Assembly: GCF_007859635.1 (NCBI RefSeq)
Contig: NZ_CP042306.1
Coordinates: 3,339,026-3,403,025 of the forward strand
Direction: 5' to 3'
Length of the DNA stretch: 64,000 nt
Source: Sphingomonas panacisoli
GTDB lineage: Bacteria; Pseudomonadota; Alphaproteobacteria; Sphingomonadales; Sphingomonadaceae
The notes below the pieces were generated by a model. The model searched no databases, was not told the origin of the DNA, and saw only the letters and a list, made by a program, of their open reading frames with translations. How positions within the stretch are numbered: the stretch's first letter is position 1; every line of letters starts with the position of its first letter. A program made the translations under genes and the position numbers. Positions 1 through 64,000 of this stretch are shown here, piece after piece.

Positions 1-598
1 CGGCCCAGCCCGGTCCGGCGGCCGCCGCGACGGGGTCGCTGATCGCGGCGAGGCGGATCGACGCCCGGGTAGAACCGGCGATTTCGGCGAGGCGCTGTGC
101 CGCGCGGGCGGAGTGAAGCAGGGCAACGGTACCGGCCAGAGCGTCGGCGACTTGCGGCGTGATCGGCAGCGGATCGCTCGCATAGACGGTTATGGTCTCG
201 GCAACGACGCCGCCTGCATGGACGCGCCGCTCGCGCCCGCCCAGCAGCAAGGCGCGGGTGAAACCGCGTTCGGTGAGCGTCGCGACGAGCTCGGCACCGT
301 CGCCATCGCCCGTTTCGGCAATCGTCAGTCCCCGCGCCCGGGCTGCGGCTGCGGTGGCGGGGCCGACAGCGAATACGGGCAAGTTGGCCAGCGCATCGAG
401 CCCCGGTCCGGCGAACCGTGGTGCGTTGGCGCTGGTCAGGATCAGCGCGTCGAATCGTGCGGGATCGGGTAGCGCCCAATCGACTGCGCGTACCGCGAAC
501 AACGGCATGCGGATCGCGGTCAGCCCGGCGGCTTCGATCCGGGCGGCGGTCGCGGCGTTGCCCGGTTCGGGTCGCAGCACCGCGACCGCACGGCTCAT
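1..598 (-). CDS. hemD: Uroporphyrinogen-III synthase, C-terminus beyond window
   Basis: Cyclises hydroxymethylbilane to uroporphyrinogen III in cytosolic tetrapyrrole synthesis. About 199 residues are visible from the start; the C-terminus runs off the left edge. Reading the minus strand from the ATG at 598 gives an N-terminus beginning MSRAVAVLRPEPGN, followed by the typical HemD features: DALILTSANAPRF (about 50-62), FAVGPATAAAAR (about 75-86), and an ALLHSARAAQR stretch (about 155-165) matching the family's conserved phosphate-proximal segment. The start ATG overlaps the hemC stop (ATGA at 595-598), which implies translational coupling and makes a hemC-hemD operon. HemD is poorly conserved in sequence, so context adds much of the certainty. 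Confidence 0.9.
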   Translation of the reverse strand, partial: MSRAVAVLRPEPGNAATAARIEAAGLTAIRMPLFAVRAVDWALPDPARFDALILTSANAPRFAGPGLDALANLPVFAVGPATAAAARARGLTIAETGDGDGAELVATLTERGFTRALLLGGRERRVHAGGVVAETITVYASDPLPITPQVADALAGTVALLHSARAAQRLAEIAGSTRASIRLAAISDPVAAAAGPGWA

Positions 599-1497
599 CC
601 GCCGAACCCGGCGCGGACCGCCGGCGGGGCGCGGTCGAGCAAGGCGCGGGCGAGATCGCGCGCGAGTGCCTCTCCATCCGGGCCGCTCGCGTCGGCCGCG
701 ACATGCTCGGCGCCATCTTCGGAAAACAGTTCGGCACGCAGCGTGACGGTGTCGTCATCGATCGTCGCCAGCGCGGCGACCGGCGAATGGCACGTCGCCT
801 CGAGCGCCGCCAGCAACGCCCGCTCGCATCGCACTGCGCGGCTGGTGGCGGTATGGTCGATCGCGCCGAGCAGCCCGCACGTCATGGCGTCATCGGCGCG
901 GCACTCCACGCCGACCGCGCCTTGTGCCGGGGCGGGGAGCATCTCGTCGAGCGCGACCGGCGTGCCGACATCGTCGCGGCCCAACCGGATAAGTCCCGCC
1001 GCCGCCAGCAACGTCGCGTCCGCTTCGCCCGCCGCCAGCTTCGCCAATCGCGTATCGACATTGCCGCGGAACAGCACGACCGACAGATCGGGCCGCGCGC
1101 GCAGCACCTGCGCACGGCGGCGCGGGCTGCTGCTGCCGACCACGCCCCCTTCGCGGATCGCGGCCAGGCTATCGGCGCCCACCAGCCGGTCGCGGACGTC
1201 CGCGCGCTCCAGCATCGCGGCGATGACGATCGTCTCGGGCCGGATCGTCTCGACGTCCTTCATCGAATGCACCGCGATATCGATTTCGCCGCCGAGCAGG
1301 GCGCGGTCGAGTTCCTTGGTCCACAACGCCTTGCCGCCGATCTCGGCCAGTGCGCGATCCTGCACGCGGTCGCCGGTGGTCTTGATGACATGGATCTCGC
1401 ACGCAACGCCGTGCGCCGCGAACAGCGCGTCCGCGACCATATTGGCTTGCGTGAGGGCGAGCGGCGATCCGCGCGTGCCGAGTTTGAGGACAGCCAT
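595..1497 (-). CDS. hemC: Porphobilinogen deaminase (hydroxymethylbilane synthase)
   Basis: Condenses four porphobilinogens into hydroxymethylbilane in heme synthesis; cytosolic. The 300-residue length is normal. Visible landmarks are LGTRGSPLALTQ (6-17), HSMKDV (77-82) with the catalytic Asp81, the substrate-side GSSSPRRRAQ segment (121-130), and ALEATCHSPV (231-240), where Cys236 corresponds to the cysteine that carries the dipyrromethane cofactor. It is the first gene of hemC-hemD and is transcribed divergently from tsaD. The 95-bp spacer between them contains a perfect 15-bp inverted repeat. Confidence 0.97.
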   Translation of the reverse strand: MAVLKLGTRGSPLALTQANMVADALFAAHGVACEIHVIKTTGDRVQDRALAEIGGKALWTKELDRALLGGEIDIAVHSMKDVETIRPETIVIAAMLERADVRDRLVGADSLAAIREGGVVGSSSPRRRAQVLRARPDLSVVLFRGNVDTRLAKLAAGEADATLLAAAGLIRLGRDDVGTPVALDEMLPAPAQGAVGVECRADDAMTCGLLGAIDHTATSRAVRCERALLAALEATCHSPVAALATIDDDTVTLRAELFSEDGAEHVAADASGPDGEALARDLARALLDRAPPAVRAGFGG

Positions 1498-1520
1498 TCC
1501 CGCCCCCTACACCGTTCGTG

Positions 1521-1569
1521 CTGAGCTTGTCGAAGCACGTGTTCCGGTCACGCCCTTCGACAAGCTCAG
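1521..1569. repeat. 15-bp inverted repeat between hemC and tsaD
   Basis: CTGAGCTTGTCGAAG at 1521-1535 is the exact reverse complement of CTTCGACAAGCTCAG at 1555-1569, with a 19-base spacer. It fills most of the 95-bp divergent intergenic region. A strong hairpin in a divergent promoter region, combined with its REP-like look, suggests a dispersed palindromic repeat rather than a terminator, because neither gene ends here and no T-run follows. Whether it is repeated elsewhere in the genome cannot be seen from this window. Confidence 0.75.
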
Positions 1570-1592
1570 GGCGATCGGTATAGGGAAGCGAA

Positions 1593-2618
1593 ATGTTGAT
1601 CTTGGGCCTCGAATCCTCGTGCGACGAGACCGCGGCGGCGCTCGTCACCGGCGACCGCCGCATCCTGGCGCACAAGCTCGCGGGGCAGGAAGCGGCGCAC
1701 GCGCCTTATGGCGGCGTGGTGCCGGAGATCGCCGCGCGCGCGCATGTGGAGGTGCTGGAGCCTTTGGTGGCGGCGGCGCTCGACGAAGCGGGCGTGACGC
1801 TGGCGGAGGTCGACGCGATCGCCGCGACCGCCGGGCCGGGGTTGATCGGCGGGGTCATGGTCGGGCTGGTGACCGGCAAAGCGCTCGCGCACGCGGCGGG
1901 CAAGCCCTTGGTCGCGGTCAATCACCTCGAAGGTCATGCGCTGAGCCCGCGGCTGGCCGACCCCGATCTCGACTTCCCCTATCTGCTGCTGCTCGTGTCG
2001 GGCGGGCATTGCCAGCTGCTGCTGGTGGAGGGCATCGGGCGCTATCGTCGGCTCGCGACGACGATCGACGATGCGGCGGGCGAGGCGTTCGACAAGACCG
2101 CCAAGATCCTCGGTCTCGGCTTTCCCGGTGGCCCGGCGGTCGAGCGCGCGGCGGCGCAGGGCCGGCCGATCGTCCCGCTGCCGCGCCCGCTGCTCGGATC
2201 GCCCGAGCCGCATTTCTCGTTCGCCGGCCTCAAGAGCGCCGTGTTGCGCGCGCATGACGCGGGGACGTGGTCGAAAGAGGACATCGCCGCGAGTTTCCAG
2301 CAGGCGGCGGTCGATTGCCTGGTCGATCGCACCCGGCGCCAGCTCGGCGATATCGACGCGACCGCGCTGGTCGTCGCTGGCGGCGTCGCGGCCAATACGG
2401 CGGTGCGATCGGCGCTCGAAGCGCTGGCGGGCGACTATCGCCTGCCGTTCAGCGTCCCGCCGCAATGGCTGTGCACCGACAATGCCGCGATGATTGCCTG
2501 GGCCGGGGCCGAGCGCTTCGCCGCCGGGCTGACCGACCCGCTCGACGTTGCCGCGCGGCCGCGCTGGCCGCTCGATCCCGACGCGGAGAAGGTGCGCGGC
2601 GCAGGAGTGAAGGCATGA
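1593..2618 (+). CDS. tsaD: tRNA N6-adenosine threonylcarbamoyltransferase TsaD
   Basis: Transfers the threonylcarbamoyl group to A37 of ANN-decoding tRNAs (t6A), working with TsaB/TsaE/TsaC. The protein is 341 residues, the usual bacterial size. The ASKHA fold is marked by [14 protein letters not shown] (4-17), [11 protein letters not shown] (81-91), the metal-binding pair His111 and His115 in [10 protein letters not shown], and the C-terminal glycine-rich [13 protein letters not shown]. Its TGA stop overlaps the gpsA start (ATGA at 2615-2618), so the two are probably co-translated. Pairing tsaD with gpsA is common in alphaproteobacteria. Confidence 0.97.
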
Positions 2619-3592
2619 AGATCGGCGTCATTGGCGGGGGCGCATGGGGGACGGCACTGGCGCAAGTCGCAGCGCAAGGGGCGGCACCCGTCATCCTGTG
2701 GGCGCGCGAGCCGGAGGTGGTTCACTCGATCAACCACCACCACGTCAACGAGCTGTTCCTGTCGAGCGTGCCATTGTCGCCGACGATCACGGCGACCGAC
2801 GATCTCGATGCCTTGCGCGCGGTGGATGCGGTGCTGGTCGTCGCGCCCGCGCAACATGTCCGCGCGGTGCTGAGCGCGACCGATTTCGGATCCACGCCGC
2901 TCGTCTTGTGCGCAAAAGGTATCGAAGCCGGCACGCGGATGCTGGTCGGGGAGGTCGCGCGCGAGGCCCAGCCCAACGCGCCGATCGCCGTCTTGTCTGG
3001 CCCGACCTTCGCGCACGAAGTGGCGGCGGGATTGCCGACCGCGGTGACGTTGGCGTGCGAGGACGCGGCGTTGGGGGTGGCGCTGGCCGAGCGGCTCGCG
3101 GCGCCGACCTTCCGCACCTATGCGTCAGACGACGTGATCGGCGCGGAGATCGGCGGGGCGGTCAAGAACGTGCTCGCGATCGGCTGCGGCGTGGTCGAGG
3201 GCGCACGGTTGGGCCAGAATGCGCGCTCAGCCCTGATCGCACGCGGCTTCGCCGAAATGACTCGGTTCGGGCTAGCGCGGGGCGCACGGGCGGAGACGAT
3301 GGCGGGATTGTCGGGGCTCGGCGACCTTGTCCTGACCTGTTCATCGACCAGCAGCCGCAACTTCTCGCTCGGCGTCGGACTCGGCGAGGGGCGATCAGCA
3401 CGCGAATTGCTCAGCGATCGCCGCACCGTGGCGGAGGGCGCGTTCACCGCGCCCGTGCTGCGCGACGCCGCGGCCGAAGCGGGCATCGACATGCCCGTTT
3501 GCGAAGCGGTCTGCGCGCTACTCGACGGCGCGCCGGTCGGCGACGTGATCGGTGCGCTGCTCAGCCGCCCGCTGCGCGAGGAACGCGGCTAG
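2615..3592 (+). CDS. gpsA: Glycerol-3-phosphate dehydrogenase [NAD(P)+]
   Basis: Reduces dihydroxyacetone phosphate to sn-glycerol-3-phosphate for phospholipid synthesis; cytosolic. The product is 325 residues. The N-terminus holds the Rossmann dinucleotide loop [13 protein letters not shown], followed by LCAKGIE and [13 protein letters not shown], and the catalytic lysine region [23 protein letters not shown] is the usual C-domain signature. The ATG at 2615 is chosen because it overlaps the tsaD stop and begins exactly at the dinucleotide fold; a longer in-frame extension would run through tsaD. Its TAG stop shares a CTAG with the stop of the convergent downstream gene. Confidence 0.97.
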
Positions 3593-4323
3593 GGCTTCTT
3601 GAACTTGTAGATGAACTGATCGGTTTTTCCGCGAACCGATTTGTCGAACACCGCCTTGGTCTTATCGTCCGCCGGGTTGGCGAGCAGCCGCGATTCGCCG
3701 ACGAACGTGAAGCCGGCGGCGGTCACTTGCTTCTTGACGATGTCCGGGTCGATCCGATGCAGCGTGTCGGTATCGCGCATCCCCGATCCCGCCGCCGCGG
3801 CATGATCGATGATCAGGAAGATGCCGCCGGGCTTGAGCGCCGCGAACGCCGCCTTGTTGAGGATCGCCGGGTCGAGCGAACCCATGAACTTGTCGGCGTA
3901 ATCGTGATAGTTTTGCGAGGTGAACACGAGATCGACCGGTTCGGCGGCCTTGAGTTCGGTCGCGGGCTGGATGCTCGCGCTGATGTTGCCGAACGCCGGA
4001 TCCGCGGCGAGCGCGGTATAGTTGCGCACGTCAGTCCCCGCTTCCTGGGCATAGGGCTTGGCCCAGATGCCGTAGACGTGGCCGCTCGGCCCGACGATCC
4101 GCGAGAAGGTCCGCGTCCAGTATCCGCCGCCCGGGATCCAATCGATCACCTTGTCGCCGGCCTTCAGTCCCGCGAACGCGGCGATTTCCGGTCCATGTCG
4201 CCGCGCGTCGGTCGCCGTGTCGCGCGCCAGCTTGGTGTCCGCCGTCGCGGTATTGCTCGTATCCCAGCCCTTGGTACAGCCGGCGAGCGACGCCGCGGCG
4301 AGCAGCGCGATCGCCAGCCTCAC
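3589..4323 (-). CDS. Exported methyltransferase-like lipoprotein
   Basis: The 244-residue product starts with a GTG overlapping the upstream paralogue's stop (GTGA, 4320-4323). Its N-terminus is a lipoprotein signal ending in the lipobox LAGC, so the mature protein should be anchored in the cell envelope. The body looks like a class I SAM methyltransferase-type fold: KAGDKVIDWIPGGGYWT in the position of SAM motif I, PVDLVFTSQNYHD, and LKPGGIFLIIDHAAAAGSG as the post-I/III strand. Motif I is degenerate (IPGGGYWT instead of D/ExGxGxG). It resembles the COG4798 'predicted methyltransferase' group. Substrate and activity are unknown, and SAM is not normally found outside the cytoplasm. Confidence 0.75.
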   Translation of the reverse strand: MRLAIALLAAASLAGCTKGWDTSNTATADTKLARDTATDARRHGPEIAAFAGLKAGDKVIDWIPGGGYWTRTFSRIVGPSGHVYGIWAKPYAQEAGTDVRNYTALAADPAFGNISASIQPATELKAAEPVDLVFTSQNYHDYADKFMGSLDPAILNKAAFAALKPGGIFLIIDHAAAAGSGMRDTDTLHRIDPDIVKKQVTAAGFTFVGESRLLANPADDKTKAVFDKSVRGKTDQFIYKFKKP

Positions 4324-5063
4324 TTCAGCGGTTTCCGGAACTTGTAGACGAACTGGTCGGTCGTACCGCGGATCGTCGGGTCGAACACCTTGAGCGTGTG
4401 GTCGTCCTTGGGGTTGGCCAGCACGGTCGATGCGCCGACCCATTCGAACCCGGCCGCCATCACCTGCTTCTTGACGATTGCCGGGTCGATCCGGTGCAGC
4501 GTTTCGGTATCGCGAAGCCCCGACCCCGCCGCCGCCGCGTGATCGATCACGATATAGGTGCCGCCCGGCTTGAGCGCCTTGAATATCGCGGCATTGAACG
4601 CGGCGAGTGCCGCTTCGCCGCCTCCCTTGTTGGGTACGTCGTGATAGTTCTGCACGGTCCAGACCAGATCGACGGGCTTGTCGACGGTCAGGATCGCGGG
4701 GTCGAGCACCGCCGATACGTTGGTCAGGCCGCGCGCGTCGAGCGCCGGCTTGCCCTTCTCGGCATAACCTGCTGCGGCGGCCGGCCACACCGCCCAGACG
4801 TGACCGGTCGGGCCGACGACGCCGGTGAAGATCCGCGTCCAGTAAGCGGCACCGGGGATGATATCGACGACCGTGCTGCCGGCCTTGGCGCCCGAAAAGG
4901 CGACGACCTCTGCAGCGTGGCGGCGGGCGTCGTCGCCGGCCTGGTCGGCGCGCGCGGGATCGGCGAGCGCCTTCGTGATGGCGGGGGACACCGACTCCTT
5001 GGCAACGATCGCGGCCGGAACCGCCAGCGCGGCACTCGCCGCCAACACCATGCTCCACCGCAT
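4320..5063 (-). CDS. Exported methyltransferase-like protein (paralogue)
   Basis: This 247-residue protein has a cleavable signal peptide (MRWSMVLAASAALAVPAAIVA) without a lipobox cysteine. The remainder is a clear paralogue of the next gene downstream: GSTVVDIIPGAAYWTRIF, PVDLVWTVQNYHDV, LKPGGTYIVIDHAAAAGSG, the shared ETLHRIDPAIVKKQV stretch, and the ending FVYKFRKPLK. The two are a tandem duplication whose copies differ in export route (soluble or lipid-anchored). It is the first gene of the pair and is separated by 28 bp from the gyrB stop. Family-level assignment is good; function is not known. Confidence 0.75.
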   Translation of the reverse strand: MRWSMVLAASAALAVPAAIVAKESVSPAITKALADPARADQAGDDARRHAAEVVAFSGAKAGSTVVDIIPGAAYWTRIFTGVVGPTGHVWAVWPAAAAGYAEKGKPALDARGLTNVSAVLDPAILTVDKPVDLVWTVQNYHDVPNKGGGEAALAAFNAAIFKALKPGGTYIVIDHAAAAGSGLRDTETLHRIDPAIVKKQVMAAGFEWVGASTVLANPKDDHTLKVFDPTIRGTTDQFVYKFRKPLK

Positions 5064-5091
5064 CGTCCGTCTCCCTTTGATTGTTCGAGTT

Positions 5092-7668
<2,577 letters not shown>

Positions 7669-7702
7669 CTAGTTTCGCCCCGAATTACAACGGGAGACGG
7701 GC

Positions 7703-8158
7703 ATGAGGGCGATGATCGCGGCGGCAATGGCTTTGACGGCGGTACCGGCGTTCGCGGCGGATGCGCCCATGCCCACTTATCCCGGCGTCCCGGCCGACCT
7801 GGCGAAGGCCGCGATCGCATTCGACCGCGCGCAGGTTAAGGCCGACGCCGCGGCGCTCAAGGACCTGCTCGCCGACGATTATCTGCTGATCAACAGCCAG
7901 GATCAGCGCGAGACCAAGGCGCAGTTCATCGCCGACTACACCGCCACCGGCTTCACGATGAACCCGTTCGCGATCGACGATCAGGTGATCAAGGTCTGGG
8001 CCGGCGGCGCGATCCTGGGCGGCGCGGTGACCGCGACGGGCATGTCCGACGGCAAGCCCTATTCGATCCGCCTGCGCTTCACCGACGTCTGGGCAAAGCG
8101 CGACGGCAAGTGGCGCGTGATCTTCACCCACGCCAATCGCGCCGTCGCCAAGCCCTAG
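7703..8158 (+). CDS. Exported NTF2-like (DUF4440/SnoaL-type) protein
   Basis: A 151-residue protein with a signal peptide (MRAMIAAAMALTAVPAFAAD) followed by one cone-shaped NTF2-like domain. The domain signature is the helix-strand run AFDRAQVKADAAALKDLLADDY, a central strand pattern, and the C-terminal FTDVWAKRDGKWRVIFTHAN that ends most DUF4440 proteins. Such domains either bind small ligands or act as small periplasmic enzymes; nothing here identifies a substrate. The ATG lies after a GGGAG ribosome-binding site. It stands alone between the divergent gyrB and a convergent TonB receptor, with which it shares a CTAG at the two stop codons (8155-8158). Confidence 0.8.
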   Translation: MRAMIAAAMALTAVPAFAADAPMPTYPGVPADLAKAAIAFDRAQVKADAAALKDLLADDYLLINSQDQRETKAQFIADYTATGFTMNPFAIDDQVIKVWAGGAILGGAVTATGMSDGKPYSIRLRFTDVWAKRDGKWRVIFTHANRAVAKP

Positions 8159-10758
8159 AACAACAGCTTGCGGATCCCGATCCGGATCGTGCGTCCCAGC
8201 GGGTCGAGATAATCGGGCTGGTAGCTGATCGGCGTATTGCCTGCGGCGTCGCGCACGCGCTGTCGCGAGTCGAAGAGGTTATCGACGCTGACGACGAAGC
8301 GCGTGCCGATCAGCCATTTGTGCTTGGCGATCAGGTCGAGCCGCGTCGTCGGATCGAAGAACAGCCGCAGATTGGCGGTGGCGAGGCTGGAGAAATTGAG
8401 CGTCGTCGGCGCCGCGATCGTCCCGCCGTCGACGCGCGTGCCGCTCTGCCAGTTGACCGACAGTCGCAGACCCAGCCCGTTGTTGCTGTAGCCTGCCTGC
8501 GCCTCGAGTTCGTGTCGCGGCTGGCCGCCCGATCCGATCGCGCCGCCGTTGAGCAGGTCGATGACCGGCACGCCCGGCGCGATCTCGACGCGGTCGGTGA
8601 AGTGCCACGTGTGATAGAGCGCGAAGTTCAGCCGCCCGCCGCCCCCGCCAGGGCCGCCGCCGCCAAAGCGTCCGCCGCCGCCGCCGCCCCGCCCGCCGAA
8701 GCCGCCGCCCCCGCGCTGACCGCCGCCCGTCGCGTTGGCGGGCGGCGGTGCGCCGTCTGCGGGCGGCTGTCCGTTGGCCGGCGGCGGTGGCGGATTGTTC
8801 TGCCCGCCTTGCCCGTCGCGCCCGCGGAACCCCTGGCTCAGCGTCCCGCCGAACACGCTCTGCGAGTTGCCCAGGTTGCGCAGTCCCGCCAGCGCCGGCC
8901 GCGGATCCGGGCCGGTGCCGGCACGGAACGCCTCGATCTGCTTCTGCAGTTTCGACTTGAGCGGCTTCGAGAAGTTGATGCCCCAGCGCAGTTCCGAACT
9001 CTCGGTCCGCGCGAAGTTGACCGGCCGCGCGTCGATCGCGGTCAACGTGCCGTTGACTCGCGTGAAACGGCTGGGGAAGGCCGCCTCGATCGCGGCGGTC
9101 GCCGCCGGGAAGCTGGCGGTGGCGTTGCGCACCGACGTGTTCACATAACTCGCGGTCAGCGTCAGGTCGGTCTTCTCGAGCGGCTTGATCGTCAGGCCCA
9201 GCCTGAAGCTGTGCTTGGTATCGGCCAGCAGAAACGGGTTGCCGCCCGATGTGCTCGACACGGTGACGGTCTGGCCGGTCACATAGTCGAAGATGCGCAC
9301 GTTCGGCGTGACGATCACCGGCGCGCCGAGTTGTGTCGCCGACGGCGCTTCGTCCTGGTCGATCATCGACGCGATCACGCGCACCGCATTGATCGGCGAC
9401 CAATTGACGCCATAGCCGATCGTCTTGAGCGTGCTGAAGTCCGACACGCTGTCGAGCGCGAAATTGCCATTGATCGACAGGTCGCCGATGAACGCCAGCA
9501 CGTCCTTGGATTTGCTCGCGATCGGCACGTCGAGATTGATCTGGCCGTTGGCGACGTTGCGGGTGATGCTGCCGCTTTGATTGATACCGAAGCGCGACGA
9601 GCGGCTGTCGAGCCGCGACAACGACCCGCCGACGCGAATCGCGGTCGAGACATTGCCCGCGGGCAGCTTGAACAAGGTACCGTTGACCAGCGCGTTCACT
9701 TCGCCCGTATTCGAGGTCGAAAAACCGCGATTGGCGGCGGGGACGCCCACGGTCCCGGCATCGGTGAAGGTCTGGCTGTCGACGCGGTCGTAATTGCTCG
9801 TCAGCGACCAGCGCCACGCGCTGCCGAAATCGCCGTTGGCGGTGCCGCCCAAGTGATAGGTCATCGACGTGTTGCGCTGGCCGATCACGAAGTCCGAGTT
9901 GGGCGCAAAGCCCTGCAGCCCGTTCGATTCGCTATAGGCGACGGTGCCGTTGAGCGTCGTCGAGACCTTGCCGATCGGCCGTGCATAGACCGTCCCGAAA
10001 TCGAGCGCGCGCGTGAACGGCAGCAGCGTGCGGAACGGCCGCGGATCGAGCGTATTGCCCGCGATCGGCGCGATGTCGCGCTCGCTTTCGAGCAGGGCCG
10101 ACGACTGCGTATAGCCGGTATGGATGCTCAGCCGCGTGTCGCGGTTGATGTTCAGGATGTCGAGCGTGCCGTTGGGGGTGTTGCGCCCGCCCTCGGTCGC
10201 GATCCGGTCGCCCGCTTCGAGCGTCAGCGCACGGAAGCGGCGGCGCAGCACGAAATTCACGACCTTCTGGTCGGCGCGATAGCCGTATTTGAGCGCGACT
10301 TCCTCGGGCAGGATATCGACTCGCGCGATCGCCTCGGTCGGCAAGTCGCGGATTTCGGCGAAGCTCGATATGCGGCGGCCGTTGAGCAGCACGACCGGCA
10401 TGCCGCCGCGCCCGCTGGTGGTCTGTGGTGCGAGTTCGGTCAGCAGGTCGGACACGCTGCTGACCCCGTACGACCGGATATCGGCGGGGCCGAGCTGTTG
10501 TTCGGGCGGAATGTCGCCGATCACCGACCCGGGCAGGTTGCGCGATCCGGTGACGATGATGTCCGGCTCGTCGCTGATCGCGCCGTCGTCGGCGGGCGGC
10601 GGGGTGGGTGTCGGGGTTGGTGCGGCCTGTGGTTTGGCAGCAGGCGCGGCGACCGGCGCCGGCGCGGCGGGCGCCGCTGCGGGCGGGGTGGTCTGCGCGT
10701 GCAGGGCGGTCGGCGCGACGCCGCTGAGCAACAAGGCAAGGCTGAACGATCGGCGCAT
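8155..10758 (-). CDS. TonB-dependent outer-membrane receptor, Gly-rich insert
   Basis: A protein of about 867 residues that should form an outer-membrane beta-barrel importing an unidentified substrate with TonB energy. Start is placed at MRRSFSLALLLSG (10758), giving a signal peptide ending near ALHAQ; a longer frame begins 12 codons earlier. After a Pro/Ala-rich linker (about 25-60) comes the plug domain: EPDIIVTGSRN, DLLTELAPQTTS, PVVLLNGRRISS, and VDILPEEVALKYGYRADQKV. The barrel follows and ends in an aromatic-type strand (TIRIGIRKLLF). Near residues 670-720 is a Pro/Gly-rich insert (NPPPPPANGQPP, then long GGGGFGGRGGGGGG runs) that interrupts the barrel. Substrate cannot be guessed from neighbours. 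Confidence 0.9.
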   Translation of the reverse strand: MRRSFSLALLLSGVAPTALHAQTTPPAAAPAAPAPVAAPAAKPQAAPTPTPTPPPADDGAISDEPDIIVTGSRNLPGSVIGDIPPEQQLGPADIRSYGVSSVSDLLTELAPQTTSGRGGMPVVLLNGRRISSFAEIRDLPTEAIARVDILPEEVALKYGYRADQKVVNFVLRRRFRALTLEAGDRIATEGGRNTPNGTLDILNINRDTRLSIHTGYTQSSALLESERDIAPIAGNTLDPRPFRTLLPFTRALDFGTVYARPIGKVSTTLNGTVAYSESNGLQGFAPNSDFVIGQRNTSMTYHLGGTANGDFGSAWRWSLTSNYDRVDSQTFTDAGTVGVPAANRGFSTSNTGEVNALVNGTLFKLPAGNVSTAIRVGGSLSRLDSRSSRFGINQSGSITRNVANGQINLDVPIASKSKDVLAFIGDLSINGNFALDSVSDFSTLKTIGYGVNWSPINAVRVIASMIDQDEAPSATQLGAPVIVTPNVRIFDYVTGQTVTVSSTSGGNPFLLADTKHSFRLGLTIKPLEKTDLTLTASYVNTSVRNATASFPAATAAIEAAFPSRFTRVNGTLTAIDARPVNFARTESSELRWGINFSKPLKSKLQKQIEAFRAGTGPDPRPALAGLRNLGNSQSVFGGTLSQGFRGRDGQGGQNNPPPPPANGQPPADGAPPPANATGGGQRGGGGFGGRGGGGGGRFGGGGPGGGGGRLNFALYHTWHFTDRVEIAPGVPVIDLLNGGAIGSGGQPRHELEAQAGYSNNGLGLRLSVNWQSGTRVDGGTIAAPTTLNFSSLATANLRLFFDPTTRLDLIAKHKWLIGTRFVVSVDNLFDSRQRVRDAAGNTPISYQPDYLDPLGRTIRIGIRKLLF

Positions 10759-10843
10759 TTCTGTACTATTTTCCGCAAACTGGTCCGGGGACACGATGCC
10801 CTAGAACCAATTTGTCGCAGAATTGTGCCGCTCGCGTTCCGAT

Positions 10844-12229
10844 CTAGTTCACGCGGTCGAAGTGCAGCATCCATTGCACCGGATCGACCGAGGTCAATCG
10901 CACGCGCAGTTTGTCGCCAGGCGTGACGTTCTTGGCATCGACTCGCGCCACCACCGGCAGATCGGTGAGCTGCATCCGCGCGCCGCGCTCGTCGAGGTCC
11001 GTAACGACCGCGGGGAAGATGTCGCCGACCTGTTCGCGGAGCAGCACCGTCTCCGCCAGATCGACCACCGCGCGTTCGACGCGCCCGGCCAGCGCGTCGG
11101 CCTTGGCCATGACCTGGGGCAATTTGACGAAGGCGTCGGTGACGGCGGGCGGTACCGGCTGGCCGTTGGCGATCGCCAGCGTCGCCATCACGACATAGCG
11201 GTCGGCCAGCCGCCGGAGCGGCGCGGTGGCGTGCGCGTAGGTCGCCGCCATCGCTGAATGCCACGGCACGACGCCCTCTTGGTAAGGAACGTACGACGCG
11301 CCCCGCCCGGCGCGGCGGATCGCGAGCATGAAGGCGGCTTGCTTGGGATCGGCGGGGTCGAGCGTCCGTTCGAACTGTTCGAGCGCCACCGACGACGCCC
11401 AGTTCAGCCCGAACGCCGCCGCCGTGTGCCGCAGCCGCCGGATCGCGCCGGCGTCGGGTTCCGCCATGACCCTGAACAGGCCGGTATGGTGCGCCAGCAG
11501 CGCGTCGGCGATCGCCATGTTCGCGGCGAGCGACAGCGCGGCGTTGGCTTGCTCGGCGGGCGAATAGGGCCGGAACGCCAGGCTGTACCCGCCACCATCG
11601 ACCGGATCGACTTCCTGCTGCGGCGGATCGACCCGCGCCGCGCCGCGCGCGTCCTCGGCGGCGGCGATGCGCCGTGACAGTTCGTCGAACCCGTCGGGCA
11701 ATTGGTCTGCCGTCGCGGTCTCGTAGGCGAGCTTGGCCTGGCTGCGGATCACCGCGCGCTCGGTGCCGTCCAGCTTGACCGCGCCGTCGGGGGCGATGCG
11801 GACGGTGAAGATCACCGCCGGGCGCGGCCCATCCGGCAACAGGCTTGCCGCGCCTTGGCTCAGCACCGGTGGATAGAGTGGCGCCTTGCCGTCCGGCAGG
11901 TACAGCGTTTCGCCGCGCGTCCAGGCTTCGGTGTCGAGCGGCCCGCCATCATCGACGAACCAGACGACATCGGCGATGGCGTAGTGGAGCAAAAGGTCGC
12001 CGCCCGCCGCCTCGATCGCGAACGCCTGGTCGAGGTCGGTCGCGCCTGCCGGGTCGAGGGTGACGAAGCGCATCGCGGTGCGATCGGCATGCGCGGTCGG
12101 CGCACGCCCCGCGGCCGCGTTCGCCGCGGCGAGCACGGCGGCCGGAAACGCGTCGGGCACTTTGAACTGCACACGGATCGCCGCCAGCCCGCGGCCCAGC
12201 GCATTGTCGGGATCGGCCATTGCCTTCAT
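10844..12229 (-). CDS. RNB-domain ribonuclease (RNase II/R family)
   Basis: A 461-residue 3'-5' exoribonuclease-like protein, shorter than RNase II or R (over 640) because it lacks the N-terminal cold-shock domains. The RNB domain begins near residue 70 with FVTLDPAGATDLDQAFAI; YAIADVVWFVDDGGPLD, ETLYLPDGKAPLYPPVLS and the late ATYAHATAPLRRLADRYV are the expected RNB segments. A short OB/S1-like end (VVARVDAKNVTPGDKLRVRL) closes the protein. In the acidic cluster the last Asp of the usual D-x-D-D is Gln (TDLDQ). The start at 12229 (MKAMADPDN) avoids overlap with the divergent TonB receptor; ATG 12220 is an alternative. Confidence 0.88.
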   Translation of the reverse strand: MKAMADPDNALGRGLAAIRVQFKVPDAFPAAVLAAANAAAGRAPTAHADRTAMRFVTLDPAGATDLDQAFAIEAAGGDLLLHYAIADVVWFVDDGGPLDTEAWTRGETLYLPDGKAPLYPPVLSQGAASLLPDGPRPAVIFTVRIAPDGAVKLDGTERAVIRSQAKLAYETATADQLPDGFDELSRRIAAAEDARGAARVDPPQQEVDPVDGGGYSLAFRPYSPAEQANAALSLAANMAIADALLAHHTGLFRVMAEPDAGAIRRLRHTAAAFGLNWASSVALEQFERTLDPADPKQAAFMLAIRRAGRGASYVPYQEGVVPWHSAMAATYAHATAPLRRLADRYVVMATLAIANGQPVPPAVTDAFVKLPQVMAKADALAGRVERAVVDLAETVLLREQVGDIFPAVVTDLDERGARMQLTDLPVVARVDAKNVTPGDKLRVRLTSVDPVQWMLHFDRVN

Positions 12230-12284
12230 CGCGCCCGCTATAGAGTCCGTGGTCTTGCTGTCGAGCGGTGGTAAGGCGGTGACG

Positions 12285-14273
12285 ATGCGGCGTGCCTTGT
12301 TTCTGGTCGGGATGATGGGGAGCGGCGCGGCGTACGCGCAAACCGCGCCGGCGGACGACATCGTGATCCTCGGCCGCGGACTCGATCTGCCGCCCGGCAC
12401 CCCGGCCTACGGCACCACCGTGATCGATCGCGATCGGTTGACCAACGATGCGTCGGGGCGAGTCGAGGATGTGTTGAGCGACGTCGCCGGGTTCCAGCAA
12501 TTTCGCCGCGCCGACAGCCGATCCGCCAATCCTTCGGCGCAGGGGGCGACGTTACGCGCACTCGGCGGCAATGCGTCGAGCCGGACATTGGTCTTGCTGG
12601 ACGGCGTGCCGATCGCCGATCCGTTCTTCGGCTATATCCCCTTCAATGCGATCGTCCCTGACCGGCTGGCGGCGATCCGCGTGACGCGTGGCGGCGGATC
12701 GGGGCCGTTCGGCGCTGGCGCGGTGGCCGGGACGATCGAGCTGGTGAGCGCCGACCGCAGCGACTTGCCGCCGATCGCCGGCGAAGCGTTCTACGGCAGC
12801 CGCGATGCGCAAACCGTATCGGCCAGCGTCTCACCGACGCTCGGCCGCGGGTTCGCCAGTCTGTCGGGCCGGTTCGAGCGCGGCGACGGATTCATGACAA
12901 CGCCGGCCGACCAGCGTGTCGCGGCGAGCGTGCCGGCGCGGTATCGCGATTGGTCGGCGAATGCGCGCGCGGCGATCCCGATCGGCGGCGAGGCCGAACT
13001 GCAGGTCCGCGGGCTGGCGTTCGGCGACAATCGCACGCTCCGGTTTCGCGGCGCCGATTCGAGTTCGGAGGGGGAGGATGCCAGCATCCGCCTAGTGTCG
13101 CGCGGGGGGTGGCAGGTCGATGCGCTCGTCTATCTCCAGGCGCGCAACTTCACCAACAAGGTGATCAGCGCGACGACGTTTCGCGTGACGCTCGACCAGC
13201 GCAACACGCCCTCGACCGGGATCGGCGGCAAGATCGAACTCCGCCCGCCAATCGGCGGCGGGCATGTGCTGCGCGTCGGTGGCGACGCGCGGCTGGCGGA
13301 CGGCGAATTGTTCGAGGATGCCTATAGCGCTGCCGGTCTCGTCACCGCGCGGCGCAATGCCGGGGGACGCTCGACCGTGGCGGGTCTGTTCGTCGAGGAT
13401 GACTGGACGATCGGGCGGCTGGTGCTGACCGGCGGGGCGCGGATCGATCGTTGGTCGATCACCGACGGGTTTTTCCGCGAGCGCGACGCCAACGGCGCGC
13501 CGACCGTGGCCAACGCCTTCGCCGACCGCAGCGGCACCGAAGCGACCGGGCGGGGCGGATTGTTGCTTCACGCCACGCGCTGGGCCGATCTGCGCGCGGC
13601 GGCCTATACGGGCTTCCGCCTGCCGACGCTCAACGAACTGTACCGCCCGTTCGTCGTCTTTCCGATCACGACTCAGGCCAACGCCGCTTTGTCGCCCGAA
13701 CGGCTGCGTGGGATCGAGGGCGGGGTCGACCTGCGGCCCGCGACGGGCGTCCAGTTGAGCCTGACCGGCTTCTACAACCGGCTCGACGATGCGATCGCCA
13801 ACGTCACGCTCACCCCGACGCTCCGCCGTCGCGCCAACGTCCGGGCGATCGTCGCGACGGGGATCGAGGCGAGTCTCGCGTGGCGGCGCGGGCCGTTTTC
13901 GCTGACCGCCTCCTACGCCTATAGCCATAGTCAGGTCCGCGCACCCGGCACCGCGCTCGACGGCCTCGCCCCGGCGCAAAGCCCGCGCCACGCCGCCAGC
14001 GCGACTGCGGCATGGTCGCCCAAGTCGGGCGCGCTGCTCTCGTTGACCGCGCGCTATGTCGGCGATCAGTATGAGGACGATCTCCAGACCAATGTTCTCC
14101 CCGCCGCGACGACGGTCGATGCGGTCGCGAGGGTGCCGGTCGGCCGGCGCGTGTCGGTGATCGTCCGCGCCGAAAACCTGTTCGACGCGGCGGTGGTGAC
14201 GCGCAACCAGGCGGGGTCGATCGATCTGGGGACGCCGCGCACGTTATGGGTCGGGCTGCGTATCGCCGGATGA
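12285..14273 (+). CDS. TonB-dependent outer-membrane receptor
   Basis: A 662-residue receptor with a signal peptide (MRRALFLVGMMGSGAAYAQ). The plug domain includes DIVILGRGLDLPPGT, RVEDVLSDVAGFQQFRR, NASSRTLVLLDGVPIADPF and ATRVTRG-like text IRVTRGGGSGPFGAGAVAG, a layout like the BtuB/CirA-type plugs. The barrel continues with alternating strands and the TonB-box-distal motif GFRLPTLNELYRPF, which is typical of iron or cobalamin receptors. The ATG at 12285 is preceded by AAGGCGG; the in-frame longer version would read through the divergent ribonuclease. Substrate is unassigned, and no transport partner genes lie nearby. Confidence 0.9.
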   Translation: MRRALFLVGMMGSGAAYAQTAPADDIVILGRGLDLPPGTPAYGTTVIDRDRLTNDASGRVEDVLSDVAGFQQFRRADSRSANPSAQGATLRALGGNASSRTLVLLDGVPIADPFFGYIPFNAIVPDRLAAIRVTRGGGSGPFGAGAVAGTIELVSADRSDLPPIAGEAFYGSRDAQTVSASVSPTLGRGFASLSGRFERGDGFMTTPADQRVAASVPARYRDWSANARAAIPIGGEAELQVRGLAFGDNRTLRFRGADSSSEGEDASIRLVSRGGWQVDALVYLQARNFTNKVISATTFRVTLDQRNTPSTGIGGKIELRPPIGGGHVLRVGGDARLADGELFEDAYSAAGLVTARRNAGGRSTVAGLFVEDDWTIGRLVLTGGARIDRWSITDGFFRERDANGAPTVANAFADRSGTEATGRGGLLLHATRWADLRAAAYTGFRLPTLNELYRPFVVFPITTQANAALSPERLRGIEGGVDLRPATGVQLSLTGFYNRLDDAIANVTLTPTLRRRANVRAIVATGIEASLAWRRGPFSLTASYAYSHSQVRAPGTALDGLAPAQSPRHAASATAAWSPKSGALLSLTARYVGDQYEDDLQTNVLPAATTVDAVARVPVGRRVSVIVRAENLFDAAVVTRNQAGSIDLGTPRTLWVGLRIAG

Positions 14274-14297
14274 CCGGAAAGCGGGTATAGAACGCGC

Positions 14298-14861
14298 ATG
14301 GCCGAATTCTTCGATCGGATGACCGACCAGCACATCGCGTTCGTCGAACGCCAGCCGGTCTTTTTCGTCGCCACCGCCGCGGCCGACGCGCGGATCAACC
14401 TCAGCCCCAAGGGGATGGACTGTTTCCGCGTCCTCTCGCCCGATCGCGTCGCGTATCTCGACGTCGCGGGGTCGGGCAACGAGACCAACGCGCACCTGCT
14501 CGCCGACGGGCGCATCACGATCATGTTCTGCGCGTTCGACAATCCGGCGCTGATCTTCCGTCTCTACGGCCGCGGCGTCGCCGTCCTGCCGCAGGATCCC
14601 GAATGGGCCGATCTCGCCGCGCACTTCACGTTGCTGCCCGGCACCCGGCAGATCTTTGTCATCGATATCGATCAAGTCCAGACCAGCTGCGGCTGGGGCG
14701 TGCCGCACATGGTGTTCGACCGTGAGCGCGAGACGCTGAGCAAATATCATCGCCAGCACGGTGAAGAGGCGCGCTTCGCCAAATACGCCGTGCGCACGCA
14801 GAGCATCGACGGCCTGCCCGTGCGCAACCCGACACGAGCACCGCAGCAGCAACAGCAATGA
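14298..14861 (+). CDS. Pyridoxamine 5'-phosphate oxidase-like flavin protein
   Basis: A 187-residue protein of the PNPOx-like split-barrel family, probably a cytosolic FMN- or F420-type flavin-binding redox protein. The N-terminal half is characteristic: VERQPVFFVATAAADARINLSPKG (17-40), DRVAYLDVAGSGNETNAHL and RITIMFCAFDNPALIFRLYG. The C-terminus ends in a glutamine run (APQQQQQ). True PNPO catalytic residues are not recognisable, so substrate is open. Its TGA overlaps the next ATG (14858-14861), indicating coupled translation with the small DUF2007 protein. Confidence 0.85.
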   Translation: MAEFFDRMTDQHIAFVERQPVFFVATAAADARINLSPKGMDCFRVLSPDRVAYLDVAGSGNETNAHLLADGRITIMFCAFDNPALIFRLYGRGVAVLPQDPEWADLAAHFTLLPGTRQIFVIDIDQVQTSCGWGVPHMVFDRERETLSKYHRQHGEEARFAKYAVRTQSIDGLPVRNPTRAPQQQQQ

Positions 14862-15064
14862 GCCTCGTTGAATTGGGCCGCTACAACCGCAACGAGGCGA
14901 TGATCATCGTCGGGCGGCTCGACAGCGAAGGGATCGACGCCATTACGTTCGACGGCAACGCCTCGATCGCCGATGGCAGCTATTTCCTCATCCCGGTGCG
15001 CGTGATGGTGGACGACGAGGATCTGGCGCGGGCGCGGAACTTGCTCGATCTGCCCATCAAATAA
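14858..15064 (+). CDS. DUF2007-family small protein
   Basis: A 68-residue protein matching the DUF2007 ('putative signal transducing protein') pattern: ELGRYNRNEAMIIVGRLDSEGIDA, then a short beta stretch, and the ending IPVRVMVDDEDLARARNLLD. Family members resemble half of a PII-like ferredoxin fold and are of unknown function. It is translationally coupled to the upstream PNPOx-like gene and lies 150 bp ahead of glnK, but the sigma-54 promoter between them argues for separate transcription. Confidence 0.8.
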   Translation: MSLVELGRYNRNEAMIIVGRLDSEGIDAITFDGNASIADGSYFLIPVRVMVDDEDLARARNLLDLPIK

Positions 15065-15066
15065 GC

Positions 15067-15083
15067 TGCCCAACAAATAGGCA
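15067..15083. promoter_or_regulatory. Candidate NtrC-type enhancer site
   Basis: TGCCCA-N5-TAGGCA is a 17-bp dyad whose half-sites (TGCCYA) and spacing resemble the known NtrC consensus TGCACY-N5-RGTGCA. It lies about 80 bp upstream of the sigma-54 -24 element, a usual enhancer distance. The match is imperfect at the inner positions, so this is an inference from position and symmetry. Confidence 0.4.
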
Positions 15084-15164
15084 GATGTTCGCACCTGCAC
15101 AAATTTTAACGCGACTGTAACATTTCCTTACACGATAGTGCTTGAAATAGCGTGACTTCGACTC

Positions 15165-15180
15165 TGGCACGCCCCTTGCG
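15165..15180 (+). promoter_or_regulatory. Sigma-54 (RpoN) promoter for glnK-amtB
   Basis: TGGCAC at 15165-15170 and TTGC at 15176-15179, separated by five bases, match the -24/-12 consensus TGGCAC-N5-TTGCW. The invariant GG and GC dinucleotides have the correct 10-bp spacing. It lies 35 bp before the glnK ATG, so transcription would begin around 15191. Control of glnK-amtB by RpoN and NtrC under nitrogen limitation is established in proteobacteria. Confidence 0.85.
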
Positions 15181-15214
15181 ACGCAACATTTTGCGATAAT
15201 CGAAAGGGGGCGCG

Positions 15215-15553
15215 ATGAAGCTCGTCATTGCCATTATCAAACCGTTCAAGCTCGACGAGGTGCGCGAAGCGCTGTCGGGCGTGGGCGTCGCGGGCATGAC
15301 CGTGACCGAGGTGAAGGGGTTCGGCCGGCAAAAGGGTCAGACCGAAATCTACCGTGGTGCGGAATACAGCACGAACATGGTGCCGAAGATCAAGATCGAG
15401 GTCGTGTGCGGCTCCGACATGGCCGGCGCGGTGGTCGAGGCGATCCAGGCATCGGCCAACACCGGCGCGATCGGCGACGGCAAGATCTTCGTCCTCGATG
15501 TCGGGCAAGCGGTGCGCATCCGCACCGGCGAAACCGACGACACCGCGCTTTGA
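15215..15553 (+). CDS. glnK: Nitrogen regulatory protein P-II (GlnK/GlnB)
   Basis: A 112-residue trimeric PII signal protein that senses 2-oxoglutarate and ATP/ADP, is uridylylated under nitrogen limitation, and gates AmtB. It starts MKLVIAIIKPFKLDEVREAL; the T-loop carries EIYRGAEYS with Tyr51 as the uridylylation site, and the C-terminus has the family pattern GDGKIFV and VRIRTGE. The AAAGGGGG ribosome-binding site precedes the ATG. Because amtB follows after 11 bp under one sigma-54 promoter, GlnK is the better paralogue name than GlnB, though sequence alone cannot separate them. Confidence 0.93.
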   Translation: MKLVIAIIKPFKLDEVREALSGVGVAGMTVTEVKGFGRQKGQTEIYRGAEYSTNMVPKIKIEVVCGSDMAGAVVEAIQASANTGAIGDGKIFVLDVGQAVRIRTGETDDTAL

Positions 15554-15564
15554 GGGGGCTAGTA

Positions 15565-16893
15565 ATGAAGCAATCGACCAAATTCGCCACGCTCGGCGCG
15601 ATCGGGGTGGCTGCGCTGTTCGCGGCGCTGCCGGCCTGGGCGCAAACGCCGGCACCGGTGCCGACCGTCAACAAGGGCGATACCGCCTGGATGATGACCT
15701 CGACCATCCTCGTCCTGATGATGATCCTGCCGGGCCTCGCTCTGTTCTACGGTGGCCTGACCCGGTCCAAGAACATGCTCGCGACGATGACGCAGATCGG
15801 CGCGGTCGCGTGCCTCGCGATGCTGATCTGGGTGATGTACGGTTATACCATGGCGTTCGGCGACGGCGGAGGCGATTTCATCTCCGGCTTCGGCAAGGCG
15901 TTCCTGAAGGGCATCACGCCCGATTCGACCGCGGCGACCTTCACCGCCGGGGTCGCGATCCCCGAATATGTCTTCATCTGCTTCCAGATGACTTTCGCCG
16001 CGATCACCGTGGCGCTGGTGCTGGGGTCGGTGGTCGAACGCATGAAGTTCTCCGCCGTGATGGTATTCGGCGCGGTGTGGCTGACGATCGTCTATTTCCC
16101 GATCGCACACATGGTGTGGGCATCGGGCGGCCTGTTCTTCAAGATGGGCGCGCTCGATTTCGCTGGCGGCACCGTGGTGCACATAAACGCCGGTGTGTCG
16201 GCGCTGGTTGCCGCGCTGATCCTCGGCAAGCGCATCGGTTATCCGACCGAACGCATCGTTCCGCACTCGCTGACGATGACCGGGATCGGCACCGGCCTGC
16301 TGTGGGTCGGCTGGTTCGGGTTCAACGCCGGCTCGGCGCTGGAGGCCAACGGCTCGGCGGCGCTGGCGATGATCAACACCTTCGTCGCGACGGCCTCGGC
16401 GGGCCTGTTTTGGATGCTGGCGGAGCGGCTCAACGGCCATAAAGGATCGGCGCTGGGCTTCTGTTCGGGCATCGTCGCCGGGCTGGTCGCGGTGACTCCG
16501 GCGGCGGGCAATTCGGGCCCGTTCGGCGCGATCATCCTAGGCGCGATCGCTTCGGTGGTGTGCTTCTATGCCGTATCGTTCCTGAAACCGAAGCTCGGCT
16601 ATGACGACGCGCTCGACGCGTTCGGCGTCCACGGCATCGGCGGCATGATCGGCGCGCTGGGCACCGGTATCGTCTTCGCGCCGTCGCTCGGCGGCCCGGG
16701 CAAGCCCGATTTCGACATGGCACACCAGCTGTGGGTGCAGTTCAAGACGGTCGGCACGACGATCGTCTGGGCTGCCGTCGGCACTGTCGTCGCGATCTAT
16801 ATCGCCAAGGCGGTCACCGGCCTGCGCGTGTCGCCCGACGTCGAGCGCGAAGGCCTCGACCTCGGCGAACATGGCGAGCGCGCCTACAACTGA
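15565..16893 (+). CDS. amtB: Ammonium transporter AmtB
   Basis: A 442-residue inner-membrane ammonium channel. A cleavable signal (ending LPAWAQ, about residue 26) precedes eleven predicted membrane segments. Family features are GLALFYGGLTRSKNM, the pore-histidine region AGGTVVHINAGVSAL, GTGLLWVGWFGFNAGSAL, and the second pore region DDALDAFGVHGIGGMIGALGTG. The start is the ATG at 15565 behind a GAGGGGG site. It forms the glnK-amtB operon, is expected to be blocked by non-uridylylated GlnK, and ends just before a strong hairpin terminator. Confidence 0.97.
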   Translation: MKQSTKFATLGAIGVAALFAALPAWAQTPAPVPTVNKGDTAWMMTSTILVLMMILPGLALFYGGLTRSKNMLATMTQIGAVACLAMLIWVMYGYTMAFGDGGGDFISGFGKAFLKGITPDSTAATFTAGVAIPEYVFICFQMTFAAITVALVLGSVVERMKFSAVMVFGAVWLTIVYFPIAHMVWASGGLFFKMGALDFAGGTVVHINAGVSALVAALILGKRIGYPTERIVPHSLTMTGIGTGLLWVGWFGFNAGSALEANGSAALAMINTFVATASAGLFWMLAERLNGHKGSALGFCSGIVAGLVAVTPAAGNSGPFGAIILGAIASVVCFYAVSFLKPKLGYDDALDAFGVHGIGGMIGALGTGIVFAPSLGGPGKPDFDMAHQLWVQFKTVGTTIVWAAVGTVVAIYIAKAVTGLRVSPDVEREGLDLGEHGERAYN

Positions 16894-16922
16894 TCTGAAG
16901 AGGTTCCTCCTGCGGAATCACT

Positions 16923-16955
16923 CGGCCGGGATGGCAACATCCCGGCCGTTTTTTT
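16923..16955 (+). terminator. Rho-independent terminator after amtB
   Basis: CGGCCGGGATG at 16923-16933 pairs perfectly with CATCCCGGCCG at 16938-16948 across a GCAA tetraloop, followed by seven Ts (16949-16955). It is a textbook intrinsic terminator for the rightward glnK-amtB transcript. The T-run is on the plus-strand side only, and its end overlaps the stop codon of the convergent GMC oxidoreductase gene. Confidence 0.95.
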
Positions 16956-18540
16956 ACGCCGTCAGGTCCGCCCGCACGAAGTCCGCGCACCGCTCGCCGA
17001 TCATGATCGACGGCGCGTTGGTGTTGCCGCTGACGAGCTTGGGCATGATCGAGGCATCGGCGACGTACAGCCCCTCGACCCCGCGCACGCGCAGCTTCGG
17101 GTCGCACACCGCGTCGGCGTCGCTGCCCATTCGCGCCGTCCCGACCGGGTGATAGACGGTGTCGGCGCGCGCCCGGATCAGGCGGTCGAGCGCGTCGTCG
17201 TCGTCAAGGTTTATCGGATAGCGATCCTTCGCGCCGTGGCGGTTGAGCGGCGGACTGTTGAGGATGCGGTACATCGCGCGCACCCCGGCCTTCATCACCG
17301 TCATGTCGCGGTCGTCGGTCAGGAACTCGGGGTCGATTAGCGGCGCATCGCGCACGTCGGCCGACGCGAGCCGCACCGTGCCGTGGCTTTCGGGGCGCAA
17401 CACGCACACATGGCAGGAGAAACCGTGCGCCTTCACCGCGGTGCGACCGTGGTCTTCGAGCGGGATCGGGACGAAATGGAACTGGACGTCGGGCGCGGGC
17501 GCACCAGGCGTCACGGTCAGGAACCCGCCGGCCTCCGCGAACGGTGAGGTCAGCGCGCCTTCACGCTTGCGCAACCAGCGCAGCAGCTGGCCCAGCATCT
17601 GCAGATTGCCGACGAACGACTGGCCGAGGAAATAGCGTCCCGGCACTTCGAACGCCGCGACATAGTCGATGTGATCCTGCAGGTTCGCGCCTACTGCCGC
17701 CCGATCGACGATCGGCGCGATACCGTGTTCGGCCAGATGCGCGGCGGGACCGATCCCCGACAGCATCAGCAGTTGCGCGGTGCCGAACACGCCGCCCGCC
17801 AGCACGACCTTGGTCGCGCGGATCACACATTTCTCGCGACCGCGCGTGTAGGCAACGCCCGACACCTTGCCGTCCTCGAACAGCACGCGTTCGACGGTCG
17901 CGTCGGTGACGATCGTGAAGTTCGAGCGGTCGCGCGCCGGCTCGACATAGCCGCGCGCGGCGGTCCAGCGCTCGCCGCCCGACTGCGTCACCTGATAGAG
18001 CCCGACGCCTTCCTGCCGCGCGCCGTTGAAGTCGTCGTTGCGCGGGATCTGCAGGCTCGCGCCGGCTTCGACGAATTCGACGCTGCCGGGATGTGGCGCG
18101 ACCTGGTCCGACACGCGCAAGGGGCCGTCGGCGCCGTGATATTCGCTCGCGCCGCGCACGTTCGCCTCGGCGCGCTTGAAGACGGGAAGTACGTCGTCAT
18201 ACGACCAGCCGTCGCACCCCATCGCCGCCCAATTGTCGTAATCCCAGGCGGCACCGCGGATGTAGAGCATCGCGTTGATCGCGCTCGATCCGCCCAGCCC
18301 CTTGCCGCGCGGTTGATACCCCCGGCGGCCGTTCAGCCCCTTTTGCGGGACCGTTTCATAGGCCCAATTGGTCTTGGGCGTCTGCTTGCCCATGAAGCCG
18401 GGGACGCGGGTGATGAGGCCAGTGTTGCGCCCGCCCGCCTCAAGCAATGCTACCGTGTAGCGGCCGCCTTCGCTGAGCCTGCCCGCGGCGGCGGCGCCGC
18501 CCGATCCGCCCCCGATGACGACGATGTCGGCTTGTTCCAC
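16954..18540 (-). CDS. GMC-family FAD oxidoreductase (choline dehydrogenase-like)
   Basis: A 528-residue flavoprotein that oxidises an unknown alcohol substrate. The FAD fold starts immediately (ADIVVIGGGSGGAAAAGRL), and ARGKGLGGSSAINAMLYIRG-type text (PRGKGLGGSSAINAML) is the first GMC signature; GTAQLLMLSGIG is the second. The C-terminal catalytic region has YHPVGTARMG and NTNAPSIMIGERCADF. The GTG at 18540 is the only start that keeps the dinucleotide loop, and this forces a 91-bp same-strand overlap with the upstream hydroxylase gene. The two are therefore probably co-translated and may act on the same lipid or alcohol, an inference from arrangement. Confidence 0.9.
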   Translation of the reverse strand: MEQADIVVIGGGSGGAAAAGRLSEGGRYTVALLEAGGRNTGLITRVPGFMGKQTPKTNWAYETVPQKGLNGRRGYQPRGKGLGGSSAINAMLYIRGAAWDYDNWAAMGCDGWSYDDVLPVFKRAEANVRGASEYHGADGPLRVSDQVAPHPGSVEFVEAGASLQIPRNDDFNGARQEGVGLYQVTQSGGERWTAARGYVEPARDRSNFTIVTDATVERVLFEDGKVSGVAYTRGREKCVIRATKVVLAGGVFGTAQLLMLSGIGPAAHLAEHGIAPIVDRAAVGANLQDHIDYVAAFEVPGRYFLGQSFVGNLQMLGQLLRWLRKREGALTSPFAEAGGFLTVTPGAPAPDVQFHFVPIPLEDHGRTAVKAHGFSCHVCVLRPESHGTVRLASADVRDAPLIDPEFLTDDRDMTVMKAGVRAMYRILNSPPLNRHGAKDRYPINLDDDDALDRLIRARADTVYHPVGTARMGSDADAVCDPKLRVRGVEGLYVADASIMPKLVSGNTNAPSIMIGERCADFVRADLTA

Positions 18541-19451
18541 GCACCCTTCTCCCGCTCGCGCTGCTCCCACAGCTCCTTGATGCTTTCGCTCGTCTCGCGG
18601 CTGCCATCGTGGCTCCAGCCGGGCGGCTTGATCATGTAGTTCAGCTTGGCGCGCAGCGTCGGCGCCGCCCATACGTCCTTTGCGATCCCCACCCATTCGT
18701 GGAACGCCGCCCAGACCAGGTTGAAGCTGCCCAGATTCTTGACGATGCCGTAGCGCGGCTTTTCTTCGTCGAGTTCGGGGGTGAAGGTGCCGAACATCTT
18801 GTCCCACACGATGAACACCCCGGCATAGTTCATGTCGAGATAGCGCGGGTTGGTCGCGTGGTGGACGCGGTGGTGGCTCGGCGTGTTCATCACTGCCTCG
18901 AACCAGCGCGGCATGCGGCCGATCACTTCGGTGTGAATCCAGAATTGGTAGATCAAATTGATCCCGCCGACGAACGCCACCATCGGCACCGGAAAGCCGA
19001 TCAGGAACAGCGGCAGCTTCAGGATGAAGGTCGCGCCGAAGAAGCCGGTCCAGGTCTGCCGCAGCGCGGTCGACAGGTTATAATGCTGGCTCGAATGGTG
19101 GATGACGTGCGCGGCCCATGCCCAGCGGATGCGATGCCCGGCGCGATGCACCCAGTAATAGCCGAAATCGTCGAGCACGAAGACGATCAGGAACGCCCAC
19201 CAGGTATAGCCGATCTCGAACAGCCGGAACTGATAGACCCATAGCGCGATCGCGACGAACATCCCGCCGGTCAGGATACCCGCGATCGTGCTGCCGAGGC
19301 CGAGTGCCAGGCTGGTCAGCGTGTCCTTCGATTCGTAGCGGCTGCGATCGCGGAGCCGCGCGACGACGATTTCCGCTAGTACCAGCAGCACGAAGCCGGG
19401 CACGGCATAGTCGACGGGACTGAGGTTCGCGAGGTTGCGCAGATCGATCAC
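18450..19451 (-). CDS. Sterol desaturase/fatty acid hydroxylase family protein
   Basis: A 333-residue membrane di-iron oxygenase-family protein. Several hydrophobic segments surround the conserved histidine clusters HRAGH (about 107-111), HVIHHSSQHYN (about 119-129) and HHRVHH (about 195-200), which together ligate the iron pair. The last 30 residues are Ser/Ala/Pro-rich and are encoded in the stretch that also encodes the start of the GMC oxidoreductase, so they are probably a dispensable tail. It sits fifth in a leftward operon that begins with recQ. Substrate (sterol, carotenoid, fatty acid) is not determinable here. Confidence 0.87.
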   Translation of the reverse strand: MIDLRNLANLSPVDYAVPGFVLLVLAEIVVARLRDRSRYESKDTLTSLALGLGSTIAGILTGGMFVAIALWVYQFRLFEIGYTWWAFLIVFVLDDFGYYWVHRAGHRIRWAWAAHVIHHSSQHYNLSTALRQTWTGFFGATFILKLPLFLIGFPVPMVAFVGGINLIYQFWIHTEVIGRMPRWFEAVMNTPSHHRVHHATNPRYLDMNYAGVFIVWDKMFGTFTPELDEEKPRYGIVKNLGSFNLVWAAFHEWVGIAKDVWAAPTLRAKLNYMIKPPGWSHDGSRETSESIKELWEQREREKGAWNKPTSSSSGADRAAPPPRAGSAKAAATR

Positions 19452-19461
19452 GAGCGCCTGC

Positions 19462-19860
19462 TTACACCAGTGTCAGTGGCGCTTCCAGCCCATGAACTTG
19501 ATCGGCGGTGATCCCGAACAGCACGACCGGCCCGAACAGCCTTTCTCCCGTCTCGACCGTCGCGCCCTCGATCGCCTCGCGCACCCGGAGCGGCGGGACG
19601 AGCCGCCGCACCGCGACCTGCGCGCCGTGCCGTTTGAGCACCGCGATCGCACCGCTTCCCGCGACCAACGCCGCGCCGCCGTCGCCCGACACGAGCGCGC
19701 GACCGGCCTCGAACCCGACCAATGCTTCTTCCGCGAACCGCCGCGCATCGTCCTCGTTCGCGATCCGACTCTGGCCGAGCTTGAGCATGCGCGCGATCCC
19801 CGCCAGCGCGAAAATCGCGACGAGCGAGCCGATCAGCGTGACGATCTGGTCGTGCGTCAC
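19462..19860 (-). CDS. Membrane-anchored hypothetical protein
   Basis: A 132-residue protein beginning with a single hydrophobic segment (IVTLIGSLVAIFALAGIARML, about 6-26) and followed by a soluble domain rich in alternating hydrophobic residues (FEAGRALVSGDGGAALVAGSG). No family is recognised. The ATG overlaps the upstream gene's stop (19857-19860) and the stop lies 10 bp before the hydroxylase start, so it belongs to the same operon. Confidence 0.6.
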   Translation of the reverse strand: MTHDQIVTLIGSLVAIFALAGIARMLKLGQSRIANEDDARRFAEEALVGFEAGRALVSGDGGAALVAGSGAIAVLKRHGAQVAVRRLVPPLRVREAIEGATVETGERLFGPVVLFGITADQVHGLEAPLTLV

Positions 19861-20285
19861 GCCTGCGCCGCCAGTTGGTCGAGCAACGGCCGCAACCCGC
19901 TGAGGTCATACCCCGCGCCGGCGCCTTTCTCGATCAACGCATCGGGCGCATCGCCCATCCGCGCGCGGGCCAGCGCCCACAGATTGCACGACCGCGTCCC
20001 CGATCGGCAGAACGCGAGGACCGGCCCGTCTGCGCTTTCGAGGACATCGACCATTGCGGAGATTTGCGGGTGGCTGAACCCAGCCTGCCCGATCGGGATC
20101 GCGGTGTAGGTGAGGCCGGCACCCTCCGCCGCGGTGCGGATCGCATCGCCTGCGGGCTGACCGTCCTGCTCGTCGTCGGGCCGGTTGTTGACCACCGCCA
20201 CGAACCCCGCCGCCTTGATCGTGGCGATGTCCTCAGGCTGAATCTGCGGCGCGACCGAAATGCTGTCGTCGACCTTGCGAATCAT
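19857..20285 (-). CDS. TIGR01244 family phosphatase/sulfurtransferase-like
   Basis: A 142-residue protein of the DUF442/TIGR01244 family, related to the N-terminal phosphatase domain of Blh-type proteins. The start MIRKVDDSISVAPQIQPEDI and VVNNRPDDEQDGQP are typical, and the phosphate-loop cysteine lies in LAFCRSGTRSCNLW (about residues 90-103). The family is often called a dual-specificity phosphatase-like or sulfur transferase; the substrate is unknown. It overlaps its neighbours by four bases on both sides. Confidence 0.85.
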   Translation of the reverse strand: MIRKVDDSISVAPQIQPEDIATIKAAGFVAVVNNRPDDEQDGQPAGDAIRTAAEGAGLTYTAIPIGQAGFSHPQISAMVDVLESADGPVLAFCRSGTRSCNLWALARARMGDAPDALIEKGAGAGYDLSGLRPLLDQLAAQA

Positions 20286-20542
20286 AGTTCCACCTTCTCG
20301 AAGTCCTTGAGTGCGTCACGCACAGCCGGGTTGCGGCGATAGAGCTTGCGCAGGCGATCGAGCTCGCGATCGCTGCCGGTGCATTCCTTCTTCGCGCCGG
20401 CCTCGATCTGGCGGCGGCGAACGGGATCTTCCGAATATTCGCCGCGCCAATGGTCGCAGCCCTGGCGGCGCTCGATAAAGCGCGTGACGGCGGGCGGCAG
20501 CGCGCTCGCCGATGCAGCCAATGCAAACGCGAATACAATCAT
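20282..20542 (-). CDS. Small exported hypothetical protein
   Basis: An 86-residue protein with a short signal-like start (MIVFAFALAASASALPPAV) and a charged, probably helical remainder (DRELDRLRKLYRRNPAVRD, KDFEKVEL). Two cysteines are present (GCDHW and KECTGS). No family is recognised. Four-base ATGA overlaps with recQ upstream (20539-20542) and the TIGR01244 gene downstream support a real, co-translated gene. Confidence 0.65.
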   Translation of the reverse strand: MIVFAFALAASASALPPAVTRFIERRQGCDHWRGEYSEDPVRRRQIEAGAKKECTGSDRELDRLRKLYRRNPAVRDALKDFEKVEL

Positions 20543-22308
20543 GCCGCCTCCCGGATCACTTGCAGGAACGCGTCACCATAAGCCTCCAGCTTGCGTTCGC
20601 CCACGCCCGAAATCGTGCCGAGCGCCGACAGGCTGCCGGGCTTCATCGCCGCCATGTCGCGCAGCACCGAATCGTGGAAGATGACGTAAGGCGGCACCTT
20701 GCCTTCCTGCGCGAGTTCGCGGCGCTTGTCGCGCAACGCCTCGAACAGCGGATCGCCGATCGGATTCGCGCCGCCCCCGGCACTCCCGCGCCGTCGGCGT
20801 TCGCGCTTGGGCGGTACGATCAGCGACAGCTCAGCCTCGCCCTTGAGCAGCGCCTTGGCCGCAGGCCCGAACTCCAGCCCACCGAAATCGTTGGCACGCA
20901 AGGCGTCCTTGAGCAGCAGTGCGCGCGCGACCGGCTTGATCAGCGCGGCTTCCTCCGCGCCATCCACGATTCCGAATACCGACAGCGCCTCGTGGCCATT
21001 CATGAGCGACCGCTCGCTCGACTGGCCGGTCAGGATGCTCTCGATATAGCCGACGCCGAAGCTCTGCCCGGTGCGGAACACCGCCGACAGGAACTTCTGC
21101 GCAACCGTCGTGGCATCGGTCGCCGCGGGCGGGTTGAGGCAATTGTCGCAATTGCCGCAATTGTCCGGGGCGTCGTCGCCGAAATGCGCGAGCAGCAGCT
21201 TGCGGCGGCATCCGGCGGTTTCAACCAGCGCACCGAGCGCACTCAGCCGCGCGCGTTCGCCCGGCTGGCGCGCGGTCTCGACCTCGTTCATCCGCTGACG
21301 CGCCTTGGCGAAATCCTCCGCGCCCCAGAACAGATGCGCCACCGCCGGGTCGCCGTCGCGGCCCGCGCGGCCGGTTTCCTGGTAATAGGCCTCGATCGAC
21401 TTGGGCAGCCCGGCATGCGCGACGAAGCGGACGTCGGGTTTGTCGATCCCCATCCCGAACGCCACCGTCGCGACGATCACCATGTCTTCGCTGGCGACGA
21501 AATCGGCCTGGTTCTTCGCGCGGATCGGCGGTTCGAGACCGGCGTGATAAGCGCGCGTCGGCCGCCCGGTCTTGGCCAGCGCCTCGGCCAATTTCTCGGT
21601 CGCCGCGCGCGTCTGGGCATAGACGATCCCCGGCCCCGGCTGTTCAGCGATCAGGTCGGCGATCTGGCGCGTCGTATTGTCCTTCGCGCTTATCGCGTAA
21701 CGGATGTTGGGGCGGTCGAAACCGGCGACGATCAGGCCGTCCTTGGGGATACCGAGCTGGTCGAGGATATCGGCGCGGGTGTGCGTATCGGCCGTCGCGG
21801 TCAGCGCGAGCCGCGGCACGTCGGGAAAGCGATCGAGCAAGGGCCGCAGCAAGCGATAATCGGGGCGGAAATCGTGTCCCCATTCGCTGACGCAATGCGC
21901 TTCGTCGATCGCGAAGAGGCTGAGCTTGCCGCGCTCCAGCAGGTCGCGGAAATCCGAACCGGATGCCCGCTCCGGCGCGACATAGAGCAGGTCGAGCTCG
22001 CCATCGAGGAACCGCCCGCGCGTCTCCGCCCGGTTCTCGTCGACACTGGTCAGGGTCGCCGCCCGAATCCCGACCGCCTCCGCCGCACGCAACTGGTCGT
22101 GCATCAGCGCGATCAGCGGGCTGACGACAACGCACGTCCCCTCCAACATCACCGCCGGCAACTGATAGCATAACGACTTGCCCGCCCCGGTCGGCATCAC
22201 CGCCAGCGTCCGCTCGCCCGCCAGCACGCGCGACACGACACTTTCCTGCACCCCGCGAAACGCCGGGAAGCCGAAGGTCGAATGGAGCACGGAAACGGGA
22301 TCGGTCAT
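20539..22308 (-). CDS. recQ: ATP-dependent DNA helicase RecQ
   Basis: A 589-residue 3'-5' superfamily 2 helicase acting in recombination repair. The helicase core carries MPTGAGKSLCYQLP (Walker A, about 38-51), AIDEAHCVSEWGHDFRP (DEAH box and aromatic-rich loop), and QETGRAGRDGDPA (motif VI). The RQC zinc site is seen as CRRKLL followed by DNCGNCDNCLNPP. A C-terminal HRDC domain starts at about 510 (LFEALRDKRRELA). It heads the six-gene leftward operon. The adjoining small genes have no obvious DNA-repair role. Confidence 0.95.
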   Translation of the reverse strand: MTDPVSVLHSTFGFPAFRGVQESVVSRVLAGERTLAVMPTGAGKSLCYQLPAVMLEGTCVVVSPLIALMHDQLRAAEAVGIRAATLTSVDENRAETRGRFLDGELDLLYVAPERASGSDFRDLLERGKLSLFAIDEAHCVSEWGHDFRPDYRLLRPLLDRFPDVPRLALTATADTHTRADILDQLGIPKDGLIVAGFDRPNIRYAISAKDNTTRQIADLIAEQPGPGIVYAQTRAATEKLAEALAKTGRPTRAYHAGLEPPIRAKNQADFVASEDMVIVATVAFGMGIDKPDVRFVAHAGLPKSIEAYYQETGRAGRDGDPAVAHLFWGAEDFAKARQRMNEVETARQPGERARLSALGALVETAGCRRKLLLAHFGDDAPDNCGNCDNCLNPPAATDATTVAQKFLSAVFRTGQSFGVGYIESILTGQSSERSLMNGHEALSVFGIVDGAEEAALIKPVARALLLKDALRANDFGGLEFGPAAKALLKGEAELSLIVPPKRERRRRGSAGGGANPIGDPLFEALRDKRRELAQEGKVPPYVIFHDSVLRDMAAMKPGSLSALGTISGVGERKLEAYGDAFLQVIREAA

Positions 22309-22333
22309 CGTGGCCGATGTAGCCGTGCCGGAC

Positions 22334-23239
22334 TCAGACTTCCATCAGGTCGCGGCCGATAACGACTTCGCCGGCGAAATTGGTGCGCACCGCGGCCAGC
22401 CACATCGCGTCGGTCACTTGCGGGCCGCCGGGGACGAGGTGCGAGAGGACGAGCTTCTTCACGCCCGCGCGTTTGGCGACCAGCCCGACTTCCTCCGCGC
22501 TGGTGTGGCTGCGACGGAGATGATCGGCGAGGGTCGGGGCATTTTCGCCTGCCATCCTGGAGATTGCGGGGGCGTAGATCGCTTCGTGGATCAGCAGGTC
22601 GGCGCCCTTGGCCAGCGCGACGAGAGTGTCGGAGTAGCGCGTGTCGCCGGAGATCACGATCGAGCGTGCCGGCGTGTCGAAACGATAGGCGAAGGCGGGC
22701 TTGATCGTTTCGTGATCGACCAGGCAGCTCGTGACCGACGTCCCGCCGTCGCGCACCACGATGCCGGGGTCCGCGCGCTCGTCGATATGGACCAACGGCG
22801 CGAGCGGGATGCGGCCCTCCTCGCGGATGCGACCCGCGATGTCGTAGGCGAACGACGCGAGCTGATCGCGCACGATCTGCGCGATCGGCGGCGGGCCATG
22901 GACCGTCACCGGCGTTTTTAGCCCCGAACTCCACGCCAGTTCGATCAGCGTGCCGACATCCGCCATATGGTCGCTGTGATTGTGTGTGACGAAGATCCGC
23001 GCGACCGTGTCGAGCGGCACGCGCGCCTTGGCGAGCTGGTTGGCGACGCCGTTGCCGCAATCGACCACCCACGCCTGGCCGTCGATCTCGATCAAGGTCG
23101 CGGGCGCGGCGCGACCGGGGCCGGGCGTCGGCCCGCCCTTGGTGCCGAGCAATACGACACGGACGCGTGGGGCCGGCACTGCACCGATCAGCGGTAACGC
23201 GGCCAGGCCGCCCAGGATTTGTCTGCGCGTCGCTTGCAT
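22334..23239 (-). CDS. Exported MBL-fold metallo-hydrolase
   Basis: A 301-residue metallo-beta-lactamase-fold protein resembling the RNase Z/arylsulfatase-like branch. The N-terminus has a twin-arginine-like signal (TRRQILGGLAALPLIGAVPAP), suggesting periplasmic location. Metal ligands are THNHSDHMAD (about residues 84-93), SGDTRYSD with the bridging Asp, and the C-terminal His in LVLSHLVPGG. An N-terminal VVLLGTKGGPTPGPGR is typical of this subgroup. The substrate is unknown; the exported location argues against tRNA processing. Confidence 0.85.
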   Translation of the reverse strand: MQATRRQILGGLAALPLIGAVPAPRVRVVLLGTKGGPTPGPGRAAPATLIEIDGQAWVVDCGNGVANQLAKARVPLDTVARIFVTHNHSDHMADVGTLIELAWSSGLKTPVTVHGPPPIAQIVRDQLASFAYDIAGRIREEGRIPLAPLVHIDERADPGIVVRDGGTSVTSCLVDHETIKPAFAYRFDTPARSIVISGDTRYSDTLVALAKGADLLIHEAIYAPAISRMAGENAPTLADHLRRSHTSAEEVGLVAKRAGVKKLVLSHLVPGGPQVTDAMWLAAVRTNFAGEVVIGRDLMEV

Positions 23240-23287
23240 GCCGTCACGCTATCGCCGATTGGCGACGCCTGCCAGCGGAGACCGAGC

Positions 23288-23563
23288 ATGCCCGATACCG
23301 TGACCGACAATCGCGCCGAACACGAATTCGAACTCGACGTGGACGGCCTGCGCGCGATCGCGGCGTATCAGCTGGAAGGCGACACGATCGTCTTCACGCA
23401 TACGTTGGTCCCGAAGAAGCTCGAGGGGCGCGGGGTGGGATCGAAGCTGATCCGCGGCGCCCTCGACGCCGCGCGCGACCGCGGGCTCAAGGTCGTCCCG
23501 CAATGCCCGTTCGTGAAGGCGTATATCGAGCGGCACAGCGAGTATCGGGATTTGCTCGCCTAG
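23288..23563 (+). CDS. GNAT-like N-acetyltransferase (YjdJ/COG2388 type)
   Basis: A 91-residue single-domain acetyltransferase-like protein. The acetyl-CoA loop appears as PKKLEGRGVGSKLIRGAL (about 45-62), followed by GLKVVPQCPFVKAYIERH, which is the usual ending of this short 'GNAT family/YidJ' class. The ATG at 23288 is preceded by GCGGAGACC; the longer frame starts inside the divergent MBL gene. The substrate is not known. The stop shares CTAG with the convergent gene's stop (23560-23563). Confidence 0.85.
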   Translation: MPDTVTDNRAEHEFELDVDGLRAIAAYQLEGDTIVFTHTLVPKKLEGRGVGSKLIRGALDAARDRGLKVVPQCPFVKAYIERHSEYRDLLA

Positions 23564-24354
23564 CGCAGATAATTACGTTCGCGCAGGAAGGCGGCAACGG
23601 ACGACACGAAATCGGGGTCGTCCTTGGCAAAGCGCCGGGAGACTTCGCCCTTGGCCTGGGCGAATTGGCCGAGGCGCGCGGCGTCCGCGAGATACCCGGC
23701 GCACGCACCGTGCGCCGAGACGGTATCCTGGGCAAAACAGGCCTTCCGCGCCTTCGCCATATCGGCCACGAACAATCGACGAAACACCGGTTCGGTCGAG
23801 ATGTCGGTCGCCTTGCCGGCGCGTATCGTCATGATCTGCGGCGGCGCCCAACTGCAGGCGTAGCAGTCGAACTTATAGAGGAGCGCGTTGTCGACGAACT
23901 GAAAGTCGGCGACGCCGTCACCCGACGCATCCTTCGGCCAAACCGCACCGTCCCCGTCCCAGATGCCTAGGTCGATCGGTTTGAAACCTCTGTCGCCGCG
24001 CAAAGCGACGACGATGTGCATGCAGCAGTGCGCGCCACCCGTCCATGCCTGGACGATCACGCTGGATGGAGCGCCCCGCACCAACGGCCCGATGGCGATG
24101 CTGGTCCCGTAATGCGCGATCGTGTCGTCGTTGCTGATGCGAAGTACCGGGGTGCCGGGCGCGGAAATCGTGAAGACCGGTGCCGAATCGCTGTCCTTAC
24201 CGCTCAGGCTAACGCGTACCGTCACGTCGCCCGACCTGAAGCTGCGCGTACCGCCTTCGGCCTTCCATTCGACGAACTTGGCGGGGGCGATGGTGCGAGG
24301 AACGGGCGCCGCACCGATCGCCAGCAACCCTGCCAAACCGATCAGCCACCGCAT
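23560..24354 (-). CDS. Exported cysteine-containing hypothetical protein
   Basis: A 264-residue protein with a signal peptide (MRWLIGLAGLLAIGAAPVP). Residues 25-60 are beta-rich; a CCMH-like motif (GGAHCCMHIVVAL, about 105-117), FDCYACSW (about 165-172), and two later cysteines suggest disulfides or a metal site. The pattern DGDGAVWPKDASGDGVADFQF is calcium-loop-like. No named family is recognised. It is convergent to the GNAT gene and lies directly downstream of the ABC exporter gene on the same strand. Confidence 0.65.
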   Translation of the reverse strand: MRWLIGLAGLLAIGAAPVPRTIAPAKFVEWKAEGGTRSFRSGDVTVRVSLSGKDSDSAPVFTISAPGTPVLRISNDDTIAHYGTSIAIGPLVRGAPSSVIVQAWTGGAHCCMHIVVALRGDRGFKPIDLGIWDGDGAVWPKDASGDGVADFQFVDNALLYKFDCYACSWAPPQIMTIRAGKATDISTEPVFRRLFVADMAKARKACFAQDTVSAHGACAGYLADAARLGQFAQAKGEVSRRFAKDDPDFVSSVAAFLRERNYLR

Positions 24355-24363
24355 CGCACTCTC

Positions 24364-26178
24364 CTATTCCGCCGCCAGCGCCTCTTCGCGTTCGCGCGCC
24401 TGGCGTGCCCACATCTCCGCATACAAACCGCGTTTGCGCAACAGTTCGGCGTGCGTGCCGCGCTCGGCGACCTGGCCCGCCTCCAGCACGACGATCTGGT
24501 CGGCATGGACCACGGTCGACAGGCGATGCGCGATGACGATCGTCGTGCGGCCGCGCTCGATCGCCTGCAACGTATCAAGGATTTCTCCTTCGGTGCGGCT
24601 GTCGAGCGCGCTGGTCGCTTCGTCGAGGATCAGGATCGGCGGGTCCTTGAGCAAGGTGCGCGCGATCGCGACGCGCTGCTTCTCGCCGCCCGACAGCTTG
24701 AGCCCGCGCTCGCCGACGCGCGTGTCATACTGGTCGGGCTGTCGCTCGATGAACCCGGCGATCGCAGCACCCTGCGCCGCGCGGACGATCTCTTCCTCGC
24801 CAGCGCCCTCGCGACCGTACGCGATGTTGTAGCCGATCGTGTCGTTGAACAGCACGGTGTCCTGCGGGACGATGCCGATCGCGGCGCGCAACGATGCCTG
24901 GGTGACCTCCGCGATATCCTGATCGTCGATCGTGATCCGCCCGCCGGTCAGGTCGTAGAAGCGATACATCAGCCGCGCGAGCGTCGACTTGCCCGCGCCC
25001 GACGGCCCGACCACCGCCAAAGTCGTCCCCGGCGCGATGTCGAGGTCGATGCCTTTCAGGATCGGCATACCGGGATCATAGCCGAACTGGACGTTCTCGA
25101 ACCGGACATGTCCCTTGCCGACTTGCAGCGGCTGGGCGTTCGGTGCATCGACTACCTCCGCGCCGGTATCGAGCAGGTCGAACATCGCGCCCATGTCGAT
25201 CACGCCCTGGCGGATCGTGCGATAGACCATGCCGAGCAGGTCGAGCGGGCGGAACAGCTGCGACAGCAGGGTCGACACGAACACCGCATCGCCCGCCGAA
25301 AAGCGCCCCTGGCTCCAGCCCCACACGACGAACGCCATTCCGCCGCCGAGCATCACGTTGGTGATCGCCGCCTGGCCGATGTTGAGCAGCGCCAGGCTGT
25401 TCTCGCTCTTGACCGCGGCGTTGGCATAAGCGTGGATCGCGCTATCGTAGCGCCGCGCCTCGCGCTCCTCCGCGCCGAAATATTTGACCGTTTCGAAGTT
25501 GAGCAGCGAATCGACCGCATGCGCCACCGCGCCGGTATCGAGGTCGTTCATGCGCGTACGCAACGCATTGCGCCAATCGGTCACCATGCGCGTGAACCAG
25601 ATGTACAGCGCGACCATCGCGACCGTGGCGGCGACCAGCCACGCGCCGAAATTGACCCAGAAAATGCCGAGCACGAGCCCGAGCTCGAGTACCGTCGGCG
25701 CGATGTTGAACAGCATGAAGTACAGCATCGTGTCGATGCTTTTGGTCCCGCGCTCGACCACCTTGGTGACCGCCCCGGTACGGCGTTCGAGGTGGAAGCG
25801 CAGCGACAGCCGGTGAAGGTGCCGGAAAACCGTCGCCGCCAGCCGCCGGGTCGCTTCTTGCCCGACCTGCTCGAACACGACGTTACGGAGGTTGTCGAAC
25901 AAAGTCGTCGACAGCCGCGATGCCGCGTAACCCAGCACCAGCGCGACCACGATCCATACCGCGCCACGATCGCCCCCGGCCATGCGATCGACCGCATATT
26001 TGAGCGTGTAGGCCGCGCCGAACACCTGGACGAGCTTCGACAGCAAGACGAAGCCCATCGCGCCGACGATCCGCACCTTCAGCATCGGCGCGTCGGCGGG
26101 CCAGAGATAGGGAAGGAACCGCCGGAGCGTCGGGATCAGCGGACGATCCTTGGTCGGCGGGGTGGCAACGGGCGGCAT
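24364..26178 (-). CDS. Atm1-type ABC exporter (ATPase-permease fusion)
   Basis: A 604-residue half-transporter with six membrane helices followed by an ATP-binding domain. The nucleotide-binding half shows VVGPSGAGKSTLARLM (Walker A), KLSGGEKQRVAIARTLL (signature) and PPILILDEATSALDSRT (Walker B). The transmembrane part carries ERRTGAVTKVVERGTKSID, characteristic of the Atm1/HMT1/ABCB7 group, which exports glutathione-linked or iron-sulfur/heavy-metal species from the cytoplasm. The ATG at 26178 is chosen over one 18 codons upstream, whose extra residues have no family similarity. It probably sits on its own transcript divergent from the small gene at 26260. Confidence 0.9.
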   Translation of the reverse strand: MPPVATPPTKDRPLIPTLRRFLPYLWPADAPMLKVRIVGAMGFVLLSKLVQVFGAAYTLKYAVDRMAGGDRGAVWIVVALVLGYAASRLSTTLFDNLRNVVFEQVGQEATRRLAATVFRHLHRLSLRFHLERRTGAVTKVVERGTKSIDTMLYFMLFNIAPTVLELGLVLGIFWVNFGAWLVAATVAMVALYIWFTRMVTDWRNALRTRMNDLDTGAVAHAVDSLLNFETVKYFGAEEREARRYDSAIHAYANAAVKSENSLALLNIGQAAITNVMLGGGMAFVVWGWSQGRFSAGDAVFVSTLLSQLFRPLDLLGMVYRTIRQGVIDMGAMFDLLDTGAEVVDAPNAQPLQVGKGHVRFENVQFGYDPGMPILKGIDLDIAPGTTLAVVGPSGAGKSTLARLMYRFYDLTGGRITIDDQDIAEVTQASLRAAIGIVPQDTVLFNDTIGYNIAYGREGAGEEEIVRAAQGAAIAGFIERQPDQYDTRVGERGLKLSGGEKQRVAIARTLLKDPPILILDEATSALDSRTEGEILDTLQAIERGRTTIVIAHRLSTVVHADQIVVLEAGQVAERGTHAELLRKRGLYAEMWARQAREREEALAAE

Positions 26179-26211
26179 CGGCACCCCATGTAGGTGCGCG
26201 CACGCGTTCAG

Positions 26212-26237
26212 GGAACCGCCAACGCTGTCCATCGGTT
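26212..26237 (+). promoter_or_regulatory. Weak candidate EcfG-type stress promoter
   Basis: GGAAC at 26212-26216 followed after 16 bases by CGGTT (26233-26237) resembles the alphaproteobacterial general-stress promoter GGAAC-N16/17-CGTT, with one inserted or altered base in the -10. It lies 23 bp before the small gene at 26260. The deviation at -10 keeps this tentative. Confidence 0.25.
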
Positions 26238-26259
26238 TTGCCTACCGACGGAGGACAGT

Positions 26260-26490
26260 ATGAGTTCGATATTCTACGTCATCGCGATCATGGGCTGCGG
26301 CGACGGCCAGACGCAATGCGCGCAACAGCGGATCGAGACGGTCCGGTACGCCAATGCGGCGCAATGCCAGGCGGCGATGCCCGCGGCGCTCCAGCGCAAC
26401 ACCGACCTCGATTTTCCGACGCTGACCGCCGCCTGCCGCCAGGTCGGCACGTCGATGGCGGATCGTCCGGGCAGGGATCGCCGCGGTTGA
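26260..26490 (+). CDS. Small cysteine-rich hypothetical protein
   Basis: A 76-residue protein beginning MSSIFYVIAIMGCGDG, with four cysteines in total (CGDGQTQC, AQCQ, AACRQ). The ATG at 26260 has a strong GGAGG site six bases upstream. The first 12 residues are hydrophobic and could be a short signal or anchor. No family is recognised, but the pattern of spaced cysteines resembles small sphingomonad periplasmic proteins. Confidence 0.6.
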   Translation: MSSIFYVIAIMGCGDGQTQCAQQRIETVRYANAAQCQAAMPAALQRNTDLDFPTLTAACRQVGTSMADRPGRDRRG

Positions 26491-26522
26491 TCGCGGGCGG
26501 CTGACGCGGCTACGCACGCCGC

Positions 26523-26933
26523 ATGCGTAAGGTTATCGGTATCATCGTCGGGTTGGTCGTTGCAGTTGCGGCGATCGATTTCGCCTGGGGACTGGCGGCG
26601 CGCTGGTTTCCTTCGCCGATCGATCCGGGGGCGGACGTCGATATCCTTGCGACCTACGTCATCCGCATGCCGTTGGCGGCCAAGTTGATGGTCGTGGCGG
26701 GGTGGTTGATCGCGGGGCTTGCGGCGGCGTTCATCGCCTTGCGGATATCGCAATGGCGGCCCGCCGGCTGGATCGTCGGCGTCGTGATCGTCGCGCTCGG
26801 CGTCTGGAACCTGACGCAACTCGCCCAGCCATGGTGGATGCAGGTGATGAGCTTCGTGGCGCCCCTGCTCGGCTGCTGGCTGGCCGAACGGCACTTTCAC
26901 CGGGCGCGGCCCGGCGACCCCTTAATCAACTGA
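26523..26933 (+). CDS. Four-helix integral membrane hypothetical protein
   Basis: A 136-residue protein with four predicted membrane segments (about residues 3-22, 48-68, 79-97, 104-120) and short charged loops. No catalytic motif or family is recognised. It follows the small cysteine-rich gene by 32 bp and could be co-transcribed. Its end overlaps the convergent 71-residue gene by 12 bp. Confidence 0.6.
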   Translation: MRKVIGIIVGLVVAVAAIDFAWGLAARWFPSPIDPGADVDILATYVIRMPLAAKLMVVAGWLIAGLAAAFIALRISQWRPAGWIVGVVIVALGVWNLTQLAQPWWMQVMSFVAPLLGCWLAERHFHRARPGDPLIN

Positions 26934-27137
26934 CGCGGGTTCTTCCGGCTCGGCCATCGGCAGGGCCCAGCGGATCTGGTCGCGCAACATCGCCTCCAGT
27001 TCGTCGGCGCCGGTATTGTGCGCGGCGGCGCGCTTGCGGAGCAAGGTGACCAGCAACGACGCACGATCGGCCGGGGGCGCGGGTTCGGCCCGCCCACCAT
27101 TCAGCGCACGCGATAATTTGAGCGAAAGCATCGTCAT
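26922..27137 (-). CDS. Small conserved-looking hypothetical protein
   Basis: A 71-residue protein: MTMLSLKLSRALNGGRAEPA, then a helical stretch ASLLVTLLRKRAAAHNTGADELEAMLRDQIRWALP. The helical part resembles short DNA-binding or regulatory peptides but matches no family I can name. It lies 59 bp downstream of crtB on the same strand and may be on the carotenoid transcript. Confidence 0.5.
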   Translation of the reverse strand: MTMLSLKLSRALNGGRAEPAPPADRASLLVTLLRKRAAAHNTGADELEAMLRDQIRWALPMAEPEEPASVD

Positions 27138-27196
27138 AAGAGGCGTTTAGCGGCGTCGTCCTTGTCGCTTCGCCAAGGCTTTTGGTTAGCGCCGCG

Positions 27197-28150
27197 TCAA
27201 CCGCGTGGCCGCACCCATAATGTCGGGTCGCGCGGCGCGGGCGGATAGAGGCTTTTGCGTCGCAACGCCTGCCCCCCGGCGCGCGCGATCCAGCGCAGCT
27301 TGGCGGCCGCCGAGGTGCCGACGCGATGGTCCCAGGCATGTTCGCCGCCCGCCACGACCGCACGCCCGATATCGCCATAGATGCCCGCCGCAGCGAGCAC
27401 CGCCCAAGCGGCGCGGAACGACAGCTTGGGCGTGCCGACCCGCGCGCTCGCCTCATAGTCCCCGGCATATTCGACCAGCCACTTGGCCAGCACGGCAAGC
27501 CGTTGGCGAAACGGCGGCTTCATGTGCTGGCCGGGCGGAAAGTCCATCTCGACCAACCATTCCTCGGGGAGGTAACAGCGCCCGCCGCGATCGTCCTCCT
27601 CCACGTCGCGCGCGATATTGGCCAGCTGGAACGCGATGCCCAGGTCGCAGGCACGGTCGAGCGTTTCCTCGTCCTCAGGCGAGACACCCATCACCACCGC
27701 CATCATGCAGCCGACGACGCCCGCGACGTGATAGCAGTACCGATACAGGTCCTTCTCCGACCGCGGCCGCCAATCCTCGAGATCGAGCCGGAACCCCTCG
27801 ACCATGTCGTGCGCGAATTGAGGGGGCAAGTTGGTCTCCGCCGCGACGATGCGCAGCGCATCGAACGCCGGATCGCCGACCACCTCGCCCGCCAGCGCGG
27901 CTTCGGTCATCGCCCGCATTCGCGCCAGCCGCTCGGCGGGATCGGGAACATGACTCAGTGCGTGGCCGTGATCCTGCCCGTCGGCGAGGTCGTCGCACCG
28001 CCGGCACCAGGCGTAGAGCAGCCACGCCCGCTCGCGCGTCCGCCGATCGAACAGCAGGGAGGCGGCGTAGAAACTCTTCGACCCCTTCGCGATCGACTCG
28101 CGCGCCGTCGCGACGATCGCCGCGCGGGAGGGGAGGTCGGTGTTATTCAT
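27197..28150 (-). CDS. crtB: Phytoene synthase
   Basis: Condenses two geranylgeranyl diphosphates into 15-cis-phytoene, the first committed carotenoid step. The product is 317 residues from the second of two adjacent ATGs (28150); the ATG at 28153 has only 4 bases to the GGAG site, while 28150 has 7. Metal-binding aspartates are in WCRRCDDLADGQD (about 49-61) and ANIARDVEEDDRGGRCYLP (about 178-196). SKSFYAASLL is the usual N-terminal signature. It is the last gene of crtY-crtI-LOG-crtB, and its ribosome-binding site is supplied by the palindromic repeat at 28154. Confidence 0.95.
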   Translation of the reverse strand: MNNTDLPSRAAIVATARESIAKGSKSFYAASLLFDRRTRERAWLLYAWCRRCDDLADGQDHGHALSHVPDPAERLARMRAMTEAALAGEVVGDPAFDALRIVAAETNLPPQFAHDMVEGFRLDLEDWRPRSEKDLYRYCYHVAGVVGCMMAVVMGVSPEDEETLDRACDLGIAFQLANIARDVEEDDRGGRCYLPEEWLVEMDFPPGQHMKPPFRQRLAVLAKWLVEYAGDYEASARVGTPKLSFRAAWAVLAAAGIYGDIGRAVVAGGEHAWDHRVGTSAAAKLRWIARAGGQALRRKSLYPPAPRDPTLWVRPRG

Positions 28151-28153
28151 CAT

Positions 28154-28233
28154 TGTGCTCCGGCGCAGGCCGGAGCGCTGGCCTCGTCGGCTTCGCTCGC
28201 GATTGCCAACGCTCCGGCCTGCGCCGGAGCACA
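28154..28233. repeat. Palindromic repeat, 24-bp perfect arms (crtB/LOG)
   Basis: The 24-bp arm at 28154-28177 (TGTGCTCCGGCGCAGGCC...) is the exact reverse complement of 28210-28233, with 32 bases between. Each arm itself contains a shorter CCGGCGCAGGCCGG dyad. The same sequence recurs at 30493-30568 with 22-bp arms. It occupies the crtB/LOG junction, and its left arm supplies the GGAG ahead of crtB. Confidence 0.9.
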
Positions 28234-28249
28234 GCGGAATTAGAGCGTG

Positions 28250-28831
28250 TCACAAATCCTTCGCGCCGATCTGACCCACCGTCACCGTCGGCTCGAACGC
28301 CGCCATGTTGTCGAGCAGCGCCTCCAGCGTATCGGCGACGATCAGCAGTCCGACATGCTGCGGCCGGACGAATCCGACCTCGGCCATCTTGTCCCAGAAT
28401 TCGATCAGCCCGTCATAATAGCCGTCGAGGTTGAGCAGCCCGACCGGCTTGGCGTGATAGCCGATCTGCGCCCAGCTCAGCGCTTCCCACAATTCGTCCA
28501 TCGTCCCGGTGCCGCCGGGCAGGGTGACGAAGCCGTCAGACAGATCGGTGAACGCCTGCTTGCGCTGGTGCATCGTGCCGACGACCTGGAGATCGGTCAG
28601 CCCCTTGTGCGCGACTTCGGCGGCAACGAGCGCCTCCGGGATGATCCCGATCACTTCGCCGCCCGCAGCGAGCGCGGAGTCCGCCACCGCGCCCATCAGC
28701 CCGAGCCGCCCACCGCCATAGACGACACCGATTCCGCGCTCGGCGAGCGTGCGGCCGACATGGCGGGCGTTTTCGATGTAGCGCGGGTCGCTCGGACTGG
28801 CCGATCCGCAATAGACGGCGAGGCGTTTCAT
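28250..28831 (-). CDS. LOG-family nucleotide phosphoribohydrolase (TIGR00730)
   Basis: A 193-residue Rossmann-like protein of the LOG family, which releases a free base (for example a cytokinin or an adenine derivative) and ribose-5-phosphate from nucleoside monophosphates. The family motifs LAVYCGSASPSDPRY (4-18), VYGGGRLGLMGAVAD (about 38-52), and the diagnostic PGGTGTMDELWEAL (about 103-116) are all present. The second ATG (28831) is preferred because GGAGG is then 4-5 bases away. It sits within the carotenoid operon, between crtI and crtB. A biochemical link to pigments is not evident. Confidence 0.88.
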   Translation of the reverse strand: MKRLAVYCGSASPSDPRYIENARHVGRTLAERGIGVVYGGGRLGLMGAVADSALAAGGEVIGIIPEALVAAEVAHKGLTDLQVVGTMHQRKQAFTDLSDGFVTLPGGTGTMDELWEALSWAQIGYHAKPVGLLNLDGYYDGLIEFWDKMAEVGFVRPQHVGLLIVADTLEALLDNMAAFEPTVTVGQIGAKDL

Positions 28832-28834
28832 CAT

Positions 28835-28981
28835 TCCTCCCCATCGCAGATGGGGAGGGGGACCGCGAAGCGGTGGAGGGGCGTGAGCGCAGCGAGCGTG
28901 GCACTATCCTCGCCGCTGCGCGGCTGCGGCCCCTCCGTCAGCGCTGCGCGCTGCCACCTCCCCAAGCTCGCTTGGGGAGGA
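28835..28981. repeat. Palindromic dispersed-type repeat (LOG/crtI junction)
   Basis: Two arms, 28835-28882 and 28929-28981, are related by inverted complementarity: both carry a CTCCCCA...TGGGGAG hairpin at their outer end and a GGAGGGGC/GCCCCTCC motif at the inner end, with a 46-base centre. The outer arm contributes GGAGGA immediately before the LOG start codon. The arms diverge enough to look like an old inverted-repeat element of the kind widely scattered in sphingomonads. Confidence 0.75.
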
Positions 28982-28997
28982 TGTGGGATCGTCGCCA

Positions 28998-30473
28998 TCA
29001 TTTCTTCTCCAGCATCAACCGCGCCGTCGCCTTGGCACTTCCCACTACCCCGGGAATCCCCGCGCCGGGATGCGTGCCCGCACCGACGAAATACAGGTTG
29101 GAGATATGCGGATCGCAATTGTGGACGCGGAAATAGGCGCTTTGCATCAGGGTAGGCTCGAGGCTGAACGCGCTGCCCAGATGCGCGTTCAGATCGTGTG
29201 CGAAATCGCTGGGGGCATAGCTGAACTTCGTCACGATCCGATCGTGGATGTCGGGGATCAGCCGCCGCCCGACCTCGTCGAGGATGCGCTGTTCCAGCAC
29301 CGGCGCGACCTCGTCCCAATCGACCGGAAACTTGCCCATGTGGGGCACCGGCGCCAGCGCGTAGAAGGTCGAATGACCCTCGGGCGCAAGGCTCGGGTCG
29401 GTCACCGTCGGGTGGTGGAGGTAGAGCGAGAAATCCTCCGCCAGCACGCCGTGATCGTAAATGTCGGCGAGCAATTCCTTATAGCGCGGGCCGAACAGGA
29501 TCATGTGGTGCGGGATGCCCGGCCACGTCCCCTTGACCCCGAAATGGACGAGGAAGAGCGAGGGCGACCAGCTCTTCTTCGCCAACCCGCGCACGGTGCG
29601 TTGCGCGCTCCGCGACCCGCTCAGCAGGTCGCGATACGAGTGCATTACGTCGGCATTGGTCGCGACCGCTTCCGCTTCGCCGCGCCAGCCGCTTTGCGTA
29701 ACGACCCCGGTCGCGCGGTCGCCGAGCGTCTCGATGCTCGTCACCGGATCGCCGAGCCGGATCGTCCCGCCGAGCCGTTCGAACAACGCCGCCATCCCCG
29801 CGACCAGCCGGTTGGTCCCTCCTCGCGCGAACCAAACGCCGCCATCCTTTTCGAGCTTGTGGATCAGCGCGTAGATCGAACTCGTCGTGAAGGGATTGCC
29901 GCCGACGAGGAGCGTGTGGAAGCTCAGCGCCTGGCGCAATTTCTCGTTCTTCACGTAGCTGGCGACGATCGAATAGACCGACCGCCACGCCTGGTACCGC
30001 ATCAGCGCGGGCGCGGCCTTGATCATCTGACCGAAATCGAGAAACGCGGTGGTGCCGAGCTTTTCGTACCCCTCGTGATAGACGCCCGCCGAATAGTCCA
30101 GGAACCGCTGATATCCGGTCACGTCGTCGGTGCTCAGCCGCGCGATCTCCGCGCGCAATTGCGCCTCGTCGTTCGAATAATCGAAATTCGTCCCGTCGCG
30201 CCAGTTGAGCCGATAAAACGGCATCACCGGCATCAGCTCGACGTCGTCGGAGATGTCGCGCCCGGACAGCTTCCACAATTCGTTGAGCGCGGCGGGATCG
30301 GTGATGACGGTCGGCCCGGCGTCGAACGTGAAGCCGTCGCGTTCCCAGAAATACGCGCGCCCGCCGGGCTTGTCGCGCGCCTCGACGATCGTCGTCGCGA
30401 CGCCCGCCGATTGCAGCCGGATGCCCAGCGCCAGCCCGCCGAACCCGGCGCCGACGACGATCGCCGACTTCAT
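28998..30473 (-). CDS. crtI: Phytoene desaturase
   Basis: Introduces four double bonds into phytoene to form lycopene, an FAD-dependent membrane-associated step. The product is 491 residues from ATG 30473; a TTG two codons earlier is an alternative. The N-terminal FAD loop is SAIVVGAGFGGLALGIRL, followed by FTFDAGPTVITDP; the C-terminal bacterial-type CrtI signature is NLYFVGAGTHPGAGIPGVV. It follows crtY after a palindromic repeat (30493-30568) and precedes another repeat at 28835. Part of a full lycopene-to-beta-carotene set with crtB and crtY. Confidence 0.96.
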   Translation of the reverse strand: MKSAIVVGAGFGGLALGIRLQSAGVATTIVEARDKPGGRAYFWERDGFTFDAGPTVITDPAALNELWKLSGRDISDDVELMPVMPFYRLNWRDGTNFDYSNDEAQLRAEIARLSTDDVTGYQRFLDYSAGVYHEGYEKLGTTAFLDFGQMIKAAPALMRYQAWRSVYSIVASYVKNEKLRQALSFHTLLVGGNPFTTSSIYALIHKLEKDGGVWFARGGTNRLVAGMAALFERLGGTIRLGDPVTSIETLGDRATGVVTQSGWRGEAEAVATNADVMHSYRDLLSGSRSAQRTVRGLAKKSWSPSLFLVHFGVKGTWPGIPHHMILFGPRYKELLADIYDHGVLAEDFSLYLHHPTVTDPSLAPEGHSTFYALAPVPHMGKFPVDWDEVAPVLEQRILDEVGRRLIPDIHDRIVTKFSYAPSDFAHDLNAHLGSAFSLEPTLMQSAYFRVHNCDPHISNLYFVGAGTHPGAGIPGVVGSAKATARLMLEKK

Positions 30474-30492
30474 CGGCAATTCTCGATAACCA

Positions 30493-30568
30493 GTGCTCCG
30501 GCGCAGGCCGGAGCGTTGGCAGGCTCGCGCATCGCTCGCGGCCAGAGCTCCGGCCTGCGCCGGAGCAC
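30493..30568. repeat. Palindromic repeat, 22-bp perfect arms (crtI/crtY)
   Basis: GTGCTCCGGCGCAGGCCGGAGC-type 22-bp arm at 30493-30514 is the exact reverse complement of 30547-30568, with a 32-base spacer. It is a second copy of the repeat at 28154-28233: the arms match, while the centres (…TTGGC…GCTCGC) differ more. It sits between the crtY stop and the crtI start. Confidence 0.9.
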
Positions 30569-30582
30569 AGAAAGTGCGGACT

Positions 30583-31737
30583 TCATCGCGTGCCTCGAAT
30601 GGCCGCCAGCGCGCGGCCGACCGGGACCGGCGGCTTGCCCATCAGGATCCGCGCCTTGTCCGTCATCGTCGATCGCCCGGCATAGAAGCGGCCTATAAGC
30701 GCGGGGTTCAGGCGATAAAAGCGCTCAAGGATACGGTAACGCTCTTCCGGTTCGGCGGCGCGGAACAGCATGGCGTCGAGCATGCGGTAGAAGCCGCGCT
30801 GGTCCCAGGCGCGCTTGGCCGTGCCGTGGGTGAGGTCGTGGAGCGCCTCGCTCGACAGGTCGGTCGCAGAGGCGATGGCGGCCGCGAGGCGGATCGCATC
30901 GGGCAGCGAATAGCCGGTCGTCGGATGGAACAGCCCGGCGCGCAGGCCCGCTTTGGCGACGTTCACGCCATTGCCGCGCCAGAACGCGTCGAAATCGCCG
31001 CCGATCGCGACCGGCAAAGCGCCGACTTCCTCGCGCGCCACGCTTTCGACCCGCCATCCTCTCTTGGCCGCATAGGCATCGATCCGCTTCGTCAGCGCGG
31101 CACGGTCGATATCGGGCGTGTCGCTGTAATAGGTGTCCTCGACGAACATCCGCGTTTCCGCGAACGGCAGGCAATAGACGAAGCGATAGCCGTCGATCTG
31201 TTCGACCGTGGCGTCCATCACCATCGGCCGCTCGATCCCGTGCGGTGCGGCCAGCACGAGTTCGCGCCCGACGAATTTCTGCCAGCCGAGGTCCAGCATC
31301 GCCATGTCGGCCGCGCCGCGGGCGTCGATCACGCCGCCAGCCTCGACGCGGTCCCCGCTCGCCAGCACGACTGCCCCCGGACCCACGCCGATCGCTTTTT
31401 CAACGATCAGTTGGCCGGGGGCGAGAGCCGCCGCAACGACGTCGGCAAACCGTTCGGACTCGATCGAATAATAGCTTTCGCCGAGCGTCCGGCGATGTGC
31501 GGGGAATGCCACGTCGTAGCCGGGCCAGCGATACGATACGAGCGACGCGGCGAGCCAGCGGTCGGCCTCGACCACGTCGCTCGAAAAGAACGACCAGACA
31601 TGTTCGCCGCCGATCGCGCCGGGTTCGATCAACCGGATGTCGACGTCAGGGCGCTTCGTCTTGAGCGCAAGCGCGATCAGTCCGCCGGCGAGCCCGCCGC
31701 CGACGATCGCCACGTCGCACTGGATGATCGCGGGCAT
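30583..31737 (-). CDS. crtY: Lycopene beta-cyclase CrtY
   Basis: Closes beta-ionone rings on lycopene to give beta-carotene. The 384-residue protein begins with the dinucleotide loop CDVAIVGGGLAGGLIALAL (7-25), then RLIEPGAIGGEHVWSFF, the family's GGxHxW segment, and VIDARGAADM. C-terminal VAKAGLRAGLFHPTTGYSLPDA is the conserved crtY region. It is the first gene of the leftward carotenoid operon and is divergent from the DUF2585 gene. Start at 31737 (MPAIIQCDVAIVG) is directly before the FAD loop. Confidence 0.95.
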   Translation of the reverse strand: MPAIIQCDVAIVGGGLAGGLIALALKTKRPDVDIRLIEPGAIGGEHVWSFFSSDVVEADRWLAASLVSYRWPGYDVAFPAHRRTLGESYYSIESERFADVVAAALAPGQLIVEKAIGVGPGAVVLASGDRVEAGGVIDARGAADMAMLDLGWQKFVGRELVLAAPHGIERPMVMDATVEQIDGYRFVYCLPFAETRMFVEDTYYSDTPDIDRAALTKRIDAYAAKRGWRVESVAREEVGALPVAIGGDFDAFWRGNGVNVAKAGLRAGLFHPTTGYSLPDAIRLAAAIASATDLSSEALHDLTHGTAKRAWDQRGFYRMLDAMLFRAAEPEERYRILERFYRLNPALIGRFYAGRSTMTDKARILMGKPPVPVGRALAAIRGTR

Positions 31738-31811
31738 CGGGGTGCGCTACTCGAATGTGCGCCGAGCGCAAACCCTTGGCGACCGTGCGCATCGCGGCTA
31801 GCCTGCCCGGC

Positions 31812-32390
31812 ATGATGAGGGGGCCCATCACCGTCGACCGCCGCGCGACGATCGCCGCGATCGCGCTCGTGCTCGTCTATTTCGCGATCGAGTTGAGTTG
31901 GCACCGCCCGCCGATCTGTCCGTGCGGAACGGTCAAGTTGTGGACCGGCGCGGTCTGGAGCGCCGAGAACAGTCAGCAGATTTCGGACTGGTATTCGCTC
32001 AGCCACATCATCCATGGCTTCCTGTTCTACGGCGCGGCCTGGCTGATCCTGCCCGGCCGCGCGCGGCTGTGGGCGCTGCCGTTCGCGGTGGCGATCGAGG
32101 GGAGCTGGGAGCTGCTCGAGAACTCGCCGATCATCATCGACCGCTATCGCGCGGCGACCGCGGCGGTCGGCTATTCGGGCGATTCGATCCTCAATTCGAT
32201 GTCGGACATCGGGATGATGGTGATCGGTTTCGCGCTCGCGCGCCGCTTGCCGGTATGGTGGACGGTCGGCATCGCGATCTTCTTCGAACTGCTCGCGCTG
32301 GCGGTGATCCGCGACAATCTGACGCTCAACGTGCTGATGCTGACCTACCCGATCGAGTCGATCCGAGTGTGGCAAGCTGCAGGCGCATAG
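31812..32390 (+). CDS. DUF2585-family membrane protein
   Basis: A 192-residue protein with five predicted membrane helices, matching the DUF2585 (UPF0314) pattern: IELSWHRPPICPCGTVKLWTG, NSQQISDWYSLSHIIHGFLF, WELLENSPIIIDRYR and GDSILNSMSDIGMMVIGF. The conserved cysteines in CPCG and histidines in SHIIHG are typical. Function is unknown; homologues are common in alphaproteobacteria. The ATG at 31812 is preferred to an in-frame upstream start within the crtY promoter region. Confidence 0.88.
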   Translation: MMRGPITVDRRATIAAIALVLVYFAIELSWHRPPICPCGTVKLWTGAVWSAENSQQISDWYSLSHIIHGFLFYGAAWLILPGRARLWALPFAVAIEGSWELLENSPIIIDRYRAATAAVGYSGDSILNSMSDIGMMVIGFALARRLPVWWTVGIAIFFELLALAVIRDNLTLNVLMLTYPIESIRVWQAAGA

Positions 32391-32497
32391 TTATCGTGCC
32401 GGATCGGGACAGGGTGCGGTCCACCACTGACAAAACGCCCCGACACTGCTAACGCGCCGTTAACAGGACTTGAGTCGCCGACGGGCGAGGGGACCAG

Positions 32498-33100
32498 ATG
32501 AAGCGTATCGTGTTGGGGGCAGCGGCTTTTCTCGCCGCGACGTTGAGCGCACCGGCTTTCGCTGCGGTGTCGGTCGATGGCGTGTGCGCGGACGATCTGG
32601 TGCTGACCGCGGGATCGTCGCTGGCCGGCTGCTCGGACCGTTCCGACAGCGATGTGCTCGACACCGTGCGCGATCCCGAACTCAACGCCGCGCTGGCGAA
32701 ATTGGGCTACGACGGACCCGCCGTCACCTATCGCGGGCTGCCCGGCACCGCGTTCCTCGGATCGCTCAACGGCGCCCACACGCTCAATCTGCCGAACGCG
32801 TTCAACGGCACGGTCTATCTCGGCGTCGAATATGACGACGGCAAGGGCAATGCGGGCAAGTCGATGCGGATCTACAAGATCGCGGCGTCGGACCTCGACA
32901 AGATCACGCTCAACCGCGGCGCCGGGCAGAATGCCGTAGTGCTCGCCACCGTGCCCGGCCGCCTTCCCGAAGCGGCGACCTGGGGCATGCTCCTGCTCGG
33001 CTTCGGCGCGGTCGGCTTCGCGTTGCGCAAGGCCAAGGCGCTGTCGGACGCGCGGTTCGAGGAAAAGATCAAGCGCCTCGCCGCGGGCGAGAACGCCTGA
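32498..33100 (+). CDS. PEPxxW-CTERM sorting-signal protein
   Basis: A 200-residue exported protein with a signal peptide (MKRIVLGAAAFLAATLSAPAFAA) and a C-terminal exosortase-type signal: PEAATWGMLLLGFGAVGFALRKAK (about 159-182), made of a PExxxW motif, a hydrophobic helix and a basic cluster. That is the alphaproteobacterial PEPxxWA variant. The middle domain is beta-rich with no recognised family. Unusually, about 18 charged residues (ending KIKRLAAGENA) follow the basic cluster. Such proteins are normally handled by an exosortase encoded elsewhere; none is in this window. Confidence 0.8.
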   Translation: MKRIVLGAAAFLAATLSAPAFAAVSVDGVCADDLVLTAGSSLAGCSDRSDSDVLDTVRDPELNAALAKLGYDGPAVTYRGLPGTAFLGSLNGAHTLNLPNAFNGTVYLGVEYDDGKGNAGKSMRIYKIAASDLDKITLNRGAGQNAVVLATVPGRLPEAATWGMLLLGFGAVGFALRKAKALSDARFEEKIKRLAAGENA

Positions 33101-33120
33101 CCGTCATCCGCTAGCGTCGC

Positions 33121-33489
33121 TCACCATTGCGGCTTGAGCCCGCAATAGCGGTAGCTCGTGCCGGCCATGCTGAATTGCGTCGGGCTGGCGATCTTGAGCA
33201 CGGTCGGCCCGCCCTCGATCGCGTCGCCGCTCTGATTGTCCTTGCACACGTCGGTGATCGTGTAGGTCGTACCCTGGTGCGTCATCTTCTTGATCGTGCA
33301 CGATGCCTGCGCGACGCCGATCGAGCTCTTGCCGCCCCAGTAGTTGACCATCTCGGCATTCGACGCGCCTTTGCAGGCGCGGCCGACCGGCACGTATATT
33401 CCCTGCTTCAACGGCAGCATGTCGATGGCGGCGGCCGCTCCGACCGACACCATCCAGATCGCCACGACGGCCAGACGCGCGCTCGACAT
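33121..33489 (-). CDS. Small exported cysteine-containing protein
   Basis: A 122-residue protein starting MSSARLAVVAIWMVSVGAAAA, a clear signal peptide; the ATG follows GGGGGAG and GAGG sites. Four cysteines (ACKGAS, SCTIKK, VCKDNQ, YCGLKP) suggest two disulfides. The repeat of KQGIYV...CTIKK...TDVCKDN resembles small periplasmic 'DUF-like' inhibitor or lectin-fold proteins, but I do not assign a family. It is convergent with the PEP-CTERM gene with a 20-bp gap. Confidence 0.7.
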   Translation of the reverse strand: MSSARLAVVAIWMVSVGAAAAIDMLPLKQGIYVPVGRACKGASNAEMVNYWGGKSSIGVAQASCTIKKMTHQGTTYTITDVCKDNQSGDAIEGGPTVLKIASPTQFSMAGTSYRYCGLKPQW

Positions 33490-33596
33490 CCTCGATCTCC
33501 CCCAAGCGGCCGACTCGCGGCCGAGACGCGGAGGGTGACATATCGGCGCACCTGCGGGGAGTCGCTTTGACGGGCGCGGACTCGTAGGATGACTGC

Positions 33597-34382
33597 GTGA
33601 CCGCAACCGTCGCCATCCTGCTGTCCGCCGCCGCGATGACTTTGATCGTCGGGCTGCGCTATCTCGCCAGTTCGGGCGCGTTCGCGCTGGCGACGCGCGC
33701 GGTGCGGCCGGGGCTGTATACCGGACTCGATGCGCAGATCCGGCGCGAGATCGCCTGGAGCCTGGCCTCCGCCGCGATCTACGGCGTGCCGGCGGGGATC
33801 GTCGCCTGGGGATGGCAGAATCGCGGCTGGACCCGGATCTATACCGATCCGCACGCCTATCCGCTCTGGTATCTGCCGCTGTCGATCCTGCTCTATCTCG
33901 CCGCGCACGACACCTGGTTCTACTGGACGCATCGCTGGATGCACCGGCCCAAGCCGTTCCGCCTCGCGCACGCCGTCCACCACGCCAGCCGCCCGCCGAC
34001 CGCCTGGGCGGCGATGGCGTTCCACCCGGTCGAGGCGCTGACCGGGGCCGTGGTCATTCCGCTGCTGGTGTTCGTCATTCCAGTACATGTCGCCGCGCTC
34101 GGCTTGGTACTTGGAATCATGACGGTTATGGGTGTCACCAACCATATGGGGTGGGAGGTTTTCCCCCGGTTCATGTGGCGCGGGGCAATGGGCGGATGGC
34201 TGATCACCGCCAGCCATCATCAGCGGCATCATGCCGAATACAGGTGCAATTATGGGCTCTATTTTCGCTTCTGGGATCGCCTCTGCGGCACCGACCGGGG
34301 GGTCGGCGGATTCGATCCGGCGCCGCGCCGGGCTCGTGCTGCTGGCGGCGATGCTCCCGGCGAACGGCGCGCCGACGACTAA
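33597..34382 (+). CDS. Candidate carotenoid hydroxylase (FA-hydroxylase superfamily)
   Basis: A 261-residue membrane di-iron hydroxylase-family protein starting with GTG at 33597 behind AGGA. Histidine clusters HRWMH (about 116-120), HAVHHASR and HHQRHHAEYRCNYG (about 205-218) match the sterol desaturase/beta-carotene hydroxylase superfamily. Its size and the opening RYLASSGAFALATRAVRPGLY resemble CrtG-type 2,2'-hydroxylases, which together with CrtZ make nostoxanthin in sphingomonads. It lies 2 kb from crtY. CrtZ itself is not in the window. The last 130 bp also encode the start of the next gene. Superfamily is secure; the specific enzyme is a guess. Confidence 0.65.
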   Translation: MTATVAILLSAAAMTLIVGLRYLASSGAFALATRAVRPGLYTGLDAQIRREIAWSLASAAIYGVPAGIVAWGWQNRGWTRIYTDPHAYPLWYLPLSILLYLAAHDTWFYWTHRWMHRPKPFRLAHAVHHASRPPTAWAAMAFHPVEALTGAVVIPLLVFVIPVHVAALGLVLGIMTVMGVTNHMGWEVFPRFMWRGAMGGWLITASHHQRHHAEYRCNYGLYFRFWDRLCGTDRGVGGFDPAPRRARAAGGDAPGERRADD

Positions 34383-34743
34383 TCTCGACCTGTCGGTCAC
34401 CGGGCTGCGGTCGGCCAAGGGAATGATCCGCGTGTGCCTGACCGCCGATCCCGCCAACTTCCCGGGCTGCGTCGATGACAAGCGCGCCATCACCCGATCG
34501 GTCCCCGCGACGCAACGCGACATCCGGATCGTCGGTCTCGCACCGGGCAATTATGCCGCCGCGGTGATCCACGACGAGAATTCGAACGCCCGGCTCGATA
34601 CCTTCGCGGGCATCCCGCGCGAAGGGTTCGGCTTCTCGCGCAACCCGCGCATCGGGTTCGGCCCGCCGCGCTTTTCGGCGGCTGCTTTCGCGGTCGGCGG
34701 CGTTGCCGAAACGCAACAGGTGACGATGCGCTACATGTTCTGA
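34252..34743 (+). CDS. DUF2141 exported protein
   Basis: A DUF2141 protein of about 163 residues by this start. A hydrophobic export segment (RRRAGLVLLAAMLPANGA) begins at about residue 23, followed by the family pattern LDLSVTGLRSAKGMIRVCL, VGLAPGNYAAAVIHDENSNARLD and PREGFGFSRNPR, which covers the whole domain. The real start is uncertain: the region from 34252 to about 34320 is within the hydroxylase frame, and no good start codon lies directly before the signal peptide. ATG 34231 is a longer option. It is probably translationally coupled to the hydroxylase gene. Confidence 0.75.
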   Translation: MGSIFASGIASAAPTGGSADSIRRRAGLVLLAAMLPANGAPTTNLDLSVTGLRSAKGMIRVCLTADPANFPGCVDDKRAITRSVPATQRDIRIVGLAPGNYAAAVIHDENSNARLDTFAGIPREGFGFSRNPRIGFGPPRFSAAAFAVGGVAETQQVTMRYMF

Positions 34744-34810
34744 CGGAGCAAAAGCGCGCGGGCGGGCGTTGCGGCCACGTAACATCCTCGTTCGTCCGGA
34801 GTTTTTGCCT

Positions 34811-35677
34811 GTGCGCTGCGCTTTCGTCCTGTCCGCTTTCGCCCTTGCTCTCGCCGCCCTACCCGCCGCCGCCCAAGAGACGACGACACCCCCCGATGCA
34901 GGCGCGACCACGGCGGTGGCGGGCGGCGACAGCGTCACGATCGGTGCGGGTGGCGTGTACCTCAACGATTACGAGGGCTCGAACCACTACGTCTGGCGCA
35001 TCGCCCCCGGCGCGATCGGCACGGTCGGCGGGTTCAGCTTCAGCGTGGCGGGCAACCGCGCCTCGGTCGACCTGATCCCCAACAAGCCCGGGCCGACCTG
35101 GGACATCCAGGCCGGACCGATCGCCGTCGTCAACTTCAACCGGTCCAGCCTGAAGAGCATCGAGGATCCGCGCGTCCGCGCGCTCGGCAAGCGCTCCACC
35201 GCGATCGAAGCCGGCGGGTTCGTCGGACTCGGCAAGACCGGAGTGATCACCAGCGACTATGACCGGCTGTCGGTGTCGGTCAGCTATCGCAAGGGCGTGT
35301 CGGGCGCCCACCGCGCCGGGATCTGGACGCCGACGATCAACTATTTCACCCCGCTCAGCACCAAGGCCGCGGTCGGCGTGTTCGCCTCGGCCGACTATGC
35401 CGAACGCGGCTATGGCAAGGCCTATTTCGACGTCGATGCGGCGCAGAGCCTCGCCAGCGGCCTGCCCGTGTTCACGACGCGCAAGGGGTGGAAGGACTAT
35501 TCGGTCGGCGCCCTAGGTACGATCGCGCTGACGGGCGATTTGCTCCACGGCTTCAAGATCGTCGGCGGCGGCACCTATACCCGCATGCTCAACGATTTCG
35601 CCCGCTCGCCGTTGGTCTCGATCGCGGGTAGCCGCAATCAGTGGATCGGCGTCGTCGGCCTCGCCTACACGTTCTGA
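34811..35677 (+). CDS. MipA/OmpV-family outer-membrane protein
   Basis: A 288-residue protein with signal peptide VRCAFVLSAFALALAALPAAAQE from a GTG at 34811, 9 bases after GGAG. The mature part is a beta-barrel: PNKPGPTWDIQAGPIAVV, IEAGGFVGLGKTGVITSDYDRL, TPTINYFTPLSTKAAVGVF and the closing QWIGVVGLAYTF strand ending in Phe. This is the MipA/OmpV pattern; members scaffold murein hydrolases or act as porins. A TTG six bases upstream is the alternative start. Confidence 0.85.
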   Translation: MRCAFVLSAFALALAALPAAAQETTTPPDAGATTAVAGGDSVTIGAGGVYLNDYEGSNHYVWRIAPGAIGTVGGFSFSVAGNRASVDLIPNKPGPTWDIQAGPIAVVNFNRSSLKSIEDPRVRALGKRSTAIEAGGFVGLGKTGVITSDYDRLSVSVSYRKGVSGAHRAGIWTPTINYFTPLSTKAAVGVFASADYAERGYGKAYFDVDAAQSLASGLPVFTTRKGWKDYSVGALGTIALTGDLLHGFKIVGGGTYTRMLNDFARSPLVSIAGSRNQWIGVVGLAYTF

Positions 35678-35824
35678 ACGATCGGATCGCGCGACGGTCT
35701 GCGACAAATATCGGGTTGCCGTGCAGCCAAGGGGATGGTTAGCACGTATCTACCTTGATGCCGCCAGATTTCGGCACGAGAGGACTGCTAGACCCCCAAC
35801 GATTGCAGAAAAGGGAATCACGCG

Positions 35825-36784
35825 ATGGCCGAAGACCAGTTGCTCGAGGCGTTCGATTCGAGAGTCAAACGGCGTTCCGAACGGCGTGAATTCTTCAAGG
35901 CGGCGATCGGCGCCGCGGCGATCGGCGCCACCACGTTGGTCGTGACGCAGGAGGCGTTCGCGCAGACCGTCACAGATGCCGACATCCTGAATTTCGCGCT
36001 CAACCTCGAATATCTCGAAGCGCAATTCTACGCTTATGCGGCGGGCGGCGCGGGTCTCGCGGCGTCGTTGCTTGGGACCAGCCCGGGGGCGGTGACGGCA
36101 ACCAATGCGCGCCGAGTCGACAATCTCGATTCGGACCCGCTGGTGCGCGATTACGCCCGCGAAATCGCCGCCGACGAAGTGGCGCACGTCACCTTCCTGC
36201 GCGCTCAGCTCGGCACGACGGCGGTGGTGCAGCCCGCGATCGACATCAGCGCGACCGCGACCAGCCCTTTCTCCAACGCCGCGCGCGCGGCCGGCCTGAT
36301 CGGCGCCGGCGCGACGTTCGATCCTTATTCGTCGCCGGAGAATTTCCTGCTCGGCGCGTTCCTGTTCGAAGATGTCGGGGTGACCGCGTATAAGGGCGCG
36401 GCGCCGATGATCCTCAACCGCACCTATGTCGAAGCGGCGGCCGGGATCATGGCGGTCGAGGCGTATCACGCCGCGATCATCCGCACCGCGCTCTACGCAA
36501 AGGGCGTCGCGACACCGAGCCTGCGGACGTCGGCCGACGCGATCTCCAACGCGCGCGACAGCCTGGACGGGACGACCACCGACCTCGACCAGGGCATTTC
36601 GCCGACGACGATCAACGGCGGTGCGGCGTCCAACATCGCGCCGCTCGACGCGGACGGCCTCGCTTATGCGCGCAGCACCGGTCAGGTGCTCAATATCGTC
36701 TATCTCAACAATGCGGCGGTGACGTCGGGCGGGTTCTTCCCCGCCGGCGTCAACGGCAACATCAAAACCAGCGCCGCCAACTGA
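35825..36784 (+). CDS. Tat-exported ferritin-like domain protein
   Basis: A 319-residue protein with a twin-arginine signal ([18 protein letters not shown], about residues 17-34) ending near AFAQ. The mature part is a ferritin-like four-helix domain: [58 protein letters not shown] and [19 protein letters not shown], with the repeated Glu/His pairs that could bind two iron atoms. The family is related to stress and desiccation-associated proteins. It is followed 22 bp later by a paralogue, so the two form an operon ending in the terminator at 37847. Confidence 0.85.
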
Positions 36785-36806
36785 TCGCGAGCGAAAGGAG
36801 ATTATC

Positions 36807-37820
36807 ATGATCGACAACGATACCGCGCTCGCCATCCTCGATGCGACCGATCGCCGCCGCGCCGAACGCCGCCGGTTCCTGACCCTCGCCGGCAGCGGCG
36901 CCGCCACGATCGGCGGGCTGAGCCTGTTGAGCGCGTGCGGCGGCAGCAAGGGGTCGAGCAGCCCCACGCCGACACCCACGCCGACCCCGACGCCCACCGC
37001 GTCGTCGACCACGGCGCAGCTCGACATCGATATCCTCAACTTCGCGCTCAACCTCGAATATCTCGAAGCGCAATTCTACCAATTCGCCGTCTACGGCACC
37101 GGCCTGCCCGGATCGCAGACCGTCGGCGGCGCGGGGGCCGCGGCGGGTACCGTCACCGGCGGCCGCGCGGTCACCTTCACCGATCCGGTCGTCGCACAAT
37201 ATGCCCGCGAGATCGCGCAGGACGAGGCGGCGCACGTCAACTTCCTGCGTACCGCGTTGGGTAGCGCGGCGGTGGCGATGCCCAACATCAACATCGACGG
37301 CAGCGCGAGCGGCGCCTTCACCGCGGCGGCGACGGCTGCGGGCGTGATCACCGCCGGGCAGACGTTCGATCCCTATGCGTCGGACGAGAACTTCCTGCTC
37401 GGCGCGTTCATCTTCGAGGATGTCGGCGTCAGCGCGTACAAGGGCGCCGCGCCGTTGATCACCAACACCACCTACCTGTCGGCGGCCGCCGGCATCTTGG
37501 CGGCGGAGGCATATCATGCCGGCCTGGTCCGCACCGTGCTCTACGCCAAGGGCATGACGACACCGGCGCTGCGCACCAATGCCGGCAAGATCAGCGACGC
37601 GCGCGACAGCCTGGACGGCACGAGCGACGACGATCAGGGCATCACCGGCGACGCGACGACGTCGAACATCGTCCCCACCGACGCCAACGGCATCGCGTAC
37701 AGCCGCACGACCGGCGCGGTGCTCAACATTGCCTATCTGTCGAAGGCCGCCGTGGCCGCCGGCGGATTCTTCCCGAACGGCGTCAACGGGAACGTGAAGA
37801 CGAGTACGGCCCAGCCGTAA
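36807..37820 (+). CDS. Tat-exported ferritin-like lipoprotein (paralogue)
   Basis: A 337-residue paralogue of the preceding gene. The N-terminus has [17 protein letters not shown], a twin-arginine signal followed by a lipobox (LSACGG), then a Pro/Thr tether ([15 protein letters not shown]). The ferritin-like body repeats [58 protein letters not shown] and [17 protein letters not shown]. The pair thus provides one soluble and one membrane-tethered version. Iron storage, oxidase activity or DNA protection are all possible; nothing here decides between them. Confidence 0.85.
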
Positions 37821-37846
37821 CCCTGGGGCAGGCGGAAGATCGATTT

Positions 37847-37876
37847 GGCCGCGCGAGACCTCTCGCGCGGCCTTTT
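37847..37876 (+). terminator. Rho-independent terminator after ferritin-like pair
   Basis: GGCCGCGCGAGA (37847-37858) pairs perfectly with TCTCGCGCGGCC (37861-37872) across a two-base turn, and TTTT follows. It ends the two-gene ferritin-like operon and insulates the thiC riboswitch downstream. Confidence 0.92.
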
Positions 37877-37907
37877 CTTTGTCCGGACAAGCGCGTACCG
37901 ATGGCCA

Positions 37908-39944
<2,037 letters not shown>

Positions 39945-40012
39945 CCGCCTGACCCGACATGATAGCCTCCCGCCGCGCCGTGCTCACCGCACGGGGGGAG
40001 AGGGGGCTTTCC

Positions 40013-40234
40013 ATGAAGAAATCGACCCGCGCGCTGCTCGGCATGCTGGTGCTCGACGCGCTGATCGCGGCCGGCGTCGTCTGGTTCGTGATGGATATCA
40101 AGCACGGCGCCGCGCTCACCGTCCCGCCGGCCGAAGCGATCAGCACCGTCACGACGATCGGCGGCGGCGCGATCGGGATCGTGACGGGGATATTGCTGGT
40201 GGCGTTCTTCGTGCACCGGAAGCGGGGGAATTAA
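40013..40234 (+). CDS. Small two-helix membrane hypothetical protein
   Basis: A 73-residue protein with two predicted membrane helices (about 10-26 and 49-66) and a short basic tail (VHRKRGN). The ATG at 40013 follows GAGGGGGC, and the encoded start is MKKSTRALLGMLVLDALI. The same frame extends 18 codons upstream, but that part looks non-coding. No family is recognised. It is not obviously connected with thiamine metabolism. Confidence 0.55.
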   Translation: MKKSTRALLGMLVLDALIAAGVVWFVMDIKHGAALTVPPAEAISTVTTIGGGAIGIVTGILLVAFFVHRKRGN

Positions 40235-40249
40235 ATTTCGCGTCGAATG

Positions 40250-40284
40250 GACAGCGGAGGCGGCCGTTGGCAGCCTCCGCTGTC
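40250..40284. terminator. Hairpin between small membrane gene and AIPR gene
   Basis: GACAGCGGAGGC (40250-40261) pairs perfectly with GCCTCCGCTGTC (40273-40284) with an 11-base loop; it stands 8 bp downstream of the AIPR stop codon and just after the rightward gene ending at 40234. No strong T-run is present on either side (GGTTTG follows on the plus strand), so termination is likely but not certain. Confidence 0.5.
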
Positions 40285-40291
40285 GGTTTGT

Positions 40292-41494
40292 CTACGTGTT
40301 TGCGTCAGCGTCCGCAAAGTCCCGCATCACCTCGATGATCGTTTCGGGATAAGTCAGCAAAGCTTCGTACGCGCTCTGACTCCGACCCATATCCATGGGG
40401 TTGGACTCGTGGGCTCGAAACTGCGCCACCGCTTTACGAACCATTTCGTCCGGCTTGAACAATGATGGCTTGTCCAAGATCCACTTGCCCTCGCTGTTGG
40501 GGCGCACGAATGCGGACATAGCTTTAAGGATCGGGAAAATAATACCGGGCGAAACCCAAACCACCTTGTTGGCTTTGTCTCGCCTGACGGCACGACCGCC
40601 TTTCTTGGTTTCGCCCCAAGCATAGTTGCCATTCCATGCCGGATGGCGCTCCCAATACTGATACTCTCGGATGGCTGTAGCGGCGATGTCGATCACGAAT
40701 TGGTAGCGAGTGGCCGCCGCTAGATCAGCGTCTTTATTGAGATACCATTCCGAAAAGTCCTCAAGACACTGGGCCTTATTCTTATAGGGGCGCAGCATTT
40801 CGGACGCGGAGGGATTTCCTGAAACGGCAATAGGCATGAGCAACCGAGCGAACTGCAGGATCTGAAAAGTCTCCAATACGTCGGTATCCGTTTCAGACGT
40901 TCGGATGTCTTGACCGAATTCGCGGCGGATCGCCTCGCTAAGATCGTTCAGATGTCCCCTGGCACCAGCTTGCGAAATATCTTGAACCTTCGTCGCTGTA
41001 TTGCGAGCGATCGCCGTCTCCACGATTGAGGAGTGATCCGGGTCAACGATGATCTCAGCGCGGACAGAGAAGCGACCAAACGCTTCCTCTTCTTCATCAG
41101 TCAGGTCGGACAGAAAGCGGAGAATTTCACCTTGAGTTTGTGCCCCGTTGATGATGCTCGCGCCGACGAGCGCAATCAAACTGGCATTGTCGTTGATGGT
41201 GGCCTTCGAACACGCGATCGTAATGCCCGAGTTGCGGTTGATAAACCGCGACGGTTCCGTTTCGATCGTACGGGCGATAGCGCGATGGACGGCATTACGC
41301 CGCTTATTGCTGTGCGCAGGAATATAGGTCCGAAGGTTATCCTCGGTACCCAGCTTCTTCAACTCAACCGCGGGGATATTTACAATATGGGTCTGAACCC
41401 CGTTCTCCTTTTCTTCGGAGGACGTGACGTTACGGATCAGTTGGTAGGAGATGCGCGTTTCACGACCGCGCACGTCGTTAGACGTGTTCGTCAC
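40292..41494 (-). CDS. AIPR-type (abortive infection phage resistance) protein
   Basis: A 400-residue protein from a GTG at 41494 behind AAAGG. The core matches the AIPR family: FINRNSGITIACSKATINDN (about 85-104), then ASIINGAQTQGEILRFL and RAEIIVDPDHSSIVETAIARNTATKVQ, the pattern seen in AIPR proteins of 'NGITI...IVNGCQT...' type. The domain was first linked to abortive phage infection in lactococci, and members occur in several defence clusters. Base composition is visibly lower in GC than neighbouring genes, with weaker codon bias, suggesting horizontal origin. It stands alone apart from a small overlapping frame upstream. A defence role is inferred; no partner nuclease or methyltransferase is adjacent. 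Confidence 0.7.
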   Translation of the reverse strand: MTNTSNDVRGRETRISYQLIRNVTSSEEKENGVQTHIVNIPAVELKKLGTEDNLRTYIPAHSNKRRNAVHRAIARTIETEPSRFINRNSGITIACSKATINDNASLIALVGASIINGAQTQGEILRFLSDLTDEEEEAFGRFSVRAEIIVDPDHSSIVETAIARNTATKVQDISQAGARGHLNDLSEAIRREFGQDIRTSETDTDVLETFQILQFARLLMPIAVSGNPSASEMLRPYKNKAQCLEDFSEWYLNKDADLAAATRYQFVIDIAATAIREYQYWERHPAWNGNYAWGETKKGGRAVRRDKANKVVWVSPGIIFPILKAMSAFVRPNSEGKWILDKPSLFKPDEMVRKAVAQFRAHESNPMDMGRSQSAYEALLTYPETIIEVMRDFADADANT

Positions 41495-41700
41495 AATATT
41501 ACCTTTCGTTCCTGTTGGCCGCCGTAACCCACGGTGGAATCGTTCCACGTAGAATGCGATCCAACAGGCCGAACATGGGCACGTTGTTTCGGAAAGTCAA
41601 TGATTTGCTCGACTTCGCGGTTCTCGACTAGCGCAACCCGCGCCAAATCCCTTCCAATGTAGGATTTCGCCTGATTTATACTCCCGGATGACCGACTCAT
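41491..41700 (-). CDS. Possible 69-residue leader or coupled ORF before AIPR gene
   Basis: An open frame of 69 codons (MSRSSGSINQAKSYIGRDLARV...) ending in TGA at 41491-41493, overlapping the AIPR GTG start (GTGA), as in coupled genes. It matches no family. Its first codons lie inside the coding sequence of the divergent HTH gene (overlap 41688-41700), and it covers the likely promoter and palindromic operator of the AIPR gene, so it could equally be a non-coding stretch. Confidence 0.3.
   Translation of the reverse strand: MSRSSGSINQAKSYIGRDLARVALVENREVEQIIDFPKQRAHVRPVGSHSTWNDSTVGYGGQQERKVIL
41534..41548. promoter_or_regulatory. 15-bp palindrome upstream of AIPR gene (operator-like)
   Basis: GTGGAA-TCG-TTCCAC is a perfect 6-3-6 dyad 40 bp upstream of the AIPR start. 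A candidate -35 (TTGACT, minus strand, 41600-41595) followed after 17 bases by CATGTT lies just upstream. The site would be suited to autoregulation or control by a nearby HTH protein; both ideas are inference. Confidence 0.4.
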
Positions 41701-42554
41701 CCGATCCCCGCCAGCTAGCGCCGGGCAATGCGCTGGCCGTCACCGACCTCGACGATACCGAGTTCGACGCCCCCGAACCCTATGACCCCGCCGACTATCG
41801 CTGGGTGCCCGTCCGCCGCACGCCGCGGTACGACGGGTGGACCGAGGAGAAGCAGCGGCGCTTCATCGAAACGCTCGCCGATACCGGGCTCGTCGGCGCG
41901 GCGGCCAAGGCGGTCGGCATGTCGCGGAACAGCGCCTATAAACTGCGCCGGTCGGGTCATGGCGGGGCGTTCGCGCGCGCCTGGGACGCGGCGCGGCACC
42001 ATGCCGGCGGGCTGATCGAGGACATCGCCTTCGAACGCGCGATCGAGGGGGTCGAGCACGAAGTCTATAACGATTGCGGCGAAGTCGTCGGCGCGCGGCT
42101 GGTCCATGACAATCGCTTGCTCAAATGGCTGCTCAGCCACTTGAAGGCCGACCGCTATGGCGCCGCGCGCGGCCGCGACGCGCAAGCCGGCGGGGCGGTG
42201 GTCGACGCCACGCCCGCGCCCGCACCGGCGCTGTCGGTGGAGGACAGCCTGCGCGCGATGGAACCCGCGCTCCCCGCGCCGCCCGAACACTTGCTGACGC
42301 CCGACGAATTCGCCGACGCGCTGGAGGATGCCGACACCGCGGACGGCGTGTTGCCGCATTACGACAGCGAACAACGCCGGCCCAGGACCGACGCGGAGCT
42401 TGCCGCCGACGAGCACCAGGCCCGCATGGCGCGCGGGGAGGCGGCGATCGCCAAGCGCGACGCCGGGCAGGAGCTGACGCAGGAGGAGTTCGCGGACGAA
42501 TGCTATTGGTACGACCCGGTCGGCAACAAGCCGCGGCAACGGCGATCGCGCTAG
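41688..42554 (+). CDS. HTH protein resembling phage terminase small subunit
   Basis: A 288-residue protein. The N-terminal third carries a helix-turn-helix of the terminase-small-subunit kind (RRFIETLADTGLVGAAAKAV then GMSRNSAYKLRRSGHGGAFA, about residues 60-100), followed by FERAIEGVEHEVYNDCGEVVGARLVHDNRLLKWLL. The C-terminal half is acidic and low in order (LTPDEFADALEDADTADG). Similar proteins are common as single copies in sphingomonads and are probably domesticated phage-like genes. The start is the ATG at 41688; it is divergent from the AIPR gene. No large terminase or capsid gene is near. Confidence 0.7.
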   Translation: MTDSSDPRQLAPGNALAVTDLDDTEFDAPEPYDPADYRWVPVRRTPRYDGWTEEKQRRFIETLADTGLVGAAAKAVGMSRNSAYKLRRSGHGGAFARAWDAARHHAGGLIEDIAFERAIEGVEHEVYNDCGEVVGARLVHDNRLLKWLLSHLKADRYGAARGRDAQAGGAVVDATPAPAPALSVEDSLRAMEPALPAPPEHLLTPDEFADALEDADTADGVLPHYDSEQRRPRTDAELAADEHQARMARGEAAIAKRDAGQELTQEEFADECYWYDPVGNKPRQRRSR

Positions 42555-42580
42555 TGTAACCCTAGTGTCAACTTAGCCCC

Positions 42581-42677
42581 GCCGCCGAGCGATTTAGCGA
42601 GAGCTAAATCCCACAGGCGGCGAGGCCGGCCGGCACGGCGGAGCCGTGTCCGACGGCGCGGAATTCACTTCCGCGCC
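42581..42677. repeat. Three consecutive hairpins in a non-coding gap
   Basis: Within the 144-bp gap after the HTH gene are: GATTTAGC (42591-42598)/GCTAAATC (42603-42610) with a GAGA tetraloop, extended by GCCGCC (42581-42586)/GGCGGC (42616-42621); CACGGC (42634-42639)/GCCGTG (42643-42648) with a GGA loop; and GGCGCGGAA (42655-42663)/TTCCGCGCC (42669-42677) with a TTCAC loop. Nothing codes here. The set could be a composite repeat element, a termination region or a small structured RNA. Confidence 0.7.
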
Positions 42678-42698
42678 AACGCCGCTAATCTGCTTCCC

Positions 42699-43217
42699 AT
42701 GCGCGCCCGCAACCCGCTCTACATCATGGCCAAGCCGCCGCCCGATGTGCAGGCGCGGATCGTGGCGCTCCCCCGCAACGACCCCAAGCGCGGGTCGGAC
42801 CTGCTCCACGTCACGCTGATGAAGCTGTTCGACCTCCATCACGCGCCGGCCGAGTGGCTGCCGCAAGTGATCGCCGCGCTGGACGGTTTCGACGGGGCCG
42901 CGTTCCCGCTCCATTTCGACCGGATCGAAAATCACAAAGCGGTGACGCTGCGCACCCGCGATCCCCTCCCCGAAGCGCGCGCGTTCCAGGCGGCGCTCGT
43001 CCGCCATCTGCTCGAACGCAAGGCGCCGATGATGCTCGGCACCACCCCCGAACCGCATGTGACGATCAACTATCACGGCGACCGCCTGCGCGGCGGCAAG
43101 ACCGATCGGATCGGCTGGACGGTGACCGAGATCCTGCTGGTCGAAAGCGTGGTCGGCAAGGCGACGCATGTCGAGCACGGTCGCTGGCCGCTGCGCGTCG
43201 AAGGGGACGTCGAATGA
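42699..43217 (+). CDS. 2'-5' RNA ligase-type 2H phosphoesterase
   Basis: A 172-residue 2H-superfamily protein (ThpR/LigT type). The two catalytic H-x-T motifs are HVTL (37-40) and HVTI (120-123), correctly spaced for the family. Enzymes of this class act on 2'-5' linkages or 2',3'-cyclic phosphates of RNA and on ADP-ribose 1'',2''-cyclic phosphate. The stop overlaps the start of the next gene (ATGA, 43214-43217), an Arr-type ADP-ribosyltransferase, so both are translated together. In contrast to most ThpR proteins, it is encoded with no pcm or tRNA-processing neighbour. Confidence 0.88.
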   Translation: MRARNPLYIMAKPPPDVQARIVALPRNDPKRGSDLLHVTLMKLFDLHHAPAEWLPQVIAALDGFDGAAFPLHFDRIENHKAVTLRTRDPLPEARAFQAALVRHLLERKAPMMLGTTPEPHVTINYHGDRLRGGKTDRIGWTVTEILLVESVVGKATHVEHGRWPLRVEGDVE

Positions 43218-43615
43218 CTTACGCCAGGGATGCCAAGCCGCCCTTCTATCACGGCACCCGCGCCGATCTGTCGCCGGGCGACTTGCTCGTCGCCGGGCGC
43301 CCGTCCAATTTCGCCGACGATTGGGCGGCGTCGTGGATCTACTTCGCCGCCACGCTGGAGGCGGCGGTGTGGGGCGCCGAACTCGCGCGGGGCGAAGGAC
43401 GCGAGCGCATCTATCTGGTCGAGCCGACCGGCCCGTTCGAGGACGATCCGAACCTGACCGACAAGAAGTTCCCCGGCAACATCACCGCCTCCTACCGATC
43501 GCGCGATGCGCTGCGGGTCTTGGGCGAAGTCGCCGAATGGCAGGGGCACCCGCCCGAGCAGATCGCGGCGATGAAGGACGGTATCGCGTCCAAGCGCGGC
43601 GAGATCATCGATTGA
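43214..43615 (+). CDS. arr: Arr-type rifamycin/NAD ADP-ribosyltransferase
   Basis: A 133-residue protein nearly identical in plan to Arr enzymes that transfer ADP-ribose from NAD to rifampin's ansa-chain hydroxyl. The start FYHGTRADLSPGDLLV, YFAATLEAAVWGAELA, ERIYLVEPTGPFEDDPNLTD, KKFPGNITASYRSRDALRV and the ending GEVAEWQGHPPEQI are typical. The His in HGTR and the Tyr/Asp region form the NAD pocket. Homologues are widespread in environmental bacteria. It overlaps the 2H phosphoesterase start-to-stop, an unusual pairing that may hint at an RNA or nucleotide substrate. Confidence 0.93.
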   Translation: MTYARDAKPPFYHGTRADLSPGDLLVAGRPSNFADDWAASWIYFAATLEAAVWGAELARGEGRERIYLVEPTGPFEDDPNLTDKKFPGNITASYRSRDALRVLGEVAEWQGHPPEQIAAMKDGIASKRGEIID

Positions 43616-43646
43616 GGCGAGACTGCCCCGATCAGCGTTATGCGGG

Positions 43647-45074
43647 CTAGACCGCGGTGCCGCCCACGGTCAGCCCCTCGAGCAACAACGTCGGCTGGCC
43701 CACGCCCGCCGGCACGCTCTGCCCGCCCTTGCCGCACATGCCGATCCCTTCGTCGAGCGCGAAGTCGTTGCCGATGCCGGTCACCTTGGTCAGACTCGTC
43801 GGCCCGTCGCCGATCAGCGTCGCGCCCTTGATCGGCGCGGCCAGCTTGCCGTCCTCGATCAAATACGCCTCAGTGCAGCTGAACACGAACTTGCCGCTGA
43901 CGATATCGACTTGCCCGCCGCCGAATGCCTTGGCGAAGATGCCGCGCTTCACCCGGCTCATCAACTCGGCCGGATCGTCCTTGCCACCCTTCATGAAGGT
44001 GTTGGTCATGCGCGGCATCGGCGCGTGCGCGAACGACTCGCGGCGGCCGTTGCCGGTCGGCGCGACGCCCATCAGTCGCGCGTTGAGCCGGTCCTGCATA
44101 TAGCCCTTCAGGATGCCGTCCTCGATCAGCACGGTCTCGCTGGTCGGCGTGCCTTCGTCGTCGATCGATAGTGAGCCGCGACGGTCGGTGATCGACCCGT
44201 CATCGACCACCGTGACACCCGGCGCCGCGACGCGCTGGCCGATCTTGCCCGAGAATGCCGACGTGCCCTTGCGGTTGAAGTCGCCCTCCAGCCCGTGCCC
44301 GATCGCCTCGTGGAGCAGGATGCCCGGCCAGCCCGGCCCGAGCAGCACGGTCATCTCGCCGGCCGGCGCGGCGACCGACTCGAGGTTGACCAGCGCTTGC
44401 GCCAGCGCCTCGTCGATCGCGCGCTGCCACGTCGCTTCCTCGAACAGCGAACCGTAGAGATAGCGCCCGCCGATCCCGAACATACCGGTCTCGCGGCGGC
44501 CGTTGACCTCGGCGACGATCGAGACGTTCAGGCGGACCAGCGGCCGCACGTCGGTCGCGACGAAGCCGTCGGCGCGGACGATCTCGACGACGTTCCACGA
44601 CCCCGAGAGGCTGACCGAAACCTGCGCGACGCGCGGGTCGCGCGCGCGGGCGGCGGCGTCGATCGTCTGGCACAAATTCACCTTGTCGGCGAACGGCACC
44701 AGGTCGAGCGGGTCGGTGTCGGTATAGAGATGGCGGTTCGTGCGGCCCGGAGGCGCCGCCTTCGGACCCGTAGCGGGGTCGATTAGCGCCATCGTCTCGG
44801 CGGCGCGCTTGATCGCCGGCGCGCTGATCTCGTTGGCGTGCGCGAAAGCCGTCGTCTCGCCCGACACGGCGCGCAGGCCGAACCCCGAATGCGTGTCGTA
44901 GCTCGCGGTCTTCAACCGCCCGTCGTCGAACCCGAACGCCTCCGACCGTGCATATTGAAGATACAGCTCACCATCGTCGGCCTCGCCGAGCGCTTGCGCG
45001 GTCAGCGCCTGCGCTTCGTCGGGCGACAATTGGTCACGATACAGGAACTGGCGGGGATCGGTCGGGCTGGTCAT
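43647..45074 (-). CDS. tldD: Metalloprotease TldD
   Basis: A 475-residue subunit of the TldD/TldE zinc protease, which degrades or matures small peptides. The zinc-binding motif is LLHEAIGHGLEGDF (about residues 252-265), with the other ligand cysteine late in the protein (VFSCTEAYLIEDG and GIGMCGKGGQ). PGWPGILLHEAIGHGLE is diagnostic. It lies 19 bp downstream of the zinc-finger gene, and its partner TldE (PmbA) is not in the window. Stop is TAG at 43647-43649. Confidence 0.96.
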   Translation of the reverse strand: MTSPTDPRQFLYRDQLSPDEAQALTAQALGEADDGELYLQYARSEAFGFDDGRLKTASYDTHSGFGLRAVSGETTAFAHANEISAPAIKRAAETMALIDPATGPKAAPPGRTNRHLYTDTDPLDLVPFADKVNLCQTIDAAARARDPRVAQVSVSLSGSWNVVEIVRADGFVATDVRPLVRLNVSIVAEVNGRRETGMFGIGGRYLYGSLFEEATWQRAIDEALAQALVNLESVAAPAGEMTVLLGPGWPGILLHEAIGHGLEGDFNRKGTSAFSGKIGQRVAAPGVTVVDDGSITDRRGSLSIDDEGTPTSETVLIEDGILKGYMQDRLNARLMGVAPTGNGRRESFAHAPMPRMTNTFMKGGKDDPAELMSRVKRGIFAKAFGGGQVDIVSGKFVFSCTEAYLIEDGKLAAPIKGATLIGDGPTSLTKVTGIGNDFALDEGIGMCGKGGQSVPAGVGQPTLLLEGLTVGGTAV

Positions 45075-45093
45075 GCCCGACGATATAAGCGGT

Positions 45094-45360
45094 TTAGACG
45101 CTCGCGCCAGCCGGATGGTCGGGCAGGCTGCTCTGGTCCGCCCCGTCGGCCGCGCCGCCGATCAGGACGAAGCGCCGGTCGCAATAACCGCAATCGACAT
45201 AGCCTTCCTCGTCGATCTGCAGGAACACGCGCGGATGGCCGAGCGCCGCGCCGCCGGGAATGTCGGTCGCCCCGTCGCAGGCGACGCGGGCATGGGAGAC
45301 GCGGATGGTTTCGGGCGGCGGCAACATGGATTGCGCGATAGCAAGCACGGGGCAGCGCAT
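45094..45360 (-). CDS. Zinc-finger domain protein (NDUFS6-like, zf-CHCC)
   Basis: An 88-residue protein of the zf-CHCC group (COG4391). PPPETIRVSHARVACDGATD (about 15-34), GALGHPRVFLQIDEEGYVDC-type text (GHPRVFLQIDEEGYVDCGYC) and CDRRFVL cover the four zinc ligands (Cys, His, Cys, Cys). Homologues are the bacterial counterparts of mitochondrial complex I subunit NDUFS6. The start at 45360 (MRCPVLAI) has a strong GGAGGAG site; a shorter start at 45327 lacks one. Co-directional with tldD. Confidence 0.85.
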   Translation of the reverse strand: MRCPVLAIAQSMLPPPETIRVSHARVACDGATDIPGGAALGHPRVFLQIDEEGYVDCGYCDRRFVLIGGAADGADQSSLPDHPAGASV

Positions 45361-45412
45361 CAATCTCCTCCGCACGCTTGCCAAGCGCCGCGCGCCGCCG
45401 CACCATTGGGCC

Positions 45413-46102
45413 ATGGTACGCTTGCTCCCCGTCATCGCCGTCGCCTTGCTGTCGGCCAGCCCCGTCCTCGCCCAGAAAACGACCAAGCCCGCTCCTGCCA
45501 AGCCCGCGGCAAAGCCCAAGCCTCCCGCCACGAAACCGAAGCCCAAGACGCAGCTCGCGACGATCTCGCCGCTCAGCCATGACGAGAAGAACGGCTTCAG
45601 CGTGCTCCAGGTCGCGGTTCCCGATTCCGCCAAGTTCATCGCCGGGTGGAAGGTCGGCGCCGGCGGCGAGAGCGCGACGACCAAGACCGTCGCCAACCGG
45701 CCGCTCTTCACTTTCCTGATCTTTCGCGGGTGCAAGGCGAACGCGCAGGGCAATTGCGACATCGTCGCCGACTTCGCGATCACCCGGCCCGACGGCACGA
45801 TCAACGACGAGAACAAGGGCGTCGTGGTGTGGAACAAGACCGCGCCGACCGATCCCAAGAAGCCGTATCTGGGTGATGGCGCGCTCGGCTACGGCGTCGA
45901 CGACGAGGGGCCGTTCGGCGACTATCGCGTCGTCGCGACTGTGACAGACCGCGTTGCCGGCACGACGTTGACCACCGAACAGACGCTGACCATCGCAGCC
46001 GGCAAGGCGACACCCGCGAAATCTGGCGAGACCAAGCCGGCCGACCCGGCGCCCGCCAAGCCCGAAGGCCCGGATCTGCCGACGGAGCCGCCCGCGAAGT
46101 GA
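45413..46102 (+). CDS. Exported Lys/Pro/Ala-rich hypothetical protein
   Basis: A 229-residue protein with signal peptide MVRLLPVIAVALLSASPVLAQ, then a low-complexity basic linker (PAKPAAKPKPPATKPKPK, about 26-45), a beta-rich domain (about 55-180) and a Pro/Lys/Glu tail. The domain text FTFLIFRGCKANAQGNCDIVADF, ITRPDGTIN and FGDYRVVATVTD suggests an Ig-like or CARDB-like fold, though no family is certain. The linker resembles TolA-, TonB- or cell-wall-spanning tethers. Start ATG at 45413. Confidence 0.65.
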   Translation: MVRLLPVIAVALLSASPVLAQKTTKPAPAKPAAKPKPPATKPKPKTQLATISPLSHDEKNGFSVLQVAVPDSAKFIAGWKVGAGGESATTKTVANRPLFTFLIFRGCKANAQGNCDIVADFAITRPDGTINDENKGVVVWNKTAPTDPKKPYLGDGALGYGVDDEGPFGDYRVVATVTDRVAGTTLTTEQTLTIAAGKATPAKSGETKPADPAPAKPEGPDLPTEPPAK

Positions 46103-46137
46103 CTTGCGCTCGGCGCCGGCAAGCCTAAGTCCGCACT

Positions 46138-47094
46138 ATGACCGACGCCGCGATCGTGATCGACCAGCTCTCCAAAGTTTATGCAGGAGGCAAGCAGGCG
46201 CTCGACAACGTCTCGTTCGACGTGCCGCGGGGCAGCATCTTCGGGCTGTTGGGTCCCAACGGCGCCGGTAAGTCGACGCTGATCAACATCCTGGCGGGGC
46301 TGGTCAACAAGACCGGCGGCAAGGCGACGATCTGGGGCTTCGATATCGACGAGCATCCCAGGAACGCGAAGGCGTCGATCGGCATCGTCAATCAGGAGAT
46401 CACCTTCGACCCGTTCTTCACGCCGGTCGAAACCCTCGACATCCAGGCCGGCCTGTACGGTGTGCCCAAGGCCAAGCGCATCTCGATGGAGCTGCTGCGC
46501 GCGGTGCATCTCGAGGACAAGGCGAAGGCCTATGCGCGCACGTTGTCGGGCGGGATGAAGCGGCGGTTGATGGTGGCGAAGGCGATGGTCCATTCGCCGC
46601 CGGTCCTCGTCCTCGACGAGCCGACCGCTGGGGTCGATGTCGAACTCCGCCAGCAACTGTGGACCTACGTCAAGGAACTCAACGCGCGCGGCGTGACGAT
46701 CGTGCTGACCACGCACTATCTCGAGGAAGCCGAGCAATTGTGCGACCGCATCGCGATCATCAACCATGGCCGCGTCATCGCCAACGAACCGACCCGCGAT
46801 CTGGTCGGGATGGCGCAGGAAAAGGTCGTCGCGCTGACGGTGGACCGCGACGTGACCGAACCGCCCACCGCGGCGTGTTTCCAGAAGGTCGAGCTGAAGG
46901 GCGAGCGCGTCCTCGAAATCACCTATCGCAAGGATCAGGCGAATGCCGGCCAGGTGCTCGCGGCGGTGCAGGGCGACGGCTACGGCATCGTCGATGTCTC
47001 GACCAAGGAGCCCGATCTGGAGGACGTGTTCCTCAACCTGACCCGTTCTTCTCCCCTCCCGCTTGCGGGAGGGGTTGGGGGTGGGCCTGCGTAA
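46138..47094 (+). CDS. ABC transporter ATP-binding protein (YadG-like)
   Basis: A 318-residue cytoplasmic ATPase of an ABC transporter. Walker A is GPNGAGKSTLINILAG (about 39-54), the signature is TLSGGMKRRLMVAKAM, and Walker B is VLVLDEPTAGVDVELRQ. The C-terminal stretch after the domain (DQANAGQVLAAVQGDGYGIVDV) is usual for YadG-like proteins that pair with a YadH permease. No permease gene lies near; the following gene is the DUF559 element. The last 15 residues (RSSPLPLAGGVGGGPA) are encoded by the left inverted repeat of that element, so the original C-terminus has been replaced. Confidence 0.9.
   Translation: MTDAAIVIDQLSKVYAGGKQALDNVSFDVPRGSIFGLLGPNGAGKSTLINILAGLVNKTGGKATIWGFDIDEHPRNAKASIGIVNQEITFDPFFTPVETLDIQAGLYGVPKAKRISMELLRAVHLEDKAKAYARTLSGGMKRRLMVAKAMVHSPPVLVLDEPTAGVDVELRQQLWTYVKELNARGVTIVLTTHYLEEAEQLCDRIAIINHGRVIANEPTRDLVGMAQEKVVALTVDRDVTEPPTAACFQKVELKGERVLEITYRKDQANAGQVLAAVQGDGYGIVDVSTKEPDLEDVFLNLTRSSPLPLAGGVGGGPA
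47049..47089. repeat. Left inverted repeat of the DUF559 element
   Basis: Starts TTCTCCCCTCCCGCTTGCGG and ends GTGGGCCTG. It encodes the last residues and TAA-adjacent end of the ABC ATPase gene. The internal palindrome centres at 47062-47063. Confidence 0.9.
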
Positions 47095-47477
47095 TGGAAT
47101 GGCGCGCTCGCGATACGACGCGTGCGCGAGAACTGCGCAATCAGGCGACGCCACAAGAACGCACATTGTGGCGGTACCTAGGTGCGAGCAAATTAGGGCA
47201 TAAATTCAGCCGCCAAATGCCCATTGGCCCTTTCTTCGCCGACTTTGTCTGTCGCGGTGCAAAACTCGTTGTCGAACTGGATGGATACTCGCACGATCTG
47301 TCAGTCGAGGCTGACGCCCGGCGCGACCGCTACATGCAAGAGCAGGGATTTCAGGTGCTCCGGTTCAGCAACGAGGATGTGACCACGAATGTCGAAGGTA
47401 TCGTGAACACTATCGCCGCCGCACTTGCTAACAGGCCCCCCCCCAGCCCCTCCCGCAAGCGGGAGGGGAGAAGATGA
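47094..47477 (+). CDS. DUF559 (Vsr/endonuclease-like) protein
   Basis: A 127-residue protein of the DUF559 family, related to Vsr-type and PD-(D/E)XK nucleases. NQATPQERTLWRYL (16-29) and GHKFSRQMPIGPFFADFVC are the usual opening; putative metal residues are Asp50 and the E-L-D pair Glu61/Asp63 in KLVVELDGYSHDL, with a final QGFQVLRFSNEDV (85-97). Residues 114-127 (RPPPSPSRKREGRR) are encoded by the right inverted repeat. The ATG overlaps the ABC stop (TAATG), and its TGA overlaps the nadB ATG. Substrate is unknown; DUF559 proteins are proposed nucleases. Confidence 0.9.
   Translation: MEWRARDTTRARELRNQATPQERTLWRYLGASKLGHKFSRQMPIGPFFADFVCRGAKLVVELDGYSHDLSVEADARRDRYMQEQGFQVLRFSNEDVTTNVEGIVNTIAAALANRPPPSPSRKREGRR
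47432..47472. repeat. Right inverted repeat of the DUF559 element
   Basis: Starts CAGGCCCCCCCCCAGCCCC and ends GAGGGGAGAA. Supplies the DUF559 C-terminus and a GGGGAGAAG ribosome-binding site ahead of nadB (ATG 47474). The internal CCCCTCCCGC-AA-GCGGGAGGGG palindrome is intact. Confidence 0.9.
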
Positions 47478-49054
47478 CCCACCAATCCGACGTCCTGATC
47501 ATCGGCTCCGGCGCCGCCGGGCTGACCGCGGCGCTGAACCTCGCCGAGCGGTTCAAAGTCACCGTGCTCGCCAAGGGTGGGCTCGCCGAGGGATCGACCG
47601 CCTGGGCGCAGGGCGGGATCGCGGCGGTGCTCGAACCCGGCGACACGTTCGAAAGCCATATCGAGGACACGATGATCGCCGGGGCGGGGCTCAACGACCG
47701 TCGCACCGTCGAGTTCGTCGTCGAAGGCGCACCGCGCGCGATCGAGCGGCTGATCGAACTGGGCGTACCGTTCAACAAGGAAGCGGGCGACCTGCATTTG
47801 ACGCGCGAGGGCGGGCACAGCCATCGCCGCATCGTGCACGTCAACGACGCGACCGGCTGGGCGGTGCAAGAAGCGCTGCTCACCGCCGCGCGCGCGCACG
47901 CCAACATCACGCTCGTCCCGGACAAGGTCGTGATCGACCTCGCCACCAGTCGCCATGAGGAACGCTATTCGGGCGCGGGCAATGTTTGGGGCGTCTATGC
48001 CGTCGATCGCGCGAGCGGGCGCGTCGAGCTGTTCACCGCCAACGCGACGATCCTGGCGACGGGCGGGGCGGGGCGCACGTACCTGTTCTCGACCGCGCCG
48101 CGCGGGGCGACCGGGGACGGCATCGCGATGGCGTGGCGCGCCGGGTGCCGCATCTCGAACATGGAGATGATGCAGTTCCACCCGACCTGCCTTTACAATC
48201 TGGAGGTCAAGAACTTCCTGATCACCGAAGCGGTGCGCGGCGAGGGCGGGCAACTCAAGAACCCCAGGACCGGGCATCGCTTCATGCCCGATGTCGATCC
48301 CCGGGCCGAACTCGCCCCGCGAGATATCGTCGCGCGCGCGATCGACGCCGAGATCAAGCGCGACGGCCTGGACTACGTCCATCTCGACATCAGCCATATG
48401 GGCGCCGAGTTCGTCACGCACCACTTCCCGACGATCTACGAAAAGCTGCTCGGGCTCGGCATCGACATGACGAAAGAGCCGATCCCGGTCGTTCCCGCGC
48501 AGCATTATACGTGCGGCGGGATCATGATCGATCTCGACGGGCGGACCGATCTGCCGGGGCTCTATGCGGCGGGCGAGTGCACGCAATCCGGGCTGCACGG
48601 CGCCAATCGCCTCGCCAGCAACTCGCTGCTCGAATGCTTCGTCTTCGGGGAAAGCGCGGCGAAACACATCAACGCGCATTGGGATGCCCTGCCCGCGCCG
48701 CCGCCGATCCGCGCGTGGGACGAGAGCCGTGTCACCGATTCGGACGAGGAAGTCGTGATCCAGCAGAACTGGACCGAAATCCGCCGCTTCATGTGGAATT
48801 ATGTCGGCATCGTGCGGACGACGAAACGGCTCGAACGTGCCGCGCACCGCATCAAGATGCTGACCGACGAGGTCGGCGATTATTACGGCCATTTCCGCGT
48901 GACGCCCGACCTGATCGAACTGCGAAATCTGCTCCAGACCGCGGACCTAATCGTGCGCTCGGCACTCCACCGCCACGAATCGCGCGGGCTGCATTACACG
49001 CTCGATTATCCCGAAACGCTGCCGGTCGCGGTCGATACGATCCTGGTTCCGTGA
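47474..49054 (+). CDS. nadB: L-aspartate oxidase
   Basis: A 526-residue FAD enzyme that oxidises L-aspartate to iminoaspartate, first step of bacterial NAD synthesis. N-terminal FAD loop VLIIGSGAAGLTAALNLAE (6-24), then KGGLAEGSTAWAQGGIAAVL, the substrate segment GGHSHRRIVHVND, QFHPTCLYN, and the C-terminal YTCGGIMIDLDGRTDLPGLYAAGECTQSGLHGANRLASNS (seen in parts) are the family signatures. The ATG overlaps the DUF559 stop, so translation is coupled to the inserted element; its ribosome-binding site comes from the inverted repeat. nadA/nadC are not adjacent. Confidence 0.97.
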   Translation: MTHQSDVLIIGSGAAGLTAALNLAERFKVTVLAKGGLAEGSTAWAQGGIAAVLEPGDTFESHIEDTMIAGAGLNDRRTVEFVVEGAPRAIERLIELGVPFNKEAGDLHLTREGGHSHRRIVHVNDATGWAVQEALLTAARAHANITLVPDKVVIDLATSRHEERYSGAGNVWGVYAVDRASGRVELFTANATILATGGAGRTYLFSTAPRGATGDGIAMAWRAGCRISNMEMMQFHPTCLYNLEVKNFLITEAVRGEGGQLKNPRTGHRFMPDVDPRAELAPRDIVARAIDAEIKRDGLDYVHLDISHMGAEFVTHHFPTIYEKLLGLGIDMTKEPIPVVPAQHYTCGGIMIDLDGRTDLPGLYAAGECTQSGLHGANRLASNSLLECFVFGESAAKHINAHWDALPAPPPIRAWDESRVTDSDEEVVIQQNWTEIRRFMWNYVGIVRTTKRLERAAHRIKMLTDEVGDYYGHFRVTPDLIELRNLLQTADLIVRSALHRHESRGLHYTLDYPETLPVAVDTILVP

Positions 49055-49196
49055 TTCCTTCTGCCTTTCCAGCCGGTTGGGTTGCTCGACCCGCCGCTTT
49101 TCAGGCGCGGTTCATCGCTGGCGATGCAAGAAAAGGGATTCCTCAACCAAATCGGGGCGATACAGTATCTCCCGGTTAGTAGCGGGCGGGGGCCTC

Positions 49197-50294
49197 ATGG
49201 CGTATCCAGTGAAGCGTATCGGCAAGATTTTGATGGGCGTCGTCGCGGGTCTCGCGATCGCCGGGTGCGTGTCGGACAGCCGGCCGATTGCCCGCGCCGC
49301 GCCGCAAGCGGTCTATTACGCCGCACCCAAGCCGGTGGTGCAGCCGTTGCCGGTCAAGGCAAAGCCCAGGCCGCCCGAGGCGTTGGTGTCGCTCGTCCAG
49401 ATGCTGACGCGCGATTTCGGCGGCAAGGTCGGGATCGCGGTCAAGAGCCTCGACGAGGACTGGACGGTCGAATCGAACGGCGACATCAAGCTGCCGCAGC
49501 AAAGCGTGTCGAAATTGTGGGTCGCGATGACCGTGCTCGACGCGCGCGACGCCGGCAAGCTGAGCCTCGACGACCCGATCACGGTCAAAAAGGAAGACCT
49601 GACGCTGTTCAACCAGCCGATCGCTGCGCTGGTCAAGGATGCCGGCTATACGACGACCGTCGGCGAGCTGCTCCAGCGCGCGATGACGCAAAGCGACAAC
49701 ACCGCGAACGACCGCCTGTTGCAATATGTCGGCGGCCCAACCGTGGTCCGCGCGTTCCTAGCGAAGAAAGCGATCGCGGACATCCGCTTCGGCCCCGGCG
49801 AGCGCGCCTTGCAGAGCCTGACCGCCGGGATGGACTGGAAGCCTGAATATTCGAAGGGCAACGCGTTCGAGCGCGCGCGGTCGCAAATCCCCGCCTCGAC
49901 CCGGATGGATGCGTTCGAGCGCTACATCGCCGATCCGCCCGACGGCGCCGCCCCGCGCGCGATCGCGACGGCGCTGGCGCGGCTTAAGCGCGGCGAGTTG
50001 CTCTCGCCCAATTCGACGCAATATCTGATCGGCACGATGGAATCGTCGCGCACCGGCAAGCTGCGCATGCGCGGCGCCGTACCGGAGGGCTGGACGTTCG
50101 GACACAAGACCGGGACCGGCCAGAACTTCAGCGGCCGGACCGCCGGCTATAACGACGTCGGCTTCCTGGTCTCGCCCACCGGCAAGACCTTCACGATCGC
50201 AGTGATGATCGGCGACACGAACAAGACGATCCCCGAACGCCAGGCGCTGATGCAGGCGGTGGTGCTGGGCGTGGTGACCAATTACCGCTGGTAA
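49197..50294 (+). CDS. Class A beta-lactamase-like serine hydrolase lipoprotein
   Basis: A 365-residue envelope lipoprotein (signal ending LAIAGC, about residue 21) with a serine-hydrolase domain of the class A type. The S-x-x-K motif is QQSVSKLWVAM (about 101-111), SDN is MTQSDNTANDRL, and KTG is FGHKTGTGQNF. The omega-loop region reads WKPEYSKGN rather than the usual ExxLN, so the deacylating glutamate environment differs. It may be a beta-lactamase-like hydrolase or a peptidase of peptidoglycan; resistance cannot be claimed. ATG 49197 is the start with a GGGGGCC site. Confidence 0.75.
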   Translation: MAYPVKRIGKILMGVVAGLAIAGCVSDSRPIARAAPQAVYYAAPKPVVQPLPVKAKPRPPEALVSLVQMLTRDFGGKVGIAVKSLDEDWTVESNGDIKLPQQSVSKLWVAMTVLDARDAGKLSLDDPITVKKEDLTLFNQPIAALVKDAGYTTTVGELLQRAMTQSDNTANDRLLQYVGGPTVVRAFLAKKAIADIRFGPGERALQSLTAGMDWKPEYSKGNAFERARSQIPASTRMDAFERYIADPPDGAAPRAIATALARLKRGELLSPNSTQYLIGTMESSRTGKLRMRGAVPEGWTFGHKTGTGQNFSGRTAGYNDVGFLVSPTGKTFTIAVMIGDTNKTIPERQALMQAVVLGVVTNYRW

Positions 50295-50383
50295 GCTGTG
50301 GTGCCGGCGCGCGCCTTGACAAGATCGGGAGGGGCGGACATAGGCGCGCCTCCCGTCCGCTGGCCGTCAGGCCCGACGCGAGT

Positions 50384-50458
<75 letters not shown>

Positions 50459-50461
50459 TTT

Positions 50462-51745
50462 TTATTTCATCACCTTGAGAAGTTCGTCCACTTCGCATGT
50501 CGCGAACGCGGCGAAATTGTCGGCGATGCCATAGGGCAACAACAATGTCCGGTCATGGACCATCGCGCCGCAACTATAAACGACATTCGGGACATAGCCG
50601 TCGCGTTCTTTGGACGACGGGCTGAGGATCGGTTCGGCGGTGCGGGCGAGAATCTTCGACGGGTCTTGCTTGTCGAGCAACGCCGCACCCATCGAGTAAT
50701 TGCGCACCAGCCCGACGCCATGCGTAATGACCAGCCAGCCTTCGTCGAGTTCGATCGGCGACCCGCAATTGCCCATCTGGCACAATTCCCAGGAGAATTT
50801 CGGGCTGATCAGCTTGTCGCCGCCTTCCCAGGTGTAGAGGTCGTCGGAGAACATCAGCCAGATGCTTTCATTGTCCTGCCGCCCGAGCATCGCGTAGCGC
50901 CCGTCGATCTTGCGCGGAAACAGCGCCATGCCCTTGCTGTTCTCGGCGGCCGCGCCTTTCAGCGGCTGCATCTCGAACTCGCGCCAGCTGAACCCGCGCA
51001 GCATCTCCGATCGCGTCGCGCGGCCGTCGAACGCGGTGTAGGTGCCGAGATGATCGACCGTGCCGTCGTCGTTGACGAAGCAGCACAGGCGCAGATCCTC
51101 GATCCCCTGGCGCTGGCTTTCGGTGACCGGGAAGAGGACGCTTTCGGACGGATCGCGGCTGTCCTCGCAAATGATCCGGGTAATGTTGTCTCCGGGGATG
51201 TCGGCATCGTCGATCCGCGGCGACACGGCGTTGCGTGCCGCCTTGTCGATGACGAACCCGTCCTTCCTGCTCCAATGGCCGGTGCGGAAGGTGACCGACG
51301 ACACGTGCCCTTCGCCGATCCCGCGCAGCGATAGCAGGATGCGGACGGCGCCGTCGGGCACGTCCTCCTGGCGCGGGTGGGGGACCATGCTGGGGTTGAA
51401 CAAAGCGGCGGCCTCGAACGAATATTCCTCGCTGAAATAGGCGCCGAGCACGAGTTTGGTTTCGTCGTCCGCCTTGGCCGCGGCCGGCACGATCTTGGCG
51501 ATCTCCTCATAGCGGCGCAGCAGGATATTCTTGAGGTCGCGGTGGCGATGCCGCAGCGGCGCGACCACGCGCTCGCGATCGGCGGCGAGCGCATCGGGCG
51601 ACATCGCCATGACCGCCTCGACAATGCGTTCGGTGCGCGATCCCTGGTCGGCGAAACTCGACGGATATTGCGGATCGAACGGCCGGATCACGGTGCGGCT
51701 CGCATCGGGCGCGAGATGAACCTTCGAATGCTTCAGCAGCGCCAT
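50462..51745 (-). CDS. GH130-family glycosidase/phosphorylase
   Basis: A 427-residue five-bladed beta-propeller enzyme of the GH130 group, whose members phosphorolyse or hydrolyse beta-mannosides and N-glycan-like glycans. ILLSLRGIGEGHVSSVTFRTG, EDLRLCCFVNDDG and the C-terminal NCGSPIELDEGWLVITHGVGLVRNYSMGAALLD match, and acidic residues around DDGTVDHLGTYTAFDG fit the propeller active site. It should be cytosolic as no signal peptide is present. ATG 51745 is the start; the gene ends three bases after the tRNA. The particular substrate is not determinable. Confidence 0.85.
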   Translation of the reverse strand: MALLKHSKVHLAPDASRTVIRPFDPQYPSSFADQGSRTERIVEAVMAMSPDALAADRERVVAPLRHRHRDLKNILLRRYEEIAKIVPAAAKADDETKLVLGAYFSEEYSFEAAALFNPSMVPHPRQEDVPDGAVRILLSLRGIGEGHVSSVTFRTGHWSRKDGFVIDKAARNAVSPRIDDADIPGDNITRIICEDSRDPSESVLFPVTESQRQGIEDLRLCCFVNDDGTVDHLGTYTAFDGRATRSEMLRGFSWREFEMQPLKGAAAENSKGMALFPRKIDGRYAMLGRQDNESIWLMFSDDLYTWEGGDKLISPKFSWELCQMGNCGSPIELDEGWLVITHGVGLVRNYSMGAALLDKQDPSKILARTAEPILSPSSKERDGYVPNVVYSCGAMVHDRTLLLPYGIADNFAAFATCEVDELLKVMK

Positions 51746-51796
51746 GCGGGTCCTCGTCTTGGTGTCGAGGCTATACGCACGAGACCTGATTTTGGA

Positions 51797-52375
51797 TCAG
51801 CGGCCGGTGCGATCCACCAGCGGCGCGAACCGCGCGACTTGTTTGCCGATCATGCACAATTGCTCCATCACCGCCGGATCGGTGACGCCGCCCTGGTCGT
51901 CGAACTTCGTGATCTGGGTGTTGATCGCCGCGGCGAAGGGCGTCGGCCAGCCGCGCAAGGCATGGACGATCGAGCGCAGCGCCGCGATCGTGCTGCCCGT
52001 CGCCTGCCAACCATAAGCTGTCGCGATCAATCCGACCGGCATGTCGGCGAGATAGGGCCGCGCGTCCTTCGCGGTTTCCTCGAGCAGATCGAGCGCGTTC
52101 TTCACCACACCCGAAATGCTGCCGTGATAGCCCGGGCTGGCGATGATGAGCGCCGATGCATCCCGCACCGCGGCGACGAAATCCTGCTCGTGGTGCGTCC
52201 GCGTCGTGCTGCGGGGGTCGTAGAGCGGCAGCCGCGCCATGTCCTCGCCACCGAACAGCCGCGTGCGGAACCCTTCGCGCCCCGCCGCATCCAGCGCGAT
52301 CCGCAAGGCGCGTTCGGTCGACGACACCGCGCCGATCGTCCCGCCAATTCCCACCACCAGCGGCGCGTCGGCCAT
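51797..52375 (-). CDS. NADPH-dependent FMN reductase
   Basis: A 192-residue flavodoxin-like protein of the NADPH-dependent FMN reductase/Azo-reductase family. The FMN-phosphate loop is GIGGTIGAVSSTERAL (9-24); SALIIASPGYHGSISGVVKNALD (about 74-96) and GLIATAYGWQATGS are typical. It would provide reduced flavin, or act on quinones; the role is open. It is divergent from the PBP gene at 52562, with a shared upstream region carrying palindromes. Confidence 0.88.
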   Translation of the reverse strand: MADAPLVVGIGGTIGAVSSTERALRIALDAAGREGFRTRLFGGEDMARLPLYDPRSTTRTHHEQDFVAAVRDASALIIASPGYHGSISGVVKNALDLLEETAKDARPYLADMPVGLIATAYGWQATGSTIAALRSIVHALRGWPTPFAAAINTQITKFDDQGGVTDPAVMEQLCMIGKQVARFAPLVDRTGR

Positions 52376-52527
52376 GCTCGTCGATTCCCTGCCGCGCCGT
52401 GCGGTGGGTCTGCGATAGCCGCCCGCACGCCTGCGCTCAACGTGAAGACTGTGCGAACCATGTCATTTCGGTTAAACGGGTCACCACGTGGGCGACTTGC
52501 ATCATCTGTGTTACTCAAGTAATACGC

Positions 52528-52542
52528 CCAACGGCCCGTTGG
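52528..52542. promoter_or_regulatory. Palindromes upstream of the PBP gene
   Basis: CCAACGG-C-CCGTTGG (52528-52542) is a perfect 7-1-7 dyad 20 bp before the ATG. Just upstream lies TTACT-CA-AGTAA (about 52511-52522), another short dyad. Either could be an operator or a hairpin blocking the start; nothing more can be said. Confidence 0.35.
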
Positions 52543-52561
52543 CCGTGTGGATTTTACTTTA

Positions 52562-54634
52562 ATGCGTGACGACCCGATGGATGCCGTTGGCAAGCCCGAC
52601 CCTCGCTGGGGCGCGCATATCGCGTATCCCGCCGAAGCCGAGCCGCCCAATCCGTTCGACGGCATTCCCCCGCTCGATTATCCGGGCGCGACCAAGCCGC
52701 TCAAGAAGAAGCGCCGCTGGGGCCGCATTGCGATCCGGTCGCTGGCGGTCATGGTCATCCTGTTCGTGTTGCTGGTCGCCTGGCTCGCGGTCACCGCGCC
52801 TCTGTCGAAATCGCTCCAGCCGCCGACGCCGCCCTCGATCACGCTGCTTGCCAGCGACGGGTCGCCGATCGCCAAGCGCGGCGCGTTGGTCGGCAAGCCG
52901 GTCGATGCGTCGAAGCTGCCCAAATACGTGACCGGCGCGTTCATTTCGGTCGAGGATCGGCGCTTCTATTCGCATTGGGGCGTCGATCCTTGGGGCATGG
53001 GTCGCGCGCTGTTCCGTAACATCGGCGCGGGCGGCGTGCGCGAGGGCGCGAGCACGATCACGCAGCAGCTGGCCAAGAACGCGTTCCTCGATTCGGACCG
53101 GACCGCCGGGCGCAAGCTGCGCGAGGTCTTCATCGCCTTCTGGCTCGAGGCCTGGCTGACGAAGAACGAGATTCTGTCGCGCTACCTGTCGAACGTCTAT
53201 TTCGGCGACAACGTCTATGGGCTGACCGCGGCGGCCGAGCATTATTTCGATTGCGAGCCGAGCCAGCTGACGATCAGCCAGGCGGCGATGTTGGCGGGGC
53301 TGGTGAAGGCGCCGTCGAAGCTCGCGCCGACCGGCAATCTCAAAGGTGCGCGGGCGCGCGAGCAAGTCGTGCTGGCGACGATGGTCGATACCGGCGTGCT
53401 GACCAAGGCGCAGGCGGCGGGGATCAGGCCCGCGACGCCGCAGCCGCGCCCGGTCAAGCTGGTCCCCGACGGGACGTATTTCGCCGACTGGGTGCTGCCC
53501 GAAGCGCGCGATACGGCGGGCGATCTCAGCCGGGAATCGACCGTCACCACCACGCTCGACCGGCGGCTGCAAAAGGCCGCCGAGCGCGCGATCAAGCGCG
53601 CGGGGCTCAAACAGGCGCAGATCGCGATCGTCGCGATGCGCCCCGACGGCCGCGTCGTCGCGATGGTCGGCGGCAAGGATTATGCCGCCAGCCCGTTCAA
53701 CCGCGCGACCCAGGCGCGTCGTCAGCCGGGGTCGGCGTTCAAGCTGTTCGTCTACCTCGCCGCCATGCGCGCGGGGCTTACGCCCGACGACATGATCGAG
53801 GACGAACCGGTGACGATCGCCGGCTGGAGCCCGAAGAACAGCGACGGCCGCTACGAAGGCAAGATCACGCTGCGCCGCGCGTTCCAGAAATCGTCGAACG
53901 TCGCCGCCGCGCGGCTGATCCAGAAGGTCGGGGTCGATGCGGTGATCAAGGCGGCGCGCGACTTGGGCATTTCGACCCCGTTGCCGCACGAAGCGACGAT
54001 CGCACTCGGCACAGCGACCGGCTCGCTGCTCGAACTGACCAGCGCGTTCGCGGCGGTGGCCGGCGACGGTTATCCGGTCGGCGCGCGCGGGATCGACGGC
54101 ACCGACGATAAGAGCTGGTACGACCGGCTGGTCGGCTCGCGCACCGCGCTGGGCGGCACCATCCGCGACGAAATGCTCGATTTGTTATCGGCATCGGCGA
54201 CCTCAGGTACGGGCCGCGAGGCGGCTCTGTCGGTACCCACTTACGGCAAGACCGGAACGACGCAGGATTCGCGCGATGCCCTATTCGTCGGCTTCGCGCG
54301 CGACCTCGTCGTCGGCGTGTGGGTCGGCAACGACGACAACAGTCCCAATGCCGGGCTGTCGGGCGGCGGCGTGCCGGCGCGGGTGTGGAAGGACTTCATG
54401 CAACAGGCGCTGGGCATCGCTCCGCCGCCGCCACCTCCGCCAGTGGCCGAGCCCGATGACGGCAATTCGACCGACGGCAACCTGACGATCGATCCGGGCA
54501 TTGGACCGGTGCCGGTCGAGGGTAGCCTGGAAGGGCTGGGGATGAACGTCCAGGTCAAGAAGGACGGCACGATCCGCATCGCCCCCGCGCCCGATACCGG
54601 CGATCGCCCGCCGCGGCCGCCGTCGCAGCAATAG
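52562..54634 (+). CDS. Class A penicillin-binding protein (PBP1A family)
   Basis: A 690-residue bifunctional peptidoglycan synthase. One membrane helix (about residues 55-76) precedes a GT51 glycosyltransferase domain with EDRRFYSHWGVDPWGM and EGASTITQQLAKNAFL. The transpeptidase shows the active serine in RQPGSAFKLFVYL (SxxK), SSNVA (SxN), and YGKTGTTQDSRDA (KTG). The C-terminal tail is Pro-rich and acidic. Start is ATG 52562; a GTG five codons upstream is possible, and no clear ribosome-binding site lies before either. Its length is short compared with PBP1A of E. coli. Confidence 0.93.
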   Translation: MRDDPMDAVGKPDPRWGAHIAYPAEAEPPNPFDGIPPLDYPGATKPLKKKRRWGRIAIRSLAVMVILFVLLVAWLAVTAPLSKSLQPPTPPSITLLASDGSPIAKRGALVGKPVDASKLPKYVTGAFISVEDRRFYSHWGVDPWGMGRALFRNIGAGGVREGASTITQQLAKNAFLDSDRTAGRKLREVFIAFWLEAWLTKNEILSRYLSNVYFGDNVYGLTAAAEHYFDCEPSQLTISQAAMLAGLVKAPSKLAPTGNLKGARAREQVVLATMVDTGVLTKAQAAGIRPATPQPRPVKLVPDGTYFADWVLPEARDTAGDLSRESTVTTTLDRRLQKAAERAIKRAGLKQAQIAIVAMRPDGRVVAMVGGKDYAASPFNRATQARRQPGSAFKLFVYLAAMRAGLTPDDMIEDEPVTIAGWSPKNSDGRYEGKITLRRAFQKSSNVAAARLIQKVGVDAVIKAARDLGISTPLPHEATIALGTATGSLLELTSAFAAVAGDGYPVGARGIDGTDDKSWYDRLVGSRTALGGTIRDEMLDLLSASATSGTGREAALSVPTYGKTGTTQDSRDALFVGFARDLVVGVWVGNDDNSPNAGLSGGGVPARVWKDFMQQALGIAPPPPPPPVAEPDDGNSTDGNLTIDPGIGPVPVEGSLEGLGMNVQVKKDGTIRIAPAPDTGDRPPRPPSQQ

Positions 54635-54636
54635 CT

Positions 54637-54657
54637 CCCCTCCGTGAAAGGGAGGGG
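54637..54657. repeat. Short hairpin after the PBP gene
   Basis: CCCCTCC (54637-54643) pairs with GGAGGGG (54651-54657) across a 7-base loop, immediately after the PBP stop. No T-run follows. It resembles the CTCCCC-type hairpins at 28835 and 47049 and may be a fragment of the same repeat type or a weak terminator. Confidence 0.5.
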
Positions 54658-54716
54658 AATGTGAAGCATACCGATTGGGGCTTTTCCTCCGACCATGACT
54701 GGTGAAGGAAGAGTTC

Positions 54717-55721
54717 ATGCGCTTCTTCTCCGACAACGCCGCCCCCGCTTGTCCGCAAGTGATCGCGGCGATCGCCGCCGCCAACACGCTCGACACCGCC
54801 TATGACGGCGATCGCTGGTCGCAACAGCTCGACGGGCGTTTCTCCGACCTGTTCGGCACCCAGGTCCGCGTCCTGTGGACGCCGTCGGGGACGTCGGCGA
54901 ACTGCCTGGCGCTCGCCGCGCTCTGCCAGCCGCACGGCGCGGTTATCTGCCACCGCGACGCGCACATCAACATGGACGAGGCGGGCGCGCCTGGTTTCTA
55001 CCTGCTCGGCGCCAAACTGCTGCTTGGCGAAGGGCCGGGCGCGAAACTGACGCCGCCGGCGGTCGAGGACATCCTGGGCGCGATCCGTCCCGACGTGCAC
55101 CAGGTCCAGGCGCACGCGCTGTCGATCACCAATGCGACCGAATACGGCCTGAGCTACACGCCCGACGAGGTCGCGGCGCTCGGCGATCTCGCCAAGTCGC
55201 GCGGGCTGGGCTTCCACATGGACGGCGCGCGGTTCGCCAATGCGGTGGCGCATTCGGGCGCGGACCTTGCCGACCTGACGTGGCGCGCGGGCGTCGATGC
55301 ATTGAGCTTCGGCTTCGTCAAGAATGGCGGGATGGGAGCCGAGGCGCTGGTGTTTTTCAAGCCAGAGCTGGCCGATGCCAGCCTCTATCGCCGTAAGCGC
55401 GCCGGCTTGTTGGCGTCGAAGGGGCGCTACCTCGCCGCGCAGATTCTCGCGATGCTCGACGACGATGTGTGGCTGACCAACGCGCGCGCGGCCAATGCCG
55501 GCGCGGCGATGCTGGCCAGGGCCGCGGGCGATCGGTTGGTCTATCCGGTCGAGGCAAACGAGGTGTTCCTGCGCGTGACGCCCGACGAGGCCGCGAGCCT
55601 GCGCGCGCCGGGGTTCGATTTCTACGATTGGGCGCCGGGCGAAGTGCGGCTGGTGACGTCGTGGGATCAACAGGAAGCCGCGATCAAACCGCTGGCCGAC
55701 GCCATCGCCGCTTTGCCATAG
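54717..55721 (+). CDS. Threonine aldolase-family PLP enzyme
   Basis: A 334-residue fold-type I PLP enzyme, like low-specificity L-threonine aldolases that split threonine into glycine and acetaldehyde. FSDNAAPACPQVIAAI (4-19), TPSGTSANCLAL (about 53-64), HRDAHINMDEAGAP, and FHMDGARFANAVAHSG are characteristic. The PLP lysine is in LSFGFVKNGGMGAEAL. ATG at 54717 follows GGAAGAG; an in-frame GTG lies five codons upstream. It stands between PBP and transporter genes with no pathway partners. Confidence 0.88.
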   Translation: MRFFSDNAAPACPQVIAAIAAANTLDTAYDGDRWSQQLDGRFSDLFGTQVRVLWTPSGTSANCLALAALCQPHGAVICHRDAHINMDEAGAPGFYLLGAKLLLGEGPGAKLTPPAVEDILGAIRPDVHQVQAHALSITNATEYGLSYTPDEVAALGDLAKSRGLGFHMDGARFANAVAHSGADLADLTWRAGVDALSFGFVKNGGMGAEALVFFKPELADASLYRRKRAGLLASKGRYLAAQILAMLDDDVWLTNARAANAGAAMLARAAGDRLVYPVEANEVFLRVTPDEAASLRAPGFDFYDWAPGEVRLVTSWDQQEAAIKPLADAIAALP

Positions 55722-55788
55722 GCTGGCCTTATCATCGCACAAGCATAAGCGGGGTTGCGGGGCGGTCGTAGGGGCGTAGAGCGGATCG

Positions 55789-56712
55789 GTGCTCCAGCCG
55801 CCCGAAGCCAAACCGCAATCGACGCGGCTCGCCGTCCTGATTCCGTTCGGGATCGTGACGTTGATCTGGGGTTCGACCTGGCTGGTGATCCGCGATCAAT
55901 TGGGCGTGGTACCGCCGAGCTGGTCGGTGTCGTACCGTTTCCTCGTCGCGGGCATCGTGATGGCGATCTACGCCGTGTGGAAACGCGAGAGCTGGCGGCT
56001 GGGCGCGAGCGGCTTCGCCTTCGCTGGCCTGCTCGGGCTCGCGCAATTCTGTCTTAACTTCAACTTCGTCTATCGCGCCGAGCAGCATGTCACGTCGGGG
56101 CTCGTGTCGGTCGTCTTCGCGCTGCTGCTGGTACCGAATGCGGTGCTGGCGCGCATCTTCCTCGGCCAGAAGCTCGGGCGGCAACTCGTCATCGGTTCGA
56201 CGATCGCGATGGCGGGCATCGTCCTGCTGTTCGTCCGCGAGGCGCGGGTCGATCCGCATGGGCCATGGCAAGTGCTCGCCGGGATCGGTTTCACTCTGTG
56301 CGCGGTGATGTCGGCCTCGACCGCGAACGTCATGCAGGCGACCCCCACCGCGGCGCGCTATCCGATGATCACGATGCTGGCGATCGCGATGTTCGCCGGC
56401 GCCGGCCTGGACGCCTTGTTCGCGTTTGCGACCGTCGGCCCGCCGGTAGTCGAGATGCGCGCGGCCTATTGGCTCGGCACACTGTATCTCGGGATATTCG
56501 CGAGTGCGCTCGCCTTCCCGCTCTATTTCGGGGTGATCCGCACCATCGGCCCGGCCAAGGCGGCCTATTCGAGCGTGATCGTGCCGGTCATCGCGATGCT
56601 GCTCTCGACGATCTTCGAGGGTTATCGCTGGTCGGGGTTGGCGATCGCCGGTGCCGTGCTGGCGGGGGCAGGGCTGGTCATCGCGTTGAGGGCGCGCAGG
56701 CCCAACAGGTAA
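55789..56712 (+). CDS. EamA/DMT-family transporter
   Basis: A 307-residue inner-membrane protein with ten predicted helices arranged as two EamA repeats, each about 140 residues (start near ILIPFGIVTLIWGSTWLVIR and near GIGFTLCAVMSASTANVM). The drug/metabolite transporter superfamily exports amino acids, nucleosides or other metabolites; substrate unknown. The GTG at 55789 is the start; no ATG is better placed. Its end overlaps the convergent SDR gene by 91 bp (56622-56712). Confidence 0.88.
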   Translation: MLQPPEAKPQSTRLAVLIPFGIVTLIWGSTWLVIRDQLGVVPPSWSVSYRFLVAGIVMAIYAVWKRESWRLGASGFAFAGLLGLAQFCLNFNFVYRAEQHVTSGLVSVVFALLLVPNAVLARIFLGQKLGRQLVIGSTIAMAGIVLLFVREARVDPHGPWQVLAGIGFTLCAVMSASTANVMQATPTAARYPMITMLAIAMFAGAGLDALFAFATVGPPVVEMRAAYWLGTLYLGIFASALAFPLYFGVIRTIGPAKAAYSSVIVPVIAMLLSTIFEGYRWSGLAIAGAVLAGAGLVIALRARRPNR

Positions 56713-57446
56713 TCGGCGTAGATCGGACACCAGCCTAATACGCGCTTCGCCTTGCCGTTCGCGACGCGGCGGTTTTCGGCGTGGAAGGCACGCGCGGCCG
56801 GCGACAGCGCTTCGAGCGGCACGATCGCCGGCGGCTCGATGCCGAGCAGCATGCTGGCGAATTCGACCACGCTATCCTGCGGTGCCGGGAGATCGTCGGC
56901 GAGATTATAGGCGCCCGGCGGTGCATCGAACCCGGCGATCACGCCGCGCGCGAGATCATCCACATGGATGCGGCTGAACACCTGTCCGGCGATCCCGGTG
57001 CGGTGCGCGGCACCCGCCGCGACGCGATCGAGCGGCGAGCGACCAGGGCCGTAGATGCCGGGCAACCGGAAAACGCGCGCGCCCATCGCGCGCCAATCGG
57101 CGTCGGCGCGATTGCGCGGTTCGCGGCGGCCCTTGATCGGCGCGCTTTCATCGACCCACGCCCCGCCGGTGTCGCCGTAGACGCCGGTCGAGGAAAGGTA
57201 GCCGAGCCATCTGTCGCCGAACCGGTCGCCGTATTGCGTCAGTACCGGATCGTCCTCGGCCGGCGGGACCGACGAGAGGATGTGCGTCGCGTTGCCGATC
57301 GCGGCGGTCACGCTGGTGTCGTCCTCGAAATCGAGGTCGCCTGCGCTGCCCGTCGCCGACACCTGCCACCCGTCGAGCCGGGCTGCGACGGCGCTTGCCG
57401 TATAGCCCAGCCCAAAGATCAGCAGGCGCCCGTTACTTGGCGCCAT
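56622..57446 (-). CDS. SDR-family NAD(P)-dependent epimerase-like protein
   Basis: A 274-residue Rossmann protein of the atypical SDR group (YeeZ-like). The loop LLIFGLGYTASAVAARL (about 8-24) is G-x-G-x-x-A type; LGYLSSTGVYGDTGGAWVDE (about 94-113) and FRLPGIYGPGRSPLD carry the conserved Tyr motif and substrate loop. Start ATG at 57446 overlaps the M28 peptidase stop by 14 bp. The C-terminal 30 residues lie inside the end of the transporter gene on the opposite strand. Confidence 0.83.
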   Translation of the reverse strand: MAPSNGRLLIFGLGYTASAVAARLDGWQVSATGSAGDLDFEDDTSVTAAIGNATHILSSVPPAEDDPVLTQYGDRFGDRWLGYLSSTGVYGDTGGAWVDESAPIKGRREPRNRADADWRAMGARVFRLPGIYGPGRSPLDRVAAGAAHRTGIAGQVFSRIHVDDLARGVIAGFDAPPGAYNLADDLPAPQDSVVEFASMLLGIEPPAIVPLEALSPAARAFHAENRRVANGKAKRVLGWCPIYADYLLGLRALNAMTSPAPASTAPAIANPDQR

Positions 57447-59115
57447 AGCCTCCGAAATACGTCCCGAAATAATCGCCCTTGTTCCAGCGCGGGCGTTCGT
57501 CATTGTCGGCGATCTCGCGCGCGATCGTGTAGTTGACCGTCACGAACCGCACTCCCTGCTCCCAGTCGAGCGGCAGGCCGATCTCGTCCGAGGGCTGGTG
57601 GTAGTGGTTCTTCATGAAGTCCTCCCACGCCGCTTTCCCGCCTCCTTTGTAGCCGGGCCACAGGAATACCGAGGGAATGCCCTTCTGGACGAAGCGGAAA
57701 TGGTCGGAGCGGACGAACAATCCTTCGTCCGGCATCGGATCGGGCGCGAGCTCGACCCCGACGCTTTCCACCGCCTTCTTCACGATCGGCCCGAGCGTGG
57801 ATCGCGGCGCGCCGAACACCACCATGTCCTCGAACTTGTAGGTGATCAGCGGCATGTCGAGGTTGACGTCGGCGACGATCGACTTGAGCGGGACGGTAGG
57901 GTTGTTGGCGAAATAGTCGGAGCCGATCAGGCCCTTTTCCTCTGCCGTCACCGCCAGGAACATCACCGTGCGGCGCGGCGGCTTGCCCGACGCGACGAAG
58001 CGCTTCGCTTCCTCGATCAGGCTGGCGATGCCGATCGCATTGTCCTCGGCGCCGTTGTTGATCGTGTCGCCCAGTTTGTCGGGTTTGCCGACGCCGATAT
58101 GGTCGAGATGGGCGGAGAGGATGACGACCTCGTCCTTCATCTTCGGATCGGTGCCCGGAATGATGCCGATCACGTTGGACGAGGGCATCGGCCGAATTGT
58201 CGTCTTCAGCGCCGCCGACAGATTGCCGGAAAGCGGGAAGGCGGTGAACTTGGCGTCGTCGCTGTCGGCGGCCTTCTTCACCTGATCCCACGACATGCGC
58301 GCGCCGGCGAACAGCTTTGCGGCGCCCGCCATGGAGATCGTGCCGAGCACCGGCAAACCGTCATTCTTGCCGCTGCCGTCGCGTTGTGCCCAGGTAACGC
58401 GTTCGGTGTCCCAGGTGCGCGTGGTGATGGCGAACGGCAGCGACCCGCGCCCGACGCGCGGGCTTTCGATCTGGATCGCGCCGATCGCGCCGTGCTGCGC
58501 GGCGATCGCCGCCTTGGCCCTGGGGCTGGAGAAGAAGGCGCGTTCCTCGCCGTCATATCCTTTGGGCGCGCCGCCGACATAGGCGACGATCTTCCCCTTT
58601 ACGTCGACGCCCTTGTAATCGTCGCGCTTATAGTCCGGCGCGACGATGCCGTAGCCGACGAACACCACGGGCGCCGTCAGGCTGGTTTCGGCCTTCGCGG
58701 CGTTGGGCGCGGGCGAAAAGTCCTCGCCGAACACCAATGTCTGCGGCGTACCCTTGCCGGGCGTCCAGACGAAGCTGCCCTTGTCGGCGAGCTTGTACCC
58801 GACCAGCGGCACGCGCTGCAGGTAGCCGCCATCCTCACCCCCGGGACGCAAGCCGGCGGCGTAGAATTGCGCGGCGACATATTGCGCGGCGATGTCGAAT
58901 TCGTGGCTGCCCGCCTCGCGGCCGCGCATTGCGTCGGACGCCAGGAACATCACATGCGCCTTCATCGCGGCCTGATCGGCGGGGAGGGGGGCCATGACCC
59001 GCGCGTTGACCGAGGCGGCGCTTTCCTTTTGCGGCGTCGTCGCGGCCTTGTCGGTCTGCGCGACCGCCGCGCCGGCACCGAGCAAGAGCATGGCGGAACC
59101 GATCAATCTGAACAT
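57433..59115 (-). CDS. Exported M28 metallopeptidase
   Basis: A 560-residue exported zinc aminopeptidase-like protein. Signal MFRLIGSAMLLLGAGAAVAQ; a PA-like insert occupies roughly 140-260. The di-zinc site appears as ILSAHLDHIGVGK, INNGAEDNAIGIASLIEEA, VTAEEKGLIGSDYF and NHYHQPSDEIG. M28 enzymes remove N-terminal residues from peptides in the periplasm. Start ATG 59115 has GAGGAAAGCC; the longer frame starts in the divergent promoter. Downstream it overlaps the SDR start, forming a two-gene leftward unit. Confidence 0.92.
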   Translation of the reverse strand: MFRLIGSAMLLLGAGAAVAQTDKAATTPQKESAASVNARVMAPLPADQAAMKAHVMFLASDAMRGREAGSHEFDIAAQYVAAQFYAAGLRPGGEDGGYLQRVPLVGYKLADKGSFVWTPGKGTPQTLVFGEDFSPAPNAAKAETSLTAPVVFVGYGIVAPDYKRDDYKGVDVKGKIVAYVGGAPKGYDGEERAFFSSPRAKAAIAAQHGAIGAIQIESPRVGRGSLPFAITTRTWDTERVTWAQRDGSGKNDGLPVLGTISMAGAAKLFAGARMSWDQVKKAADSDDAKFTAFPLSGNLSAALKTTIRPMPSSNVIGIIPGTDPKMKDEVVILSAHLDHIGVGKPDKLGDTINNGAEDNAIGIASLIEEAKRFVASGKPPRRTVMFLAVTAEEKGLIGSDYFANNPTVPLKSIVADVNLDMPLITYKFEDMVVFGAPRSTLGPIVKKAVESVGVELAPDPMPDEGLFVRSDHFRFVQKGIPSVFLWPGYKGGGKAAWEDFMKNHYHQPSDEIGLPLDWEQGVRFVTVNYTIAREIADNDERPRWNKGDYFGTYFGGYGAK

Positions 59116-59224
59116 GGCTTTCCTCTTGGCTGTGCCTGGCGCGACGCGTAGCACGGTGAGGAACCTTGGCAACACTGTATTGTATTAGTGCGACAGTTGC
59201 CGACGCCACGATAACGGAACACGC

Positions 59225-61825
59225 ATGATCGACGCCCAATCCGCCCTCGCTTCGCCCGCCGTCATCCGGCGCGAGGATTATCAGCCGCCGGATTGGCTCG
59301 TCCCCGACATCGCGCTCGATTTCGATCTCGATCCGGCGACGACACGCGTGACGGCCGTCCTCGACGTCGTCCGGTCGAGCGCGCACGGTCGCCCGCTGCG
59401 GCTCGACGGCGACGGGCAAGTGCCGACCAAGGTGCTGGTCGACGGCAATCCGCACAACGACTGGCGGATGGATGGCGATACGCTCGAGATCGATCTGCCG
59501 GGTAGCGAGCATCGGATCGAGACCGAGGTCGCGATCCACCCCGACCGCAACACGCAGTTGATGGGGCTCTACGCATCCGGCGGCAACCTGTGCACGCAAT
59601 GCGAAGCCGAAGGGTTCCGGCGTATCACCTTCTTCCCCGATCGGCCCGATGTCCTCGCACGCTATTCGGTCAGGATGACCGCCGACAGGAAGCGGTTCCC
59701 GGTGCTGCTGGCGAACGGCGATCCGATCGCGTCGGGGGATGCAGAGGACGGCCGGCATTGGGCCGAATGGCGCGATCCGTTCCCCAAGCCGTGCTATCTG
59801 TTCGCATTGGTCGCGGGCGACCTGTCCGCCAATCGCGCCACCTTCACCACGATGTCGGGCCGCGAAGTGCAGCTCGGCATCTGGGTGCGCGCCGCCGATC
59901 TGCCCAAGACAGAACACGCGCTGGCCGCGCTGCAGACGGCGATGGCGTGGGACGAGCGCGTCTATGGCCGCGAATACGATCTCGACGTGTTCAACATCGT
60001 CGCGGTCGACGATTTCAATTTCGGCGCGATGGAGAATAAGGGGCTGAACATCTTCAACAGCCGCTACATCCTGGCCGATCCCGATACCGCGACCGATGCG
60101 GATTACGACGCGATCGCCGCCGTCGTCGCGCATGAATATTTCCACAATTGGTCGGGCAATCGCGTCACCTGCCGCGACTGGTTCCAGCTGAGCCTGAAGG
60201 AAGGCTTTACCGTCTTCCGCGACCAGGGCTTTTCGGCGGACCAGGGATCGGCGGCGGTCAAGCGGATCGAGGATGTCCGCACGCTGCGCGCGGCGCAGTT
60301 CCCGGAGGATGCCGGACCGCTCGCGCACCCGATCCGGCCAGATTCCTACATGGAAATCAGCAACTTCTACACTGCGACGATCTACAACAAGGGCGCCGAG
60401 GTGATCCGGATGATGGCAACCATCCTGGGTCCCGATAGCTTCCGCGCGAGCACCGACCTCTATTTCGATCGCTATGACGGGACGGCGGCGACGTGCGACG
60501 ATTTCGTCCGCTGCATGGAATTCGGCAGCGGCATCGACTTGACCCAGTTCCGTCACTGGTATTCGCAAGCCGGGACGCCGCGCGTGTCGGCGGCGCTCGA
60601 CCACGACGCCGGATCGGGCCGCGCGACGTTGCGTCTCGCGCAGCGCACGGCGCCGACGCCGGGCCAGCCGGACAAGGAGCCGTTCGTCCTGCCGCTCAAG
60701 CTCAAGCTGTTCGGCGGCGAGACCGGCGCGGCGCTGAGCAACGAGCAGTTGTTCATGCTCGACCGGCCGACCGCCGACATCACCTTCGACGGCGTCACGG
60801 AACGCCCGGTGCTCTCAATCAACCGCGGCTTTTCGGCGCCGGTGATCATCGAAAGCGACCGATCGTCGGCCGACCTAAAATTCCTGTCGGCGCACGACGA
60901 CGACCCGTTCGCGCGCTATGAAGCGATGCAGCAGTTGATGCTCGACACGCTCGTCGCGGCGGTAACGCTGGGGCGGGCTGATCACGAGCCGGTGATCGAC
61001 GCCGTCCGGCGCACGCTTGAGGACCCCGCGCTCGACCGCGCGTTCGCGGCGGAGGCCGTGCTGCTGCCGTCGGACAGCTTCGTCGGCGATCAGTTGGAAA
61101 TGGTCGATCCCGAGGCGGTGTTCCGGGCCCGCGAAGCGCTGCGTCGCGATCTCGGCAAGCATCTCGCCGGTTTGTGGCGTTCGGCTTACGCGAATGCGAG
61201 CCAAGCCGGCACGTTTGTCTATTCGCCCGCCGCCAAGGCCGCCCGCCGTATGCGCAGCGTCGCGCTCGGCTACATCGCCGCGAGCGGGGCCGAGGACGCC
61301 GCCGACGTCGCGTTCGCGCAGTTCGAGGCGGCCGACAACATGACCGATCGCCAGGGCGCGCTGACGACATTGGTCAACGGGAAGTCGGATAAGCGGATCG
61401 CGGCGCTCGACATCTTCTACAATCGCTATTCGGGCGACGCGCTGGTGCTCGACAAATGGTTCCAGACCCAGGCGCTGTCGATGCGCGACGACACGCCGCA
61501 GGTGGTCGCGGACCTGGCACGGCACCCCGATTTCAGCCTCGCCAATCCCAACCGTGCGCGGTCGCTGGTCGGGGCGTTCGGGGTCAACCAGCGCGCGTTC
61601 CACATGGCGGGCGGAGCGGGATATCGTTTCCTGGCCGATCATCTGATCGCGCTCGACAAGCTCAACCCGCAGACCGCGGCCAAATTGCTGCCCCCGCTCG
61701 GTCGCTGGCGCCGGTTCGATCCGGCGCGCGCGACACTGATGAAGGCTGAGCTCGAACGTATCCTTGCAACGCCGGGCCTGTCGAAGGATCTGTTCGAGCA
61801 GGCGTCGAAGAGCCTCGAGGGGTGA
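59225..61825 (+). CDS. pepN: Aminopeptidase N (M1 family)
   Basis: An 866-residue M1 zinc aminopeptidase of the E. coli PepN type. The substrate-binding GAMENKGLN motif (about residues 266-274), the zinc motif HEYFHNW (about 303-309) with the more distant Glu in LKEGFTVFRDQ (LSLKEGFTVF), and the C-terminal DUF3458/ARM-like half are seen. Cytosolic. It is divergent from the M28 peptidase gene, and its TGA stop overlaps the GTG start of the DUF202 gene (61822-61825). Confidence 0.96.
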   Translation: MIDAQSALASPAVIRREDYQPPDWLVPDIALDFDLDPATTRVTAVLDVVRSSAHGRPLRLDGDGQVPTKVLVDGNPHNDWRMDGDTLEIDLPGSEHRIETEVAIHPDRNTQLMGLYASGGNLCTQCEAEGFRRITFFPDRPDVLARYSVRMTADRKRFPVLLANGDPIASGDAEDGRHWAEWRDPFPKPCYLFALVAGDLSANRATFTTMSGREVQLGIWVRAADLPKTEHALAALQTAMAWDERVYGREYDLDVFNIVAVDDFNFGAMENKGLNIFNSRYILADPDTATDADYDAIAAVVAHEYFHNWSGNRVTCRDWFQLSLKEGFTVFRDQGFSADQGSAAVKRIEDVRTLRAAQFPEDAGPLAHPIRPDSYMEISNFYTATIYNKGAEVIRMMATILGPDSFRASTDLYFDRYDGTAATCDDFVRCMEFGSGIDLTQFRHWYSQAGTPRVSAALDHDAGSGRATLRLAQRTAPTPGQPDKEPFVLPLKLKLFGGETGAALSNEQLFMLDRPTADITFDGVTERPVLSINRGFSAPVIIESDRSSADLKFLSAHDDDPFARYEAMQQLMLDTLVAAVTLGRADHEPVIDAVRRTLEDPALDRAFAAEAVLLPSDSFVGDQLEMVDPEAVFRAREALRRDLGKHLAGLWRSAYANASQAGTFVYSPAAKAARRMRSVALGYIAASGAEDAADVAFAQFEAADNMTDRQGALTTLVNGKSDKRIAALDIFYNRYSGDALVLDKWFQTQALSMRDDTPQVVADLARHPDFSLANPNRARSLVGAFGVNQRAFHMAGGAGYRFLADHLIALDKLNPQTAAKLLPPLGRWRRFDPARATLMKAELERILATPGLSKDLFEQASKSLEG

Positions 61826-62187
61826 GCGATCCGCTCCCCGAGTTCGACCGCAACCTCGCGCTGTCCGCTGATCGCACGATCCTGGCGCGCGAACAGGTCT
61901 ATGGCTCGTGGGTGCGCACCGGCCTCACGTCATTGGCGGCGGCGGTCGGCGCGCGGACGTTATACGCGACGGTGGTGCCGGCGTGGCTGGCGGTCGCGAC
62001 CGGCGTGCTGCTGGCGCTGTTCAGTGCCTTCTGCTTCCTCGCCGCCGTGTGGCGCGAGATGAGTCCGGCATTCGAAGACCTGCATCCCAGCCAGCGACGC
62101 CTGCCGCCGTCGATGCTGATCGTGATCAACGGATCGCTGACATTGGTCGCGGGTGCGGCCGCGGTCGGTATTCTGATCGCGCGCTAG
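61822..62187 (+). CDS. DUF202/YidH-like membrane protein
   Basis: A 121-residue protein with three predicted membrane segments (about 34-52, 54-76, 99-120). The N-terminus LALSADRTILAREQVYGSWVRTGLTSLAAAV matches DUF202. The function is unknown. GTG start at 61822 within pepN's stop (GTGA); the stop TAG shares CTAG with the convergent CsaA-like gene (62184-62187). Confidence 0.8.
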   Translation: MSDPLPEFDRNLALSADRTILAREQVYGSWVRTGLTSLAAAVGARTLYATVVPAWLAVATGVLLALFSAFCFLAAVWREMSPAFEDLHPSQRRLPPSMLIVINGSLTLVAGAAAVGILIAR

Positions 62188-62555
62188 AAGAGGCGGCCAC
62201 CGTTCGGCACCAGCTCGCTCGGGCCGATCAGGACGACCTTGCCGTCGGCATCGGGGAAACCAAGCGTCAGCACCTCGGACCGCATCGGGCCGATCTGGCG
62301 CGGCGGGAAGTTGACGACCGCCGCGACCTGGCGTCCGACCAAATCGTCCAGCGCATAGTGCTCGGTGATCTGCACCGACGATCGCTTGACGCCGATCGGC
62401 TCGCCAAAGTCGATGCTCAGCTTGTAGGCGGGCTTTCGCGCCTCCGGGAACGGGTCCGCCGCGACGATCGTGCCGATGCGGATATCGACCTTCAGCCAGT
62501 CGTCGAACGCGATCTCGGCCTCCGCGGGGGCGCCGGCATCGTGCGTGACGTGCAT
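62184..62555 (-). CDS. CsaA-like tRNA-binding (OB-fold) protein
   Basis: A 123-residue OB-fold protein of the CsaA/tRNA-binding domain family. FDDWLKVDIRIGTIVAADPF (17-36), ARKPAYKLSIDFGEPIGVKRSS, and VVNFPPRQIGPMRSEVLTLGF are characteristic. The family binds tRNA and is linked to protein export or chaperone activity in Bacillus. It lies one base after the GST gene on the same strand, and may be coupled to it. Confidence 0.93.
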   Translation of the reverse strand: MHVTHDAGAPAEAEIAFDDWLKVDIRIGTIVAADPFPEARKPAYKLSIDFGEPIGVKRSSVQITEHYALDDLVGRQVAAVVNFPPRQIGPMRSEVLTLGFPDADGKVVLIGPSELVPNGGRLF

Positions 62556-62556
62556 G

Positions 62557-63228
62557 TCAGAAGTTCACGTCGTCGTAATGCGATGCGGCCGGAATCCCTT
62601 CCATCCGCTCACTCAATAAAGGGCGGAAGCTTGGCCTACTCTTCATCCCCGAATACCAACGCGCGGTTTCCTCGTGGCTCTTCCAGTCGATCCCGCCGAG
62701 ATAGTCGGCGACCGAAATCTGTGCCGCCGCCGCCAGATCTGCGAGGCTCAGCGTCGATCCGGCCATCCAGTTGTGCCGGCCGAGCAGGTAATCGGTGTAG
62801 TCGAGATATTCGACCGCCGACTTCATCGCTTCGCGCAGCACCTTGGCGTCGGGCCCCTGCTTGGTCACGACGCGCTTGATCATCCGCTCGCCGAGCAACT
62901 TCTCGGTCACGTCGCGATAGAAGAAGGTGTCGAACCAGGTCGACAACCGCCGGATCTCGGCGCGCTGCGCCGCGGTGCCGTTGATCATCTGCGCCTTGTC
63001 GACCGTCTCGTCGAAATATTCGCAGATGACGAGCGAATCGATCAGCCGGACGTCGCGTTCGGGATCGGCGATCACCGGGGTCTGCCCGGCTGGGTTCATG
63101 TCGATGAACTCGTCCCGCCGCTCCCACGGGTTTTCGCGCACCAAGGTATAGCCCACGCCCTTTTCGCCGAGCAGCAGCCGGACCTTGCGCGAGAACGGAC
63201 AAAGCGGGAATTGATAGAGCTGCCACAT
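62557..63228 (-). CDS. Glutathione S-transferase family protein
   Basis: A 223-residue GST-fold protein: thioredoxin-like N-domain (LYQFPLCPFSRKVRLLLGEK, about 4-23; NPAGQTPVIAD; LIDSLVICEYFDE) and all-helical C-domain containing HNWMAGSTLSLADLAAAA (about 155-172). The Cys-x-x-Ser motif near residue 10 resembles the Omega/Beta-type or ClcG-like members. Substrate unknown. Transcribed toward the CsaA-like gene one base away. Confidence 0.9.
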   Translation of the reverse strand: MWQLYQFPLCPFSRKVRLLLGEKGVGYTLVRENPWERRDEFIDMNPAGQTPVIADPERDVRLIDSLVICEYFDETVDKAQMINGTAAQRAEIRRLSTWFDTFFYRDVTEKLLGERMIKRVVTKQGPDAKVLREAMKSAVEYLDYTDYLLGRHNWMAGSTLSLADLAAAAQISVADYLGGIDWKSHEETARWYSGMKSRPSFRPLLSERMEGIPAASHYDDVNF

Positions 63229-63271
63229 GCGCCTTCTTTAGCGAGCGCGGCGCGGCGGCGGCAAGCGAAGT

Positions 63272-64000
63272 TCAGCCGATCCGCGCACCCATGCCGCCAT
63301 CGACCGGCAGGATGACGCCGGTAACGAACTTCGCTTCGTCGGAGCACAGGAACAGCGTCGCATAGGCGGTATCCCAGGCGTCGCCCATCTGCGCAAGCAA
63401 GGGTACGCGTTGCGCGCGCTCGGCGCGGACCGTCTCGCGGTCGAGCCCGCGGGCGCGCGCGATGCCGTCGATCGCCATCGGCGTATCCATCAGCCCGGGC
63501 GCGACCGCGTTGACGCGGATACCGTATTTGGCGTTAGCGAGGGCGGTCGATTGGGTAAGCCGGTTCACCGCCGCTTTCGACGTTTCATAGGCGACCATGT
63601 GCCAGCCCGCGATTCCGGCGAGCGACGAGATGCTGACGATCGCGCCGCCTTTCCGCTCGCGCATGCCGGGGACGGCGGCGGCGATGCCGTTGAGCACACC
63701 CTTCAGGTTGACCGCCAGGATGCGGTCGAACGCGTCCTCGGCGATGTTGTGCGCGGGCCCGTCTTTGCCGCCGATCCCGACATTGTTGACGAGGATGTCG
63801 ACCGCGCCCGCCGCCGATATGGCTGCCTCGCAGTCGGCGCGGTTCGTCACGTCGCAGGCGATCGCTTGCGCCCTGCCACCGTCAGCGACGATGGCGGCGA
63901 CGGTCTCTTCGGCGCGCGCGAGGTCCCGGTCGGCACACCATACCCGCGCCCCTTCGCGTGCCAGCAAGGTCGCGATCGCGCGGCCGTTTCCGATCGTTTC
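63272..64000 (-). CDS. SDR-family oxidoreductase, N-terminus beyond window
   Basis: At least 242 residues of a classical short-chain dehydrogenase; the N-terminal strand with most of the NAD(P) loop lies beyond position 64000. The part seen opens with ETIGNGRAIATLLAREGARV, followed by DILVNNVGI, SISSLAGIAGWHMVAYETSK with Ser/Tyr/Lys catalytic residues, and the end CSDEAKFVTGVILPVDGG. The coding frame continues to the window edge, so the TTG-type start at 63967 is not real. Substrate unknown. Confidence 0.88.
   Translation of the reverse strand, partial: ETIGNGRAIATLLAREGARVWCADRDLARAEETVAAIVADGGRAQAIACDVTNRADCEAAISAAGAVDILVNNVGIGGKDGPAHNIAEDAFDRILAVNLKGVLNGIAAAVPGMRERKGGAIVSISSLAGIAGWHMVAYETSKAAVNRLTQSTALANAKYGIRVNAVAPGLMDTPMAIDGIARARGLDRETVRAERAQRVPLLAQMGDAWDTAYATLFLCSDEAKFVTGVILPVDGGMGARIG

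Follow-up and report, generated by a model that had tools for sequence, protein, structure and literature searches.

A DUF559 nuclease gene framed by inverted palindromic repeats in Sphingomonas panacisoli, a probable copy of a REP/REPIN-like system

The DNA considered here, called the window below, is the whole stretch of 64,000 nucleotides at positions 3,339,026 to 3,403,025 of contig NZ_CP042306.1 of Sphingomonas panacisoli. Between an ABC-transporter gene and the gene of an FAD-dependent enzyme, it holds a short open reading frame enclosed by two inverted repeats, which are referred to as arms. The features of this locus, together with two further repeats of the window, are as follows.

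46138..47094, plus strand: upstream ABC-transporter open reading frame (context), its last codons and stop lying in or beside the left arm
47047..47089, plus strand: left arm of family A (A1 form), found by inverted-repeat search, a palindrome followed by the inward G-rich tail TTGGGGGTGGGC
47053..47074, no strand: left 22-nt palindrome CCCCTCCCGC-TT-GCGGGAGGGG, found by motif search
47094..47477, plus strand: DUF559 gene of 127 aa, a Vsr/EDxHD-like PD-(D/E)XK nuclease, keeping the residues invariant in 61 aligned members
47432..47474, minus strand: right arm, an inverted copy of the left arm, encoding the C-terminal 15 or so residues of the DUF559 protein
47447..47468, no strand: right 22-nt palindrome CCCCTCCCGC-AA-GCGGGAGGGG, found by motif search
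47474..49054, plus strand: downstream gene of an FAD-dependent enzyme (context), with Pfam FAD_binding_2 and Succ_DH_flav_C
28836..28980, no strand: gene-free inverted pair, its left half belonging to family E and its right half on the F-family plan
54635..54657, no strand: single tail-less palindrome CTCCCCTCCGTGAAAGGGAGGGG, resembling family G

An earlier note on this DNA had described arms of 41 bp with 39 of 41 positions matching; their inverted arrangement holds, and by inverted-repeat search they measure 43 nt each, are 95% complementary and lie 342 nt apart. Each consists of a perfect 22-nt palindrome on the outside and a G-rich tail on the inside. The palindrome, rightly noticed before in both arms, occurs with up to three mismatches at exactly these two places in the window, where 0.01 would be expected from 100 dinucleotide shuffles, and as single-stranded DNA the left arm forms a hairpin of -11.5 kcal/mol (z -2.6). 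The reading frame between the arms is a member of DUF559 (PF04480, E 1.3e-34), as the note had recognized; its placement of the gene wholly within the 342-bp core does not stand, since the frame continues into the right arm. The lower GC content claimed for the core is real (0.567 against 0.666 in the window), and 2.4% of segments of 342 nt are equally low. The start codon of the DUF559 gene overlaps the stop of the ABC-transporter frame (TAATG), and its stop overlaps the start (ATGA) of the downstream gene, which we take to be nadB-like. Gene and arms make up a single compact unit of about 430 bp, in which the gene, as read in the window, lies outside any intron or frame of another gene. The hairpins near 28835 and 54637, earlier considered the same repeat as the arms, belong to other repeat families. 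The left hairpin of the pair at 28836-28980 is identical to an arm of another DUF559 gene of the same genome (G000:755394). The palindrome at 54635-54657 resembles the solo palindromes seen at some of the orthologous sites, discussed below, where an element is absent.

In the 3.40-Mb genome to which the window belongs, the window palindrome is found at 10 places with up to two mismatches, and these form five inverted pairs, two of them around DUF559 genes and three with a total length of 96-130 nt. Eight DUF559 matches are present in this genome. A simple explanation of the arms would be that they are ordinary bidirectional terminators or mRNA stabilizers of the DUF559 gene, as is suggested by the folding of the left arm and by the position of the arms between genes. 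The same sequences occur as gene-free pairs throughout the genome, however, which disfavours this reading, and the arm families follow the clade of the protein, as described below; we therefore regard it as highly improbable. The search of Rfam returned a single match far under the cut-off, to an unrelated family, which we take as chance. A match to the Y1/HUH transposase family (PF01797) was found neither in this genome nor in 34 of the 37 genus members, and a RAYT acting in trans was rejected as the source of the repeats because the genome itself has no Y1_Tnp match.

DUF559 is present in 45 of 61 related genomes and in 36 of the 37 belonging to the genus. From these genomes 145 DUF559 genes were taken with their flanks, 143 of them with enough flank and two with too little, and each was given the score of the best inverted repeat within 350 bp of the gene. 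The median score is 31 for the 143 genes. Control segments displaced by 550-900 bp from the same genes give a median of 10.5, a 99th percentile of 16.3 and a maximum of 18.0 (n=138), and thus disfavour chance matches of low complexity. When flanks from different genomes are paired at random, the median is 11.5 (n=288), with a 95th percentile of 25.8 and a maximum of 52; such high scores across genomes are expected if the repeat families are common to several species. Taking a score of at least 18 as the mark of arms, and so defining them by score rather than by a hairpin plan read by eye, 120 of the 145 genes have them. Of 139 genus hits 132 were used, five weak rows being left out (second pieces of broken genes or matches in very long reading frames, one of them outside the genus) and others being absent from the hits listed; 115 of these 132 genes have arms and 17 do not by this score, and in other genera of the order the count is 5 of 13. 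The expectation that DUF559 genes are flanked by palindromes more often than other places is thereby borne out, the distance-matched segments being without them.

The arms fall by eye into families of two plans, namely a palindrome with a G-rich tail (A, B, C and G) or two successive hairpins (D, E and F). To compare them with the protein, we used a DUF559 tree built on 107 columns, in which many forks are weak, and 53 site groups into which the genes were placed by their host flanks; the arm label is unambiguous for 121 of 142 genes. On the tree the arm family changes 16 times among these 121 genes, against at least 74 times in 200 shuffles, and, when each site and family is represented by a single gene (55 genes), 14 times against at least 31. 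Protein and arm distances are moderately correlated when the genes compared differ in both site and genome (rho 0.37 over 6,042 pairs, the highest of 500 permutations being 0.084), and the correlation is weaker inside one genome (rho 0.21, 188 pairs). In 76 of 115 cases the nearest protein at a different site and genome shares the arm family, where 9% would be expected. Clade G is an example, with 13 genes spread over 13 site groups; by the patterns used, 12 of the 13 carry family G arms, on one side or both. Arm families thus track the protein tree and recur at unrelated sites, which indicates that the arms follow the gene more closely than its location, and the agreement between arms of different copies anticipated in the earlier note takes the form of an arm family tied to a protein clade.

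Five site groups each have DUF559 in 9 to 17 species, and one of the five shows several arm families. Such retention fits a gene that keeps its repeats moving better than it fits a freely jumping element. Site group 10 is one host locus at which DUF559 units of three arm families are found (G008:C2:3993877, G010:C1:2992476 and G024:C1:168018). In several site groups the DUF559 gene is flipped between species.

Copies of the repeats without the gene were surveyed by counting exact motifs of families A, C, E, F and G in the 61 genomes, with patterns written once the arms had been seen. A genome has between 0 and about 200 of these motifs, which, one exception apart, are confined to the genus that supplied the patterns; reversed patterns gave 0, and once 1. 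Subtracting two arms for each cognate gene in the 37 genus genomes leaves the gene-free motifs, whose medians in genomes with and without the cognate clade are 21 and 0 for A, 14.5 and 0 for C, 22 and 0 for G, 44 and 1 for F, and 18 and 2 for E. The one-sided p values of this enrichment, from 1.7e-3 to 2.1e-5, are rough because the species are not independent. In about 0.86 Mb examined with a second pattern set, 80 of 135 oriented arms stand as inward pairs of the same family, with a median of 103 nt.

Some genomes hold orphan repeats, that is, at least 20 motifs of a family and no gene of the cognate clade: G015, G021, G026 and G031 for A, G020 for C, G024 for E, and G009, G015, G025 and G028 for F, to which G008 and G018 are added by the tree only. 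The largest count of all, 194 G-family motifs, is that of G018, which has five DUF559 matches and none of the G clade. G025 was rejected as an orphan for E, since the tree places one of its genes in the part of E. Orphan repeats are likewise reported for RAYT, and are attributed, in the excerpt considered, to an enzyme gene that was lost or changed (PMC3686654). These orphans are what one would look for if some other factor spread the hairpins and DUF559 genes were merely caught between two of them, and of two long inward pairs caught by the patterns one is without DUF559, although these patterns missed the window's own pair and the count is therefore insensitive. Against such hitch-hiking stand the tracking of the DUF559 clade by the arm family and the lack of a RAYT match in the genome of the window, and we consider it very unlikely.

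The protein itself has the traits of a nuclease. D50, E61, D63, H67, D74 and R77 are invariant in the 61 aligned members, and E22 is nearly so. Structures matched by its AlphaFold2 model, with a mean pLDDT of 82.9, are the endonuclease-like protein 3hrl and the catalytic domain of I-Bth0305I, a homing endonuclease (PDB 3r3p; Foldseek TM 0.78 on the target, profile E 1.6e-5). Vsr and PvuRts1I are weaker matches; sequence hits in PDB with E above 0.5 were taken as chance. The window DUF559 thus has both the predicted fold and the conserved acidic and histidine residues of a Vsr/EDxHD-like PD-(D/E)XK nuclease, EDxHD being the label that we assume for this branch. The median dN/dS of the DUF559 domain over 30 pairs is 0.15, by which these genes look constrained.

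VsrA of Caulobacter is described with a DUF559 domain and is proposed to act in very-short-patch repair (PMC12907096), and YcjD was earlier assigned to PD-(D/E)XK, its profile finding Vsr (PMC1189080); in the excerpts of these sources the family is given a proposed role in repair or a fold and no link to repeats. One may therefore suppose that a Vsr-like DUF559 keeps the repeats intact or tolerable and moves nothing, in keeping with the constraint on the genes and the conservation of some loci. A maintenance role of this kind fails to account for the repeats that bound the gene itself, and for the arm family that recurs with the protein clade at unrelated sites, and it appears to us quite unlikely.

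The state of individual sites was compared between species about 90% identical, in which 40 of 75 elements could be mapped, shared elements being counted in both directions. Opposite these 40 elements there are 20 of the same family, four of another family, 10 sites where the element is absent, and six without a motif but of similar length. Nine of the 'absent' sites were aligned: four hold one palindrome made of the two outer halves, one holds a palindrome of another family, and the remaining four show no palindrome or align poorly. A solo palindrome may be the scar of an excision or collapse, or it may be a target. At the G034 site of a C-type DUF559 unit, A-type pairs fill the same spacer in two close relatives. 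For the window copy no exact empty site was found. In at least 10 of the 30 relatives listed, the ABC gene is closely followed by the next gene, with no DUF559 in the stretch listed; in others, the closest relatives among them, different genes adjoin the ABC gene, and all 30 have diverged too far for the junction to be read exactly. The unit of the window has terminal inverted repeats, short pairs are present in one species and absent in another, and no target-site duplication could be read.

If the solo palindromes are targets, a homing variant comes into view, in which a free-standing DUF559 cuts single palindromes that existed before, repair copies the gene or the pair in, and the short pairs are internal deletions. 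The predicted fold, which resembles I-Bth0305I, speaks for it, as do the four of nine 'absent' sites with a palindrome from two outer halves and the occupation of one spacer by different families in related species, site group 10 among them. Collapse between two palindromes gives the same footprint, however, and the sites are unpolarized. Furthermore, tail-less solos are a minority: 11 single palindromes were listed by script in the same 0.86 Mb, at least four of which show a tail on reading, against the 135 oriented arms. The variant is also silent on how the first palindromes spread, and we judge it unlikely. I-Bth0305I itself is like DUF559 in the predicted fold and the profile match; the PDB name of the former is 'mobile intron protein', whereas DUF559 genes are free-standing between inverted hairpins and occur in several diverged copies per genome.

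The association reaches well beyond the genus. A wider set was composed of 30 best-hit loci, 40 further high-scoring hits, which are not random, and 21 named loci, 89 of the 91 having enough flank. Arms are found at 49 of the 89 and lacking at 40, while displaced controls give 0 of 89. Taken by group, outside the genus sample, arms frame 5 of 6 loci from the family, 23 of 38 from the class, 14 of 28 from beyond it and 7 of 17 among those named; two Granulosicoccaceae are mislabelled in these counts as 'phylum', and the 17 named loci include Sphingomonas and one Ruminococcaceae. In the class of that Ruminococcaceae genome (G380), which we take to be Clostridia, DUF559 occurs in 53 of 196 genomes, and 15 of 26 best-hit genes there have arms and 11 have none (controls 0 of 19; loci L305 and L331-L334 were left out). 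Many of these arms follow the two-hairpin plan of family F, with a hairpin, TGGC or TGTC, a second hairpin, and GACGGA or GACTGA. In G380 two broken DUF559 copies (L303 and L304) still have two-hairpin arms around them, and one of the two lies directly upstream of a gene which, named from its sequence, is presumably mutS-like. Six loci from a plasmid collection were also inspected, with arms at those of Deinococcus, S. parapaucimobilis and Sinorhizobium, and low scores at Synechocystis (12.5) and at two E. coli loci (9 to 9.5). On pSymB of Sinorhizobium meliloti (L359) DUF559 lies inside unusually long inverted arms, with an alignment score of 104 and more than one hairpin.

Escherichia coli K-12 has a relative of its own in ycjD (L361:3383-3736), whose product is a DUF559 protein (E 1.4e-49) and is 46% identical to that of the window; a control genome of E. 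coli gave no PF04480 match in the genome profile search despite YcjD, and absence in that search is thus no proof. Both proteins enter the right-hand repeat with their C-termini. The 3' end of ycjD is inside a repeat, a second copy of which follows about 170 bp downstream, and the gene is without a left arm. With a permissive cut-off, a 40-nt form of this repeat is found in 4,988 of 5,426 E. coli genomes, the median number of places per genome being 18. The fepB-entC spacer has an inward pair of it, and two other spacers that were read have outward pairs. We suppose that it may be the E. coli repeat called box C.

The closest known systems are those of RAYT and REPIN (REPtron, TnpA-REP), for which excerpts of the literature describe an enzyme gene flanked by cognate palindromic repeats, inverted doublets throughout the genome, an abundance linked to the enzyme with orphans, and joint diversification (PMC3116915, PMC3686654, PMC8266576). 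The DUF559 system resembles them in every one of these respects: the gene is flanked by its cognate repeat, the repeats occur genome-wide as inverted doublets, their abundance is linked to the enzyme, and enzyme and repeat diversify together. It differs in the enzyme, a PD-(D/E)XK-type nuclease instead of the HUH tyrosine transposase that a RAYT is, in the absence of a GTAG-type tag before the palindrome in the arms of the window and of its genome, which were read directly, in the inward G-rich tail or second hairpin of the arms, and in the position of the gene inside the inverted pair. Having no HUH domain and no GTAG tag, it does not belong to the RAYT systems. MITEs and TIRtrons are, in the part of the source considered, short repeats, themselves non-autonomous, that accompany an enzyme gene whose ends match theirs (PMC3733652); short gene-free repeats and an enzyme gene with matching ends are likewise found for DUF559, whereas its unit has no tyrosine transposase and no target-site duplication is established. 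In the titles, abstracts and excerpts of the literature covered, which include few subscription journals, DUF559 is not linked to palindromic or inverted repeats or to REP, and the link may have been described elsewhere. Arrangements of this kind are known, and the enzyme class is new.

From these comparisons, the unit of the window is probably one copy of a REP/REPIN-like system with DUF559, of the Vsr/EDxHD PD-(D/E)XK kind, as its associated enzyme. The anatomy of the unit, the conserved active-site residues, the co-inheritance of arm and protein, the link with copy number, and the presence or absence of pairs between related species are demonstrated. The element analogous to RAYT/REPIN that the earlier note proposed, with DUF559 as its enzyme, finds support in the arms at 115 of 132 genus genes, in arm families tied to clades, in the gene-free copies, and in the lack of a RAYT in the genome concerned, its mobilization being the part that we infer. 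The DUF559 protein most likely recognizes arms of its own family when these form a hairpin or cruciform, and would nick or cut in or beside the palindromes. Such cutting would release or copy the segment between two inward-facing arms, which would then be joined into new intergenic sites; the usual cargo would be the gene-free pair of about 100 nt, while the gene would move rarely and often be kept at one locus. Hairpin cleavage, the joining step, any host partners and DUF559 as the cause of the spread are all inferred.

In many bacterial genomes the spacers are full of short palindromic repeats, for which RAYT is the candidate enzyme in the literature considered. On balance we lean towards the view that DUF559 defines a second, HUH-independent class of REP/REPIN systems, old and widespread (Pseudomonadota, Clostridia and Deinococcus), and lies behind a large part of the G-rich palindromic repeats found between bacterial genes, among them the one beside ycjD of E. 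coli. If this is true, a second and unrelated enzyme family would explain repeat families without RAYT, DUF559, a domain of unknown function, would gain a role, and the REPIN-like lifestyle would have arisen more than once. As E. coli K-12 has both ycjD and the repeat at the 3' end of that gene, it offers a laboratory strain in which to test the idea.
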